Below are positions 1-64,000 of a DNA stretch of 64,000 nt, one piece after another. The translations under genes and the position numbers were made by a program. The notes under the pieces were generated by a model. The model was not told where the DNA came from. It worked only from the letters and a program-made list of their open reading frames with translations, and did no database searches. The stretch comes from an uncultured Roseovarius sp. (GTDB taxonomy: Bacteria; Pseudomonadota; Alphaproteobacteria; Rhodobacterales; Rhodobacteraceae): the NCBI GenBank assembly GCA_947503145.1, contig CANNCP010000006.1, positions 62,001-126,000 of the forward strand, given 5' to 3'. Every line of letters starts with the position of its first letter. Position 1 is the stretch's first letter.

Positions 1-719
1 GCGATCACCTCGCCGGTGCCCAGGTCGCACAGATGCGCGGCAATGGTGGTGGAGCCCAGATCGACGGCGAGACCGTAGACCGTACCTTCGTAGAAACCCG
101 GCCATAGCTGTATGATCCGGGGGGGATTTTCCTCGTCCCCCAGGTTGATGGCGCAGGTGACCTTCCAGCCGCCCTTGCGCAGAATCGGTTGCATGGTTTG
201 CAGGATGTGCAGATCGGCATGGATATTCTTGAGTTGCCATTGTTCGTCCAGCGCGGTGCAGAGCCGCTCCAGATCGCCTGACGGCTTGTGCATGTCGGGC
301 TCTTCCACCTCGACATAATAGAGCCGGGTAGAGGGATTCAGCGTGATGTCGCGGACCTCGGCACGTTTGCGTACGACCTGCTTGTGCACCTGGCTTTCGG
401 GCGGCACGTCAATGACCACATCGCGCTGCACCGTGGCCTGACAGCCAAGGCGGCGGCCTTTTTTCAGGCCGCGCTTGTCATCGTAGCGCTGTTCGACCGA
501 GTTCCATTCCGACAGCGCGTTCTCATGCACGATCACACCGTGTTTGGCGAATTCTCCATAGGCCGGCGTGATCTGGCATTTCGAGCAGATGCCGCGCCCG
601 CCACAGACCGAATCGAGGTCCACTCCGAGCTGCCGCGCGGCGGTCAGCACGGGCGTGCCCACCGGGAAATGACCGCGTTTGCCCGAAGGCGTGAAGATGA
701 CGAGCGGATCGGTGGTCAT
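1..719 (-). CDS. RamA-like corrinoid activation protein (2Fe-2S ferredoxin plus ASKHA domain), 3' part missing
   Basis: The frame is open from an ATG at 719 to the left edge, giving about 239 residues of a longer protein. The N-terminal 100 residues form a plant-type 2Fe-2S ferredoxin domain with the motif CGGRGICSKC and a further Cys in RLGCQA. A linker follows, then the start of an actin-like ATP-binding domain (AVDLGSTTIAAHL) typical of the DUF4445/RamA family. RamA-type proteins reduce inactive cob(II)alamin on corrinoid proteins in an ATP-dependent way. In Roseobacter relatives a RamA-like protein has been linked to reactivation of a split methionine synthase that lacks its own activation domain, so that is a plausible role here. 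An alternative partner is the MttB-family methyltransferase at 52.6 kb. The C-terminal two thirds lie outside the window. Confidence 0.85.
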   Translation of the reverse strand, partial: MTTDPLVIFTPSGKRGHFPVGTPVLTAARQLGVDLDSVCGGRGICSKCQITPAYGEFAKHGVIVHENALSEWNSVEQRYDDKRGLKKGRRLGCQATVQRDVVIDVPPESQVHKQVVRKRAEVRDITLNPSTRLYYVEVEEPDMHKPSGDLERLCTALDEQWQLKNIHADLHILQTMQPILRKGGWKVTCAINLGDEENPPRIIQLWPGFYEGTVYGLAVDLGSTTIAAHLCDLGTGEVI

Positions 720-885
720 GGCGACTCCATCTGGTGGCGATCTATGTGGTCGAACCATAGACATTTGCGCGCCGTGTGAAAGGCTGCAACCGGCAGAATT
801 TGGCCTTGTGGCGTCATGTCCGCGCCCCCTCGATCCCTCGCGCCCCCTGCGGGGCCGGTCGTCCTCGGGGCAAGAGGGAGCCTGG

Positions 886-908
886 CTCTTTTTACCAGGA
901 ATATCCTC
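886..908 (-). repeat. Short intergenic motif shared with 45333-45356
   Basis: Read on the minus strand this 23-base stretch (GAGGATATT, then CCTGGTAAAAAGAG) closely matches the plus-strand stretch at 45333-45356 (CAGGATATTTTTGG, then CAAGAAGAAG). Both lie in non-coding sequence. I infer a small dispersed intergenic element. Function is unknown. Confidence 0.4.
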
Positions 909-1039
909 GCAGGCGGTTTTATATCCCGGAGCGGGGATTCGAGTATTTGAGGAAAACTGAAGGGGCAGGCGCGGCAAGGGGGCGGATGGCGACCACTTCG
1001 CGGCGGAGTGCCATCGGCTGTATGATGCTGCAGCATCAC

Positions 1040-1190
1040 CCGGTAGAGAAAACTGCCATGGCTGGGCGTGCCGAAGATTTCGATATTTGCGTCGATCATG
1101 CCGCAGTCCGCAACATGGGGCCGTTTGCCGAATGTCGAAATGCCGACGAAAGGCGGATCAAGCTGCCCGGTTTGGTGCCCGTGCCCGCCC
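1040..1190 (-). pseudogene. Decayed ureohydrolase (agmatinase/arginase family) N-terminal remnant
   Basis: The 609 bases between the RamA-like gene and guaB contain no convincing intact gene. On the minus strand the residues GQLDPPFVGISTFGKRP, then HVADCGMIDANIEIFGTP, resemble the N-terminal segment of the arginase/agmatinase family (typically PPFxGIxTFGKRP, then a DADVAxLGxPFD strand). Similarity stops after the GTP. The Mn-binding His and Asp motifs of the catalytic core are absent from the rest of the stretch. I interpret it as a relic of a lost gene; the match is by eye and chance similarity cannot be excluded. Confidence 0.4.
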
Positions 1191-1292
1191 GTGGCGTGGA
1201 CCCGGAAGATCCGGCCACGCTGGCCTGTTGTGGATTGCGTCCTCTGGCAAGGCGCGAATCGGCCTTTCGTCTCTGGCCCATTCATGCAATAG

Positions 1293-2777
<1,485 letters not shown>

Positions 2778-2849
2778 GGTGATTTATATCAGTATGTTGC
2801 CACTATTTATTCAGGTTAAAAACCGGTCACGCCGCGCCGAGGTGCAGGC

Positions 2850-4016
2850 ATGACACCGGGTGCGCGCGTTCAGGCCGCGATCGAGATTCTCGATGCGATC
2901 GCGGACGGGATTGCGGCTGAAAGGGCGCTGACCGGATGGGCGCGCCGGTCGCGGTTTGCCGGGTCCGGCGATCGTGCGGCGGTGCGCGATCATGTATTCC
3001 AGGCGCTGCGCTGCTGGCGATCCTATGCCTGCCTCGGCGGTGCCGAGACCGGTCGCGCACGCATGATCGGGGCGTTGCGCGCCGAAGGGATCGAGCCTGC
3101 GATAATCTTTACCGGTGAAGGCCACGCGCCTGGGCCGCTCAGCGCCGCCGAATGCGCGGCAGGCGAATCGCCGGTGACAGAGGCGGACCGACTGGACCTG
3201 CAGCCCTGGTTGCTGGACCGTTTTCGGGCATCTCTTGGCGCCGAGGCAGAGGTGGCGGCGCTGGCACTGCGCACGCGTGCGCCAGTCACTTTGCGGGTCA
3301 ATCTGCGCAAGGCCAGCGTGGCAGAGGCGCTGGACGCGCTAGCTGCGGATGACATTATCGCAGTGCCACTGGATCACGTGAATACTGCACTGCAAGTTAC
3401 GGAAAAACCTAGGAAGGTTTCCGGGTCTGCCGCATTTATGGGCGGACTTGTAGAGCTTCAAGACAGTTCCAGCCAATGGGCGATGCAGACGATTGACCTG
3501 CCTCCCGGTGCTCGCGTGCTGGACTATTGCGCAGGCGGCGGCGGCAAGGCGCTGGCGCTGGCGGCGCGGCTGGATGCGGAAATTCTTGCCCATGATGCGG
3601 CGCCTGAGCGGATGAAGGATCTGCCTGCACGGGCGCAGCGGGCGGGCGTGCAGATCGGAATGCTGGACACGGCTACGCTGTCCGGTGCCGCGCCCTTTGA
3701 TCTGGTCCTGTGCGACGTGCCCTGCTCGGGCAGCGGCACGTGGCGGCGCGCGCCGGATGCAAAATGGCGCCTGACCGAGGCCGATCTCGGGGCGCTTGCA
3801 GAGGTGCAGGGCACGATCCTGGATGCCGCCGCATCATTGGTCGCACCAGGCGGTCGGCTGGTCTATGCGACCTGCTCGGTGTTGCGCGAAGAAAATGAGG
3901 ATCAGATTGCACACTTTGCCGAGCGTCACCCGGGCTGGACGCAGGGGACCGTTGCCCGTTTGCCCATCAGTGCGGTGGGGGATGGGTTTTTCGTAGCTCA
4001 CCTCTGGCGGGAGTGA
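2850..4016 (+). CDS. RsmB-type 16S rRNA (cytosine-C5) methyltransferase
   Basis: 388 residues of the RsmB/Nop2/Sun family, which methylates C5 of cytosine in 16S rRNA using SAM. After an N-terminal NusB-like helical region, the methyltransferase domain shows motif I (VLDYCAGGGGKALAL), motif IV with its cysteine (DVPCSGSGTWRRAPDAKWR) and the catalytic motif VI cysteine (YATCSVLREEN). The spacing fits this two-cysteine mechanism. The start has GAGGTG upstream. It is somewhat shorter than E. coli RsmB (about 430), so the exact target nucleotide is not certain. It lies 72 bases after guaB, probably co-transcribed. Confidence 0.85.
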   Translation: MTPGARVQAAIEILDAIADGIAAERALTGWARRSRFAGSGDRAAVRDHVFQALRCWRSYACLGGAETGRARMIGALRAEGIEPAIIFTGEGHAPGPLSAAECAAGESPVTEADRLDLQPWLLDRFRASLGAEAEVAALALRTRAPVTLRVNLRKASVAEALDALAADDIIAVPLDHVNTALQVTEKPRKVSGSAAFMGGLVELQDSSSQWAMQTIDLPPGARVLDYCAGGGGKALALAARLDAEILAHDAAPERMKDLPARAQRAGVQIGMLDTATLSGAAPFDLVLCDVPCSGSGTWRRAPDAKWRLTEADLGALAEVQGTILDAAASLVAPGGRLVYATCSVLREENEDQIAHFAERHPGWTQGTVARLPISAVGDGFFVAHLWRE

Positions 4017-4056
4017 TAGGGTTGCCCACAACCCTGATAGTGCGCGTCATTAGGCA

Positions 4057-4071
4057 TTAAGCGCACCTTAA
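4057..4071 (+). promoter_or_regulatory. CtrA-binding site (TTAA-N7-TTAA) upstream of cckA
   Basis: TTAA, GCGCACC, TTAA is an exact match to the CtrA full-site consensus, centred about 68 bases upstream of the cckA start in the only non-coding gap before it. CtrA is encoded at 31.8 kb. This suggests feedback of CtrA on the kinase that sits at the head of its own phosphorelay. Confidence 0.65.
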
Positions 4072-4131
4072 GTATTTTGAACCAGAAGTTGGGGGACCGA
4101 GTCACGATTACAGGACCCAGAGCCCTTGACC

Positions 4132-6423
4132 ATGACAACACATTCGATGGGACCGATCCGGCGCGCCGCCGCCCGTAGCCAGCCACGGGCCGCCATGATC
4201 CTTGCCGCGGCGCTCTTTTTCACGGGGGCTGCGCTGGTGGTGCCGGACGGAAATGCGCGGCTGATGATAGTCGGCATCGCGGCGATACTGGGCTGCTCCG
4301 CGCTTTGGGTATGTGGGATCGCGCTGTTTCAGCGATCCGTCAACCGCACGTCGGGGCAATCGCTGATAACGGTGATCAAACATGACGCAGCCCCCAGTAT
4401 CGTCACCTGCGAAGGTGGTGAAATCATCTGCATCAACGATGCTGCACAGAAAGCCTACCGCGCGAACCGTTCCGAAACGCTTGCCGGCGCCTTGCAGGGC
4501 GTGCTGGCCAATCCGGGTGCGGTGCTCTTTCGGTTGAAATCGGCGGCGACGGTCAGAGGATCGGCACATGAGGACCTGGTCACGGCGTCGGGCCATATCC
4601 GGCTGAGCGTGCACCGCGCCGGAGAGGACCGGTTCTTGTGGCGGATCGAACGATCGGCGGACATGGCGGCGCGCCGGGCTGATCCGCTGCCGTTACCGAT
4701 GATTACCGTGGGCCGCAATAATGCCGTCCTCTTCATGAATGACGCGGCGCGCCATCTGGTTGGCGAGCGGGCCCGCACGCTTGACCGCATCTGCCCCAAG
4801 CTGCCGCTGCGATCCGGGCAGTTCAACGACATCAGCACGCGTGATGGGCTGCAATCGTGCCTGACCGTCGCGCTGGAGGGGATGGCCGGACGACGCGAGG
4901 TATTCTTGCTGCCGGGCGTCGCGGCGACCGAGCGCCAGCCGGATGGCTGGGCCTTTTTTGACGAATTGCCGGTACCGCTGCTGAAGCTGGACACGAGCGG
5001 CCAGATACAGCTGTCAAACCGGCCCGCGCGCGATCTTCTGGGCGCCAAGGAATGCCGCGGTCGGCCGATCACGGAGCTGCTTGAAGGGCTGGGCCGTTCG
5101 ATTCCGGACTGGCTGGGGGATGCAGCAAAAGGCCGCGGAACACTGCATTCCGAGTTCCTGCGCGTCAAGCGCGAGGATCAGGATACCTTTGTGCAGGTCA
5201 CGCTGAACCGCGCGAGCGAAGAAGGCCAGACTGTCCTGATCGCCGTGCTGAGCGACGCGACCGAGCTGAAATCGCTGGAGGCGCAATTTGTCCAGAGCCA
5301 GAAGATGCAGGCGATCGGGCAGCTGGCTGGCGGGGTTGCGCATGATTTCAACAACCTGCTCACGGCGATCTCCGGCCATTGCGACCTGTTGCTGCTGCGG
5401 CACGATCAGGGCGACAGCGACTACAACGATCTGGTGCAGATCAACCAGAACGCCAATCGCGCCGCCTCGCTGGTCAGTCAGCTGCTGGCCTATTCGCGCA
5501 AGCAGACGCTACGCCCCGAGGTGATGGATCTGCGCGATACCATGTCCGACCTCACGCATCTGCTCAACCGGCTGGTGGGGGAAAAGGTGATCCTGTCACT
5601 GACCCATGACCCGACACTCTGGTCGATCCGCGCCGACAAGCGGCAGTTGGAACAGGTGGTGATGAATCTGGTGGTCAACGCCCGCGATGCAATGCCCGAG
5701 GGCGGCGAGATCCGCCTGACCACCGAGAATGTGACGCTGACAGAGCCGTTCAACCGCGATCGTGCGGTTGTGGCTCCTGGCCGTTACGTCAAGGTGACGG
5801 TGGCCGATGAGGGCGCGGGCATTCCATCTGACAAGCTGCAGAAGGTGTTCGAGCCGTTCTTTACCACCAAGCGCACGGGTGAGGGCACGGGGCTGGGGCT
5901 GTCGACGGCCTATGGAATCGTGAAGCAGACCGGCGGCTTCATCTTTGTCGACAGCGACCGTGGTGCCGGCAGCCGGTTCTTCCTGCTGTTGCCGGCGTAT
6001 GATCCGGTCGAGGACGTGCCCGAAGCCGCGCCGTTGCCGTTGACGGACGATACGCCGATGGATGGGGTCGTCCTGCTGGTGGAGGACGAGGCGCCGGTGC
6101 GCGCCTTTGCCTCGCGTGCCTTGCAGATGCGCGGCTTTACGGTGCTGGAGGCCGAATCGGCAGAGGATGCACTGGAACTGCTCAAGGATGACACGCTCGA
6201 TATCGATGTTTTCGTGACGGATGTGGTGATGCCCGGCATGAATGGACCCAGCTGGGTACAGCAGGCCCTGAAATCGCGGCCCGATGCGCGGGTCGTCTTT
6301 ATTTCGGGCTATGCCGAAGAGGATTTCGGCGATACCCAGGCGCGCATCCCGAACTCTGTGTTCCTGCCCAAGCCGTTCTCGCTGACGGACCTGACAGAAA
6401 TCGTGCAACGCCAGCTAAATTGA
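4132..6423 (+). CDS. cckA: Hybrid sensor histidine kinase CckA
   Basis: 763 residues from the ATG at 4132 (a TTG at 4126 is possible). CckA heads the CckA-ChpT-CtrA phosphorelay. Two N-terminal membrane segments occupy about residues 20-65. A PAS-like region follows, then the HisKA H-box [17 protein letters not shown] with phospho-acceptor His404. The ATP-binding domain carries [31 protein letters not shown] and [14 protein letters not shown]-terminal receiver has [13 protein letters not shown] with Asp697. This architecture and the AHDFNNLL box are typical of alphaproteobacterial CckA. CtrA and SciP are encoded elsewhere in the window. A perfect CtrA site precedes the gene. Its 3' end overlaps the convergent sulfotransferase gene by 9 bases. 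Confidence 0.93.
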
Positions 6424-7062
6424 GGCCTTCGGGACCGGCACATAGACACCATTGGCACCGATGCCGTCCCAAAGGGCGAAATCGGCTGCGAACTCGCGCC
6501 TCAGGCGACGCTCCACCTCGGGCGATAGCCGCAAGGGCAGTGCGTCAGGTGCGGCTTTGACCGAGGCGTTGCGACGCTCCGGGGTGATGTCGCATTGCAG
6601 CCGATCCTCCAGAAAAGCAATCAGCGCCGGCTGATCTTCGTAGCGGAACAGATGTGTGACGGCGGTGCCGTTACGCGTCGGCTCCAGAAACTTGGATTGG
6701 GCGCCGACATTGGCAAAACTCGGGGACTTGCCTTGCATGTAGGCCAGCACGAATTCATCAAAGCTGAGCCCTGCGGTGCTATTTGCGTGCCCGTCGAGAA
6801 ATGGGCGCTGGCGGTAGCGGTACCAGCTACCCAGCCAGCTGACCGGCTCGCGCATCACCGCCATGACATCAAGCCCTTCCCCGATGAACTTTTCCAGGGC
6901 AGGGCGAAAGAACCGGTTATAGCGAAACACCGGCGCGTGTTTCAGTTCTGGTGGATCGGTAACCACCATCGACGCCCGCGCCCCGAGGGTCGCTTGCCAA
7001 GCGGTGGTTCCGGTCTTGGGTACTGACAGGAACACCAGTTTTTGCGTGGAAAACACCAACAT
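6415..7062 (-). CDS. Sulfotransferase-family protein
   Basis: 215 residues. The N-terminus VFLSVPKTGTTAWQATLG contains the PKTGTT loop that binds the 5'-phosphosulfate of PAPS in sulfotransferases. VMAVMREPVSWLGSWYRYR fits the 3'-phosphate-binding strand (R-P-V-S). No signal peptide or membrane segment is visible, so a cytoplasmic enzyme acting on a saccharide or lipid acceptor is likely; the substrate cannot be told from sequence. It converges on cckA with a 9-base overlap and starts back-to-back with recA. Such small sulfotransferases are common in roseobacters. Confidence 0.8.
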   Translation of the reverse strand: MLVFSTQKLVFLSVPKTGTTAWQATLGARASMVVTDPPELKHAPVFRYNRFFRPALEKFIGEGLDVMAVMREPVSWLGSWYRYRQRPFLDGHANSTAGLSFDEFVLAYMQGKSPSFANVGAQSKFLEPTRNGTAVTHLFRYEDQPALIAFLEDRLQCDITPERRNASVKAAPDALPLRLSPEVERRLRREFAADFALWDGIGANGVYVPVPKASI

Positions 7063-7188
7063 ACGTGAACCCGTCTCTTTGTCGTCCGCTCTCTCAATCC
7101 TCGTAAACTACTCTTTAACTCATTTGGGAAAAAGTGGAGGGGTGAACAATTTTCTTGAAATGTTCTCGTTTTGTCTGCATGTACTGTA

Positions 7189-7203
7189 GAACAAGTGGTG
7201 AAC
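7189..7203 (+). promoter_or_regulatory. LexA SOS box (GAAC-N7-GAAC) upstream of recA
   Basis: GAAC, AAGTGGT, GAAC is an exact match to the alphaproteobacterial LexA operator, 48 bases upstream of the recA ATG. A half-site GTTC at 7162-7165 followed by a GTCT seven bases on could be a weaker second operator. Confidence 0.85.
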
Positions 7204-7250
7204 GAAGGCAGCAATTGCCGCCCGCCCGCGGGTGTGGAATAAGGACAGGA

Positions 7251-8333
7251 ATGAAAATGGCAACGGCAGATCTACTCAGCATGGACAACAAGAAAAGCGC
7301 AGACAAGCAAAAGGCGCTCGATAGTGCGCTGTCGCAGATCGAGCGGCAGTTCGGCAAGGGCTCCATCATGAAGCTGGGCGGCGAAAACGCCATCCAGGAT
7401 ATCGAGGCGACATCCACCGGATCGCTGGGACTGGACATCGCGCTGGGAATCGGCGGCCTGCCCAAAGGCCGCGTCGTGGAGGTTTATGGTCCCGAAAGCT
7501 CGGGCAAGACCACACTCACGTTGCATTGCGTGGCCGAAGTCCAGAAACTGGGCGGTGTCTGTGCCTTTGTCGATGCCGAACACGCACTTGACCCGCAATA
7601 TGCGCGCAAGCTGGGCGTGGATCTGGACGAGCTGCTGATCAGCCAGCCCGATACCGGCGAACAGGCGCTGGAAATCGTCGATACGCTGGTCCGGTCCGGC
7701 GCGGTCAGCATGATCGTGGTCGATTCGGTCGCAGCCCTTACGCCCAAGTCCGAACTGGAAGGCGACATGGGCGACAGCAGCGTCGGCGTACATGCCCGGC
7801 TGATGAGCCAGGCGATGCGCAAACTGACAAGTTCGATCAGCCGGACCAAATGCACGGTGATCTTCATCAATCAGATCCGCATGAAGATTGGCGTCATGTT
7901 CGGCAGCCCCGAGACCACGACCGGCGGTAACGCGCTCAAGTTCTACAGTTCGGTCAGGCTGGATATCCGGCGGATCGGGGCGCTGAAGGATCGTGACGAG
8001 GTGGTCGGCAACGCCACCCGCGTCAAGGTGGTCAAGAACAAGGTCGCGCCGCCGTTCAAGCAGGTGGAATTCGACATCATGTATGGCGAGGGCATCAGCA
8101 AGATGGGCGAATTGCTCGATCTCGGGGTCAAGGCCGGCGTGGTGGAGAAATCCGGCAGTTGGTTCAGCTATGGCGACGAGCGGATCGGGCAGGGGCGGGA
8201 GAATGCCAAGACCTTCATGAAGGAAAACAGCCGCATCGCGTTGCAGATCGAGGACAAGATCAGGGCGGCGCACGGACTCGAATTCGATATGCCCGAAGCG
8301 GGCGATGACAAGAGCGACATCCTGGAGGCATAA
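7251..8333 (+). CDS. recA: Recombinase RecA
   Basis: 360 residues from the ATG at 7251, preceded by AGGACAGGA. The frame is open further upstream, but that extension crosses the SOS box and lacks conservation. RecA forms filaments on single-stranded DNA for strand exchange and triggers LexA self-cleavage. The Walker A motif GPESSGKT lies at about residues 80-87, followed by [16 protein letters not shown] (L2 loop region) and the acidic C-terminal tail. The perfect LexA operator 48 bases upstream indicates SOS induction. A strong terminator follows at 8371-8403. Confidence 0.98.
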
Positions 8334-8370
8334 CCGTCCCCGACGCTTTGCCTAACGCTTTGACAGAATG

Positions 8371-8403
8371 AAAGCCCGGTCGCCCCCCGCGACCGGGCTT
8401 TTT
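8371..8403 (+). terminator. Rho-independent terminator after recA
   Basis: Inverted repeat AAAGCCCGGTCGC / GCGACCGGGCTTT around a short C-rich loop, followed by a T run. Confidence 0.9.
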
Positions 8404-8495
8404 CACGGGTTTTCGACGGTACAGTTTCTTGCGGTGGACAGGGCGGGCAGGGGCGGATAAATCACGAAGGCCCAAAGCCCGGAAAGAGATGCCCC

Positions 8496-11159
8496 ATGCC
8501 GACGTTGAATGAAATCCGCTCGACCTTTCTCAATTTCTTCGAGCGCAATGATCATGCGGTCGTCGACAGCTCGCCTCTGGTGCCGCGTAATGACCCGACG
8601 CTGATGTTCACCAACTCGGGGATGGTCCAGTTCAAGAACCTCTTTACCGGGGTGGAGCGCCGCGACTATACCCGTGCGGCCACCAGCCAGAAATGTGTTC
8701 GCGCCGGTGGCAAACACAACGATCTGGACAATGTGGGCTATACCGCGCGGCATCATACGTTCTTTGAGATGTTGGGAAATTTCAGCTTTGGGGACTATTT
8801 CAAGGAACAGGCGATTCCCTACGCCTGGGACCTGCTGACCAAGGAATTCGGCCTCGACAAGTCCAAGCTGCTGGTCACGGTCTACCATACCGATGACGAG
8901 GCGGCGGATATCTGGAAGAAATACGCGGGCCTGCCGGACGAACGCATCATCCGCATTGCGACGGACGATAATTTCTGGTCGATGGGGGCGACCGGTCCGT
9001 GCGGGCCGTGCACCGAGATATTTTATGACCACGGACCCGGGATCTGGGGTGGACCGCCGGGCAGCGCCGAGGAAGATGGCGACCGGTTCATCGAGATCTG
9101 GAACCTCGTTTTCATGCAGAACGAACGGTTCGAGGACGGCTCGCAGCGTGATCTGGACATGCAGTCGATCGATACCGGCATGGGGCTGGAGCGGATCGGC
9201 GCGCTGTTGCAAGGCAAGCATGATAATTACGACACCGACCTGATGCGCGCCCTGATCGAGGCCAGCGCGCATGTCACCAGTCAGGACCCGGACGGGCCGG
9301 GCAACGTGCATCACCGGGTGATCGCGGATCACCTGCGCTCGACCTCGTTCCTGATGGCCGATGGGGTGATGCCGTCCAACGAGGGGCGCGGATATGTGCT
9401 GCGCCGGATCATGCGGCGCGCGATGCGCCATGCGCACCTGCTGGGTGCCCAGGACCCGGTGATGTACCGGCTGGTGCCCGCGCTGGTCACGCAGATGGGT
9501 CAGGCCTATCCCGAGTTGGGGCGCGCGCAGGCGCTGATCGAAGAGACGCTTAAACAGGAAGAGACGCGTTTCAAGCAGACGCTCGACCGCGGGCTGAGCA
9601 TGCTGGACGACGCGGTTTCCGGTTTGCCCGAAGGTGCTGAACTGCCGGGCGAGACGGCATTCAAGCTCTACGATACTTATGGTTTCCCGCTCGACCTGAC
9701 ACAGGATGCGCTGCGCGAGAAGGGGTTGGGTGTTGCCATCGACGGGTTCGACGCGGCTATGGCCGAGCAGAAGGCAAAGGCCCGCGCGGCCTGGTCCGGC
9801 TCGGGTGAGGCGGCGGATGCTGGTATCTGGTTCGATATCGCAGAGACCGAAGGCGTGACCGATTTTCTGGGGTATGACACCGAAGTGGCCGAGGGGCAGA
9901 TACGCGCGCTGGTACAGGACGGTGCCCTGATCACCGAGGCCACGGTCGGGGATGAGGTGCAGATTGTCCTCAACCAGACTCCGTTCTATGCGGAATCGGG
10001 CGGACAGGTGGGCGATACTGGCACTATTCGCACCGAAAGCGCCTGCGCCGAGATCACCGACACCCGCAAAGTGGCGGGCGTGTTTATCCATTTTGGCAAG
10101 ATCACCCAGGGCACGCTGTCCAGGGGGGATGCGGTGCAGCTGGCGGTAGATCATGCCCGTCGCAGTCAAATCCGTGCCAACCATTCGGCCACACACCTGC
10201 TGCACGAGGCGTTGCGCGATACGCTTGGGCCTCATGTGGCGCAGCGCGGCAGCCTGAATGCCCACGACCGGCTGCGGTTCGATTTTAGCCACACCAAGGC
10301 GCTCTCGCTGCAGGAACTAAGGCAGGTCGAGGCCGACGTGAACGCCTATATCCGGCAGAATAACACGGTCGAGACGCGGATCATGACGCCCGACGATGCT
10401 CGCGCGCTGGGGGCGCAGGCGCTCTTTGGCGAGAAATACGGCGATGAGGTGCGTGTGGTGTCGATGGGCACGCAGTCCGGCTCTGGCAAGGGGACGGATG
10501 GTGCGACCTATTCGATCGAGCTATGTGGCGGCACCCATGTCGGGCGGACCGGTGATATCGGTGTGTTGGTCATTACCGGTGACAGCGCATCGAGTGCGGG
10601 CGTGCGCCGGATAGAAGCGCTGACCGGAGCGGATGCGTTTCGCTATCTCAGCAAACAGGATCAACGGATCGCGTCATTGGCGTTGGAATTGCGTGCGCAG
10701 CCGGACGACGTGCTGGAGCGTGTGCGCGGCCTGATGGATGAGCGCAAAGGACTGAGCAACGAGGTCGCGCAGCTACGCCGTGAATTGGCGATGGTCGGCG
10801 GGGCCGGGCAGGGTGGTGCTGTGGCGACCGAGGAGGTCGGCGGCGTGCCCTTCCTGGCGCAGGTGCTGAGCGGCGTGTCTGGCAGGGACTTGCCCGCACT
10901 GATTGACGAGCACAAGCTGCGGATCGGCACCGGTGCCGTGCTGCTGATCGCTGATACGGGCGGCAAGGCGGCCGTGGCCGCCGGTGTGACCGGGGATCTG
11001 ACGGATCGCATGTCGGCCGTGGACATGGTCAAGGCTGCCGTTGTGGAATTGGGCGGTAAGGGCGGTGGCGGCCGCCCGGACATGGCCCAGGGCGGCGGAC
11101 GCGATGCGACCAACGCCGATGCCGCGATCGAAGCCGTCAGAACACTGCTGAAAGGATAG
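8496..11159 (+). CDS. alaS: Alanyl-tRNA synthetase
   Basis: 887 residues, full length. It charges tRNA-Ala and clears mischarged Ser/Gly-tRNA-Ala. The class II catalytic domain begins [20 protein letters not shown] and includes [14 protein letters not shown] and the motif 2/3 elements. The editing domain shows the zinc-binding [12 protein letters not shown] (HxxxH, about residue 562) and [13 protein letters not shown] (about residue 678). The C-terminal DHHA1-type domain ends [13 protein letters not shown]. AlaS commonly follows recA in alphaproteobacteria. The strong recA terminator suggests a separate promoter, and DUF1330 follows after 3 bases. Confidence 0.98.
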
Positions 11160-11162
11160 ACC

Positions 11163-11450
11163 ATGCCTGCACTCTGGATTGCTCACGTGACCGTATCTGA
11201 CGAAGAGGCCTACGGTAAATATGCCGCGCTCGCAGGCCCTGCGATTGCCAAGCATGGCGGGCATTTCATCGCCCGTGCCGGCCGCTATGTGCAACTGGAG
11301 GGCAAGGACCGCGCACGCAACGTCGTGGCCCGCTTTCCCAGCCTGGAGGCCGCCGAGGCGTGCTATCACTCGCCTGAGTACCAAGAGGCGCTGAGCCATG
11401 CCCGCGGCGCGGCCGAGCGAGAGCTGCTGGTGGTCGAAACGTCGGAATAA
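11163..11450 (+). CDS. DUF1330 domain protein
   Basis: 95 residues matching the DUF1330 family, a ferredoxin-like dimeric alpha+beta barrel fold. The family pattern is visible in LWIAHVTVSDEEAYGKYAAL, the glycine pair before FIARAGRYVQLEGK, and FPSLEAAEACYHSPEYQEAL. Members are small cytoplasmic proteins without an assigned reaction. Only 3 bases separate it from alaS, so the two are probably translated from one message. No catalytic residues can be proposed. Confidence 0.85.
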   Translation: MPALWIAHVTVSDEEAYGKYAALAGPAIAKHGGHFIARAGRYVQLEGKDRARNVVARFPSLEAAEACYHSPEYQEALSHARGAAERELLVVETSE

Positions 11451-11799
11451 TGCGCAGCGCGCGCGTTTTTGCCGAAGAGACTCGCGGTTGGGCAAGGTGT
11501 CGCTGACGTGAAATATGCCTCTTGCTGCTTCCGAAACGAATCGGTTTATCGCGCTGATTGTTTCGCCAAGGATCGTGAGGTCGACTTTCACGACCTATTG
11601 TCTCCCTTATCGAAACAGGAAAAGCTCAATAAAATGGCGAGTTTCGCGTAAAACTATTGCGCGATGGCCACATTTACGCTGTTTTGAGTGAAATATTCCC
11701 GTTTTGCGGCCAGTTACGCCTGTTGTCTGCCTTTTTCCGTCGCGCCAAGGGCTTGGCCTTGGCTAACATTCTCGTGTTTGTTCAATAAGGAGGGAAAAT
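11451..11799. other. 349-base gap without a recognised gene
   Basis: No coding frame in this AT-richer stretch looks protein-like. It must carry the promoter and leader of the secreted-protein gene at 11800, whose ribosome-binding site AGGAGGG is clear. I could not place -35/-10 boxes with confidence. Confidence 0.5.
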
Positions 11800-12069
11800 A
11801 TGAAGACGATTTTGATGGGTACTATTGTCGCAATGGCTGTTGTGGCAACTCCGGCTCTGGCCTGGGAAGGCCAGAAGGTGGCCTGCTATGACAAAGTCTG
11901 GGTTCCGGCAACGTACTCGGCCAAGAAGCATCTCCAGTATCCCGCCAAGACGAAGTGGGAGCACAATAACGGCCAGATGGTCGAGATGTATTACCCGCCG
12001 GTTTACATGGAGAAACGCTACGTCAAGACCGAAGGTCACTACGTTCTGCGCAAGGCCGCCTGCAGATAA
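11800..12069 (+). CDS. Small secreted two-cysteine protein, first of a tandem pair
   Basis: 89 residues. A Sec signal peptide (MKTILMGTIVAMAVVATPALA) is cut before W22 or so, leaving a mature protein of about 68 residues. It contains ACYDKVWVPATYSAKK, a central basic/aromatic stretch, YYPPVYMEKRYV and a final Cys. Cys29 and Cys88 are 59 residues apart and could form a disulfide in the periplasm. It is clearly paralogous to the next gene, which has the same spacing and the pattern CYxxVxxPAxY, YPxVYxE, then HxVxRxxxC. No known family is recognised. The start has a strong AGGAGGG site. The pair stands alone between alaS-DUF1330 and typA. Confidence 0.8.
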   Translation: MKTILMGTIVAMAVVATPALAWEGQKVACYDKVWVPATYSAKKHLQYPAKTKWEHNNGQMVEMYYPPVYMEKRYVKTEGHYVLRKAACR

Positions 12070-12087
12070 GTTGACCTCGTCGAATTG

Positions 12088-12115
12088 GAGATGCGCAGGC
12101 TGCTCTGCGCATCTC
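12088..12115 (+). terminator. Stem-loop after the first secreted-protein gene
   Basis: An 11-base perfect inverted repeat (GAGATGCGCAG / CTGCGCATCTC) with a 6-base loop starts 18 bases after the stop. There is no T run, so it may stabilise the message or mark Rho-dependent termination. Confidence 0.5.
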
Positions 12116-12270
12116 AATGTACGGGCGTCGCGCGCCCTGATGTCCTTTTGTCACTGTATGCCCTGAGTCGCGTCATGTGGTGAACGGCCCCTTAACCACC
12201 ACACCGCTTTCCCATTTCTGCCGCAATGCGCTGCAATCCTGCGGTCCTATGCGACATGAAGGAGAGCAGT

Positions 12271-12594
12271 ATGCACATGTCCAAACAGACTCTGGCCGGA
12301 TCGATCATGACGATTTGTCTGGCATCGCTCACGTTTGTGCCGACAGCGCAGGCGAGCGGTACCAAGACCAAGCTGGACCCCAATGCAAGGATTCTGGCCT
12401 GCTACAAAGAGGTCAAGATCCCTGCCAAATACGACGTGCAGAAGATCCTGGTCAAAAAGGCCGAGCAGAAATACCTGCGTAACGCCCAGTTCGTCTATCT
12501 TGTCGAATATCCGGCGGTCTATCGCGAGGAAAAGACACTGATTGCTGCCGAACACATTGTCATGCGTGAAGTGGACTGCAAGACCAAGAAGTAG
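12271..12594 (+). CDS. Small secreted two-cysteine protein, second of a tandem pair
   Basis: 107 residues from the ATG at 12271, preceded by AAGGAGAGC. An upstream in-frame ATG at 12226 would add a non-signal-like extension. The signal peptide ends near TAQA-S. The mature part carries ACYKEVKIPAKYDVQK, YLVEYPAVYREEK and HIVMREVDC. Cys44 and Cys103 are 59 residues apart, exactly as in the preceding paralogue. It differs from the first by a lysine-rich tail and a longer N-terminal spacer. Function is unknown; an export signal and a single disulfide suggest a periplasmic or surface role. Confidence 0.8.
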   Translation: MHMSKQTLAGSIMTICLASLTFVPTAQASGTKTKLDPNARILACYKEVKIPAKYDVQKILVKKAEQKYLRNAQFVYLVEYPAVYREEKTLIAAEHIVMREVDCKTKK

Positions 12595-12629
12595 CGGCGT
12601 GCCGACACGGCCTGCGCCACGAACAACGA

Positions 12630-12657
12630 GCACCGCCGCATCGAAGTGTGGCGGTGC
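12630..12657. terminator. Stem-loop between convergent genes
   Basis: Perfect 8-base stem GCACCGCC / GGCGGTGC between the second secreted-protein gene and the convergent typA gene. There is no T run; it could act in either direction. Confidence 0.5.
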
Positions 12658-12729
12658 TGCCGTTGCGAGGGCGGTCAAGATACGCGCATCTCGCCTTGTT
12701 TTCGTGGCCCAATACTATGGTGACACGCC

Positions 12730-14550
12730 TCAGACGGATTTGGCGTTCCGCTTGCGCTCGTGCGGGTCGAGGTAGCGTTTGCGCAGACGGATCGCATTCG
12801 GCGTCACTTCGACCAGTTCATCGTCGTCGATATAGGCGATGGCCTGCTCCAGGCTCATTTCGATCGGCGTGGTCAGGCGGACGGCCTCATCAGTGCCCGA
12901 GGCACGCACGTTGGTCAGCTTCTTGCCCTTGAGCGGGTTCACCTCAAGATCGTTCTCGCGGCTGTGTTCCCCGATGATCATGCCGGTATAAATCTTGGCC
13001 TGCGGGCCAATGAACATGCGGCCTCGGTCTTCGAGGTTCCACAGCGCATAAGCCACCGATTCACCGTCCTCCATCGAGATCAGGACACCCGAGCGGCGTC
13101 CCGGAATCGAGCCCTTGTGCGGTGCCCAGCCGTGAAAAACACGGTTCAGCACCCCGGTGCCGCGCGTATCGGTCAGAAATTCGCCGTGATACCCGATGAG
13201 ACCGCGCGAGGGGACATGCGCGATGATCCGCGTCTTGCCGGCACCTGCCGGTTTCATCTCGGTCAGTTCGCCCTTGCGGACACCGGTGATTTTTTCGATC
13301 ACCGCACCGGAATACTCGTCGTCAACGTCGATGGTAACTTCTTCGATCGGTTCAAGGTTCTCGCCGTTCTCGCCTTCGCGCATGACGACCTGTGGGCGTG
13401 AGATGCTCAGTTCAAAGCCTTCACGGCGCATGTTCTCGATCAGCACGCCCATCTGTAATTCGCCACGACCGGCGACCTCGAAGGCCTCGCCGCCCGGCGT
13501 GTCGCTTATCTTGATGGCGACGTTCGATTCGGCTTCTTTCATCAGGCGGTCTCGAATCACCCGGCTCTGTACTTTTTTGCCGTCGCGGCCCGCGAGGGGG
13601 CTGTCATTGATGCCGAATGTGACGGTGATCGTCGGCGGATCAATCGGCTGCGCTGCAATCGGCGCGTCTACGGCCAGCGCACAGATCGTGTCGGCCACGG
13701 TCGCCTTGGTCATGCCGGCGAGGCTGACGATATCGCCGGCTTCCGCCTCTTCGATGTCCTGGCTGGCGAGGCCCCGGAAAGCCTGAATGCGGGTCACGCG
13801 GAACTGTTCGATTTTCTGGCCGATTCGGCTGAGCGCCTGGACGGTGGCGCCCACCTTGATGTGACCGCTCTCGACCCGGCCCGTCAGCAGGCGGCCGACA
13901 AACGGGTCGGCCCCGAGCGTGGTGGCCAGCATGCGAAAATCGTCGTCGCGTTGCTGGATCTGGCGTGGGGCGGGCACATGGTTCACCACCAGGTCAAAGA
14001 GCGCGCTGAGGTCCTTGCGTGGACCGTTCAGCTCGTGATCGGCCCAGCCAGAGCGGCCCGAGGCATACATATGCGGAAAATCGAGCTGATCGTCATCGGC
14101 GTCCAGACTGGCGAAAAGATCGAAACATTCGTTCAGCGCGCGGTCCGGCTCGGCGTCGGTCTTGTCCACCTTGTTGAGCACGACAACCGGGCGCAGGCCA
14201 AGGGCGAGCGCCTTGGACGTCACGAATTTGGTCTGCGGCATGGGGCCTTCGGCGGCATCCACCAGCAGCACGACACCATCAACCATGCTCAGGATACGCT
14301 CTACCTCGCCGCCGAAATCGGCGTGACCGGGCGTGTCGACGATGTTGATTCGCGTGCCTTTCCAGACCACCGAGGTGGGCTTGGCAAAGATGGTAATTCC
14401 ACGCTCGCGCTCCAGGTCGGTGCTGTCCATCGCGCGTTCGTCTACTGCCTGATTCTGGCGGAAAGCGCCGGATTGTTTCAGCAGTTCGTCCACCAGTGTT
14501 GTCTTGCCGTGGTCGACGTGGGCGATGATCGCGATATTGCGAAGGTCCAT
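12730..14550 (-). CDS. typA: Ribosome-associated GTPase TypA/BipA
   Basis: 606 residues, the family length. It is a translational GTPase related to EF-G that binds ribosomes and aids assembly or stress translation. The G domain begins [20 protein letters not shown] (G1), with RGITIFAK (G2), [15 protein letters not shown] (G3) and VLNKVDK (G4). The C-terminal domain is typical ([18 protein letters not shown]). The minus-strand start has GGAACGCC upstream. It is transcribed in the same direction as ssb, but a two-hairpin repeat (14677-14787) lies between them. Confidence 0.97.
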
Positions 14551-14676
14551 TCAGGGCGTTCCTCAGATGTTTTCTGCGCCCTATACGGGCCTCGGGTGAA
14601 ATGCCAGAGGTAAAGCGCGAATAGGCGGGATCGCGTCTTGGCGATCACAACCGGACAGAGCCGCGTGGTGAGCATG

Positions 14677-14787
14677 GCGCTCTGCGAAAAGCCTGAGATA
14701 CAGCTTTTCGCGGAATGCAGCGATACATATCAGCGTTGCACGCATTCCGCCTTATCAGAGTGCCTCAGGTTTAAGGCGGAACGCTTT
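14677..14787 (+). repeat. Two-hairpin dispersed repeat, copy A
   Basis: 111 bases forming two adjacent hairpins. The first pairs GCGAAAAGC with GCTTTTCGC; the second pairs GCATTCCGCCTTA with TTAAGGCGGAACGC. They are separated by a conserved spacer containing GCGATACATAT. The ends (GCGCTCTGCG and GGCGGAACGCTTT) are roughly inverted. Copies B (58185), C (39708, inverted) and D (45368, inverted) share the same order and the GATACATAT core. It lies between ssb and typA. Confidence 0.85.
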
Positions 14788-14807
14788 GAAATACGGTTAA
14801 GGCCGGA

Positions 14808-15302
14808 TCAGAACGGGATATCGTCGTCGAAATCACGTGCGGGGCTACCCTGGTTCGATGAGGGTCCGCTGCTGCCACCGCCATAATCGCCGCCTTGGCT
14901 GCCACCATAATCGCCACCGCCAATGTTGCCACCGCCACCGCTACCTTCGCCGCGACCGTCGAGCATGGTCAGGCTACCGTTGAAGCCCTGCAGCACGACC
15001 TCTGTCGAATAGCGATCCGCGCCGGACTGATCCTGCCATTTGCGGGTTTGCAACTGGCCTTCGATATAGACCTTGCTGCCCTTGCGCAGGTATTGCTCGG
15101 CGATGCGCACCAGCCCCTCGTTAAAGATCGCGACCGAATGCCATTCGGTCCGCTCGCGCCGTTCGCCGGTGTTCTTGTCCTTCCATGTCTCGGATGTGGC
15201 GATGCGCAGGTTGCACACCTTGCCGCCGTTCTGAAAGGTCCGCACCTCGGGGTCGCGGCCCAGATTGCCAATGAGGATTACCTTGTTTACCGAGCCCGCC
15301 AT
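14808..15302 (-). CDS. ssb: Single-stranded DNA-binding protein
   Basis: 164 residues from the ATG at 15302 ([15 protein letters not shown]), preceded by GGGAG. An upstream in-frame ATG would add eight non-conserved residues. The OB fold covers about residues 1-110 ([41 protein letters not shown]). A glycine-rich linker follows, and the C-terminal tip DFDDDIPF binds partner proteins such as RecG, which is also encoded in this window. No LexA box is visible upstream. Confidence 0.97.
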
Positions 15303-15372
15303 GATTGTCTCCCTGAACGTCTGCATTCGATTGTTTGAGCGTTTACATCACCGCAGGCGCGTGAAGGGAAGG

Positions 15373-15387
15373 TTAAAATTGGCGTAA
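15373..15387 (+). promoter_or_regulatory. Near-consensus CtrA site in the ssb/transglycosylase divergent gap
   Basis: TTAA, AATTGGC, GTAA matches the CtrA full site at 7 of 8 positions, 105 bases upstream of the transglycosylase start. One mismatch makes this only suggestive. Confidence 0.3.
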
Positions 15388-15491
15388 AATACACCGGGCC
15401 GTGCGGGATGCTGCCGATTGTTGACGCGAATGCTGGAAATTGCTGCCGGAATCAGTATCATGCCCGCAATTGGGACTGGGACAGTTTGGGT

Positions 15492-16082
15492 ATGCTAAGA
15501 GTCGTTTATGCCGCACTGGGATTGTGCCTGACGACCGCTTCGGCGGGGCAGGCGGATATCCTTTCGACGAAGAACCGGGTAAAGCAGTTCAAATCGCAGG
15601 TCAGCGTCCTGGATAATCGCGCGTCCAAGCAATACAACGCGTCGGTGCGGCTGCAGCCACAGAAGATCAACACACCGACCAAATGGGGCACGCCGGGCAA
15701 GGCCTATGACGGGCGTTATCGCGGACAGTACCTGAGCGCGGCCAAGGCGGCAGCGCGGCGCCACAACGTGCCGGAGGATCTGTTCCTGCGGCTGATCCAG
15801 CAGGAATCCAACTGGAAGCCGGGGGCGCTGTCGCACAAGGGCGCCATCGGGCTTGCACAGTTGATGCCGGGCACCGCTGCTGTGCTGCGGGTCGATCCGC
15901 ATGATCCCGCGCAGAACCTCGAAGGCGGCGCGCGCTATCTGGCGCAGCAATACCGCGAGTTCGGCTCATGGCGGCTGGCGCTGGCGGCCTATAACGCGGG
16001 GCCTGCTGCGGTCAAGAAATACGACGGGGTGCCGCCGTACAACGAGACCAGAAATTACGTAAAGGTGATTTGGGGCAGCTGA
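15492..16082 (+). CDS. Lytic transglycosylase (SLT family)
   Basis: 196 residues from the ATG at 15492, which begins a clear signal peptide ([21 protein letters not shown]). The frame is open a further 84 bases upstream but without signal character. The SLT domain contains [18 protein letters not shown] with catalytic Glu, then [38 protein letters not shown] and the C-terminal ETRNYVKVI. These enzymes cleave peptidoglycan glycan strands in the periplasm, forming 1,6-anhydro ends. The gene stands alone, divergent from ssb. Confidence 0.92.
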
Positions 16083-16095
16083 TCAGGGCACTTTG

Positions 16096-16131
16096 CGTTC
16101 AATCCACCTCATGGATTGAAGGCGGAATGCT
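16096..16131. repeat. Stem-loop between convergent genes
   Basis: Perfect 9-base stem TTCAATCCA / TGGATTGAA with a 5-base loop, followed by GGCGGAATGC. That tail also occurs in the two-hairpin repeat family, so this may be a solo or decayed half-element. It could also terminate transcription of the transglycosylase gene. Confidence 0.4.
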
Positions 16132-16929
16132 TCAGGTAGCCTTCTTCATCTTTGCCATCTTGCGCAACGCCGAGGGCGTCTGCCCGGTATGGTGCAGGAT
16201 GAAGCGCGAGAAATAAGCAGCACTGCGAAAGCCCAGTTGCACGGCGACATGGCGAATCGCATCGTCGCCGTCTTCCAGCATGACGCGCGCCGCGTAGAGG
16301 CAGCGCTGGGTCAGCATGTCGGCGGCGGTGATCCCGGAGCATTCGCGGCAGGAGCGCGTCAGATGGGTGGGGGTGACGCCCAGTTCGCGGGCATAACCGG
16401 CCATCAGTCTGGGCGTTTGATAATCGCGCGCCACCATTGACGCATAGGCCGTCACCAGACGCTGCGCGGCATTCGGTCGGGTGGGGGTCTCTTGCGCGAT
16501 CATGGCGCGGCGCAGCCAGACGGTCATGAGCTGCGCGTGAGCGCCGAGCGCCTCATCCGAGAATTCGCCCGATTGGTGCGATTCGCGTTGCATCGCGTCA
16601 AGCAGCGCAGTCAGTTCCATCTGCGCGTGCACTTCGCGGATGCGCAAATGCTGTGGGCGGTCGGGCATGAGGGTCGGGCCGCCGGGTGGGATGAGGCAGA
16701 CAAGGCCGAAACACTGCGCTCCCATCTCCAGCGAAAAAAGCGTCTCTGCCGGGATTGCCAGTGCATTGTGCACACCCACGCCCCGGCGGACGCCATCAAC
16801 CGTGGCACGAGCCTGTCCGCGCGTGATCCAGACCAGCGCGTGACGGTCCAGCGAATGCTGAAGCTCCAGCCGCCAGGAGGCGCCGTGCATCCACTGTGCG
16901 AGGGTGAGAATCTGCGCTACGTCAAACAT
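16132..16929 (-). CDS. AraC-family transcriptional regulator
   Basis: 265 residues. The N-terminal half has a cupin-like ligand-binding pattern (HALVWITRGQARATVDGVRRGVG, then IPAETLFSLEMG). The C-terminal 100 residues carry two helix-turn-helix motifs typical of AraC/XylS: LMAGYARELGVTPTHLTRSCREC and IRHVAVQLGFRSAAYFSRFILHHTGQTPSALRK. The ligand and target are unknown. It stands between the transglycosylase and miaA without an obvious regulated operon. Confidence 0.9.
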   Translation of the reverse strand: MFDVAQILTLAQWMHGASWRLELQHSLDRHALVWITRGQARATVDGVRRGVGVHNALAIPAETLFSLEMGAQCFGLVCLIPPGGPTLMPDRPQHLRIREVHAQMELTALLDAMQRESHQSGEFSDEALGAHAQLMTVWLRRAMIAQETPTRPNAAQRLVTAYASMVARDYQTPRLMAGYARELGVTPTHLTRSCRECSGITAADMLTQRCLYAARVMLEDGDDAIRHVAVQLGFRSAAYFSRFILHHTGQTPSALRKMAKMKKAT

Positions 16930-17044
16930 TTCCGCTGCGGCGCCTCATGTTGGTCTGTTGGATTTGTTAAAAAAATGCCATAAATATCCGCGCTTGTCAG
17001 CTATAATAGTTGAAAAGGAGAAGGTTTATCTGCGTATTGCGGTT

Positions 17045-17064
17045 TTATCCACATTTCATCCACA
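17045..17064. promoter_or_regulatory. DnaA-box-like pair between miaA and the AraC gene
   Basis: TTATCCACA (17045-17053) is a perfect DnaA box and TCATCCACA (17056-17064) differs at one base. The second overlaps the miaA stop codon. An isolated pair can arise by chance, so this is tentative. Confidence 0.3.
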
Positions 17065-17940
17065 GGGCAGCCAGTGCCAGTCTTTCATCCGGGCACGGAA
17101 CCATGTGCGCTGCCGCTTGGCGAATTGGCGGGTTGCGATCACTGCGGCCTCGGTGGCCGCGTCCAGTGTCATTTCGCCGCGCAGATAGGCTATCAGTTCC
17201 GGCGCGCCAATCGCCTTGGAGGAGAGCCGTGCAAGGTCCCAGACGGCCATGTTCGCGCGCGCTTCGTCAAGGGCGCCATCGGCGATCATCTGCGCAAACC
17301 GCGCCTCGATCCGCGGGGTCAGCCAGGCCTTTGGCGCATCGAGCGCGATCATTCGTGCGGCACCGCGCGGCAGCAGCGGCGGCGGTGTCGCGGCCTGCCA
17401 GGCGGCCAGCCCGCGCCCGGTGGCCTGTTGCACCTCCCAGGCGCGCTGTACGCGCATCGGATTGTTTGTGTCGATCCGCGCGCGGGTTGCCTCATCAAGC
17501 GCGGCGATCATTTGCGGCACTTCGCCGCGCCGGCGCCGCGCGTCTGCTTCGGCTCGCAGCGGGGCGGGCGTGGGCGGAATATCCGCCAGCCCTTCGGTAA
17601 GCGCGGTAAAGTAGAGCCCGGTACCGCCGACGATGATCGGCCGGTCCGGCCCGCGCAGCAGCGGTGCCACCTCGCGCAGCCAGTGGCCGACGGAATATTC
17701 GGCATCAAAGGGGATATGACCATAAAGCCGGTGCGGCGCGCGGGCCTTTTCGGCAGCAGAGGGCCGCGCTGACAGGATGCGCCAGTTCCCGAAGACCTGC
17801 AGCGCGTCGGCATTGACGATCACGCCACCCTGCTGTTCGGCAATGTCCAGCGCCAGGGCGGATTTGCCCGAGGCGGTCGGCCCGGCGATCAGTACGGGCT
17901 GGTCTGGTGGTATGTTGCGCGGGTATTTCATCGGCTTCAT
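17056..17940 (-). CDS. miaA: tRNA dimethylallyltransferase
   Basis: 294 residues. It transfers a dimethylallyl group to N6 of A37 in tRNAs that read codons starting with U. The P-loop [19 protein letters not shown] is at about residues 17-35, followed by [22 protein letters not shown] and the C-terminal [17 protein letters not shown]. Either the ATG at 17940 or the one at 17931 may be used. It is divergent from pyrH, so the 130-base gap at 17941-18072 must hold both promoters. Confidence 0.96.
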
Positions 17941-18072
17941 TTACTCCATCATGCACGCCGAAGCGAGCGGCGGCAGTGGTTTCCCGGTGAGGCAGGTTTA
18001 TGGCATTGTACTTGACCGGTGTTTGCGACATTTTGCGCGCGATGATACGGGACTGAACATGGAGCGCGATAC

Positions 18073-18804
18073 ATGACAAATGGCGACACCCCCAGAACCA
18101 CCTTCAAACGCGTGATGCTGAAGATTTCGGGGGAGGCGCTCATGGGGGACGCGGGCTATGGCCTGCATCCGCCCACGGTAGAGCGGATCGCCCGCGAAGT
18201 GCATAGCGTGCACAGCATGGGGGTCGAAATATGCATGGTCATCGGCGGCGGCAACATCTTTCGCGGCCTGTCCGGCAGCGCGCAGGGGATGGAACGGACC
18301 ACCGCTGACTACATGGGCATGCTGGCCACCGTGATGAACGCGCTGGCGATGCAATCCTCGCTCGAAGGTCTGGGCGTGCATACGCGGGTGATCAGCGCGA
18401 TCCGCATGGATGAGGTCGCCGAGCCCTATATCCGTCGCCGCGCCGTACGCCACCTGGAGAAAAAGCGCGTCTGCATCTTTGCTGCGGGCACCGGCAATCC
18501 GTATTTCACCACCGATACCGCCGCCACGCTGCGTGCCAATGAAATGGCCTGCGAAGCGATCCTGAAGGGCACCAAGGTCGATGGTGTTTATGACAAGGAC
18601 CCGATGACCAGTGACGATGCTGTACGCTATGACCGGATCAGCTATGACGATGTACTGGCCAAGCACCTGAAGGTGATGGATGCCAGCGCCATTGCACTGG
18701 CGCGCGACAACAATCTGCCGATCATCGTTTTCAGCCTTGATGAGCCGGGCGGATTCAAGGGCATTCTGGCCGGGCAAGGCACCTATACAACAGTGCACAG
18801 CTAA
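18073..18804 (+). CDS. pyrH: Uridylate kinase
   Basis: 243 residues. It phosphorylates UMP to UDP and is hexameric and allosteric in bacteria. The amino-acid-kinase fold is evident in [33 protein letters not shown], the nucleotide site [15 protein letters not shown] and [14 protein letters not shown]. It opens the long co-oriented cluster to lpxB. frr follows after 48 bases, the classic pyrH-frr order. Confidence 0.97.
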
Positions 18805-18852
18805 CGCTATGGTTGACGCGCATGCGCGAAAGACCGCGAAGGGAAAGAGTAA

Positions 18853-19415
18853 ATGGCCGACAACATAGAAATTGATACTGCTGATCTGGAGCGCCGCATG
18901 GAAGGTGCGATTGTGTCGCTGAGGACCGAGTTTGCCTCGCTCCGGACGGGCCGCGCTTCGGCCTCGATGCTGGAGCCGGTGATGGTGGATGCCTATGGTC
19001 AGAAAACGCCGATCAACCAGGTGGGCACCGTCAACGTGCCCGAATCGCGCATGGTCACGATCAATGTCTGGGACAAGGGGCTGGTGAACAAGGTCGAGAA
19101 GGCCATCCGCAACAGTGGCCTGGGAATCAATCCGCAGCTCAACGGCACGATCATCATGCTGCCGATTCCCGAGCTGAACGAGGAACGCCGCCGCGAGCTG
19201 ACCAAGGTTGCGTCGACCTACGCCGAACACGCCCGCGTCGCGATCCGCAATATCCGCCGCGACGGGATGGACCAGATCAAGAAGGCCAAGAACGACAGCA
19301 TGTCCGAGGACGACCAGAAGTTCTGGGAGGACGAAGTGCAGGCCCTGACCGACAAGCTGATCGCCCAGGTGGACGTTCAGCTGGAGACGAAACAGGCGGA
19401 GATCATGCAAGTCTG

Positions 19416-19416
<1 letters not shown>
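18853..19416 (+). CDS. frr: Ribosome-recycling factor
   Basis: 187 residues, the normal size. With EF-G it splits post-termination ribosomes. Domain I helices and the hallmark [20 protein letters not shown] are present, followed by [43 protein letters not shown]. Its stop codon overlaps the uppS start (TGATG), suggesting translational coupling. Confidence 0.97.
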
Positions 19417-20156
<740 letters not shown>

Positions 20157-20166
20157 GCGGGCGGGC

Positions 20167-20955
20167 ATGAGCAGCACGACGCGCTGGAACGACCTGGGGC
20201 CGCGATTGATTTCGGCTGTGGTGATGCTGGTTGTCGCCGCGCTGGGGCTGTGGGTCGGCGGCTATGTCTTTGCCATCGGTGTCTGGATCATCGGCGGCCT
20301 GATGGTATGGGAACTGGTGCGCATGCTGGCACCCGACGCGCGCGGCGTGCCGGTGCAGCTGGCGCTGTTGTCCGGCGGGGCATTGGTGCTGGCGTGGCTA
20401 CTGCCGGGGATGCTGGTGCTACCGGTGCTGATCGGTGCAGCACTTGTCGGCATGAGCCAGCTGCCGCGTGACCGGTGGCGCTATGCCAGCTTTGTGGCGG
20501 CAATCCTGCTGGCATGCCATGCGATGGTGATGCTGCGCGAGGTGGCCGGGCTGCTCTGGATCCTGTGGGTGATCTGTGTCGTCATCGCCTCGGACGTCGC
20601 CGGGTATTTCGTCGGCAAGACACTGGGCGGACCCAGGTTCTGGCCGCGCATCAGCCCCAAGAAGACATGGTCCGGCACAATTGGCGGCTGGCTGGCGGCG
20701 GCGTTGGTGGGGGTGATCTTTGGAGGGCTGACCGGGGCAGGACCGTTGCTGGCGCCGATCTCGGTGCTGGTCGCCTTCACCGGGCAGATGGGCGACATCT
20801 GGGAAAGCGCGATCAAACGGCATGCAGGGGTCAAGGACAGCTCGGCCCTGATCCCCGGTCATGGCGGTGTTCTGGACAGGTTCGATGCGATGCTGGGCGC
20901 GGCACTGGCGGCAAGCCTGCTGTGGGGTCTGGGCCTGATACCGGGGCTGGCATGA
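20167..20955 (+). CDS. cdsA: Phosphatidate cytidylyltransferase
   Basis: 262 residues with about seven hydrophobic segments. It makes CDP-diacylglycerol from CTP and phosphatidate in the inner membrane. The family signature near the C-terminus is SAIKRHAGVKDSSALIPGHGGVLDRFD, with the catalytic acidic residues. ISPKKTWSGTIGG precedes it. Its last codons overlap the dxr start (ATGA). Confidence 0.95.
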   Translation: MSSTTRWNDLGPRLISAVVMLVVAALGLWVGGYVFAIGVWIIGGLMVWELVRMLAPDARGVPVQLALLSGGALVLAWLLPGMLVLPVLIGAALVGMSQLPRDRWRYASFVAAILLACHAMVMLREVAGLLWILWVICVVIASDVAGYFVGKTLGGPRFWPRISPKKTWSGTIGGWLAAALVGVIFGGLTGAGPLLAPISVLVAFTGQMGDIWESAIKRHAGVKDSSALIPGHGGVLDRFDAMLGAALAASLLWGLGLIPGLA

Positions 20956-22127
20956 GGCGGGTGACGATCCTCGGGGCGACGGGGTCGATCGGGCAGAACA
21001 CGCTTGATCTGATCCGCCGGGTGCCGCAGGGCACCTATCAGGTGGTCGCGCTGACCGGCGGGCGTAATATCGCGCAGCTGGCAGCGGACGCGCGCGCCTT
21101 TGGGGCAGCGCTGGCCGTCACCGCTCATGACGATCTGTTGGAACCGTTGCGCGCCGCACTCGCGGGCAGCGGGGTAGAAGCGGCGGCCGGGGCGGCAGCA
21201 CTTATCGAGGCGGCACAGCGCCCGGCGGACTGGACCATGTCGGCGATCGTCGGCGTGGCGGGGCTGGCACCCGGGCTGGCGGCGCTGGAGAACGGCGGCA
21301 CGCTGGCGTTGGCCAACAAGGAATCGCTGGTCGCCGCCGGGCCACTGCTGATGCGCGCTGCGCGGGCGGCGGGTGCGCGAATCTTGCCGGTGGACAGCGA
21401 ACATTCGGCGATCTTTCAGGCGTTGACAGGCGAGGATATCACCGCGGCGCGTCGCGTGATCATCACCGCCAGCGGCGGCGCATTCCGCGACTGGCCTCTG
21501 GACCAGATGCGTGCGGCGACTGTGGCGCAGGCGTCCTTGCATCCCAACTGGGCGATGGGCCAGCGGATTACCATTGATAGTGCATCCATGTTCAACAAGG
21601 CGCTGGAAGTCATAGAAGCCAAGGAGTTTTTCGGCTTTGCCCCGGAGCAGATAGAGGTGGTGATACACCCGCAATCCATCATTCATGCGCTGGTCGGGTT
21701 TCGCGATGGCGGGCTGATGGCGCATGTTGGGCCGCCTGACATGCGTCACGCTATCGGTTATGCGCTGAACTGGCCCGAGCGGCGTGATCTGCCGGTCGAG
21801 GCGATTGATCTGGCAGCAATTGGCCGGTTGGACTTTACCACCCCCGCTCCGGCGCGCTATCCCGCGCTTGGCTTGGCGTGGCAGGTGATGGCGGCTGGCG
21901 GGCTGACGGGCGCGGTGTTCAACGCCGCAAAGGAACGTGTGCTGGATCACTTCATCGCCGGACATGTCGGGTTCATGCAGATGGCAGATCTGGTGCAGGA
22001 GGCGTTGCAGGTGCTGGCCGGACATCCCGAGCTGGCCACGCCCGAGATCACGCTTGAAAGAGTACGGACCGTGAACCACCTTACACGGCAACACATAGAT
22101 ATGCAGGTAGGCCGCAGGGCCGGATAG
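20952..22127 (+). CDS. dxr: 1-deoxy-D-xylulose 5-phosphate reductoisomerase
   Basis: 391 residues from the ATG at 20952. The frame is open much further upstream, but that stretch is cdsA in another frame. Dxr converts DXP to MEP with NADPH in non-mevalonate isoprenoid synthesis, feeding UppS. The Rossmann motif RRVTILGATGSIGQNTLDL, ALANKESLVAAGPLL, the metal/substrate region LPVDSEHSAIFQ, TASGGAFRDWP and HPNWAMGQRITIDSASMFNKALEVIEA are all visible. It overlaps cdsA by 4 bases. Confidence 0.97.
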   Translation: MRRVTILGATGSIGQNTLDLIRRVPQGTYQVVALTGGRNIAQLAADARAFGAALAVTAHDDLLEPLRAALAGSGVEAAAGAAALIEAAQRPADWTMSAIVGVAGLAPGLAALENGGTLALANKESLVAAGPLLMRAARAAGARILPVDSEHSAIFQALTGEDITAARRVIITASGGAFRDWPLDQMRAATVAQASLHPNWAMGQRITIDSASMFNKALEVIEAKEFFGFAPEQIEVVIHPQSIIHALVGFRDGGLMAHVGPPDMRHAIGYALNWPERRDLPVEAIDLAAIGRLDFTTPAPARYPALGLAWQVMAAGGLTGAVFNAAKERVLDHFIAGHVGFMQMADLVQEALQVLAGHPELATPEITLERVRTVNHLTRQHIDMQVGRRAG

Positions 22128-22135
22128 GACAGGGT

Positions 22136-23488
22136 TTGGATATTTCCACGATTATGCCGCAGTTTGGCGGCGCTTTCATGACGCTTGTGGCCTTCGTCGT
22201 CGCCCTGTCGGTGATCGTCGCAATCCATGAATACGGCCATTACATCGTTGGCCGCTGGTCGGGGATCAAGGCCGAGGTGTTCAGCCTCGGGTTTGGCCCT
22301 GTGCTCTGGTCGCGGATGGACCGGCACGGCACGCGCTGGCAGTTGGCGGCGCTGCCCTTTGGCGGCTACGTCAAGTTCCTGGGCGACGCGAACGCGGCCA
22401 GTGGCAAAGACGAAGAGGCCATGGAAATGGCCGAGGTCGATCCTGTCCGCCTACGCCAGACCATGCATGGCGCGCCGCTATGGGCGCGTACTGCGACAGT
22501 GGCGGCAGGGCCGGTCTTCAACTTTGTCCTGTCGATCCTCGTCTTTGCCGCGATCATGATGACGCAAGGCAAGGCCACCGATCCGATCAGCGTCGGTGCA
22601 CTGAAGCCGATGCCGGTCGAGGGCGTGACGCTGCGCCCGGGCGATCAGTTGCTTGCGGTGGGCGGCGTGCCGCTGCCGACCGCTGATGCGCCCGACAGTT
22701 ACGAAGCATTCAGCACGGGCCTGCCTGATACGGCGCAGGTCGAATATCGCATCCTGCGCGGCGGGGTGGAGCAGACCGCAATCGGTCCGCATCCGCTGCC
22801 GCCCATCGTGGATCGTCTGGCGCCGCAATCTGCGGCCTATTCCATCGACATGAAGTCGGGCGACGTGATCACCGCTATCGACGGCGCGCCGATCGTCACG
22901 TTCGACCAGTTGAAGCAAGCGGTCGAAAGCTCGAACGGGCGGGTATTGCGGCTGGACGTGTGGCGCGATGGCGAAACGCTGGAATTCGCGCTCAAGCCGC
23001 GCGCGACCGACGAACAGCAGGACGAGGGCGGTTTCGCGACACATTGGCGGATCGGCATTGCCGGTGGCTGGGCCTTCGAGCCGGGAACCGAGCGGCTGGG
23101 CCCGATCGAGGCAGTCACGGGGGGCGTCACGCAGACCGGGATAATCATCCAGAGTTCGCTGTCGGGCCTTTACCACATGGTCACCGGGGCAATCAGCAGC
23201 TGCAACATGTCCGGTCCCATCGGGATCGCACAGGTGTCGGGCGCGATGGCCAGCCAGGGCGCCGAGAGCTTCATCTGGTTCATTGCCGTGCTGTCGACGG
23301 CGGTGGGGCTGCTCAACCTCTTTCCCATCCCGGTGCTGGATGGCGGGCACCTGGTGTTCTACGCCTTTGAGGCGGTGGTCGGCAGGCCACCGAGCGACCG
23401 CGCGCTGCGGATCCTGATGACCGCCGGATTGGTACTGGTTCTGGGGTTGATGGTCTTTGCCTTGACGCAGGATTTGTTCTGTCCCTGA
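22136..23488 (+). CDS. rseP: RseP-type site-2 protease
   Basis: 450 residues from a TTG at 22136 that follows AGGACAGGG; an ATG at 22154 is the alternative. This intramembrane zinc metalloprotease cleaves anti-sigma factors and leftover signal peptides. The active site HEYGH is at residues 31-35 inside the first membrane helix. PDZ-like regions follow (VEGVTLRPGDQLLAVGG and MKSGDVITAIDGAPIV). The second metal motif is NLFPIPVLDGGHLVFYAFE. Position between dxr and bamA is conserved in proteobacteria. Confidence 0.96.
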   Translation: MDISTIMPQFGGAFMTLVAFVVALSVIVAIHEYGHYIVGRWSGIKAEVFSLGFGPVLWSRMDRHGTRWQLAALPFGGYVKFLGDANAASGKDEEAMEMAEVDPVRLRQTMHGAPLWARTATVAAGPVFNFVLSILVFAAIMMTQGKATDPISVGALKPMPVEGVTLRPGDQLLAVGGVPLPTADAPDSYEAFSTGLPDTAQVEYRILRGGVEQTAIGPHPLPPIVDRLAPQSAAYSIDMKSGDVITAIDGAPIVTFDQLKQAVESSNGRVLRLDVWRDGETLEFALKPRATDEQQDEGGFATHWRIGIAGGWAFEPGTERLGPIEAVTGGVTQTGIIIQSSLSGLYHMVTGAISSCNMSGPIGIAQVSGAMASQGAESFIWFIAVLSTAVGLLNLFPIPVLDGGHLVFYAFEAVVGRPPSDRALRILMTAGLVLVLGLMVFALTQDLFCP

Positions 23489-23619
23489 CCGGGGGGACTG
23501 GACCGGGCGGGGCTGAAAAGGTCAGCGCCGCCACAATCTGACCACAATTACATGCCGGTTCGCGCCATAATGCGTCGCCATGATCCCCGCTGAACGTGCG
23601 AATCGCAAGGGGATATAAG

Positions 23620-23745
23620 ATGCAGACGCTTATTGGCGGATACCGGGGGCTCAGCGTGCTTGTTGATCTCAATCGGGACCGCATGCTTTATCTCGGGGCC
23701 ATCGTCGCCGCGCTTTTTGCGGCGTCCTTTATCGCCTCGCTGTGA
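23620..23745 (+). CDS. 41-residue single-pass membrane peptide
   Basis: An ATG at 23620, preceded by AAGGGG, opens a 41-codon frame ending in TGA at 23745. The N-terminal half is polar with three arginines (GGYRGLSVLVDLNRDRM). The C-terminal half is a continuous hydrophobic stretch (LYLGAIVAALFAASFIASL) long enough for one membrane pass. It sits between rseP and bamA and is co-oriented with both, so it may be part of the envelope operon. No family is recognised. The gene is inferred from ribosome-binding site, position and composition only. Confidence 0.5.
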   Translation: MQTLIGGYRGLSVLVDLNRDRMLYLGAIVAALFAASFIASL

Positions 23746-23856
23746 ACAACTGCGCCCTTGTGACAACAGCGACGAAAAGCGTGTCATTGGCGTTTTGACA
23801 AGGCCCAAGAGACCCGTTACTGACAGTCCTAATGGGATGTCTGACAGGGTTTAGCA

Positions 23857-26184
23857 ATGAATTACACGCATGAACTGCGCCTTGGGCGTTTGGCGACTTC
23901 CACCCTGAGGCGGATGGTTTCCGCACTGCTTCTGATATCCCTGTTTTCATTCTGTTTTACGCTAGTGCCCTCCGGCGCGAGCGCACAAAGCTATCGCTTC
24001 AGTTCGGTCGCGATCGAGGGCAACCAGCGGATCGAAGCGGGCACCATCCTGACTTATGCGGGAATCGCCCGCGGCGAGACAGTCAGTGCCGGCGAGTTGA
24101 ACGATGCCTATCAGCGCATCCTCGCAAGCGGGCTCTTTGAAGAGGTGTCGATCAATCCGCGCGGCAACACGCTGGAAATTCGGGTCAAGGAGTACCCGAC
24201 AATTTCCAAGATCAATTTCGAGGGCAACAAGCGGATCAAGGACGATGCCCTCACAGGATTCATCGAGAGCGCGCCGCGGCAGGTGTTCAACCCCGCCAAG
24301 GCCGAGCGCGACGCCGCCACCATCATCGACGCCTATGCCGAAACCGGGCGTTCTGCCGCGCGTGTGACCCCGCGCGTGATTCGCCGCAGCGATAACCGCG
24401 TCGACCTGGTGTTCGAGGTTTTCGAGGGCCGCAAGATCGAAGTGCAGCGCATCAGCATCGTCGGCAACCGCGCCTATTCTGACCGTCGCCTGCGCCGTGT
24501 CCTGCAATCCAAGCAGACCGGTATTTTCCGCATGCTGGTGAACCGCGACACTTTTGTCGAAGACCGGATCGAGTTCGACAAACAGGTGCTGGCCGATTTC
24601 TATGCGGCGCGCGGCTATGTCGATTTCCGCGTGACCGGCGTGAACGCCGAACTGGCACGCGAGCGTGACACCTATTTCGTGACCTTCAACATCCAGGAAG
24701 GTCAGCAATTCCGGTTCGGCCAGATCACCGCGGTCAGCGAGATGACCGGCGTTGACGCCGACGAATACCGGGCAGCACTGAAGATTCGACCCGGCGTGAT
24801 CTATTCGCCCACGCAAGTGGAGAATTCCATCGCGCGAATGGAACGGCTGGGCATCCGGCAGGGCCATGATTTCCTGCGGGTAGAGCCGCGCATCACCCGC
24901 AATGATCGTGATCTGACGCTGGACGTTGAATTCGTGATCTTGCGCGGTCCGCGCGTCTTTGTCGAACGCATCGACATCGAGGGTAATACCACCACGCTGG
25001 ACCGCGTGATCCGCCGCCAGTTCGACACCGTCGAAGGCGACCCGTTCAACCCGCGCGCAATCCGCGAAGCAGCCGAGCGTATCCGCGCGCTCGACTTCTT
25101 TGCCAATGCCGATGTGGATGCCCGCGAAGGGTCGCGTCCCGATCAGGTCGTGGTGGATGTGGATGTCGAAGAGAAATCGACCGGCACTCTGTCCTTTGGC
25201 GCGTCTTACTCCACCAGCGGCGGAATTGGTGCGCAGATCGGGTTTTCAGAGCGGAACTTTTTGGGGCGTGGTCAGCGTCTCTCGGCTTCGATCGCAGCGT
25301 CGGCTGATAACATCAACTACAACATTGATTTTGTCGAACCGGCGTTCCTCGGGCGGAATGTGGCCTTTGGCCTCAGCTTCAGCCTGCTGGAAACCGATGG
25401 CGATTACTCCTTATATGACACGGTCACCGGGGCGTTCCGGCCCAGCCTGACGTTTCCCGTCAGCGAAAACGGTCGACTGCAGCTGTCCTACACTGGCCAC
25501 TACAAGGACATGGACAACTACGCAGGCGCAAGCGCGGTCCTCGCTGCCGAGTCAACTGTGGGCGGGCTCTATTCCAGCGGCCTCGGCTATAACTACACCT
25601 ACGACACGCGCCGGACCGGTCTGAACCCCAATGCGGGCGTGCTGCTGTCGTTTGGTCAGGATTTCTACGGACTGGGTGGTGATACCGAATATATCAAGAG
25701 TTCGGCACGTATCATCGCCCAGACCAAGGTGCTGAACGAAGAAGTGACGCTGCGCGCGACCCTCGAAGGTGGTGCAGTGAATTTCTACGGTAGCGAGAAC
25801 AGCCGTGCCGTCGACCGGTTCTCGGGGCAGATCATGCGTGGGTTTGAACCAAATGGCATTGGTCCGGTTCAAGATGGCGAGCAGCTGGGGGGCAACTTCT
25901 TTGCGTCGCTCAAGCTTGACGCCGAGTTCCCGTTGGGTCTGCCCGAGGAATACGGCATCACCGGTGGTGCGTTCTATGATGTCGGCTCGGTCTGGGATGT
26001 GAGCAACGTGTCGGGTGGGGCAGCGATTGCGTCGAACGGCTTCAAGGCACGTCACGTGCTCGGCGTTGCGGTAATCTGGCAATCGCCTTTCGGGCCACTG
26101 CGCTTCAACTTCAGCCATGCGCTGCAAAAAGAAGCGACCGACCAGGAACAACAGTTCGATCTGACGATTCAATCGGAATTCTGA
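23857..26184 (+). CDS. bamA: Outer-membrane assembly factor BamA
   Basis: 775 residues. It inserts beta-barrel proteins into the outer membrane. A long signal peptide ends near GASA-QSYRF (about residue 43). Successive POTRA repeats follow (FSSVAIEGNQRIEAG, TISKINFEGNKRIKDD, VQRISIVGNRAYSDR, FVERIDIEGNTTTLDR). The 16-strand barrel includes IGFSERNFLGRG and ends VIWQSPFGPLRFNFSHAL, then FDLTIQSEF with the C-terminal Phe. ompH follows after 2 bases. Confidence 0.97.
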   Translation: MNYTHELRLGRLATSTLRRMVSALLLISLFSFCFTLVPSGASAQSYRFSSVAIEGNQRIEAGTILTYAGIARGETVSAGELNDAYQRILASGLFEEVSINPRGNTLEIRVKEYPTISKINFEGNKRIKDDALTGFIESAPRQVFNPAKAERDAATIIDAYAETGRSAARVTPRVIRRSDNRVDLVFEVFEGRKIEVQRISIVGNRAYSDRRLRRVLQSKQTGIFRMLVNRDTFVEDRIEFDKQVLADFYAARGYVDFRVTGVNAELARERDTYFVTFNIQEGQQFRFGQITAVSEMTGVDADEYRAALKIRPGVIYSPTQVENSIARMERLGIRQGHDFLRVEPRITRNDRDLTLDVEFVILRGPRVFVERIDIEGNTTTLDRVIRRQFDTVEGDPFNPRAIREAAERIRALDFFANADVDAREGSRPDQVVVDVDVEEKSTGTLSFGASYSTSGGIGAQIGFSERNFLGRGQRLSASIAASADNINYNIDFVEPAFLGRNVAFGLSFSLLETDGDYSLYDTVTGAFRPSLTFPVSENGRLQLSYTGHYKDMDNYAGASAVLAAESTVGGLYSSGLGYNYTYDTRRTGLNPNAGVLLSFGQDFYGLGGDTEYIKSSARIIAQTKVLNEEVTLRATLEGGAVNFYGSENSRAVDRFSGQIMRGFEPNGIGPVQDGEQLGGNFFASLKLDAEFPLGLPEEYGITGGAFYDVGSVWDVSNVSGGAAIASNGFKARHVLGVAVIWQSPFGPLRFNFSHALQKEATDQEQQFDLTIQSEF

Positions 26185-26186
26185 TC

Positions 26187-26768
26187 ATGCGGGGCCGTCC
26201 GATCTGGCGCCGACTTGCGCTGGTCGCCGCCCTGATCTGCGGTGCGGCGGGGCCGGTGGCAGCACAGGACCTGGGCGCAGTGCAGAGCCAGATCCTCGTT
26301 CTGGATATAGAGGCTCTGTTCAATCTCTCGCAGGCCGGGCAGCGGATGACGCGCGACTATCAGGCAGAGCGCGAGGAGTTGATTGCCAATAACCGCCGGA
26401 TCGAGGCAGAGCTGCGCGCAGAAGAGCTGGCCCTGACCAAGAAGCGTCCCACCGTCACCCCCGCCGAATTCCGCGATCTGGCCGATGCGTTCGATACCAA
26501 GGTACGCGCCATCCGGCAAGAAAATGAGCGCGAGGCGCTCGACCTGGAACGGCAGCGCGAGGTTGCGCCGCTCCAGTTGATGCGGCTGGCCGAACCGGTT
26601 CTGGTGCAGCTCATGCGCGACACTGGCGGTATCGTCATCCTGGATCACCGGCAGGTGCTGTTGCGCGCCGACGTCATCGACATCACCGACCTGGCGATTG
26701 CCCGCGTCGACGAGATGATCGGCGACGGCACCTCTCCTGAGGGTGAGGCGCCCGCGCCGCAGGAGTGA
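26187..26768 (+). CDS. OmpH/Skp family periplasmic chaperone
   Basis: 193 residues. A signal peptide (RRLALVAALICGAAGPVAAQ) leads a mature protein rich in charged coiled-coil helices (QRMTRDYQAEREELIANNRR, FDTKVRAIRQENEREALDLE), typical of Skp. Skp trimers hold unfolded outer-membrane proteins for BamA, encoded directly upstream. The C-terminal 20 residues are acidic and proline-rich. In many proteobacteria lpxD follows skp; here fabZ follows instead. Confidence 0.88.
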   Translation: MRGRPIWRRLALVAALICGAAGPVAAQDLGAVQSQILVLDIEALFNLSQAGQRMTRDYQAEREELIANNRRIEAELRAEELALTKKRPTVTPAEFRDLADAFDTKVRAIRQENEREALDLERQREVAPLQLMRLAEPVLVQLMRDTGGIVILDHRQVLLRADVIDITDLAIARVDEMIGDGTSPEGEAPAPQE

Positions 26769-26855
26769 TTGAGCTTGTGCAGAAATTGTCGCCGCTTGCC
26801 CACGACCGACCGAGTTGCTAGGACATAACGCAAGAGCCCGCGCGAAAGGACCCCC

Positions 26856-27320
26856 ATGACCGAGCCGCTCAAAAGCGCTGATATCCAGCTGATCCAGAGG
26901 ATCATACCGCATCGTTATCCGTTCCTGCTGATTGACAAGGTCCGCGATATAGACGGGTATTCATCGGCCGTGGGCATCAAGAATGTCACCATGAACGAGC
27001 CGCACTTTCAGGGCCATTTTCCGGGCAAGCCGATCATGCCGGGCGTGACCATCATCGAGGCGATGGCGCAGACAGCGGCCGTCATGGTCGGCACCGCGCT
27101 GGACATGGCCGACCGCAACATGCTGGTTTATTTCATGGCGATCGAGGCGTGCAAATTCCGCCGCATGGTGGTGCCCGGCGACACGCTGGAAATGACGCTG
27201 ACCACGCTGCGCGGCAAACCCGGCGCAAAGGTCTGGAAATTCGGCGGCGTCGCGCAGGTCGAAGGAGAGATGGCCTGCGAGGCGCAGTTCACCGCGATGA
27301 TGGACCTCTCCGGGGCATGA
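26856..27320 (+). CDS. fabZ: 3-hydroxyacyl-ACP dehydratase FabZ
   Basis: 154 residues. It dehydrates 3-hydroxyacyl-ACP in fatty-acid elongation and competes with LpxA for 3-hydroxyacyl-ACP. The hot-dog fold motif [24 protein letters not shown] gives catalytic His54 and Glu68, the same numbering as E. coli FabZ. The stop overlaps the lpxA start by 4 bases. Confidence 0.97.
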
Positions 27321-28129
27321 CGGCAGTGAGCAACAATGCTGATACCCGGATTCATCCCAGCGCGATCGTCGAACCCGGCGCGCAGATTGGCGCGGGCTGT
27401 GTCATCGGGCCGTTCTGCCTGATCGGCCCCGAGGTCGTTCTGGGCGACAATTGCGTGGTGAAATCCCATGTCGTGATCACCGGCGCAACGGTCATCGGCC
27501 ATGACTGCAGCATCTTCGCTTTTGCGTGCGTCGGAGAGATCCCGCAGGATCTGAAATTCAAGGGCGAGAAGACCCGGCTGGAGATCGGCCCGCGCACTCG
27601 TATTCGCGAACATGTGACGGTCAACACCGGCACTGCGGGCGGTGGTGGTCTGACGCGGATCGGGGCCGATTGCCTGCTGATGGCGGGCTGCCACGTGGCG
27701 CATGACGCGATCCTTGGCGACCGGGTGATCATCGTCAACAACGCCGCCATTGCCGGGCATTGCATCATTGAGGATGACGTGGTGATCGGCGGACTGTCGG
27801 GGGTACACCAGTTCGTGCGCATCGGGCAGGGCGCGATCATCGGTGCCGTCACGATGGTGACGAACGATGTCATTCCCTACGGTCTGGTACAGGCCTCGCG
27901 CGGCGAGTTGGACGGGCTTAACCTTGTGGGGCTCAAGCGCCGCGGTGTGGCCCGCAGCGATATCACCGCACTCAGGGCAGCGTTCCAGATGCTGGCGCAG
28001 GGCGACGGTGCGTTTCAGGACCGCGCGCGTCGTCTGGGCGAAGAAACCGACAGCCAGTATGTGCGTAACATCGTGGATTTCGTGACCGGCGCCAGCGATC
28101 GGTCGTTCCTGACGCCCGGACAGGGCTGA
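27317..28129 (+). CDS. lpxA: UDP-N-acetylglucosamine acyltransferase LpxA
   Basis: 270 residues from the ATG at 27317, which overlaps the fabZ stop; the frame upstream is a fabZ shadow. LpxA adds a 3-hydroxyacyl chain to UDP-GlcNAc, the first lipid A step. Hexapeptide repeats of the left-handed beta helix run through the first 190 residues ([35 protein letters not shown]), with the catalytic-region [13 protein letters not shown] and [16 protein letters not shown]. The helical C-terminus starts near LVGLKRRGV. Confidence 0.97.
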
Positions 28130-28138
28130 GGTGCGCGG

Positions 28139-28945
28139 ATGACGGGACGTCTGGCTATTCTGGCCTGTGGCGGCACACTGCCGGTACGACTGGCCGAGGT
28201 CTATCCGGCCGCGATGCAGATCACGCTGGACGGTATCCCGAACCTGCTGAGCGGGTCGGCGCAAAGCTTTCAATTGGAGAAGTTCGGCGCGATTTTTGAC
28301 GCCATGCGACAGGCGGGGGTCACGCGCATGGTCTTTGCCGGCGATCTGACACGCCCGCCGCTGAACCCCGCAGATTTCGATGCGACGATGATGCGGATCG
28401 CGCCCGGTCTGATGCAGGCCGTGGGCCGTGGTGACGATGCTTTGTTGCGGTTCGTGATTGGGGTTTTTGAGGCCGAGGGGTTTGATGTCGTCGGCGCGCA
28501 TGAGCTTCTGCCGGACCTCACCGCCCCAGCGGGACTGCACTTGGGGCCGCAGCCCACGCAGGGCGAAGAGACCGATATCGCACGCGGCTTTGAGATTCTC
28601 GAAGGGATAGCGCCGCTTGATCTGGGACAGGGCTGTGCCGTGGCAGGCGGGCTGTGTCTGGGGTTCGAGACCATCCAGGGCACCGATGCGAACCTGCGCT
28701 ATATCGGCACCACGCCCGAGGCGCTCAAGCGCGGGCAGCGCGGTGTCTATGTCAAGGCGCCCAAGCGCGGGCAGGATCTGCGCATCGACATGCCCGCCAT
28801 CGGTATTCGGACCATCGAGGGTGTGGCAAATGCTGGTCTGGCGGGGCTGGTGGTCGCGCAAGGTCTGGTGGCGGTGCTGGAGCCGGAAGCGGTAAAGGCC
28901 GCTGTCGAGCAAAGCGGTATTTTCCTCATCTCCCGGCCAGTCTGA
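28139..28945 (+). CDS. lpxI: UDP-2,3-diacylglucosamine diphosphatase LpxI
   Basis: 268 residues. LpxI performs the fourth lipid A step in alphaproteobacteria in place of LpxH, producing lipid X. The family N-terminus LAILACGGTLPVRLAEVY and the C-terminal domain (GTDANLRYIG, GVYVKAPKRGQDLRIDMPAIG, TIEGVANAGLAGLVVAQG) are recognisable. It lies between lpxA and lpxB, its standard location, and overlaps lpxB by one base. Confidence 0.95.
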   Translation: MTGRLAILACGGTLPVRLAEVYPAAMQITLDGIPNLLSGSAQSFQLEKFGAIFDAMRQAGVTRMVFAGDLTRPPLNPADFDATMMRIAPGLMQAVGRGDDALLRFVIGVFEAEGFDVVGAHELLPDLTAPAGLHLGPQPTQGEETDIARGFEILEGIAPLDLGQGCAVAGGLCLGFETIQGTDANLRYIGTTPEALKRGQRGVYVKAPKRGQDLRIDMPAIGIRTIEGVANAGLAGLVVAQGLVAVLEPEAVKAAVEQSGIFLISRPV

Positions 28946-30093
28946 TGAAAGTGTTCCTGGTCGCAGGCGAGGCATCGGGTGACCGGCTGGGTGCGGCGCT
29001 GATGGCCGGGTTGAAGACCCTCACGGATGTCGAATTTGCTGGCGTCGGCGGCCCGCTGATGCAGGCCGAGGGGTTGGACAGCCTCTTTGCGATGGACGAA
29101 CTGAGCGTGATGGGGCTGGTCGAGGTGCTGCCCAGGTATCGCCAGCTCAAACGCCGGATCTCACAAACGGCGGCGGCGGTACTGGAGGCGCGGCCCGATG
29201 TGCTGATCACCATCGACAGCCCGGATTTCTGCCTGCGCGTCGCGCGTATCGTCAAAGCTCAAAGCGATATTCGTACCGTGCATTACGTCGCCCCCTCGGT
29301 CTGGGCATGGCGTCCGAAGCGGGCCGAAAAAATGGCCCGGGTGATCGACCATGTTCTGGCCCTGCTGCCGTTCGAACCGCCCTTTATGGAAGCGGCAGGC
29401 ATGGCTTGCGACTTTGTCGGCCATCCGGTGGTGACCGAACCTGTGGCGGGCAAGGCCGAGCAAGCGACATTTCGCGCCGCACACGGGCTGGGCGATGCGC
29501 CGCTGATGCTGGTGCTGCCCGGCTCTCGGCGGGGCGAGGTGTCGCGGCTCGGTCCGGTCTTTGGCCGCGCGCTCGGTCCGGTTCTGGCAGCGCATCCCGC
29601 GCTTCGACTGGTGGTTCCGACCACCGGCAATGTGACGGAACTGGTGCGGCAGATCACTGTGAATTGGCCGCAGATGCCGCTGATTCTCGGGCCCGCAGGG
29701 CACAGTGCGGCAGAGTACAAACACCAAAAGGCCGCCGCTTTTGCCGCCGCCACCGGCGCGCTGGCGGCCTCCGGCACGGTCTCGCTGGAGTTGGCGGCGA
29801 CCCAGACGCCGATGGTCATGGCCTATGATGCAAACTGGCTGACGCGCACCATCATAAAGCGGATGCTGCTGATCGACACCGCGACGCTGGTGAACCTGGT
29901 CAGCGACACGCGCGACGTGCCGGAATGCAACGGCGCGGATTGCACGCCCGAAAAAATCGCGGCAGCCCTGCTAGGGGTGATGTCCGATCCGCAGGCACAA
30001 CTGGCCGCGATGCGTCTGACAATGCAACGCCTTGGGCAGGGCGGAGAGGCGCCGGGCCTGCGCGCCGCACGCGCGGTTCTGGCGCGCCTCTGA
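28945..30093 (+). CDS. lpxB: Lipid-A-disaccharide synthase
   Basis: 382 residues from the ATG at 28945. It joins lipid X and UDP-diacylglucosamine to form the lipid A disaccharide on the inner membrane. The N-terminus KVFLVAGEASGDRLGAALM, then GVGGPLMQAEGL, SPDFCLRVAR, YVAPSVWAWRPKRA and LLPGSRRGEVSRL are diagnostic for GT19. It ends the co-oriented envelope run. mnmA converges 71 bases downstream without an obvious terminator. Confidence 0.96.
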   Translation: MKVFLVAGEASGDRLGAALMAGLKTLTDVEFAGVGGPLMQAEGLDSLFAMDELSVMGLVEVLPRYRQLKRRISQTAAAVLEARPDVLITIDSPDFCLRVARIVKAQSDIRTVHYVAPSVWAWRPKRAEKMARVIDHVLALLPFEPPFMEAAGMACDFVGHPVVTEPVAGKAEQATFRAAHGLGDAPLMLVLPGSRRGEVSRLGPVFGRALGPVLAAHPALRLVVPTTGNVTELVRQITVNWPQMPLILGPAGHSAAEYKHQKAAAFAAATGALAASGTVSLELAATQTPMVMAYDANWLTRTIIKRMLLIDTATLVNLVSDTRDVPECNGADCTPEKIAAALLGVMSDPQAQLAAMRLTMQRLGQGGEAPGLRAARAVLARL

Positions 30094-30163
30094 GTGTAGG
30101 TGAGTATGAGTAACGCCCCGGATCAGGTCTGGGACGGGTTTGCCCTGTCTTGCCCTCTGGCGC

Positions 30164-31309
30164 TCATGCCCCGCGCCAGATCCAGCCGCCGCCCAGAATG
30201 CGGCTGCTGGACGTGTCGTAGAATACGCAGGCCTGTCCGGGCGATACACCTTCTTCGGCGGTCAGCAGCTCGACTTCGGCGGTGCCGTCCGGCAGCGGGC
30301 GGATTACAGCGTCGCGAGGCGGACGGGTAGAACGGATCTTGACCGCGACATGCCATTCGGCGCGGCTGCTCAGCGGCTCATCACCCAGCCAGTTGATCTC
30401 GCGCACCGGCACGGTGCGGCTGGCAAGCATGTCCTTGGGCCCGACGATGACCGCCCGCGCATCCACGTCGAGTTTGACGACGTAGAGCGGCTCTTCCAGC
30501 CCGCCGATCCCGAGACCGCGGCGCTGGCCGACCGTGTAATGGATGACGCCCTCATGCGTACCCAGCACCCGGCCATCGGCATGGCGTATCTCGCCTGGTT
30601 CCGCAGCACCCGGGCGCAGCTTTTCGATTACGCTGGCGTAGTTACCGTTGGGAACAAAGCAGATGTCCTGGCTGTCGGGCTTGTCTGCGACGCTGAGGCC
30701 GTATTTCGCCGCGAGCGTGCGGGTTGCGTCCTTGGACGGCAGGTGGCCCAGCGGAAAGCGCAGAAAATCCAGCTGTTCGGGGGTGGTGGAAAACAGAAAA
30801 TAGGACTGGTCGCGCGCGGCGTCGGCGGCGCTGTGCAGTTCCGGCCCCTTGGGGCCCATCTTGCGCTGGATATAGTGCCCGGTCGCCATGCAATCAGCAT
30901 CGAGGTCCTTTGCCATCTCCAGCAGGTCCTTGAACTTGACCCGCTCATTGCAACGGATGCAGGGCACGGGTGTTGCACCCGCCAGATAGCTGTCGGCGAA
31001 TTCGTCGATCACCGCGTCTTTGAAAATGTTCTCGTAGTCCAGAACGTAGTGGGGAAACCCCATGTCCTCGGCCACGCGGCGCGCGTCGTGAATGTCGATG
31101 CCGGCGCAGCACGCGCCTTTTTTTGCCAGCGCCGCACCGTGGTCGTAGAGCTGGAGCGTCACCCCCACCACGTCATAGCCCTCTTCCGCCAGCTGCGCGG
31201 CCACGACCGAGCTATCGACGCCGCCGGACATGGCGACGACGACACGGGTCTTGCTCTCGGGTTTGGCAAAACCGAGGGAATTGGTCGGATGAGAGTGATC
31301 GAGGGCCAT
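30164..31309 (-). CDS. mnmA: tRNA-specific 2-thiouridylase MnmA
   Basis: 381 residues from the ATG at 31309, preceded by GGAGACC; a longer in-frame start at 31414 is unlikely. MnmA thiolates U34 of Lys, Glu and Gln tRNAs. The PP-loop [19 protein letters not shown] is near residue 22. The catalytic cysteines lie in [16 protein letters not shown] and [23 protein letters not shown] and GHYIQRKMG are also typical. It is divergent from sciP. Confidence 0.97.
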
Positions 31310-31470
31310 CTGCGGTCTCCGGCGTTGGGCGCTTGAACCTGCACATAAGCGTTCGGAGAGGGAAACGCAAAATGCTTTAGGCAAATCCGCTGCATTCTCC
31401 GTCGAGTATTTCAACCGCTGTTAAGGACGAAAGGGCCAATTTGGGGACAGGCTTCACGAGGGTGAGAGTG

Positions 31471-31749
31471 ATGTATCTGAAAAAAGTTGGCAGACCACGC
31501 GCTGTGACACTGCCGGATGGAACGGTCATGACGCTGGGTGATCTGCCGGCGCCGGACACGCAGCGCTGGGTCGCCTCACGCAAGCTCGCGGTGGTGCGTG
31601 GTGTGGTCTACGGCCTTATTTCGCAAGAGGACGCGTGCAAGCGTTACGCGCTGAGCGAGGACGAGTTCCGCGAATGGGTCCGCGCCGTCAGCCTGCATGG
31701 CGAGGCGGCGCTGAAGGCGACGGCGCTCAAGGAATACAGACAACTATAG
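31471..31749 (+). CDS. sciP: SciP-like CtrA inhibitor (DUF1153)
   Basis: 92 residues from the ATG at 31471 (GGTGAGAG upstream), the size of Caulobacter SciP. SciP binds DNA-bound CtrA and blocks activation of CtrA targets. The protein is a compact helix-turn-helix: MYLKKVGRPRAVTLPDG, RWVASRKLAVVRGVVYGLIS, EDACKRYALSEDEFREWVRA. The adjacent ctrA gene 95 bases downstream strongly supports the call. An alternative TTG start at 31441 would add ten residues. Confidence 0.9.
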   Translation: MYLKKVGRPRAVTLPDGTVMTLGDLPAPDTQRWVASRKLAVVRGVVYGLISQEDACKRYALSEDEFREWVRAVSLHGEAALKATALKEYRQL

Positions 31750-31787
31750 GTAGCATTCGTGAATTGTCTGGCTATAGTAACTTGTAG

Positions 31788-31793
31788 TTAACC
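31788..31793 (+). promoter_or_regulatory. CtrA half-site (TTAACC) upstream of ctrA
   Basis: TTAACC lies 51-56 bases upstream of the ctrA ATG. It could allow autoregulation. No full TTAA-N7-TTAA site and no GANTC methylation site is present in the sciP-ctrA gap. Confidence 0.35.
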
Positions 31794-31843
31794 AATATTC
31801 GCCAAGTTTGTTTTCGATATAGTCATACTTGCGGAGAGAATAC

Positions 31844-32560
31844 ATGCGTGTGCTGCTGGTGGAAGACGATCCGACAACGTCCAAGAGCATCGAATTGATG
31901 CTGACCCATGCCAACCTGAACGTCTATACGACCGAACTGGGTGAGGAGGGCATCGATCTGGCCAAGCTCTATGATTACGATCTGATCCTGCTCGATCTGG
32001 GGCTGCCGGACATGACGGGCCATGACGTGCTGCGTCAACTGCGGCTGGCACGGATCGATACGCCGATCCTTATCCTGTCAGGCGCGGACGACACCGACAG
32101 CAAGATCAAGGGCTTCGGGTTCGGTGCCGACGATTATCTGACAAAACCATTCCACCGTGACGAACTTGTTGCACGCATTCACGCGATCATCCGCCGATCC
32201 AAGGGGCACTCACAATCGGTCATCCGCACCGGAGTGATCAATGTCAATCTGGACGCCAAGACGGTCGATGTGGGCGGCAAGGCGGTGCATCTGACCGGCA
32301 AGGAGTATCAGATGCTGGAATTGCTGAGCCTGCGCAAGGGCACGACCCTGACCAAGGAAATGTTCCTCAACCACCTCTATGGTGGCATGGACGAGCCTGA
32401 ATTGAAGATCATCGACGTATTCATCTGCAAGTTGCGCAAGAAGCTGAATGAGGCCACGGGCGGTGAAAGCTATATTGAGACGGTCTGGGGCCGCGGCTAT
32501 GTGCTGCGTGATCCCGAGCCGACCGAACTGGACGATCAGCGCCTCGCCATCGGCGCGTGA
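31844..32560 (+). CDS. ctrA: Cell-cycle response regulator CtrA
   Basis: 238 residues from the ATG at 31844 (GGAGAG upstream). It is an OmpR-type response regulator, phosphorylated through CckA and ChpT. In roseobacters it controls motility, gene-transfer agents and cell-cycle genes. The receiver starts [17 protein letters not shown] and has the phospho-acceptor Asp51 ([13 protein letters not shown]), with [16 protein letters not shown]. The winged-helix domain has [17 protein letters not shown] and [15 protein letters not shown], then [15 protein letters not shown]. cckA and sciP lie in the same window. Confidence 0.97.
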
Positions 32561-32612
32561 GACCGGGGGCAAAGCCCCCGCTGGCCGCAACAGGCAACAT
32601 CCTCCAAAGGTG

Positions 32613-32647
32613 AAAAGACCGCAGCCTAGAACGGGCGGCGGTCTTTT
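32613..32647 (+). terminator. Terminator after ctrA
   Basis: Inverted repeat AAAAGACCGC / GCGGTCTTTT with a 15-base loop ending in T residues. A second stem (CGGGGGC / GCCCCCG) precedes it right after the ctrA stop. Confidence 0.8.
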
Positions 32648-32654
32648 GTCGTGA

Positions 32655-37135
<4,481 letters not shown>

Positions 37136-37187
37136 GAACAAAATCTTTGGCGTGTTTTCAATTGGTTAAACCCATGAGTGCCGTTTT

Positions 37188-37212
37188 GTTCACGGATGTT
37201 CCCTAATAGTTC
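37188..37212 (+). promoter_or_regulatory. LexA operator with three GTTC half-sites
   Basis: GTTC occurs at 37188, 37198 and 37209. The last two form a perfect GTTC-N7-GTTC LexA box (37198-37212) 64 bases upstream of the peptide ATG. The first lies 6 bases from the second and may extend binding. Confidence 0.8.
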
Positions 37213-37275
37213 TTTACATGATGTGTCAAAAGTGAGAACAAAGAGGCAACACGAAGAATTGGAAAGGAAAGCCCG

Positions 37276-37398
37276 ATGTTCCACCAGATCAAAGCCGCCG
37301 TCGCCCGGTCGAACGACACCCTCATGGGGGATGCGATCGGAGGGGCCGCACTGATGGTCATGCTGGTTGGTGGCCTCTATCTGCCAAGCCTTGTCTAA
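37276..37398 (+). CDS. SOS-controlled 40-residue membrane peptide
   Basis: An ATG at 37276, preceded by GGAAAGGAAAG, opens 40 codons ending in TAA at 37398. The N-terminal 20 residues are basic and polar (MFHQIKAAVARSNDTLMGD). The C-terminal half (IGGAALMVMLVGGLYLPSLV) is one hydrophobic segment. The gene lies behind a perfect LexA box and ends before a strong terminator, so it is an SOS unit of its own. Caulobacter SidA is a 29-residue LexA-controlled inner-membrane peptide that blocks division. Size, topology and control match, but no sequence homology is claimed. It could also be a toxin-like or stress peptide. Confidence 0.7.
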   Translation: MFHQIKAAVARSNDTLMGDAIGGAALMVMLVGGLYLPSLV

Positions 37399-37721
37399 GT
37401 CTTTTGCGTTTCTGCCTGCGATCCAGATCCGTGCCTCTTGCGTGCCTGCATCTCCTGTCCCACTCCTGATGCGACGTAACTGATACTGCCTGTTCCGACG
37501 TCTTTCCCGGGTTTGCCTCATTTCCCCCGGGTGGCACGACAGGGTTCCACGGGGATCGCACCCCACTGGCCGCCGCCATCCGTCCCCGGATGTGCGGCGG
37601 TTTTTTTGTTCGAATGGATCAGCGATTACGGCCGGGCGATGTGCTCAGACCGGGACGAGAAACACCAGGCAGGCGATCAGGAAAGACCGGCTGGCGATGG
37701 CGGCATCGGCATGGGCTTTGA
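37399..37721. other. 323-base gap holding a terminator
   Basis: Apart from the terminator at 37570-37608 no gene is recognised between the membrane-peptide gene and the convergent NifU-like gene. Confidence 0.5.
37570..37608 (+). terminator. Rho-independent terminator downstream of the membrane-peptide gene
   Basis: Stem CCGCCGC...ATCCG / CGGAT...GCGGCGG followed by seven T residues. The 170-base stretch between the peptide stop and this hairpin has no protein-like frame. Confidence 0.9.
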
Positions 37722-38177
37722 TCAGGCGCAGGAACTGGTCGAGCGGGCCGCGTCCAGAGCCTCTACTGCTGCCTCCAACGTCAGAAGGATCGAGGCATGT
37801 CGATTCTTGTAATCCTGCGCCGGCCTGAGCACTTCGAGCCCGTCAAAAGGCGCAGGCGGGGTCGGCCCGTCCGTCTTCAGCATGGCCTTGAGCGCGTCGC
37901 GTGCCGCGATGACCTCGTCGCGGGTGCAGCCGACGATGTTGGCCCCCACGACACTGGCGGCAGCCTGACCCAATGCACAGGCCTTCACATCCTGACCAAA
38001 ATTGCTGATGCGGCCGTTTTCAACCGTCAGATCGACAGTCACGGTCGATCCGCAGAGCGGTGCGCGGCGTTTCACGGTCGCGTCCGGCGTTGCCAGCCTG
38101 TCGAGTCGCGGAATGTCCGCAGCCAGTGCCAGAATACGGGCCGAGTAGAGCTTGATCATGTCGCTGTTGCCGCTCAT
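37722..38177 (-). CDS. NifU/IscU-like iron-sulfur cluster scaffold protein
   Basis: 151 residues. The IscU/NifU N-terminal fold is visible: MIKLYSARILALAADIPRL, APLCGSTVTVDLTVENGRI (first Cys), VKACALGQAAASV (second Cys) and ALKAMLKTDGP. Members assemble or carry Fe-S clusters. The third classical Cys near the C-terminus is not clearly placed (a Cys occurs in NIVGCTRDE). This variant is widespread in Rhodobacterales near hisI. The start has GGAAAAG. It is divergent from hisI. Confidence 0.8.
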   Translation of the reverse strand: MSGNSDMIKLYSARILALAADIPRLDRLATPDATVKRRAPLCGSTVTVDLTVENGRISNFGQDVKACALGQAAASVVGANIVGCTRDEVIAARDALKAMLKTDGPTPPAPFDGLEVLRPAQDYKNRHASILLTLEAAVEALDAARSTSSCA

Positions 38178-38243
38178 TGCTTTTCCTTTGTCTCAATGTC
38201 CCATAGATAATCCTCAGTCACCCGGTTGCCAAGGAGATGTCGC

Positions 38244-38606
38244 ATGTCGTTTGATTCCGCCAGTCTGACCTATAATGACGCAGGGTTGATTCCCGCGATT
38301 GCGCAGGATGTCGCAAGTGGCGAAGTCCTGATGTTGGCCTGGATGAACTCCGAGGCGGTCGCGCGTACACTGGAAACCGGGCGCGTCACCTATTGGTCGC
38401 GTTCGCGGCAGGCGTTCTGGATCAAGGGCGAGACCAGCGGGCATGTTCAGCGCCTGGTCGAAATGCGCGTGGACTGCGACCGTGATTGCCTGCTGCTCCA
38501 GATCGAGCAGGTTGGCCCGGCCTGCCACACGAACCGGCGCAGTTGTTTTTACACCGCGCTGCGGGATGGTGTGGAAACCGAGATCATGGCACCTGAAGCG
38601 GACTGA
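38244..38606 (+). CDS. hisI: Phosphoribosyl-AMP cyclohydrolase
   Basis: 120 residues from the ATG at 38244 with AAGGAGATG upstream. It hydrolyses PR-AMP in histidine synthesis. The domain shows [42 protein letters not shown], the metal residues in [14 protein letters not shown] and the C-terminal [11 protein letters not shown] with zinc-binding Cys/His. HisE (pyrophosphohydrolase) is not fused. Confidence 0.96.
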
Positions 38607-38649
38607 TAGTTATCAGTTCATAATAGTTGAGGCGCCAAGGCGAAATGCC

Positions 38650-39495
38650 TCAAGGTAGCCCGACCAGACGGCGGATGTCGGCGGGGCTGGCACCGTCATC
38701 ACGGTACTTGGCAATCGCCCGGGCATCGTCGCGTTTGGCCAGGCGCTTGCCAGTGTCGTCGCGGATTAGACGGTGGTGGTGATAGATCGGGGTGGGCAGC
38801 CCGAAGAGGCGCTGCAATAGCACCTGAAGCGGTGTGAACTCGAAAAGATCCGTGCCGCGCACCACATGAGTGATCTTCTGGCCCGCATCGTCAAGCACGG
38901 CTGCGAGCACGTAAGCCACAGTTTCGATTTCCTTGCGCCCGAGAACCGGATCGCCCATCTGCACGCTCAGATCATCGCCACGGATGCGGTGCCTTCCGGC
39001 CTGCGCATCACCGGTTTCGGTAAAGGTGAGCGGGGCAGGACCGATGGCAGCCACCGCGCGCGCAAGGTCCAGCCGCAGTGCATCACCGGGGCGGCGGCCG
39101 GCCATGTCGCGGCCCCGGCAGGTGCCGGGATAGACGGGATCGCGGGGCGCGCCCTCTTGTGGGGCGGATTGGGCGGCGCGGATGTCGGCGCGCGAGCACG
39201 AACAGGGATAGATCAGCCCGCGCGGGCCAAGTGACAAAAGCGCGGCGTTGTAGCGCACAAGATGTTCAGACTGGCGCAGGATGGGTTCGGGCCAGTCCAG
39301 ACCCAACCAGCGCAGGTCATCATATATCTGCGCCTCCCATTCGGGGCGGGCGCGGGCCGTATCGATGTCCTCGATCCGCAGCAGGCAGATGCCACCCGCA
39401 GCCGTCGCCATGTCAAAGGCGAGGAGCGCGGAATAGGCATGCCCCAAATGCAATTGACCAGTAGGGGATGGTGCAAATCGGGTGGTAAAGGTCAC
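38650..39495 (-). CDS. gluQ: Glutamyl-Q tRNA(Asp) synthetase
   Basis: 281 residues from a GTG at 39495. It resembles the catalytic half of GluRS without an anticodon-binding domain and attaches Glu to queuosine in tRNA-Asp. FAPSPTGQLHLGHAYSALLA contains the HIGH motif. ADIRAAQSAPQEG and the Cys pair (YPCSCSRADI) mark the zinc region. RLIRDDTGKRLAKRD is the KMSKS counterpart. The GTG overlaps the stop of the preceding short frame (GTGA), so translational coupling is possible. Confidence 0.93.
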   Translation of the reverse strand: MTFTTRFAPSPTGQLHLGHAYSALLAFDMATAAGGICLLRIEDIDTARARPEWEAQIYDDLRWLGLDWPEPILRQSEHLVRYNAALLSLGPRGLIYPCSCSRADIRAAQSAPQEGAPRDPVYPGTCRGRDMAGRRPGDALRLDLARAVAAIGPAPLTFTETGDAQAGRHRIRGDDLSVQMGDPVLGRKEIETVAYVLAAVLDDAGQKITHVVRGTDLFEFTPLQVLLQRLFGLPTPIYHHHRLIRDDTGKRLAKRDDARAIAKYRDDGASPADIRRLVGLP

Positions 39496-39842
39496 GTTTT
39501 TTCAACAGTGTATGTGCCAACGCTCAAGCTAAGAGTTGGCAGGCTGGCTGCGCCGCGCTCCATGCATTGGCTCAGTTGTCCCGTGTGCTCCGAGTCGGCA
39601 AGCGCACGGTCATTGTAGCTGGAGACCCACAGATCACCGCGTTCGGGCGCATTCAGCAACAGGTCCGGCATTCTGGCAGGGGTATTGAGGTAGAAATGTT
39701 TGATCCCAAAGCGTTCCGCCTTGAACTTGAGGCACTCGGTCAAGGCGGAATGCGTGTAACGGTCATATGTATCGCTGCGTTCCGCAAAAAGCTGTGAGTC
39801 AGGGTTTTCGCAGAACGCTTTATCGAAGGGGTTTCTGGTCAT
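39492..39842 (-). CDS. Chimeric small frame containing repeat copy C, unknown function
   Basis: 116 residues between trmFO and gluQ. Residues 7-46 are read from the two-hairpin repeat (KAFCENPDSQLFAERSDTYD...). The remaining about 70 (TPARMPDLLLNAPERGDLW, then SYNDRALADSEHTGQL) have ordinary protein composition and end in a TGA overlapping the gluQ GTG. The ribosome-binding site is weak. It may be a decayed gene whose 5' end was replaced by the repeat, a short leader that couples gluQ translation, or not a gene. Confidence 0.35.
   Translation of the reverse strand: MTRNPFDKAFCENPDSQLFAERSDTYDRYTHSALTECLKFKAERFGIKHFYLNTPARMPDLLLNAPERGDLWVSSYNDRALADSEHTGQLSQCMERGAASLPTLSLSVGTYTVEKT
39708..39821 (-). 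repeat. Two-hairpin dispersed repeat, copy C (inverted)
   Basis: 114 bases beginning AAAGCGTTCCGCC and ending GCAGAACGCTTT, so the termini are inverted repeats. Hairpins: GCGTTCCGCCTTGA / TCAAGGCGGAATGC and GCGTTCCGCAAAAA / TTTTCGCAGAACGC, with the core CATATGTATCGC between them. It is the reverse orientation of copies A and B. Confidence 0.88.
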
Positions 39843-39855
39843 GGAGCCATGAAAA

Positions 39856-41223
39856 TCACACTGGATGCGTGGCGTCCAGCCTGCTGTGGCTCAGCCATTC
39901 CGCCCAGGATGCCTTGGCGCGGTCGGTATAGGCCTTGTAGCGGTCGGTGCGCCCGCGCCGCCCGCCCTTGAGCCCGTCAACCGGGCGGAAGAGGCCAAAA
40001 TTGACGTTCATCGGCTGAAAGGTCTTGGCCTCCGCGCCGCCGGTGATGTGGTGTATGAGCGCGCCCATTGCGCTGTCCTGCGGTGGCGCAGGCAAGGGCG
40101 ATCCGAGAATTTCGGCCGCGGCCATACGGCCCGCGAGCAGACCCATCGCAGCGGATTCCACATAGCCCTCGACACCGGTGATCTGCCCGGCAAAGCGAAT
40201 GTTGGGGCGCGTGCGCAGACGCATCTGCGCATCCAGCAGCGTCGGCGAGTTCAGGAACGTATTACGATGGATGCCGCCCAGCCGGGCAAAGCGCGCATTT
40301 TCCAGTCCGGGGATCATCCGGAGCACATCAGCCTGCGCGCCGTATTTCATTTTTGTCTGAAATCCTACGATGTTATATAGCGTCCCTAATGCATTGTCGC
40401 GGCGTAACTGCACCACCGCCCAAGGCTTGGTATCGGGGGCATGTGGATTGGTCAGGCCGACCGGCTTCATCGGCCCGTGGCGCAGGGATTCGCGGCCGCG
40501 TTCGGCGATCACTTCGATTGGCAGGCAGCCGTCGAAATAGCCTGCCGTCTCACCCTCGTGGAATTCGGTCTTGTCGGCGGCTAGCAGCGCGTCGATGAAG
40601 GCCTCATAGGTGGCGCGATCCATCGGGCAGTTCAGGTAGGCGGTGCGCTCTGCCTCGGTTTCGCCCTTGTCGTAGCGCGATTGCATCCAGGCGCGGGACA
40701 TGTCGATGCTTTCGTGATGCACGATGGGTGCAATGGCATCAAAGAAGGCCAGCGCGCCCTGGCCGGTTTCTGCCGCAATGGCCTGGCCCAGTTTTTCGGA
40801 TGTCAGCGGGCCAGTAGCAATGATCCATTGGCCATCTTCGGGCAGCCGGTCCACCTGGCCATACTCGACCGACACGTTTGGATGCGCCATGAGCGCCTCG
40901 GTCACGCTGCGGGCAAAGGGGTCGCGGTCCACCGCCAATGCACCGCCTGCGGGCAGGCGGTGGCGGTCGGCGGTCTGCATGATCAGGCCGTTCGCCGCGC
41001 GCATTTCCCAGTGTAACAGGCCCACGGCGTTCTGTTCGTCGTCATCCGAGCGGAATGAATTGGAACACACCATTTCGGCCAGATCGCCGGTACGGTGCGC
41101 AAAGGTGCCAACTTCGGGGCGCATCTCGTGGATGACCACGCGCACGCCCATATGGGCGGCCTGCCAGGCCGCTTCGGAGCCGGCCATGCCGCCGCCGATG
41201 ATATGCAAGGTTTTGTTGTCCAT
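39856..41223 (-). CDS. trmFO: Methylene-THF-dependent tRNA (m5U54) methyltransferase TrmFO
   Basis: 455 residues. This FAD-dependent enzyme makes ribothymidine 54 using methylene-tetrahydrofolate, an alternative to SAM-dependent TrmA. The N-terminal dinucleotide fold [21 protein letters not shown] is followed by the [18 protein letters not shown] region, the Cys motif [14 protein letters not shown] and the C-terminal [11 protein letters not shown] short frame and gluQ follow on the same strand. Confidence 0.96.
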
Positions 41224-41262
41224 GTGCCGCGATGTAGGCTATCACGACCGCTTTGGAAAGGG

Positions 41263-42510
41263 TCAGGAGGGGGGCAGATCCGTCAGGTTCTGCGGATCGA
41301 GCGGCAGCCCCGAAGGCACAGCGTCGGGCACACCCAGCCGACCGGTTCGCGCAATGGGATCTTCGAGTGCGCCGAGAAATTCGAGGATCGCATCGACCTC
41401 ATCATCCTGCAGGAACAACGGCACCTCAGAGTCTGGCACGCTCGGATGCGTGTATTCGGCCAGCATGGTCAGCGGATCAAGATGGTGACGCACCATGTCC
41501 TCCAACCGGTCATAGGCACCATTGTGGCCATAGGGGGCAGTCAGCGTGACATTGCGCAACGACGGGGTGCGGAATTTGTAGGCGTCCGCCGGATCACCGG
41601 TCACGGCGGCGCGGCCGTGATCGGCATGGTCAGGCTCGTGCCCCTTGTCGGGGCTGAGCTGCGGAATCCCGATGGCATGAAAGCCGTGATCGGTCTGGAA
41701 AGTGCCGTTGTGACAATCGGCGCAACCGCCCTTGCCATAGAATAGCGACATGCCGCGGACCTCAGCATTGGTCAGCGCAGCGTCGTCACCGCGTAGAAAG
41801 GCGTCAAACCTGCTGTCCGTGGTGCGAAAATCAAAGGTGATGTAATCGGCGATGGCCCGGGCGATATCAGTGATGTGGATCGGTTCGTCTTTGCCGATGA
41901 TCAGGTCGAACCCCTTGCGGTATTCCGGGATCGCCTCGACCCGGGCCGCCAGCATCTGCCAGGCGCCGTCCTGACCGCGAATGTGGCCCGCCGCGACCGC
42001 ATCGGCAATCTGGTTCTCGCCCGGCTGACCGGACATTTTGTCATATGAGGTGATCGGCAGGAGGGTTTGTGCCGCGAGCGGCGAAGGCAGGTGGCGTTCC
42101 AGTGCGCGACCGGGGGGCATCGCCAGGTTGAACCGGGCGCTGTCATCCACCTGAACCCGACCGTCATGAAAGAGCGTGGTGAATTCGCGTGCGCCCAGAT
42201 TGTAGAGCGCCGGCGCGTTCCGGGGGCGTCGCGCCACCGACAAGTTGGCCGGTCCGACCTTGCGCCGGATCCCAAGGCTGTCCTCACCCAGCGACACCGG
42301 ATCACCACTGCCCAGAGCAGGGTGGTGGCAGGTCGCACATGAGATGTTCTGATTGCCTGAAAGGACAGGATCAAAGAACAGCTGCCGCCCCAGCAGGATC
42401 GACGTAGCCCCCGGAACCGGGAAATCATCGTGATCTGCGGGCGGCGGCAGGTCGGCGGCCAGAGTAAGACTGACCTGAAGGGATAGAGCTCCGGCGAGCC
42501 AGAGCTTCAT
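41263..42510 (-). CDS. Di-heme cytochrome c peroxidase / MauG-family protein
   Basis: 415 residues from the ATG at 42510, which starts a signal peptide (MKLWLAGALSLQVSLTLAAD); a longer start at 42600 lacks this. Two CxxCH heme sites are present: NISCATCHHPALGSG and GGCADCHNGTFQTDHG. The periplasmic location and order fit the bacterial cytochrome c peroxidase/MauG superfamily. The distal-ligand pattern ITDIARAIADYITFDFRTTDSRFD is also family-like. Whether it reduces hydrogen peroxide or modifies a partner protein cannot be told. It stands alone, with AT-rich sequence upstream. Confidence 0.9.
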   Translation of the reverse strand: MKLWLAGALSLQVSLTLAADLPPPADHDDFPVPGATSILLGRQLFFDPVLSGNQNISCATCHHPALGSGDPVSLGEDSLGIRRKVGPANLSVARRPRNAPALYNLGAREFTTLFHDGRVQVDDSARFNLAMPPGRALERHLPSPLAAQTLLPITSYDKMSGQPGENQIADAVAAGHIRGQDGAWQMLAARVEAIPEYRKGFDLIIGKDEPIHITDIARAIADYITFDFRTTDSRFDAFLRGDDAALTNAEVRGMSLFYGKGGCADCHNGTFQTDHGFHAIGIPQLSPDKGHEPDHADHGRAAVTGDPADAYKFRTPSLRNVTLTAPYGHNGAYDRLEDMVRHHLDPLTMLAEYTHPSVPDSEVPLFLQDDEVDAILEFLGALEDPIARTGRLGVPDAVPSGLPLDPQNLTDLPPS

Positions 42511-42732
42511 GACGTAACGATTCAAGATAATCTCAATTAAAATAAGTGCTTGCCCTAGCGTATTGCATTCGTGACGCCGGTTGAGTTCGATTGAACGCAA
42601 TATGCCCTAAATTGAGGCAATAAAACGGCAAATATGGAAATAAACGCAAGGAGTTGCGAACGCCTGGTAGGTTACGTGATCATGACTGGTGCGGCATCGG
42701 GCATAGCTGAGGCAGGGATGGGGCGAAACGCA

Positions 42733-43518
42733 TTATTGCTCCCATTCCGGCACGCGTTTTTCGATGAAGGCGCTGATGCCTTCCTCGGTGTCTCGCCAGA
42801 GCATGTTCTCTACCATGACATCGCTGGTGTAGGCATAAGCCTCGGCCAGGGGCATCTCGATCTGGCGGTAGAACGCCTCTTTTCCAATACGCACCGCTGC
42901 GCCCAGTTTCGCCGCGACCGCTTCGGCCAGCGCTTCGGCCTCTGCCTCGATCTGATCGGCGGGCACCGCACGGTTGATCAGACCCAGCGCCTCGGCGCGG
43001 TCGGTGTCGATGAAACGGCCGGTGGTCAGCATCTCGAACGCCTGCTTGCGTCCGATGTTGCGGCTGAGCGCCACCATCGGCGTCGAACAGAAAAGCCCGA
43101 TATCGACCCCGTTGACGCCGAACCGCGTGCCTGTCGCGGCGATGGCCAGATCGCAGGACGCAACCAGCTGGCAGCCTGCTGCGGTGGCGATGCCGTGCGG
43201 CGCGGCAATGACGGGCTGGGGCAGGGTGCGGATCGCCATCATGACGGACGCGCAGCGATCGAACAGGTCCTTGAAGTAGGCCTTGCCGCCATCCTCGGCC
43301 TGACGCCCGGCGGTCATCTCCTTTAGATCGTGCCCGGCGCAGAACGCCTTGCCCGCGCCCGACAGGATCACGGCGCGTATATGCGGCTGACCAGACAGCG
43401 TTTCGAATTCGGCCCCGAGTGCCGCGAGCATCGCGTCGCTCAGCGCGTTAAGTCGCTCGGGCGCGTTCATCCGAAGATGCGCCACGGCACCTTTGTCGGT
43501 CCGTTCCAGTATCGCCAT
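42733..43518 (-). CDS. Enoyl-CoA hydratase/isomerase family protein
   Basis: 261 residues from the ATG at 43518 (AGGAG upstream); the frame is open to 43755 but that extension is not crotonase-like. The crotonase fold shows LRMNAPERLNALSDAMLAAL, the oxyanion-hole AFCAGHDLKEM and GIATAAGCQLVASCDLAIAA. Glu residues of classical hydratases are not in their usual places (GVNGVDIGLFCSTPM), so the reaction may differ (it resembles ECHDC3-like members). It is divergent from a thioesterase gene. Confidence 0.88.
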   Translation of the reverse strand: MAILERTDKGAVAHLRMNAPERLNALSDAMLAALGAEFETLSGQPHIRAVILSGAGKAFCAGHDLKEMTAGRQAEDGGKAYFKDLFDRCASVMMAIRTLPQPVIAAPHGIATAAGCQLVASCDLAIAATGTRFGVNGVDIGLFCSTPMVALSRNIGRKQAFEMLTTGRFIDTDRAEALGLINRAVPADQIEAEAEALAEAVAAKLGAAVRIGKEAFYRQIEMPLAEAYAYTSDVMVENMLWRDTEEGISAFIEKRVPEWEQ

Positions 43519-43586
43519 CTTGCCACTCCTTCGAACTTGGGCAATCGTGGTGCCGATTGTAGCGGCAGGCAGGCACGGAGAAAAGC

Positions 43587-44009
43587 ATGGGTTTGAAGAT
43601 GAACGCGGAGGAATTGAATGCGTTCCTGGAAGCCGAGTTTCCGCAAGTTGCCGGTGAGTTCGCCATCGAAGATCTGGGCGAGATGCGCATTCGCACGCGC
43701 CTGTTGGTGGGCGAGCGGCATTTGCGGCCCGGCGGTACAGTGTCCGGGCCGTCAATCTTTGCGCTGGCGGATGTGTCGGTCTATCTGGCGGTTCTGGCGA
43801 TGATCGGTCCGCAGGGGCTGGCGGTCACGACCAATTGCTCGATCGATTTCATGCGCAAACCGGCCTCGGGCGCGGACCTCATCGCGGAATGCCGCCTGCT
43901 CAAGCTGGGCCGCGTGCTGGCAGTGGGCGAGGTGCTGATCCACTCCGAAGGCGGCGCCACGCCGGTGGCGCGGGCCAGCATGACCTACTCGATCCCACCC
44001 AAGGGCTGA
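43587..44009 (+). CDS. PaaI-family (hot-dog) thioesterase
   Basis: 140 residues. The hot-dog fold pattern is seen in RHLRPGGTVSGPSIFALADVSVYLAVLAMIG, with the catalytic acidic residue in FALADV, then LAVTTNCSIDFMRKPASGADL. It presumably hydrolyses an acyl-CoA; the divergent enoyl-CoA hydratase gene suggests a link to acyl-CoA turnover. Two ATGs (43587 and 43599) are possible. An inverted repeat near 44073-44091 follows without a T run. Confidence 0.85.
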   Translation: MGLKMNAEELNAFLEAEFPQVAGEFAIEDLGEMRIRTRLLVGERHLRPGGTVSGPSIFALADVSVYLAVLAMIGPQGLAVTTNCSIDFMRKPASGADLIAECRLLKLGRVLAVGEVLIHSEGGATPVARASMTYSIPPKG

Positions 44010-44171
44010 TTTAGACGCAGACACCTGCGAGACGCGCAGATTGCATCTGCTGGCACTCCGATATCCCGCTACCGCCGGTAGCGGCTGCCGGTAATGCGGG
44101 TGTTGATGGGGTATCTTAATACCTAAATCACAACTCCTTGTTTTTACGATACTTATTGGGGCAGGCGTTGC

Positions 44172-44199
44172 TTGACGCGGCGCGCAGTCTCTATATACA
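44172..44199 (+). promoter_or_regulatory. Probable housekeeping promoter of rplM-rpsI
   Basis: TTGACG (44172-44177) and TATACA (44194-44199) are separated by 16 bases, about 70 bases upstream of rplM, leaving a leader with room for autoregulation. Confidence 0.55.
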
Positions 44200-44266
44200 C
44201 CCTCCATCACACGCGGATACGCCTCGGCGCATCCCCAACGGACACCACATAGGGTTTCGACGAAAA

Positions 44267-44731
44267 ATGAAGACATTCTCTGCAACACCGGCAGATATCG
44301 ACAAGAAATGGATCCTGATCGACGCTGAAGGCGTTGTTCTGGGCCGTCTCGCCTCGATCATCGCCACCCGCCTGCGCGGCAAGCACAAGGCCAGCTTTAC
44401 CCCCCACATGGACATGGGCGACAACGTCATTGTCATCAATGCGGACAAGATCCAGCTGACCGGCAAGAAGCGTGACAAACCCAACTACTGGCACACTGGT
44501 CATCCGGGCGGGATCAAGTCGCGCACAACCGGCCAGATCCTTGAGGGCAAGTACCCCGAGCGCGTTGTCACGCAGGCCGTGAAACGCATGCTGCCTGGCA
44601 ACCGTCTGGCCCGCACGATCATGACCAATCTGCGCGTATACGCCGGCACCGAGCATCCGCACGAGGCACAAAGCCCCGAAGTGCTGGATGTGAAGAACAT
44701 GAACTCCAAGAACACCCGGGTGGCATACTGA
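44267..44731 (+). CDS. rplM: 50S ribosomal protein L13
   Basis: 154 residues from the ATG at 44267 ([20 protein letters not shown]). The frame is open upstream through the promoter, which is not coding. L13 motifs are [31 protein letters not shown] and [23 protein letters not shown]. The stop overlaps the rpsI ATG (TGATG), the conserved rplM-rpsI operon. Confidence 0.98.
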
Positions 44732-45216
44732 TGGCTGAAGAAATCAAAACCCTCGAAGGTCTCGAGGCGGTCGCCGAAAGCGTTGCCGTTGTCGAATCGG
44801 CCCCGGTTCACGAGCAGGTTCGCGATGATCTGGGTCGCTCTTATGCCACCGGCAAGCGCAAGGATGCGGTTGCCCGCGTCTGGATCAAGCCGGGCTCCGG
44901 CAAGGTCACCGTAAACGGCAAGGAGATGAAGGTATATTTTGCACGCCCCGTGCTGCAGATGATCCTGCGTCAGCCCTTTACCGTGTCGGGCACCGAAGAC
45001 CAGTTCGACGTGATGGCGACCGTCAAGGGTGGTGGCCTGTCGGGTCAGGCCGGCGCGGTAAAGCACGGCATCTCGAAGGCGTTGCAGCTATATGAGCCCA
45101 GCCTGCGCGGCGCGCTGAAGGCCGCAGGGTTCCTGACCCGCGACAGCCGCGTGGTGGAGCGCAAGAAATACGGCAAGGCCAAGGCCCGCAAGAGCTTTCA
45201 GTTCTCCAAGCGTTGA
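44731..45216 (+). CDS. rpsI: 30S ribosomal protein S9
   Basis: 161 residues, with an alphaproteobacterial N-terminal extension of about 30 residues before the conserved core ([28 protein letters not shown]). The C-terminal tail ends [10 protein letters not shown], the basic tip that contacts P-site tRNA. A terminator follows. Confidence 0.98.
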
Positions 45217-45236
45217 TCTTGTCACTGTATACTCAC

Positions 45237-45271
45237 GAAAAAAGGGCTGCTTTCGGGCGGCCCTTTTTTAT
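45237..45271 (+). terminator. Terminator of the rplM-rpsI operon
   Basis: AAAAAAGGGC / GCCCTTTTTT stem around a GC-rich loop, with long A and T runs that would allow function on either strand. Confidence 0.92.
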
Positions 45272-45301
45272 TTAGCCGCTGAAAGAGGGGCGTTGCCCCC
45301 A

Positions 45302-45327
45302 CGTGGTATTTTCATGAAAATACCACG
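45302..45327. repeat. 26-base perfect palindrome
   Basis: The two 13-base halves (CGTGGTATTTTCA and its complement) are fully self-complementary with no loop. It is followed by the CAGGATATTTTTGG intergenic motif (45333-45356). It may be an operator or a relic element. Confidence 0.6.
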
Positions 45328-45367
45328 CTCCCCCAGGATATTTTTGGCAAGAAGAAGCAGGGCGGCT

Positions 45368-45481
45368 AAAGTGTTCCGCCTTAAACCTGAGGTGCTCAGT
45401 CAAGGTGGAATGCGTGCAACGATCATATGTATCGCTGCGTTCCGTGAAAAGCTGTGAGTCAGATTTTTCGCGGAACGCTTT
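45368..45481 (-). repeat. Two-hairpin dispersed repeat, copy D (inverted)
   Basis: 114 bases with the same plan and orientation as copy C: AAAGTGTTCCGCCTTA at one end, GCGGAACGCTTTA at the other, and the core CATATGTATCGCTGCG. It lies between rpsI and the convergent TetR gene. Confidence 0.88.
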
Positions 45482-45485
45482 AGTA

Positions 45486-46103
45486 TCAGTCGTCTGCTGG
45501 CAGAAGCCCCAGTCCGCGCAGGTAGATTCCGATGCCGCTCTCCAGCAGGTCTTCGGGCAGGTAGGGTGATTGCGCACCGGGCGCGCCGCGTGTGAAGAGC
45601 TCGACCACGCCGTGGCTCAGTGCCCAGATATGGGCCGAGAATACTGCAGGCGGCGGGCGTTTTTCGGGGGGGATGAGCTGTGCCAGCTCTTGCGCGGCCT
45701 TTTCCAGAACGTCACGCGCATGCAGCGCGACAGCGGCCAGATCGGCGGTACGGTTGACCGAGATGCCGCTTTCGAACATCGCGATATAGTGGCCGGGATG
45801 CTTGCGCGCAAAGGCAAGATAAGCGCGGCCGGTCGCCTCGAACGCGGCCAGTGCCGAGGGCTGGCCGCCGTCATAGGCACATTGCATCGTCTCGGCGAAA
45901 ATGACGTATCCTTGGCGCGCCGCTTCGGCGATCAGATCGTCGCGCCCGGCGAAATGGCGATAGACGGCGGCGGGGGTCACCCCGGCCTGCTTGGCCGCCT
46001 CCGAGAGGGTGAAACCTGCTGGTCCTTTTGTTTCGATCAGCGCCAGCGCCGCATCGATCAGTGCCTGGCGCAGGTTGCCGTGGTGATAGCCGCGTTTAAG
46101 CAT
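45486..46103 (-). CDS. TetR/AcrR-family transcriptional regulator
   Basis: 205 residues. The N-terminal helix-turn-helix is clear: [52 protein letters not shown]. The C-terminal ligand domain is of the WHG type ([13 protein letters not shown]). It overlaps the ppk2 3' end by 8 bases, so the two are probably co-transcribed, but no regulated target is evident. Confidence 0.9.
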
Positions 46104-46965
46104 TCCAGATATCGGGGCCGCCGCAGATATCCGTGTCGATCACGCCAATGGCATGTGCATCCTTGTGGGCATAGTCCACCCGGTGCAGGACCGTGCGGAT
46201 CGCTGCCAGCCGTGCGCGGCACTTGTCATCCGAACGCACGACGGTCCAGGGGGCCGCATCGGTGTGGCTGCGTTGCAGCGTCTCGGCGATGGCGGCAGAA
46301 TAAGCGTCCCATTTCTTCAGCCCTTCGACGTCGATCCGGCTCAGTTTCCATTGCTTGAGCGGATTGCGCTCGCGGCTGAGAAAGCGGCGCAGTTGTTCGG
46401 CGCGGCCGACGTTTAGCCAGAACTTGACCAGGATGATCCCGTCATCTGCCAGCATCCGTTCAAAGTCTGGCACCTGCGCAAAAAAGCGCTCGCGCTGCAT
46501 GTCGGTGCAAAAACCGAACACCTTTTCCACGACGCCGCGATTGTACCAGCTTCGGTCGAAAAAAACGATTTCTCCGGCGGCGGGCAGGTGGTCGGTATAG
46601 CGCTGAAAGTACCACTGTGTCTGTTCGGTGTCCGAGGGTTTCGGCAAGGCCACGACGCGCGCGCCGCGAGGATTAAGGTTCTCTCGGAAGCGCTTGATTG
46701 TGCCACCTTTCCCGGCAGCGTCGCGCCCCTCGAATAGCAACACGATACGCGCACCACTCTCTTTGGCCCAGGCTTGCAGCTTGACCAGTTCGATCTGGAG
46801 TCTATTGAGCTCCTTGTTATAGGCTTTGCGCGGCATCCGCTCTGAATGCGGGTAACTGCCATCAAGGATATCGCCTTTATCCGCGCGACGGATCGCATTG
46901 CGCACATTCTCTGGCGCGGCGGTCTCGAAATAGGCAGTGATTTCCCCGTGAAACGGCAGGTCCAT
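46096..46965 (-). CDS. ppk2: Polyphosphate kinase 2
   Basis: 289 residues. PPK2 transfers phosphate between polyphosphate and nucleotides. Walker A is [33 protein letters not shown]; Walker B/lid features are [21 protein letters not shown] and LKFWLNVG-like residues ([18 protein letters not shown]). [16 protein letters not shown] is also conserved. Nucleotide preference cannot be set from sequence alone. GGAAGC precedes the ATG at 46965. TetR follows with an overlap. Confidence 0.94.
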
Positions 46966-47097
46966 GATGCTGCTTCCTTTTTGGGCAGAGTATGGCCTGC
47001 CGACAGGGTCAGTGCAATCCGGGCAGGCGCTGTGCCTTGGCGTTACCGGGCCGACCTGCCGCGCACTGCCGCAAACCGGGCTGCGGTCAGCGCGAGT

Positions 47098-48030
47098 TCA
47101 GGGGGAGCCCAGGCCGATCTGCATCATATCAAAGGGGGTCGTCTGGTAAATCTGGTTGATCCAGTTGCCGTAGAGCAGATGGGCGTGGCTGCGCCAGCGG
47201 TTCTGCGGGGGTTTGCTGGGATCATCGCCAGGGTAGTAATTGCCCGGCACGTTGACCGGCTTGCCCTGTGCAATGTCGCGATCGTATTCCTGCTTCAGCG
47301 TGTCGCTGTCATATTCCAGATGGTTGAAGATATAAAGCGCCCGGCGCGCTGCATCCTCGACCAGGCAGGGACCGACCTGGTCGCTGTGCAGCAGCGTGGT
47401 GAGGCCCGGCACCGTGTCGATTTCGGCCTTGCGCATCTCGGTCCAGCGGCTGACCGGGATTACGCAATCGTCGGAAAACCCGCGCAGGTAGGGGGAGGCG
47501 GGGAGCATGTTGCGGTGGCGGAAACAGCCGAACGCCTTGGCAGGCAGCATGTGTTTCGCGACACCGTGAAAATGGTTGATCATCGCCATCCCGCCCCAGC
47601 AGACGCCGAACGTCGAATGCACATGGTTTTGCGTCCAATCAAAGACCGTGCGTAGTTCGTCCCAGTAGGTGACTTCCTCGAAATCGAGATGTTCGATCGG
47701 TGCGCCGGTGATCACCAGCCCGTCAAATTTCTCGCTCGTCTCGGCCACTTCCGAGAAGGGGCGGTAAAAGCTCTCCATATGTTCAGCGGCAGTGTTCCTG
47801 GCCTGATGCTCGGACATGCGGATGAGGCTCAGCTCGATTTGCAGCGGGGTCGCGCCGATGAGGCGGGCAAACTGGGTTTCGGTCTGAATCTTCTTGGGCA
47901 TCAGGTTCAGCAGGCCGATGCGCAATGGGCGAATATCCTGACGGGCGGCAGAATCCTCGTCCATCACCATCACGCCTTCGCGCGTGAGCACGTCATAGGC
48001 AGGCAGCGAGGCGGGGATTTTGATGGGCAT
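47098..48030 (-). CDS. metA: MetA-family homoserine O-acyltransferase, predicted acetyl-CoA specific
   Basis: 310 residues. It acylates homoserine for methionine synthesis. The catalytic Cys144 lies in [12 protein letters not shown], and His/Glu residues follow in the C-terminal half. The acyl-specificity position (111 in E. coli) is Glu here (Glu113, in [13 protein letters not shown]), as in Bacillus MetA enzymes that use acetyl-CoA; E. coli has Gly. I therefore predict homoserine O-acetyltransferase. Only 42 bases separate the start from the upstream gene, and no SAM riboswitch fits there. Confidence 0.93.
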
Positions 48031-48072
48031 TGGTTCTGACCTTTGGCAGGTTTCGGTTGGGGGGCAGGCGGC

Positions 48073-48933
48073 TCAGCTGCCGCTATCGAGCGCGCGCATG
48101 ATGAGTGTATCGAAATCGCTGGCATCGCGGATCTGCGCCACATCCGCGGCCTCCAGCGTGATCCCCCAGGGCGCCATTGCCTCGTAGCGCGGCGCGCGGT
48201 GGGCCAGCGCGCGGGCATAGGTCCAGCGGATAAAGGCGTTGGGGTCAACATCGTCTGGCAGTATGTTGTTCTCATTCAGGAATTCGGCCCATGCCGCATC
48301 CAGAAATTCGGGCTGATAGGCCATCGGCTTGGGCGCGCGGTCAAAGCGGCGTATCAGTTCCTGGGTATGGGCGGCGTTGCCGTTGAGGCGCACCAGCAAA
48401 CAATGCTGTGTAAGCTCGTTCAGCAAGGGGTCGTCCGGGTCATTTCCATCGACCCATTCGCAGATCGAACCGCCGGTATCGCAGATGAAATGCGGATAGC
48501 CATAGAGCAATTGGGCGCGCTCGATAAAATGGTTGGTATCGTATAGTGCTGCGATTTCGGCCAGACGGAACTGGCCCTGGCGGTGACGGTATTCCTCGAA
48601 CGGCAGCCCGCCCTGCGCCTCGTTCCCCGGCTTGCCCAGATAGGTCGAAACCGGCGCGAGGTTGTCGAAGGTGATGTTGGAGCCGATATAGATCGAATCC
48701 GACAGCAGAAGCTCGCGCAGGAATGGAACCTGCATCGCATGTGCCTTGGCATTGTCGGTGATCAGTTCGCCCATGTAGCGGGTGCCAATGCGGTAATCTA
48801 TCGAGTAGTGGAACCAGTTGCCCGAGCCGCGCAGCATGTTCGACAGATACGTCTTGCCCAGACCGGACATGCCGTAAAACAGCACCCGCTTGTGCGGGGC
48901 ATCGCGCCAGTCTTGTGCGGTTTCATAGATCAT
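48073..48933 (-). CDS. P-loop ATPase/kinase-like protein of unknown function
   Basis: 286 residues from the ATG at 48933 (a GTG at 48936 precedes it). The N-terminus KRVLFYGMSGLGKTYLSNML is a Walker A loop. Further on FICDTGGSICEWVDG may be the Walker B/substrate region. The rest is rich in aromatic and acidic residues without a membrane segment. The layout (P-loop, short, no helicase or sensor motifs) suggests a small-molecule kinase rather than an AAA+ protein. It lies 42 bases upstream of metA and may share its transcript. Confidence 0.6.
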   Translation of the reverse strand: MIYETAQDWRDAPHKRVLFYGMSGLGKTYLSNMLRGSGNWFHYSIDYRIGTRYMGELITDNAKAHAMQVPFLRELLLSDSIYIGSNITFDNLAPVSTYLGKPGNEAQGGLPFEEYRHRQGQFRLAEIAALYDTNHFIERAQLLYGYPHFICDTGGSICEWVDGNDPDDPLLNELTQHCLLVRLNGNAAHTQELIRRFDRAPKPMAYQPEFLDAAWAEFLNENNILPDDVDPNAFIRWTYARALAHRAPRYEAMAPWGITLEAADVAQIRDASDFDTLIMRALDSGS

Positions 48934-49222
48934 CACGTGCCCTTCTCTACGGGTGTCCTAAAGCGTTTCGACGTGAAGGTGAAACACAACTTGGGCTCGA
49001 ATCGCCTTAAACGCGCTTGGCGTCTGATCGGTGTTACAGATTGGATGCGAGGCACCCACAGGATCGAGGCGGTACGGGCCCTTACTGCTTTGCCTGTCTG
49101 TGGAGAAACGCAAAAGGCTTTGGCCGGTGCGCTCCAGCCTGGATCGAGGTGCAAAATATTAACGCTGTATCACCATTTTTCATACGCCAGCGGCCAGCCG
49201 CGAGCCGCGTGACACGCAAAAG
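48934..49222. other. Gap without a recognised gene
   Basis: About 290 bases between the P-loop gene and the 3' end of the EamA gene. Short stretches such as AAAGCGTTTCGACGTGAA resemble the ends of the dispersed repeat family only loosely. No gene or clear terminator is seen. Confidence 0.4.
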
Positions 49223-50113
49223 TCATACACCTTTACCGTGTGACGGATCAGAACGAGACCCAGAGCGAATATTGATATAATTGGCCCAGAAAATCACTGC
49301 GGCACCGATAAAGACATAGATATCTACCGTCTCACCATAAAGCAGCGCCCCAACCACCGCGATCAGCGGCAGGCGGGCGAAATCGAAAGGCATGACGACT
49401 GTGGCAGGGGCAAGGGTCAGCGCTTTGGTCAGGCAGAAATGGGCTGCCAGCCCGCAGAGCGCAATCAGGATCAGCCATGGGAAAGTGGTCGCAGAGGGCA
49501 GGGCGATATCGCCGTCATATCCCGCGCACACGAGGCCGAGCACCGATTGCATCGCCGTCATGTAGGCCAGGATACAGGTCATCGTCTCGGTCCGGGCCAG
49601 TTTGCGTGTGAGCACTGCCGATCCGGCAAAACCGACAGCGGCAGTGATGCCTGCGAGCATGCCGATACTGATCGTGTCGGGGGCCGGGCGCGCGATGATC
49701 AGGATGCCGATGAACCCCGCCGCCGCTGCTATGACGCGCACCTGGCTCAGCCGCTCGCCCAGGATGAAGGACGATAGCAGCAGCGCCCAGAGCGGCGCGG
49801 TGAATTCGAGCGCAAAGACCTGCGCCAGCGGGATCAGGGTGATCGCCAGAAACCACAGGTTCTGCCCGGCAAAATGACAGATGTTGCGCAGCAGGTGCAC
49901 GCCGGTGTGACGCCGCGTGACCTGATGCAGCGTGCCCGCTGCGCTGGCCACAACCAGCACGACAGCGAGGCCGACAGCGCTGCGAAACAGCATGATCTCG
50001 AATGTATCAAGCTCAAAGCTGACCGCACGCCCGGCAATCGCCATCAGCGAAAACGACGTGATTGCGCCCGTCATCCAAACGGCAGCGCGCAGGATATCCC
50101 CGGAGGCGGTCAT
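49223..50113 (-). CDS. EamA (DMT superfamily) permease
   Basis: 296 residues from the ATG at 50113; the frame is open to 50254 but that extension overlaps the next gene and is not membrane-like. Ten hydrophobic segments form two EamA repeats (FSLMAIAGRAVSFELDTFEI, ALEFTAPLWALLLSSFILGERL in repeat 1; MPFDFARLPLIAVVGALLYGE in repeat 2). It is an inner-membrane exporter or importer of small metabolites; the substrate is unknown. Confidence 0.88.
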   Translation of the reverse strand: MTASGDILRAAVWMTGAITSFSLMAIAGRAVSFELDTFEIMLFRSAVGLAVVLVVASAAGTLHQVTRRHTGVHLLRNICHFAGQNLWFLAITLIPLAQVFALEFTAPLWALLLSSFILGERLSQVRVIAAAAGFIGILIIARPAPDTISIGMLAGITAAVGFAGSAVLTRKLARTETMTCILAYMTAMQSVLGLVCAGYDGDIALPSATTFPWLILIALCGLAAHFCLTKALTLAPATVVMPFDFARLPLIAVVGALLYGETVDIYVFIGAAVIFWANYINIRSGSRSDPSHGKGV

Positions 50114-50138
50114 CAGTGGCAGCGTGGGCAGGTCATCG

Positions 50139-50387
50139 TCAGGCCCGGTTGCGCAGGATGAAGATATCCTGCTCGATCCGCCATTTAAAGTCATGCTTGC
50201 GTGCCCAATCGACCAGATAATCGAGCGAAGGATAGTCGGTACATGCCGTTTCACTGGTCAGAAAGAGACGGACATCGTCGGCCGAATACTTGCCAAAGAT
50301 CGCCTGTTTGACGAATTGCGGTGCGTGATCAGACCAGCCGCGTTTGGCCCAGACTCTCAGGCCTTTATAGAAGGAAATAAGATTCAT
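50139..50387 (-). CDS. 82-residue protein of unknown function
   Basis: Residues such as DHAPQFVKQAIFGKYSADDV, YPSLDYLVDWARKH and FKWRIEQDIFILRNRA have normal protein composition and a weak GAGGCTCG site upstream. The short length and the decayed frame next to it (50464-50757) suggest it could be the intact tail of a larger lost gene. It is not related to the EamA gene that follows 26 bases on. Confidence 0.5.
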   Translation of the reverse strand: MNLISFYKGLRVWAKRGWSDHAPQFVKQAIFGKYSADDVRLFLTSETACTDYPSLDYLVDWARKHDFKWRIEQDIFILRNRA

Positions 50388-50463
50388 TGGTTTACGAGCC
50401 TCGCACGGATGTGTTGCCCGGACGCTTACATCAGTTGCGGCGCAAACAGAAGAGAGCAGTGCC

Positions 50464-50757
50464 TTACCGGCGCAGTAGACGTTTCAGACGGCGCCAATAG
50501 TCCAGCAGGCCGAAGGCAGCCCAGTGGAACGGGGTGTAGCCACCGGTATATTTGCGCAGGAACCGCGGCAGGAATTGCAGATCGGCCATTTCGATCCGCG
50601 TCGGGTGCCATTCGTTAGGGAGGCTGTCGAAATTCGACAGCACCGTGCCGTCTTAGCCCACAAAAATGAATCGAGGTGCGTCGGCGTCGGCTATCGCCCC
50701 AATTGGGGGAGAGGGCGTGTCAAGAACCCCATCCAGCAAGTCGTCACGTACCGCGAC
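50464..50757 (-). pseudogene. Decayed protein gene with an in-frame TAA
   Basis: The minus-strand frame reads RFIFVG, then a TAA at 50653-50655, then DGTVLSNFDSLPNEWHPTRI, MADLQFLPRFLRKYTGG and FHWAAFGLLDYWRRLKRLLRR to a stop at 50464. The sequence on both sides of the TAA is protein-like and in the same frame, so a nonsense change in a former gene is the simplest reading. A further in-frame TGA at 50758 closes it upstream. The family is not recognised. Confidence 0.5.
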
Positions 50758-50864
50758 TCAGCCTCGGGTTCGAAGCTTGCGATCGCTTGCGCTTGCCTTC
50801 GATCAGAACAGCGCCGAATCCGTGATTGGCCATCAGGCTGTAGGTATTGACAGGTGCATCCCGT

Positions 50865-52427
<1,563 letters not shown>

Positions 52428-52644
52428 GTTTGCCTAGTAGGGCGCAGCGCGGCCCAAGGCAAGAGGGCGGATCGGGGTTTTGGTGACTTCGGCGGACCCC
52501 GTCGGATCGGGGCGGGATTGCGACATGTCGCTTTCCCCCCGCAAATGGCGGTTATCTCCTGCTCCATGTGGAATGGTTCGAATAATGTCCTATGGTACTC
52601 AAAGGCCCGATGAGGGTCGTCACGCCTGATAAGGGAAGTCATAT

Positions 52645-54189
52645 ATGACCGAAACAGCAGCCCCGAGACGGGCACGGGGGGGCGGTGGTGCCGCGCGCAG
52701 GGCAGAACGCACCGCGGTCAGCATCGAAACCGCCAAGTATATAGAGCGCAATATCCCGCTCTATGAACCACTGAACGAAGAGGCGCTGGAAATCATCGAG
52801 GCGAATGCCGACACGATCCTCGAAGAGATCGGTGTCAATTTTGTCAACAACCCCGCTGCGCTGGACCGCTGGCGCGCGGCAGGCGCGAATGTCCAGGGAG
52901 AGCGCGTGCGCATTCCCAAGGGTCTGGCGCGCAAGCTGTGTTCGACCGCCCCCAGCCGGATCATCCAGCACGCCCGCAATCCCGCACGCACGGTCGAGAT
53001 CGGCGGCAATAGCCTGGTCTGCGCGCCGGTCTACGGCCCCCCATTCGTGCGCGACATGGATGGCGGTCGCCGCTATGCGACGATGGATGATTTCCGCAAA
53101 TTCGTGAAACTGGGCTACATGTCGAAATGGCTGCACCATTCCGGTGGCACGGTCTGTGAGCCCACGGACGTAGCCGTGAACAAACGTCACTTCGACATGC
53201 TGCACGCGCACATGACCCTGTCGGACAAGCCGTTCATGGGCTCGGTGACCGAACCCAGCCGCGCGCAGGACAGCGTCGAGATGTGCGAGATCCTCTTTGG
53301 CAAGGAGTTCGTGCAGGAAAATACGGTGATGACGTCGCTCATCAACGTGAACTCGCCGATGACCTTTGACGACGTGATGATGGGCTCGATGGAGATCTAT
53401 GCGCAGAACAATCAGGCCTGCATCCTGTCGCCCTTCATCGTCGGCGGCGCAATGGCACCGGTGTCGGTGATCGGCACGCTGACGCAGGTATTGGCCGAGG
53501 CGCTGGCCGGCATCGCCTACAGCCAGTTGGTGCGCCCCGGCGCGCCGGTGATCTTTGGCGCGTTTGTCACGTCGATCGATATGAACTCTGGCGCACCGAC
53601 CTTCGGCACGCCCGAGGCCAGCCATATCCTATATGGTGCCGGGCAATTGGCGCGTCGCATGAACCTGCCCTACCGGTCCGGCGGCGGGTTGTGCGGCTCG
53701 AAACTGCCTGATGCGCAGGCGGCTTACGAGTCCGCGCACACCCATAACGCAGTGCTGCTGGGGGGCGTGAACTTCATGTTGCATGCTTGCGGTTGGCTTG
53801 AAGGCGGGCTGGTGTCGTCATTCGAGAAATTCGTGATGGATGCGGATCAGCTGGGTGTGCTGCATCATCTGGCGCGTGGTGTCATGCATGATGAAAATGG
53901 CCAGGCGATGGACGCTATCCGCGAGGTTGGTCCCGGCGGGCATTACCTGGGGTGCGCCCACACGCAGGCGAATTTCAAGAATGCCTTCTGGCGGTCTGAT
54001 CTGCTGGATTACAAGCCGTTCGAAACCTGGGAGGAAGAGGGCGCGCGCGACACCATGACACTGGCCAACGCGCGGATGCAGCGGATGCTGGACACCTATC
54101 AGCAGCCCCCGCTTGATGAAGGGATCGCCGAGGGGCTGGCCGATTACATTGCGCGCAAGAAAGCATCAGTACCGGACGCCTTCATGTGA
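52645..54189 (+). CDS. MttB-family (trimethylamine methyltransferase-like) protein
   Basis: 514 residues, the MttB superfamily length, with no in-frame amber codon, so it is a non-pyrrolysine member. N-terminal DTILEEIGVNFVNNPAALDRW and central YGPPFVRDMDGGRRYATMDDF, GTPEASHILYGAGQLARRMNL and GSKLPDAQAAYESAHTHNA are family-like. Such proteins demethylate quaternary amines or related compounds onto a corrinoid protein; the substrate is not identifiable. No corrinoid protein is adjacent. A RamA-like activator lies at the left end of the window. The 3' end overlaps the convergent DUF6477 gene by 8 bases. Confidence 0.88.
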   Translation: MTETAAPRRARGGGGAARRAERTAVSIETAKYIERNIPLYEPLNEEALEIIEANADTILEEIGVNFVNNPAALDRWRAAGANVQGERVRIPKGLARKLCSTAPSRIIQHARNPARTVEIGGNSLVCAPVYGPPFVRDMDGGRRYATMDDFRKFVKLGYMSKWLHHSGGTVCEPTDVAVNKRHFDMLHAHMTLSDKPFMGSVTEPSRAQDSVEMCEILFGKEFVQENTVMTSLINVNSPMTFDDVMMGSMEIYAQNNQACILSPFIVGGAMAPVSVIGTLTQVLAEALAGIAYSQLVRPGAPVIFGAFVTSIDMNSGAPTFGTPEASHILYGAGQLARRMNLPYRSGGGLCGSKLPDAQAAYESAHTHNAVLLGGVNFMLHACGWLEGGLVSSFEKFVMDADQLGVLHHLARGVMHDENGQAMDAIREVGPGGHYLGCAHTQANFKNAFWRSDLLDYKPFETWEEEGARDTMTLANARMQRMLDTYQQPPLDEGIAEGLADYIARKKASVPDAFM

Positions 54190-54481
54190 CCAGATGAGGG
54201 GCGGTGGCGCGCAGGATGCGTGCCTCGCCCATCATCGCAATCAGGATATCGACATGGTGCGAGGCCTGATAGCCTGCGCTGTTTTCGCGGCGCTGGCCCT
54301 CCAGCGCCGCTTCCATTTCCACCAGATCGTCGAGTGCCGCACCGCTGCGCGGCAACGGCCCATAGCCCAGATGGCGCCGCAGATGCGCGTCGCGCCGGTA
54401 ATCTGCCGCACCGATACGAGCGGCGCGGATCAGGATGCGCGGGCGGCGCAGCGTGGCAAGGGTGTCCAGGATTTCTTTCAT
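54182..54481 (-). CDS. DUF6477-family protein
   Basis: 99 residues from the ATG at 54481, preceded by GGAGATCC. The sequence is basic and helical: MKEILDTLATLRRPRILIRAARIGAADYRR, GYGPLPRSGAALDDLVEMEA, HHVDILIAMMGEARILR. It matches a Rhodobacterales-restricted family of unknown function. It is convergent with the MttB gene and divergent from the DUF6456 gene, sharing the DnaA-box region between. Confidence 0.7.
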   Translation of the reverse strand: MKEILDTLATLRRPRILIRAARIGAADYRRDAHLRRHLGYGPLPRSGAALDDLVEMEAALEGQRRENSAGYQASHHVDILIAMMGEARILRATAPHLVT

Positions 54482-54614
54482 TGCGGATCTCCGGTTTCTG
54501 ACCGGGACAGCATGGCGCAACCTAAGCGGGTGTTGCGCGACTCGCCTTTGCTGCGCGCGCACCCATGTCTGATTGTTTACTAAATGGAAACAAAGGTTGA
54601 CCAGTTAGCAACAA

Positions 54615-54629
54615 TTAACGAACCGGTAA
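54615..54629 (+). promoter_or_regulatory. Near-consensus CtrA site
   Basis: TTAA, CGAACCG, GTAA matches the CtrA full site at 7 of 8 positions, 43 bases before the DnaA-box array and 164 bases before the DUF6456 start. Confidence 0.35.
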
Positions 54630-54657
54630 TAAATACTCGCATAGGTTGCATTCACAC

Positions 54658-54690
54658 TGTGGATAAATCTGTAGATACTTCTGTGGATAA
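54658..54690 (+). repeat. Phased array of DnaA boxes
   Basis: TGTGGATAA at 54658 and 54682 are perfect DnaA boxes; TGTAGATAC at 54670 is a variant. The three start exactly 12 bases apart. AT-rich sequence and the CtrA-like site lie just upstream. It could be a replication-origin element or a DnaA-controlled promoter. Confidence 0.6.
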
Positions 54691-54778
54691 GTCCGTGAAT
54701 GTTTGGCCCAGAGGTGTGGACATGATGGGGCAAGGCGGTCTGGGTCGGCCAAGCTCTAAAAGCAAGGGAGGGTAGCGG

Positions 54779-55894
54779 ATGCAAAATCGGGGTGTGTCAC
54801 TGAGGGATGCAGGCTGTCTTCCGTCCTGGGTGCCGGACGGGGCGCTCTTGTATCTGTTACACACCGAAACAGGCACATCGATCCGCGCCTTGGCCCGCGG
54901 CACGGGCTGCCACGCTTCCACGGTTCTGCGTCGGATCAGACGATTTGAGGGTCGCCGCGACGATCATCTGGTGGACGAAGCGCTGCGTGCACTTGGCCAG
55001 CGTCTGGGCCCCCGCGAGAAAGCCGGTTCCTCAACCAAGGGGAAACCGATGACAATGACAGCCAGTGACCTGGGACAAATCTCTGAAACCCAGTTGAAAA
55101 CCGAGAGCCAGCGCATCCTGCGACGGCTCTGCGAGGTCGGCGCGGTGCTGGCCGTTGCGCCGCAGATGGAAAAGGCCGTCGTGGTGCGTGATGGCGAGGC
55201 AGGCGGCGCCACCCGTACTGCCGTGGTGGACCGTGAAATTGCCGAGGCCATGGCCCTCAAGGGCTGGATTGCCTGCGATCAGCCGGGCCGGGTCGCGCGC
55301 TATCACATCACGCGCAAGGGCCGCGCGGCGGTGGGTCACATGCTGGCGGATTCCGAAAACTGCGCCTCGGGATTTGCTGATACACAGGCCATGTTTATCC
55401 CGCAAGGCGCTGCGGAGCCGCTCGGCTCCGAGATGTGCCAGACGGGCCGCCGTATCCGCTACAGCATCGCCGAATCGCCTATTGTCGCGCTTGCGCGGCG
55501 GCGGGACCGGGACGGAGAGCGCTTTATTTCGGATGATCTGGTCAGCGCCGGAGAACGGCTGCGCGAGGATTTCGAGCTGTCCCAGATCGGCGCGGGGGCC
55601 GGGCAGGACTGGGACCGTTTCCTGACTGGTGCCGATATCGACAACAGCGGCGTGGACGTGCGGGATCGTGGCGCCGCCGCTGCGCGCCGCAGGGTTCAGG
55701 GTGCGCTGCGGGATCTGGGGCCGGGGCTTGGCGATATTGCGCTGCGTTGCTGCTGTCATCTGGAAGGGCTGGAGCGCGCGGAAAGGCGAATGGGCTGGTC
55801 GGCACGATCAGGCAAGATCGTGCTGCGGATCGCTCTGCAACGGCTCAGGCGGCATTATGAAACGCTGGGCGATGCGGGCGGGATGATCGGCTAA
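54779..55894 (+). CDS. DUF6456 helix-turn-helix protein
   Basis: 371 residues. The N-terminal 60 residues look like a helix-turn-helix (LLHTETGTSIRALARGTGCHASTVLRRIRRFE). The middle holds a winged-helix-like section (QRILRRLCEVGAVLAVAP, AEAMALKGWIACDQPGRVARYHITRKGRAAV). The C-terminal DUF6456 domain is near ALARRRDRDGERFISDDLVSAGERLREDFE. It is a probable DNA-binding regulator specific to Rhodobacterales. The DnaA-box array and a CtrA-like site lie upstream. Its role is unknown. Confidence 0.75.
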   Translation: MQNRGVSLRDAGCLPSWVPDGALLYLLHTETGTSIRALARGTGCHASTVLRRIRRFEGRRDDHLVDEALRALGQRLGPREKAGSSTKGKPMTMTASDLGQISETQLKTESQRILRRLCEVGAVLAVAPQMEKAVVVRDGEAGGATRTAVVDREIAEAMALKGWIACDQPGRVARYHITRKGRAAVGHMLADSENCASGFADTQAMFIPQGAAEPLGSEMCQTGRRIRYSIAESPIVALARRRDRDGERFISDDLVSAGERLREDFELSQIGAGAGQDWDRFLTGADIDNSGVDVRDRGAAAARRRVQGALRDLGPGLGDIALRCCCHLEGLERAERRMGWSARSGKIVLRIALQRLRRHYETLGDAGGMIG

Positions 55895-55914
55895 AATGCT
55901 TTGCGCAGAACTGT

Positions 55915-56640
55915 TCAGCCCCCGACAATCGCCCCGACCCCATAGGCTACCAGCGCGCAGATGATGCCCACCAACACCGTTTCGCCGACTGTGCGCAGCA
56001 GTCGCTCGCCGGTGGCGTTCCACCGCAGCAGGCCCAACCCGACCAGCGCGGCAAAGGTCGCCGCGACCGACAGCCAGAAGGTCTCTTGTGTGGGATCGCG
56101 CAGGAAATAGGGCACCAGCGGAATCGCCCCGAACACGATGAAGGACCCGAACGTGAAAAGCCCGTTCATCACGGGGCTTTCGCCTTCGGGGTCCAGCATA
56201 CCGAATTCGTAGGTCATCATCAGATCGGCCATCACCGACGGGTGCCGGGTGAGGATATCCGCGAGCGTATCCGCCTCGCCTGCAGGCAGGCCGCGTTGGC
56301 GCAGGATCATGAACAGTTCGACCTGTTCCTGTTGGGGGTTCTCCGCGATCTCGTGCAATTCGCTCTTGCGGCGCGTCCAGTAGAGATCGTGCTGGGATCG
56401 CAGCGACAGGAATTCGCCCATTCCCATGCTGATCGCGTCGGCAAAGAGGTTGGCCAGGCCAAATACCAGCACCGCCAGACCGCCGATCTGCGCCACCCCT
56501 TCGGCCGCCGCCCCGGCAAAGCCTGCGACAATGGCAAAGGTCGTGATGATCCCGTCATTGCCACCATAGACGATCTGCTTGAGAAACTCTTGCATGTGGC
56601 CGAGGTCATGGGCCTCGCGCCGGTGCGATTGCCAATCCAT
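55915..56640 (-). CDS. VIT1/CCC1-family transporter
   Basis: 241 residues. VIT/CCC1 proteins move iron or manganese across membranes. LKQIVYGGNDGIITTFAIVAGFAGAA is the family N-terminal signature. A charged cytoplasmic stretch (RKSELHEIAENPQQEQVELFMI) precedes further membrane helices (SFIVFGAIPLVPYFL, VLVGIICALVAYGVGAIVGG). No ferritin-like extra domain is fused. It is next to a KatG remnant, which may be a trace of a larger oxidative/metal-stress locus. Confidence 0.88.
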   Translation of the reverse strand: MDWQSHRREAHDLGHMQEFLKQIVYGGNDGIITTFAIVAGFAGAAAEGVAQIGGLAVLVFGLANLFADAISMGMGEFLSLRSQHDLYWTRRKSELHEIAENPQQEQVELFMILRQRGLPAGEADTLADILTRHPSVMADLMMTYEFGMLDPEGESPVMNGLFTFGSFIVFGAIPLVPYFLRDPTQETFWLSVAATFAALVGLGLLRWNATGERLLRTVGETVLVGIICALVAYGVGAIVGG

Positions 56641-56674
56641 GATGTGTCCCCTTGTGTGTTGCGGACAGCCTTAT

Positions 56675-56757
56675 CTGATTTCAGCCGCGCAATGTCATCT
56701 GCATCGATTTGGGCATGATCGACCACCGGAATCGGACCCTGCCAGATCAGGTTTTTA
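56675..56757 (-). pseudogene. Catalase-peroxidase (KatG) remnant
   Basis: In the 514-base gap between VIT/CCC1 and lipA, the minus strand reads NLIWQGPIPVVDHAQIDA, then DDIARLKSD. This closely resembles the start of the KatG C-terminal domain (typically DLIWQDPIPAVDHxLIDAxDIAxLK). The expected continuation ILASGLSVSxLVSTAWASAS is missing; the frame passes into unrelated residues and then the VIT/CCC1 start. No other KatG domain is nearby, so this is a small relic. Confidence 0.55.
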
Positions 56758-57154
56758 CCGGGATGTCCGCGCCAGAGTGGCTGGCTTTGGGCTCCATACC
56801 CCGGATCGTCGGCTTTGACGCGCGTTTATTTCTGCGGCTGGTGGCCTGTGTGGCGATGCCGCCTTCATAGCGGATCTTCCGGCCAAGGCCCATAGTCTCG
56901 ATGTTGCCGACTTCGGGGCCGGGACGATGAAAATCTCGTAACGCGTACATACCTGATACCTGTAATCCGACCTGACCAAATGGCAGGTCACTGACACGGG
57001 TTCACGCAAAATATCCGGGGTGGGGGATGCTGGGGTGGGGGATACTCGTTACTCGAATCGCACAGATTGCATGGTAACTCCGTGTTACTGGAACTTCCCC
57101 CCGCTACCTCTTATAGGTAGTGTAAATTACCAAACCTTTCACGGGGGAAAAAAC
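56758..57154. other. Rest of the VIT-lipA gap, no clear gene
   Basis: A 67-residue minus-strand frame (56747-56950) has no ribosome-binding site or family resemblance and is not called. The stretch must contain the lipA promoter. Confidence 0.4.
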
Positions 57155-58108
57155 GTGCGTGATCTCAAAATTCCCGAACAGCGGCACCCCGAAAAAGCCC
57201 GCCGCCCGGACAATCCGCAGCCCAAGAAGCCCAGCTGGATCAGGGTAAAGGCTCCGTCCGGCCAAGGCTATATCGACACGCGCAACACCATGCGCGAGCA
57301 TAAGCTGGTCACGGTCTGTGAAGAGGCCGGATGCCCGAATGTTGGCGAATGCTGGAGCCGGGGCCACGCCACGATGATGATCATGGGCGAGGTCTGTACC
57401 CGCGCCTGCACCTTTTGCAACATCGCCACGGGCAAGCCGCCCAAGGGTCTCGATGCATTCGAGCCGGGCCGCGTCGCGGATGCGGTGCAGAAGCTGGGCC
57501 TCAATCATGTCGTGGTCACCTCGGTGGACCGTGACGATATCGCCGATGGCGGGGCAGAGCATTTTGCCCAGACGATTCGCGCGATCCGCCACCGCAGCCC
57601 CGGTACGACAATCGAAATCCTGACGCCGGATTTCCTGAATTGCGGGCCCGAAGCGCTCGAGGTCGTCGTGGCGGCCAAGCCGGACGTATTCAATCACAAC
57701 CTGGAAACCGTGCCAGGACTCTATCCCGAAGTGCGCCCCGGCGCGCGGTATTTCCATAGCTTGCGCCTGCTGCAACGGGTCAAGGAACTGGACCCTGCCA
57801 TGTTCACCAAATCCGGCATCATGGTGGGTCTGGGCGAGGATCGCCAGGCCGTGCATCAGGTAATGGACGACATGCGGGCGGCAAATATCGATTTTCTGAC
57901 CATTGGCCAGTACCTGCAACCGACACCCAAACACCATGCAATCGACCGCTTCGTGACCCCCGAAGATTTTGCCGCCTATGAAAAGGCGGCATTCGGCAAG
58001 GGCTTCCTGATGGTCTCGGCGACCCCCTTGACGCGGTCCTCCTACCACGCAGGCGAAGATTTCGCGCGGCTGCGCGATGCGCGGATAGCGAAACTGGCGA
58101 TGGGCTGA
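57155..58108 (+). CDS. lipA: Lipoyl synthase
   Basis: 317 residues from a GTG at 57155 with GGGGGA upstream; the frame is open further back but non-conserved. This radical-SAM enzyme inserts two sulfurs into octanoyl chains on E2 and H proteins. Auxiliary-cluster Cys are in [17 protein letters not shown]; the radical-SAM CxxxCxxC is in [34 protein letters not shown] and the C-terminal [14 protein letters not shown] are typical. Confidence 0.97.
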
Positions 58109-58184
58109 ACCCCAAGCGGGGCAGGCTGAAAGTGGGCCGAACTGGCTAAGATAGCCAGTAGGCCGGTCGTATCTGGTGCCCCTG

Positions 58185-58299
58185 AAGTGCTCCGCGAAAA
58201 CCTGAATCACAGATTTTTGCGGAATGCGGCGATACATATAAGTGTTGCACGCATTCCGCCTTAACTGAGTGCCTCAGGTTTAAGACAGAGACACGCCTT
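58185..58299 (+). repeat. Two-hairpin dispersed repeat, copy B (decayed 3' end)
   Basis: Same orientation as copy A: AGTGCTCCGCGAAAA, then TTTTTGCGGAATGCGGCGATACATAT, then GCATTCCGCCTTAACTGAGTG. The terminal inverted part is degenerate (TAAGACAGAGACACGCC), making this the most diverged copy. Confidence 0.8.
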
Positions 58300-58357
58300 A
58301 GCGCGGGCGGCCCAGGTGCCTTTGATCCGCCCGGCATGTCAGCTGCCCTGAACGCAT

Positions 58358-58391
58358 AAAAAACGCCGATCCATCCGGAACGGCGCTTTTT
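58358..58391. terminator. Bidirectional terminator between lipA and DUF882 genes
   Basis: AAAAAACGCCG / CGGCGCTTTTT stem with a 12-base loop; A and T runs on both sides allow function for either convergent gene. Confidence 0.85.
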
Positions 58392-58422
58392 GAAAATTTG
58401 AAAGAGGCTTGGAGGGTAAGTG

Positions 58423-58992
58423 TCAGCCACCCCAGACGCGATTGGGGCCGCAGTCAACGTGGACGAAATTGGATCGGGAATATTTCCCGACACCGCCGCT
58501 ATGACAGGCAACCGCTGCTTTGCTCAACTGTGCGACCGAGCGCGACTTGAGTCGCAGATCCGCAGCCTGACCGGCCATGTGGCGTGAATTGCGCGCCACG
58601 TTTCTTGACCGGCTGCGCAGCATCGCATTGGTCGACGGGTTCCGGTACCCTGACAGCATCGTAAAGGGCTCCTTGGTATCGACCAGATTATGGGTTGCTG
58701 CCATGATGTCGATGGTGCGGGTGTCGATATTCTTGACATCGTCAAGCCGCCAGTCGCGCATGAAGATCGATATCTCGCGCACGGCGTCCTTGATATATTG
58801 GCCTTCGATCCAGTAGATCGTATCGATTTTTTCACCAGTGCGGGGAGAAACCATCGTGAGCCGACGAATATCGCCTGCGCCTCTGAGAAAGCCTGCGGCG
58901 TTTGAGTAACTGGGGGCTGCCACCAGCGTAGTCGCAGCAAAGGCACCCAGTAACGCGCGCCGCGTTACGTATCCTGAATTGTCAAAGGTCAT
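58423..58992 (-). CDS. DUF882 (M15-type) murein peptidase-like protein, Tat-exported
   Basis: 189 residues from the ATG at 58992. The N-terminus GYVTRRALLGAFAATTLVAAP has a twin-arginine motif and a hydrophobic stretch. The DUF882 domain, related to M15 D,D-carboxypeptidases, has FTMLSGYRNPSTNAMLR, SRHMAGQAADLRL (zinc His/Asp) and SNFVHVDCGPNRVWGG (His). It is predicted to act on peptidoglycan peptides in the periplasm. The L,D-transpeptidase gene is divergent, sharing the 322-base gap at 58993-59314, which suggests a joint wall-remodelling role. Confidence 0.88.
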   Translation of the reverse strand: MTFDNSGYVTRRALLGAFAATTLVAAPSYSNAAGFLRGAGDIRRLTMVSPRTGEKIDTIYWIEGQYIKDAVREISIFMRDWRLDDVKNIDTRTIDIMAATHNLVDTKEPFTMLSGYRNPSTNAMLRSRSRNVARNSRHMAGQAADLRLKSRSVAQLSKAAVACHSGGVGKYSRSNFVHVDCGPNRVWGG

Positions 58993-59314
58993 ATGTTTGC
59001 GCCTGTCCCGTCGTTCATTTACTCGCGTTGCCGCGAATGCGTTCATCTCGTCCCCAGATGCATCGCAACCATGCCATATAAAGAATCGCGAACCAAGCCG
59101 GGGCGGGGCAGTTTTTTGTTCAGGCAAGAGATTTCGGCACAAATCCGCGCAAAAGATTCAAGCTGTGTCAAATTCCGCCGAACCGGTGCGAATTGGCCGC
59201 AGGGCGAAATTTAGCGGCGTGATGGCAGAAAATTGAATGGACAACAACGGCATGCGACCCATCATGGCGGGTAGCCTTAAACATAGTTTTATTACATTTA
59301 TCAGGGGGGAATTG
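58993..59314. other. Divergent promoter region of two cell-wall genes
   Basis: 322 bases without a supported gene; upstream in-frame extensions of both flanking genes lack signal-peptide character. It includes the near-CtrA site at 59277-59291. Confidence 0.5.
59277..59291 (+). promoter_or_regulatory. Near-consensus CtrA site upstream of L,D-transpeptidase
   Basis: TTAA, ACATAGT, TTTA, 7 of 8 conserved positions, 24 bases before the start codon. Confidence 0.3.
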
Positions 59315-60931
59315 ATGTTTTTAACTGCCTCGAACACCACTCATCGCTGGCTGTTGGCCGGCATCGCCGTAGTATTGCTGTCCGTTCTTGCGCTGCCCTC
59401 GCAAGTTTCGGCACAGGTCACTGCCTTCAAGCAATCGGTAGCCGAGGCAGCAGCGCGCGATGAGGCGTTGTCGAAATTCTACCGCGCCAATAATTACACC
59501 GGCATCTGGACTGGCAATGACCGCCCGGATCGCCAGCGACGTCAGGCCCTGATGCAGGCGATCGACGAGGCGGGCATCCACGGCCTGCCATCAGAGCGGT
59601 ACGATGCCGCCAACCTGATCACGATGATGAAATCGGCGCGCACGCCGCGCGATCTGGGCCATGTCGAGGTCGAGATGAGCCGCACGTTCCTGCGGCTGGC
59701 GCGTGACTTGCAGACCGGTATGCTGGTCCCGTCCCAGGTGGACAGCGGTATCGTACGTCAGGTGCCGTACCGCGACCCCACATCCTACCTGACCAATTTC
59801 ACCAAGAGCAATGCGCGCGGCTTCTTTCGCGCGCTGCCACCGAAATCCAGCGAGTATGCCCGCCTTCTGAAGGAAAAAACCCGGTTGGAGCGCCAGCTCG
59901 GCGCTGGCGGCTGGGGGCCCAGGGTGGAGGCCAATTCGCTCAAGCCGGGTGCATCGGGCAATTCGATCGTGGCGTTGCGCAATCGTCTGACGGCGATGGG
60001 GTTCCTCGCACGCTCGTCCTCCAGCACCTATGACGTCAAGCTGCAACAGGCGGTGCAACGCTTCCAGGTGGCGCATGGGCTGGAGGCTGACGGCACAGCA
60101 GGCGCTGCGACGATCAATGAGGTCAATCAGCCGGTTGAGGCACGGTTGGCGTCGATCATGGTCGCGATGGAACGCGAGCGCTGGCTGAACATGCCGCGCG
60201 GCAAGCGACACGTTCTGGTCAACCTGACCGATTTCAGCGCCCGCATCATCGACGATGACAAGGTAACACTCAAAACCCGCGCCGTGGTGGGCAAGAACGT
60301 TTCGGACCGCCGATCGCCCGAATTTTCGGACGAGATGGAGTATATGGAGATCAACCCGACCTGGAACGTGCCACGCTCGATCACGGTCAAGGAATACCTG
60401 CCGCAGATGCAACGCAATCCCGGTGCTGCAGGCCACCTCAAGCTCTATAATGCCGCAGGTCAGCAGGTCAGCCGGGCGAACGTGAATTTCAGTGCCTACA
60501 ACGCCCGGAACTTTCCATTTGACCTGAAACAGCCACCCTCGTCGCGCAACGCGCTGGGGCTGGTCAAGTTCATGTTCCCGAACAAGCACAACATCTATCT
60601 GCATGACACGCCGTCCAAGAGCCTCTTTGCACGCAACAAGCGTGACTTCAGTCATGGCTGCATCCGTCTGCAGGATCCGTTTGATTTCGCCTACGCGTTG
60701 TTGGCCAAGCAGGAAGCAGACCCAAAGACGTTCTTTCATTCGATTCTTGAGACGCGGCGGCAGACCCAGGTGAAGTTGAAGAAGAAAGTGCCGGTACATA
60801 TCATCTACCGCACAGCCTTTACCCAGGCCAAAGGAGCGACCCAGTACCGCAATGATGTCTATGGCCGTGATGGGCGGATCTGGTCCGCCTTGCAAAAGGC
60901 AGGGGTTTCGCTGCGCGCGGTTCAGGGCTAA
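59315..60931 (+). CDS. L,D-transpeptidase with peptidoglycan-binding domain
   Basis: 538 residues from the ATG at 59315 (AGGGGGGA upstream); an earlier in-frame ATG at 59237 is less likely. The signal peptide is WLLAGIAVVLLSVLALPSQVSA. After an N-terminal helical region, a peptidoglycan-binding repeat (SIVALRNRLTAMGFLA, VQRFQVAHGLEADGTAGAATI) precedes the YkuD domain. The active site is DFSHGCIRLQDP with Cys449. This architecture (YcbB/LdtD type) makes 3-3 cross-links in peptidoglycan. lpxD follows after 27 bases. Confidence 0.93.
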   Translation: MFLTASNTTHRWLLAGIAVVLLSVLALPSQVSAQVTAFKQSVAEAAARDEALSKFYRANNYTGIWTGNDRPDRQRRQALMQAIDEAGIHGLPSERYDAANLITMMKSARTPRDLGHVEVEMSRTFLRLARDLQTGMLVPSQVDSGIVRQVPYRDPTSYLTNFTKSNARGFFRALPPKSSEYARLLKEKTRLERQLGAGGWGPRVEANSLKPGASGNSIVALRNRLTAMGFLARSSSSTYDVKLQQAVQRFQVAHGLEADGTAGAATINEVNQPVEARLASIMVAMERERWLNMPRGKRHVLVNLTDFSARIIDDDKVTLKTRAVVGKNVSDRRSPEFSDEMEYMEINPTWNVPRSITVKEYLPQMQRNPGAAGHLKLYNAAGQQVSRANVNFSAYNARNFPFDLKQPPSSRNALGLVKFMFPNKHNIYLHDTPSKSLFARNKRDFSHGCIRLQDPFDFAYALLAKQEADPKTFFHSILETRRQTQVKLKKKVPVHIIYRTAFTQAKGATQYRNDVYGRDGRIWSALQKAGVSLRAVQG

Positions 60932-60958
60932 ATACTCCGCCAAGACAGGGGGAGCCAT

Positions 60959-62050
60959 ATGGCCTACACGATTGGTGAGATTGCACAGGCGCTCGGGGCG
61001 GAAGCCGCCGGGGCCTGCGACATTGAGATCGACCGCGTAGCGGAGCCCGCAGAGGCGGGGCCGCGCGATCTGGCACTGGCCACAAAACCGGCCTATGCCG
61101 AGAATTTACCCAAGGGCAGTGCTGTGGCGGCAATGCTCTGGGATGGGGCCGACTGGCAGGGTATGGGGCTGAAGGCTGCGATCCTGCCTGCGCGCGCCCG
61201 TTATGCCATGTCAGCGCTGACGGCCATGATGGACCCGGGCGAGGGCTGGGGCGAGGGCATCCACCCCTCTGCGGTGATCGATCCAAGTGCCGAACTGGGC
61301 GCGGGGGTTCAGGTTGGCCCGCTTGCGGTTATCGGGGCGCGCGCCCGCATCGGCGCAGATACCCGCATCGGCCCGCATGTCAGCATCGGGGCTGATGCCG
61401 TAATCGGTGCGAATGGTCAGATCCGCGAGGGCGTGCGCATCACGGCACGAGTGCGCATTGGCGCGCGCGTTGTCATCCATCCCGGTGCGGTTCTTGGCGG
61501 GGACGGGTTCAGCTTTGTCACTGCCGAGTTGTCTGCCGCTGAAAAGGTGCGCGAGACGCTGGGCGACCAGAGCGAGACCAAGGCGCAGCCCTACTCGCGC
61601 ATCCATAGCCTGGGATCAGTACGCATCGGAGATGACGTAGAGATCGGCGCGAACACGGTGATCGACCGCGGCACGATCCGCGACACGGTGATCGGCGACC
61701 GCACCAAACTGGATGCTGTTGTGATGATCGGCCATAACTGCATTGTCGGGTCGGATACGCTGATTTGCGGCATGGCGGGGTTGGCAGGGTCAGTGACGGT
61801 GGGCAATCATGTGGTGCTGGGCGGGCGCTCGGCGGTGGCCGACAACACATTTGTCGGGGACCGGGCGATCATCGGCGGCGGGTCCGGCGTGGTCAGCAAT
61901 GTGCCCGCAGGGCGCGCCATGATGGGTTATCCGGCGGTAAAGATGGAAAGCCATGTCGAGATGTACAAGCTCATGCGGCGCCTCGGGCGTCTCTTCGCCG
62001 ATGTTGCGGAGATCAAGAAAGCGGTTTTCAAACCAAAGCAGAGTGACTAA
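60959..62050 (+). CDS. lpxD: UDP-3-O-acylglucosamine N-acyltransferase LpxD
   Basis: 363 residues. LpxD adds the second 3-hydroxyacyl chain to the lipid A precursor. The N-terminal uridine-binding domain (YTIGEIAQALGAEAAGACDIE) is followed by hexapeptide repeats (VIDPSAELGAGVQVGPLAVIG and onward), GGDGFSFVT, the catalytic-region MIGHNCIVGSDTLICG and a C-terminal helix. In most proteobacteria lpxD lies between skp and fabZ; here that site is empty and lpxD lies next to an ACP and a KAS gene. Confidence 0.96.
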   Translation: MAYTIGEIAQALGAEAAGACDIEIDRVAEPAEAGPRDLALATKPAYAENLPKGSAVAAMLWDGADWQGMGLKAAILPARARYAMSALTAMMDPGEGWGEGIHPSAVIDPSAELGAGVQVGPLAVIGARARIGADTRIGPHVSIGADAVIGANGQIREGVRITARVRIGARVVIHPGAVLGGDGFSFVTAELSAAEKVRETLGDQSETKAQPYSRIHSLGSVRIGDDVEIGANTVIDRGTIRDTVIGDRTKLDAVVMIGHNCIVGSDTLICGMAGLAGSVTVGNHVVLGGRSAVADNTFVGDRAIIGGGSGVVSNVPAGRAMMGYPAVKMESHVEMYKLMRRLGRLFADVAEIKKAVFKPKQSD

Positions 62051-62200
62051 GCGTTCCTGCATCTGGTCAGGAACCCGACTTTGCGCGCAAGCGTCCGCGA
62101 CACTTGACCGCTGCGTGCCCGTCAATGCCACATTGCGCAACAATGCCGATGCTGAATGCTGTAGAAAAGCGGCAAGTTTGCCAAAGAGGATGCAAGACAC

Positions 62201-62461
62201 ATGAGCGACATTCAGAACAGGGTGATTGCCATTATCGCAGAGCAGGCCGTGCTGGAGCCCGCCGACATCACCATGTCGAGCACGCTCGAAGATCTCGGTA
62301 TCGACAGTCTGGGCCTGGTCGAAAGCATATTCGCCATCGAGGAAGAGTTCGACATCAACGTGCCCTTCAATGCCAACGATCCACAAGAGAGCGATTTTGA
62401 CATCTCCACAGTGGCGAGTATCGTCGCGGGTATCGGGAACCTGGTGAAAGAGCAGTCGTGA
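62201..62461 (+). CDS. Acyl carrier protein
   Basis: 86 residues. The phosphopantetheine site is LEDLGIDSLGLVESIFAIEEEF with Ser36. It is acidic and helical like AcpP, but the neighbouring KAS and lpxD suggest a specialised carrier, such as one for long or unusual acyl chains of lipid A. The stop overlaps the KAS GTG start (GTGA). Confidence 0.93.
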   Translation: MSDIQNRVIAIIAEQAVLEPADITMSSTLEDLGIDSLGLVESIFAIEEEFDINVPFNANDPQESDFDISTVASIVAGIGNLVKEQS

Positions 62462-63666
62462 AACGGGTTGTCATTACCGGCGCAGGCACCATCAACTCTT
62501 TGGGGCACGACGTGCCTGCCACACTGGAAGCAATGCGCGAGGGGCGCTGCGGGATCGGGCCGCTGGAATTTCGCGATGTGGAACGCTTGCAGATCCGCAT
62601 CGGCGGACAGGTTCGCGGCTATGAGCCCGAGGCGCGCTTTAATCGTCAGCAGCTGTCGCTCTATGACCGGTTCACACAATTCACGCTGATTGCCGCACGC
62701 GAAGCAATCGCGCAATCGGGGCTGGAGTTTTCGGGCGAACTGGCGGCGCGCGCAGGCGTGATCCTGGGCAATTCAGGCGGCGGCATGACCACGCTCGACG
62801 AAAATTACCGCAGCGTCTACGAAGAGGGCAAGAATCGGGTGCATCCCTTTGTCGTGCCCAAGTTGATGAACAACGCTGCCGCCAGCCATGTGTCGATGGA
62901 GTTCAACCTCAAGGGGCCAAGCTTTACCGTGTCGACCGCCTGTGCGTCGTCAAATCACGCGATGGCGCAGGCCTTTCAGATGGTACACGGGGGTGTCACA
63001 CCCGCAATGGTCACTGGCGGCTCAGAATCGATGCTGTGTTTTGGTGGGGTGAAGGCGTGGGAAGGGCTGCGCGTGATGTCCAAGGATGCCTGCCGCCCGT
63101 TTTCCGCGAACCGCAACGGTATGGTTCAGGGCGAGGGTGCCGGCGTCTTTGTCTTCGAGGAATTAGAGCACGCCAAAAAGCGCGGTGCCGAGATTCTGGC
63201 CGAGGTGATCGGCTATGCCATGACCTCGGACGCGGCTGATATCGTGATGCCGTCCAAGCAGGGGGCTTCGCGGGCGATCGCGGGTGCCATGCGGGACGCG
63301 CGGGTGAACCCCGAGGATGTGGGATACATCAATGCTCACGGCACCGGCACGGCGGCCAATGACAAGGTGGAAAGCGCGGCGGTGGCCGACGTGTTCGGCG
63401 CGCATGCGGACAAGCTGATGATTTCATCGACCAAATCCATGCATGGTCACCTGATTGGTGGCACCGGCGCGGTCGAACTGCTGGCCTGTATCATGGCGGT
63501 ACGTGACGGGGTGATCGCGCCGACCATCGGCTATGAAGAGCCAGACCCGGAATGCGCGCTGGATATCGTGCCCAACGTCGCGCGCGATTGCGCCGTCGAT
63601 GTGGCGCTGTCGAACGCTTTTTCCTTTGGCGGGCTCAACGCCGTGATCGCACTGCGCGGGGTCTGA
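62458..63666 (+). CDS. Beta-ketoacyl-ACP synthase (FabF/KAS II type)
   Basis: 402 residues from a GTG at 62458. Catalytic Cys162 lies in FTVSTACASSNHAMAQA; the two His are in NAHGTGTAANDKVE and STKSMHGHLIGGTGAVE. It elongates acyl-ACP by condensation with malonyl-ACP. Overlap with the ACP gene indicates one translational unit. Probably it elongates an acyl chain for the local lpxD product, but a polyketide-like or other lipid role is possible. Confidence 0.92.
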   Translation: MKRVVITGAGTINSLGHDVPATLEAMREGRCGIGPLEFRDVERLQIRIGGQVRGYEPEARFNRQQLSLYDRFTQFTLIAAREAIAQSGLEFSGELAARAGVILGNSGGGMTTLDENYRSVYEEGKNRVHPFVVPKLMNNAAASHVSMEFNLKGPSFTVSTACASSNHAMAQAFQMVHGGVTPAMVTGGSESMLCFGGVKAWEGLRVMSKDACRPFSANRNGMVQGEGAGVFVFEELEHAKKRGAEILAEVIGYAMTSDAADIVMPSKQGASRAIAGAMRDARVNPEDVGYINAHGTGTAANDKVESAAVADVFGAHADKLMISSTKSMHGHLIGGTGAVELLACIMAVRDGVIAPTIGYEEPDPECALDIVPNVARDCAVDVALSNAFSFGGLNAVIALRGV

Positions 63667-63712
63667 CCCGGCAGGCGGGCGCAAGGAGAGGCTAAGCTTG
63701 TGAAAGATATGT

Positions 63713-63754
63713 GTTCGCAGCCCGGCCCTGAAATACCGGGGCCGGGCTGCGAAT
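63713..63754. terminator. Strong hairpin between convergent KAS and IalB genes
   Basis: TTCGCAGCCCGGCCC / GGGCCGGGCTGCGAA, a 15-base stem with a 10-base loop. T-rich sequence on either side is weak. Confidence 0.75.
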
Positions 63755-63776
63755 CTATGTTCTTCAGTCGAGCAGG

Positions 63777-64000
63777 TTACTCGCCAGCCGAAGAAACTGC
63801 GTCAAACCCCTTGGTGAACCCGTTCAGCGACACATTGATACGCACCGTCTGATCCGGCGCCTGAGCTGGCACCAGTGTCAGGGTCGCTTTCGCGCCGCGC
63901 TTGAACGCTGCGATATCCTCTTGGGTAAAGCCGATCTGGGCAATGCAGCCCGACTCGGTGCAAACCCGATAGGGATAGCTCTTGGGGTTACCGCTATCGA
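63777..64000 (-). CDS. Invasion-associated locus B (IalB) family protein, 5' part missing
   Basis: Only the C-terminal 74 residues are in the window; the frame is open to the right edge and stops at 63777. YPYRVCTESGCIAQIGFTQEDIAAFKRG, LTLVPAQAPDQTVRI and SLNGFTKGFDAV match the IalB family, periplasmic proteins with a conserved Cys pair (CTESGC). Despite the name the family is common in free-living alphaproteobacteria and its molecular role is unknown. Confidence 0.8.
   Translation of the reverse strand, partial: DSGNPKSYPYRVCTESGCIAQIGFTQEDIAAFKRGAKATLTLVPAQAPDQTVRINVSLNGFTKGFDAVSSAGE

What the first reader, a model, noticed from the sequence alone, without database searches (positions are those of the whole stretch)
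37188..37398. A LexA-controlled 40-residue membrane peptide: possible SidA-like SOS division inhibitor
Seen: GTTC at 37188, 37198 and 37209, the last two forming a perfect GTTC-N7-GTTC LexA box. 64 bases on, a 40-codon frame with a good ribosome-binding site encodes one membrane segment, and a strong terminator follows at 37570. Known: Caulobacter SidA is a 29-residue LexA-repressed inner-membrane peptide that stops division. Inference: the roseobacter peptide, placed right after recG, could be a functional counterpart, too short for routine annotation.
Basis: partly seen in the sequence, partly recalled or inferred. Interest (0 to 1): 0.82.

Follow-up and report, generated by a model that had tools for sequence, protein, structure and literature searches.

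The report
SOS-controlled membrane peptide with structured RNA
In marine roseobacters and their relatives, a tiny gene with the DNA-damage (SOS) switch in front of it encodes a membrane peptide of about 40 residues, with a conserved folded RNA right behind it; together they look like a family-wide damage-response unit whose best-guess job is to hold up cell division.

Summary
The three GTTC repeats, the GTTC-N7-GTTC box (37198-37212), the 40-codon frame (37276-37398) and a terminator (37570-37607) are there. The box alone is near chance in this genome (98 sites, 87 for the reversed pattern); conservation makes the case. A profile of the peptide hit 349 of 390 sampled genomes of the order; reading the DNA of all 41 misses added 38. 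The box lies within 120 nt of the peptide in 127 of 129 distinct upstream sequences; recG is upstream in 136 of 136 loci. In 3 of 3 genomes where the operator motif was found away from recG, the peptide follows it. dN/dS is about 0.095, and 127 of 127 distinct coding sequences keep D-x2-G-x14-P. A structured RNA of about 160 nt, without Rfam match, follows the stop codon. Neither was credibly found outside the family in the samples searched. A LexA-controlled peptide-plus-RNA unit is very likely; the SidA-like division-inhibitor role is plausible but untested, and no homology to SidA was shown.

The parts
37188..37212 (+). LexA operator: GTTC-N6-GTTC-N7-GTTC; the GTTC-N7-GTTC box is 37198-37212
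   Evidence: 127 of 129 distinct upstreams have GTTC-N7-GTTC and 115 have the triple repeat; same box type at recA and lexA
37213..37218 (+). -35-like TTTACA directly abutting the operator (TTGAC-like in some loci)
   Evidence: TTTAC columns conserved 0.92-1.0, last A 0.67; no sigma-70 consensus match by the scanner; promoter role inferred
37232..37242 (+). conserved block GTGAGAACAAA (RTGAGAACAAA in the family), where a -10 or transcript start could lie; holds an inverted GTTC half-site
   Evidence: TGAGAACAAA columns conserved 0.97-1.0; its ATG/GTG is in frame with the peptide no more often than expected (47 of 124, other frames 41 and 36), so read as a nucleotide element and not a leader start
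37276..37398 (+). 40-residue single-pass membrane peptide (stop included)
37408..37566 (+). conserved structured RNA: 5' TTTCTGCCTGCG, closing stem, inner hairpins with pyrimidine-rich loops
   Evidence: covariance model R1, built without the window, 42.6 bits, E 2.7e-7; arm co-variation; pair counts
37570..37607 (+). intrinsic terminator (GC-rich hairpin and T7)
   Evidence: sequence, fold; not listed by the consensus scanner
35009..37135 (+). recG, conserved upstream neighbour, not itself part of the unit
   Evidence: NF008164, E 0; upstream in 56 of 56 and 80 of 80 loci

Best explanation
This is a LexA-repressed, family-wide SOS transcription unit. Shown by comparative sequence: operator, peptide frame, structured RNA and terminator are conserved next to each other, operator and peptide have moved together, and the peptide is under strong purifying selection with one membrane helix of fixed length. 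Inferred from established SOS biology: after DNA damage RecA triggers LexA self-cleavage, the -35 beside the operator is freed and the short mRNA is made. The peptide inserts N-in/C-out in the inner membrane and, through the D-x2-G-x14-P helix, docks on a membrane partner; the best guess is the late divisome (FtsW/FtsI/FtsN), so that septation stops until repair is done. The structured 3' RNA either stabilises the mRNA or is released as a small RNA. The confidence given is for the whole, division arrest included; for the LexA-controlled conserved peptide-plus-RNA unit alone I would put it near 0.93.
For: Peptide profile hits in 349 of 390 order genomes at E<=0.01, plus 38 of the 41 misses read beside recG or at a relocated operator. 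Box within 120 nt of the start in 127 of 129 distinct upstreams, reversed pattern 0. In the genus, GTTCN7GTTCTTKAC lies at this locus in 27 of 30 genomes, with three matches elsewhere (G013, G024, G029). Operator and peptide together in 3 of 3 genomes where the operator motif was found away from recG. dN/dS 0.095 over 38 disjoint pairs (88.5 replacement against 295.5 silent changes), shifted frames above 1.9. D-x2-G-x14-P in 127 of 127 distinct coding sequences and in 44 of 51 divergent ones. No K, R, D or E after that D in 109 of 109 distinct peptides; part before it net positive in 95 of 109. [quoted passage not shown]
Against: No expression, LexA-binding or phenotype data. No meaningful match to any known family or solved structure, so no link to a known division inhibitor. 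The 31-residue forms seen mainly in one genus (g31) lack the N-terminal half, so a contact made by that half is not universal. 7 of 51 divergent peptides lack the exact core motif. Small SOS membrane peptides can also be toxins that depolarise membranes (TisB, DinQ; PMC3567139, passages). The conserved RNA suggests that the peptide may not be the only product. Three of 390 genomes appear to lack the peptide, and the 349 profile hits were not all inspected. Ten genomes list a second profile match that I did not inspect.
Confidence: 0.5

Rival explanations
1. Type I toxin-like peptide (in the manner of TisB and DinQ): the SOS-induced peptide depolarises the membrane and slows growth, with RNA-level control keeping it in check.
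For: LexA control, small size and a single hydrophobic helix match TisB and DinQ (PMC3567139, passages). A conserved RNA lies in the same unit.
Against: Nearly universal in the family and kept beside recG. No charged residue inside the helix. The conserved RNA is on the sense strand downstream, not antisense. The leader between the conserved block and the start varies in length. Antisense transcripts cannot be seen from sequence.
Confidence: 0.13
2. The structured RNA is the main product: an SOS-induced small RNA made as, or cut from, the 3' part of a coding transcript, acting in trans through its pyrimidine-rich loops; the peptide is a second product.
For: In 70 dereplicated loci own RNA arms pair better than mismatched ones (-29.8 against -22.3 kcal/mol, none of 20,000 permutations as good). 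Pairs with changes on both sides exceed all 500 shuffles. Relocated units carry CTGCC-type motifs and a T-run terminator (3 of 3). Small RNAs from 3' UTRs of small hypothetical genes exist in Rhodobacter sphaeroides (UdsC; PMC9779115 and PMC8625941, passages).
Against: The peptide is under strong selection in its own right. No RNA target was tested. The RNA is shorter in some lineages, its 5' motif is not recognised in 22 of 134 loci, and the model gives no match up to E 1 in 24 of 89 sources.
Confidence: 0.2
3. The peptide serves another inner-membrane partner (for example a sensor kinase, transporter or protease) in the damage response, not the divisome.
For: The helix has a fixed length and small residues suited to helix packing (packing inferred). 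LexA is tied to CckA and gene transfer agent control in Rhodobacter capsulatus (PMC9638019, passages; the primary paper is not held).
Against: No positive evidence for any particular partner.
Confidence: 0.15
4. Chance: a random LexA-like box before a spurious frame.
For: The box pattern itself is near chance in this genome.
Against: Box, frame, core motif and RNA are conserved in a family; none of 28 inspected recG loci of other families has the box.
Confidence: 0.01

Closest known systems
SidA of Caulobacter crescentus
   Same: SOS-induced, very short (29 residues), inner-membrane protein acting on FtsW (PMC4211646, passages)
   Different: No homology shown: its letters were not available, and a profile of this peptide finds nothing credible outside the family. 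Caulobacter recG is CC1437 (PMC1839093, passages); sidA lies near CC1927 by recall only, so the neighbourhood seems different. No RNA part is mentioned in the passages read.
DidA of Caulobacter crescentus
   Same: Small single-pass membrane division inhibitor induced by DNA damage
   Different: 71 residues and SOS-independent, activated by DriD
YneA, SosA and ChiZ
   Same: DNA-damage-induced membrane division inhibitors; YneA acts on FtsW (PMC13396833, passages)
   Different: LysM domain (YneA, ChiZ) or an extended helix (SosA) beyond the membrane part, against almost nothing here; found in other phyla
TisB and DinQ of Escherichia coli
   Same: SOS-induced small hydrophobic membrane peptides (PMC3567139, passages)
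   Different: Antisense RNA control; DinQ depolarises the membrane
UdsC / RSP_7527 of Rhodobacter sphaeroides
   Same: A small RNA from the 3' UTR of a small hypothetical gene in a related bacterium
   Different: 67 nt, promoter described as RpoHII-dependent. recG occurs in neither main text, LexA and SOS not in PMC9779115 (term searches). Whether RSP_7527 lies at this locus could not be checked.

Membership tests
LexA (SOS) regulon, alphaproteobacterial type | GTTC-N7-GTTC operator at the promoter | tested here: met
   37198-37212; conserved in 127 of 129 distinct upstreams; same box type at recA and lexA of this genome
LexA (SOS) regulon, alphaproteobacterial type | LexA binding and RecA-dependent induction by DNA damage | not testable with these tools
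   needs ChIP and RNA-seq
SidA-like SOS division inhibitors | very short single-pass inner-membrane peptide behind a LexA box | tested here: met
   37-43 residues in 136 loci and 31-49 in 51 divergent ones; one predicted helix; box; membrane location predicted, not shown
SidA-like SOS division inhibitors | blocks division by contact with FtsW/FtsI/FtsN | not testable with these tools
SidA-like SOS division inhibitors | sequence homology to SidA | tested here: inconclusive
   SidA letters not obtained; profile A2 gives five same-family hits and two hits inside long frames in 385 class genomes
TisB/DinQ-like type I toxins | antisense RNA control | tested here: inconclusive
   no Rfam match; the conserved RNA is on the sense strand; antisense transcripts cannot be seen
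Rfam RNA families | match to a curated family | tested here: not met
   0 matches up to E 1 in window 36900-37800
Pfam / NCBIfam protein families | match over the curated cut-off | tested here: not met
   of 25 members one has a stray Pfam match (EccD, E 0.0081) and one a stray NCBIfam match (E 0.24); cut-offs are not printed for those rows, both taken as chance

The most novel reading that the evidence does not exclude
A family-wide dual-function SOS RNA: one LexA-controlled transcript that encodes a division-arresting membrane peptide and carries a trans-acting structured small RNA. It would be a main SOS checkpoint of the Rhodobacteraceae, kept in nearly every genome and easily overlooked because both products are too small for routine annotation.
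Probability: 0.3. Interest if true: 0.88.

Novelty: new variant of a known kind. Interest (0 to 1): 0.76.

Why it matters
My paper searches listed no SOS division inhibitor for the Rhodobacteraceae, a large and ecologically important group (listings; many papers are not held). A single locus found in 387 of 390 sampled genomes, with peptide, operator and RNA all defined, makes the question directly testable in laboratory strains. It would extend the SidA/YneA/SosA theme, small membrane peptides acting on the divisome, to a new lineage, and would add a structured RNA to an SOS effector, which none of the inhibitors compared here is described as having in the passages read.

Tried and rejected
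Leader extension: the conserved ATG/GTG-AGAACAAA block reads MRTK..., but its frame relative to the peptide is spread over all three (47/41/36 of 124) and often meets a stop, so it is treated as a nucleotide element. Pairing of the 5' block (GGCAA) with a loop of the 3' RNA (UUGCC): it fits this window but not other loci by eye (sequences), so dropped. A sigma-70 promoter by consensus: none found; the -35 rests on conservation only. The peptide in other alphaproteobacteria: the two non-family hits lie inside frames of 237 and 770 residues and are taken as chance; three hydrophobic frames behind recG in other families had no box. A first RNA alignment of 78 representatives gave only the terminator in RNAalifold. 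Structure was recovered on 20 sequences and on 13 chosen ones (A4), so the pair counts come from a hand-picked subset with a structure voted from folds of those same sequences; one of its five measures, further pair types, did not exceed the shuffles (81 of 500 as high). In one search own partners rank anywhere from first (14 of 70 loci) to 65th, and the permutation ignores relatedness. The R1 match at window 9559-9600 (17.7 bits, E 0.09) is taken as chance. UdsC as the same RNA: not decidable from the papers held. The proteogenomic paper on Epibacterium mobile (PMC6308992, passages), the Paracoccus small-RNA paper (PMC5107571, passages), PMC12700426 (passages) and PMC13384398 (passages) held nothing on this locus.

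Full report
What is there. The three GTTC repeats at 37188, 37198 and 37209, the GTTC-N7-GTTC box at 37198-37212, the 40-codon frame at 37276-37398 and the terminator at 37570-37607 are in the sequence. The gene before them is recG and the one before that ligA. After the terminator a SufU-like gene runs the other way (37722-38177; 43.5 bits, below its curated cut-off of 92.5), and hisI follows about 0.85 kb after the peptide. So no other gene here is placed to use the operator. In this genome the box pattern alone is close to chance (98 sites against 87 for the reversed pattern; 3 against 1.68 expected in the window). The box type is right for this organism: recA in this window has one at 7189-7203 (RecA by TIGR02012), and lexA has GAACATGCGTAGAAC before its start.

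The peptide is a real gene. A search with the single peptide gave E<1e-5 in 34 of the 36 same-genus genomes, the window's own included, and no credible match in the 24 others. A profile of 23 rows hit 349 of 390 genomes of the order, 134 of 139 genera (E<=0.01, not all inspected; the genomes listed belong to one GTDB family). I then read the DNA behind recG in all 41 misses, in 17 weak hits and in the fragmentary G002, 59 loci in all. 54 of 59 have GTTC-N6-GTTC or GTTC-N7-GTTC within 330 nt (51 N7, 3 N6 only), and 51 of 59 also have a short hydrophobic frame by the script's rule. Reading by eye adds one more (L285). Of six genomes then asked for the operator motif, three have it elsewhere: about 960 nt, 26 kb and 240 kb from recG; in 3 of 3 the peptide follows it. 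Among the 41 misses that makes 38 with the unit, so 387 of 390 in all. G350 and G285 show none behind recG and no exact operator motif elsewhere, and G325 shows a box without a recognisable frame. G018 gave neither recG nor operator match, and G002's contig ends inside the unit. For other families of the class, recG was matched in 107 genomes; of these the 28 held as loci were inspected and none has the box behind recG. A class-wide profile search found same-family genomes plus two hits inside long frames, taken as chance (385 genomes).

Operator and peptide go together. All 56 loci (54 genomes; two loci are repeats) and 78 of the 80 named loci have the box, between 71 and 107 nt before the matched start; the two exceptions have GTTC-N6-GTTC-N6-GTTC. 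The named and unnamed sets overlap in part, so I also counted distinct 120-nt upstreams: 127 of 129 have the box, 115 the full triple repeat, 0 the reversed pattern, and 1 has a box in the 120 nt after the stop. Aligned on the operator (126 distinct rows) the family reads GTTCRCAAAT-GTTC-TNAWAAA-GTTC-TTTACA, then 13 variable bases, then ATGAGAACAAA. TTTACA (TTGAC-like in some rows) abuts the last GTTC and looks like the -35, so bound LexA would block RNA polymerase; that is inference. In the genus, GTTCN7GTTCTTKAC lies at this locus in 27 of 30 genomes, and only three matches lie elsewhere (G013, G024, G029).

Selection and form. In 136 loci the frame starts with ATG, after moving the start a few codons upstream where the match lacked it. 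In 38 disjoint close pairs dN/dS is 0.095, and shifted frames give ratios of 1.9 and 4.5. All 127 distinct coding sequences contain D-x2-G-x14-P. Of the 51 divergent peptides, 31 to 49 residues long, 44 keep the same spacing, including the 31-residue forms such as MTREFFCDLIGIAALTTTTMVVLYLPAILQA. After the D there is no K, R, D or E in 109 of 109 distinct peptides of the main set, and the part before it is net positive in 95 of 109, which predicts N-in/C-out. AlphaFold2 gives one helix (residues 2-39, mean pLDDT 88.9, pTM 0.46). No known family or solved structure matches meaningfully.

A structured RNA follows the peptide. The first T-run after the stop lies 150-199 nt away in 99 of 134 loci, which led to the RNA. 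A CTGCCT-type motif is present in 126 of 130 loci, within 15 nt of the stop in 99 (four further loci had no T-run). Folds share a closing stem and inner hairpins with loops such as CUGUCCC, CUGCC and UGCCUC. In 70 dereplicated loci the closing arms pair better with their own partner than with another locus's (mean -29.8 against -22.3 kcal/mol; none of 20,000 permutations as good; own partner best in 14 of 70; 24 of 134 loci were set aside for lack of a motif or terminator). On 13 chosen sequences 13 of 36 pairs have changes on both sides (shuffles 7.3 on average, none as high in 500). A covariance model from those 13 finds the window at 37408-37566 with 42.6 bits, E 2.7e-7, although neither the window nor any searched source was in the model. 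It gave 66 matches in 65 of 89 sources, 49 of them at E<=0.01; apart from window 9559-9600 they lie at the peptide's 3' end by position, one (L183) overlapping it. In a class sample it matched only the two same-family genomes of 96 (stricter filters). Rfam has no match. The three relocated units carry such motifs and a T-run too. The RNA begins right after the stop and I identified no separate promoter, so co-transcription is the simplest reading; it is not shown.

What it most likely does. LexA control and selection on a short uncharged helix of fixed length point to an SOS effector that works by helix contact. Known cases of that form include SidA and DidA, which act on FtsW/FtsI/FtsN (PMC4211646, passages), and YneA, which binds FtsW (PMC13396833, passages; the authors' structure predictions, not of high confidence, extend this to SosA, ChiZ and SidA). 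I therefore prefer division arrest at about even odds. TisB/DinQ-like toxicity (PMC3567139, passages), an RNA-centred role, and another membrane partner remain open. The nearest RNA parallel is UdsC, a small RNA from the 3' UTR of a small hypothetical gene in Rhodobacter sphaeroides, but it is 67 nt and described as RpoHII-dependent (PMC9779115, PMC8625941, passages).

Literature limits. The Dinoroseobacter shibae LexA study lists predicted sites; recG does not occur in its main text (PMC6473078, passages and term counts).

Noticed in passing
window 37232-37255: A nucleotide block RTGAGAACAAAGNGGCAACA is conserved between the -35 and the start codon in most loci; its role (-10, inverted LexA half-site or RNA element) is open.
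   Followed up: partly
window 7120-7203: The recA promoter has several GTTC/GAAC half-sites besides the GAAC-N7-GAAC box at 7189-7203.
   Followed up: no
L179, L180, L182-L185, L192, L268, L280, L282, L295, L296: A 31-residue form that keeps only the membrane core, with a shorter 3' region before the terminator where looked at; mostly genus g31.
   Followed up: partly
L047, L050, L080-L091, L137: In many Leisingera-like loci the 5' motif of the RNA is altered (CCTGATTGCATCTGC-like instead of TTTCTGCCTGCG), while R1 still matches L080. Not every locus in this range was listed as altered.
   Followed up: no
L294, L295, L296: Operator and peptide sit away from recG in three genomes, about 960 nt to 240 kb off, with RNA-like motifs and a T-run behind them.
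   Followed up: partly
L274, L281, L293: Three genomes appear to lack the peptide behind recG; L293 keeps GTTC-N7-GTTC and TTTAC there without a recognisable frame.
   Followed up: partly
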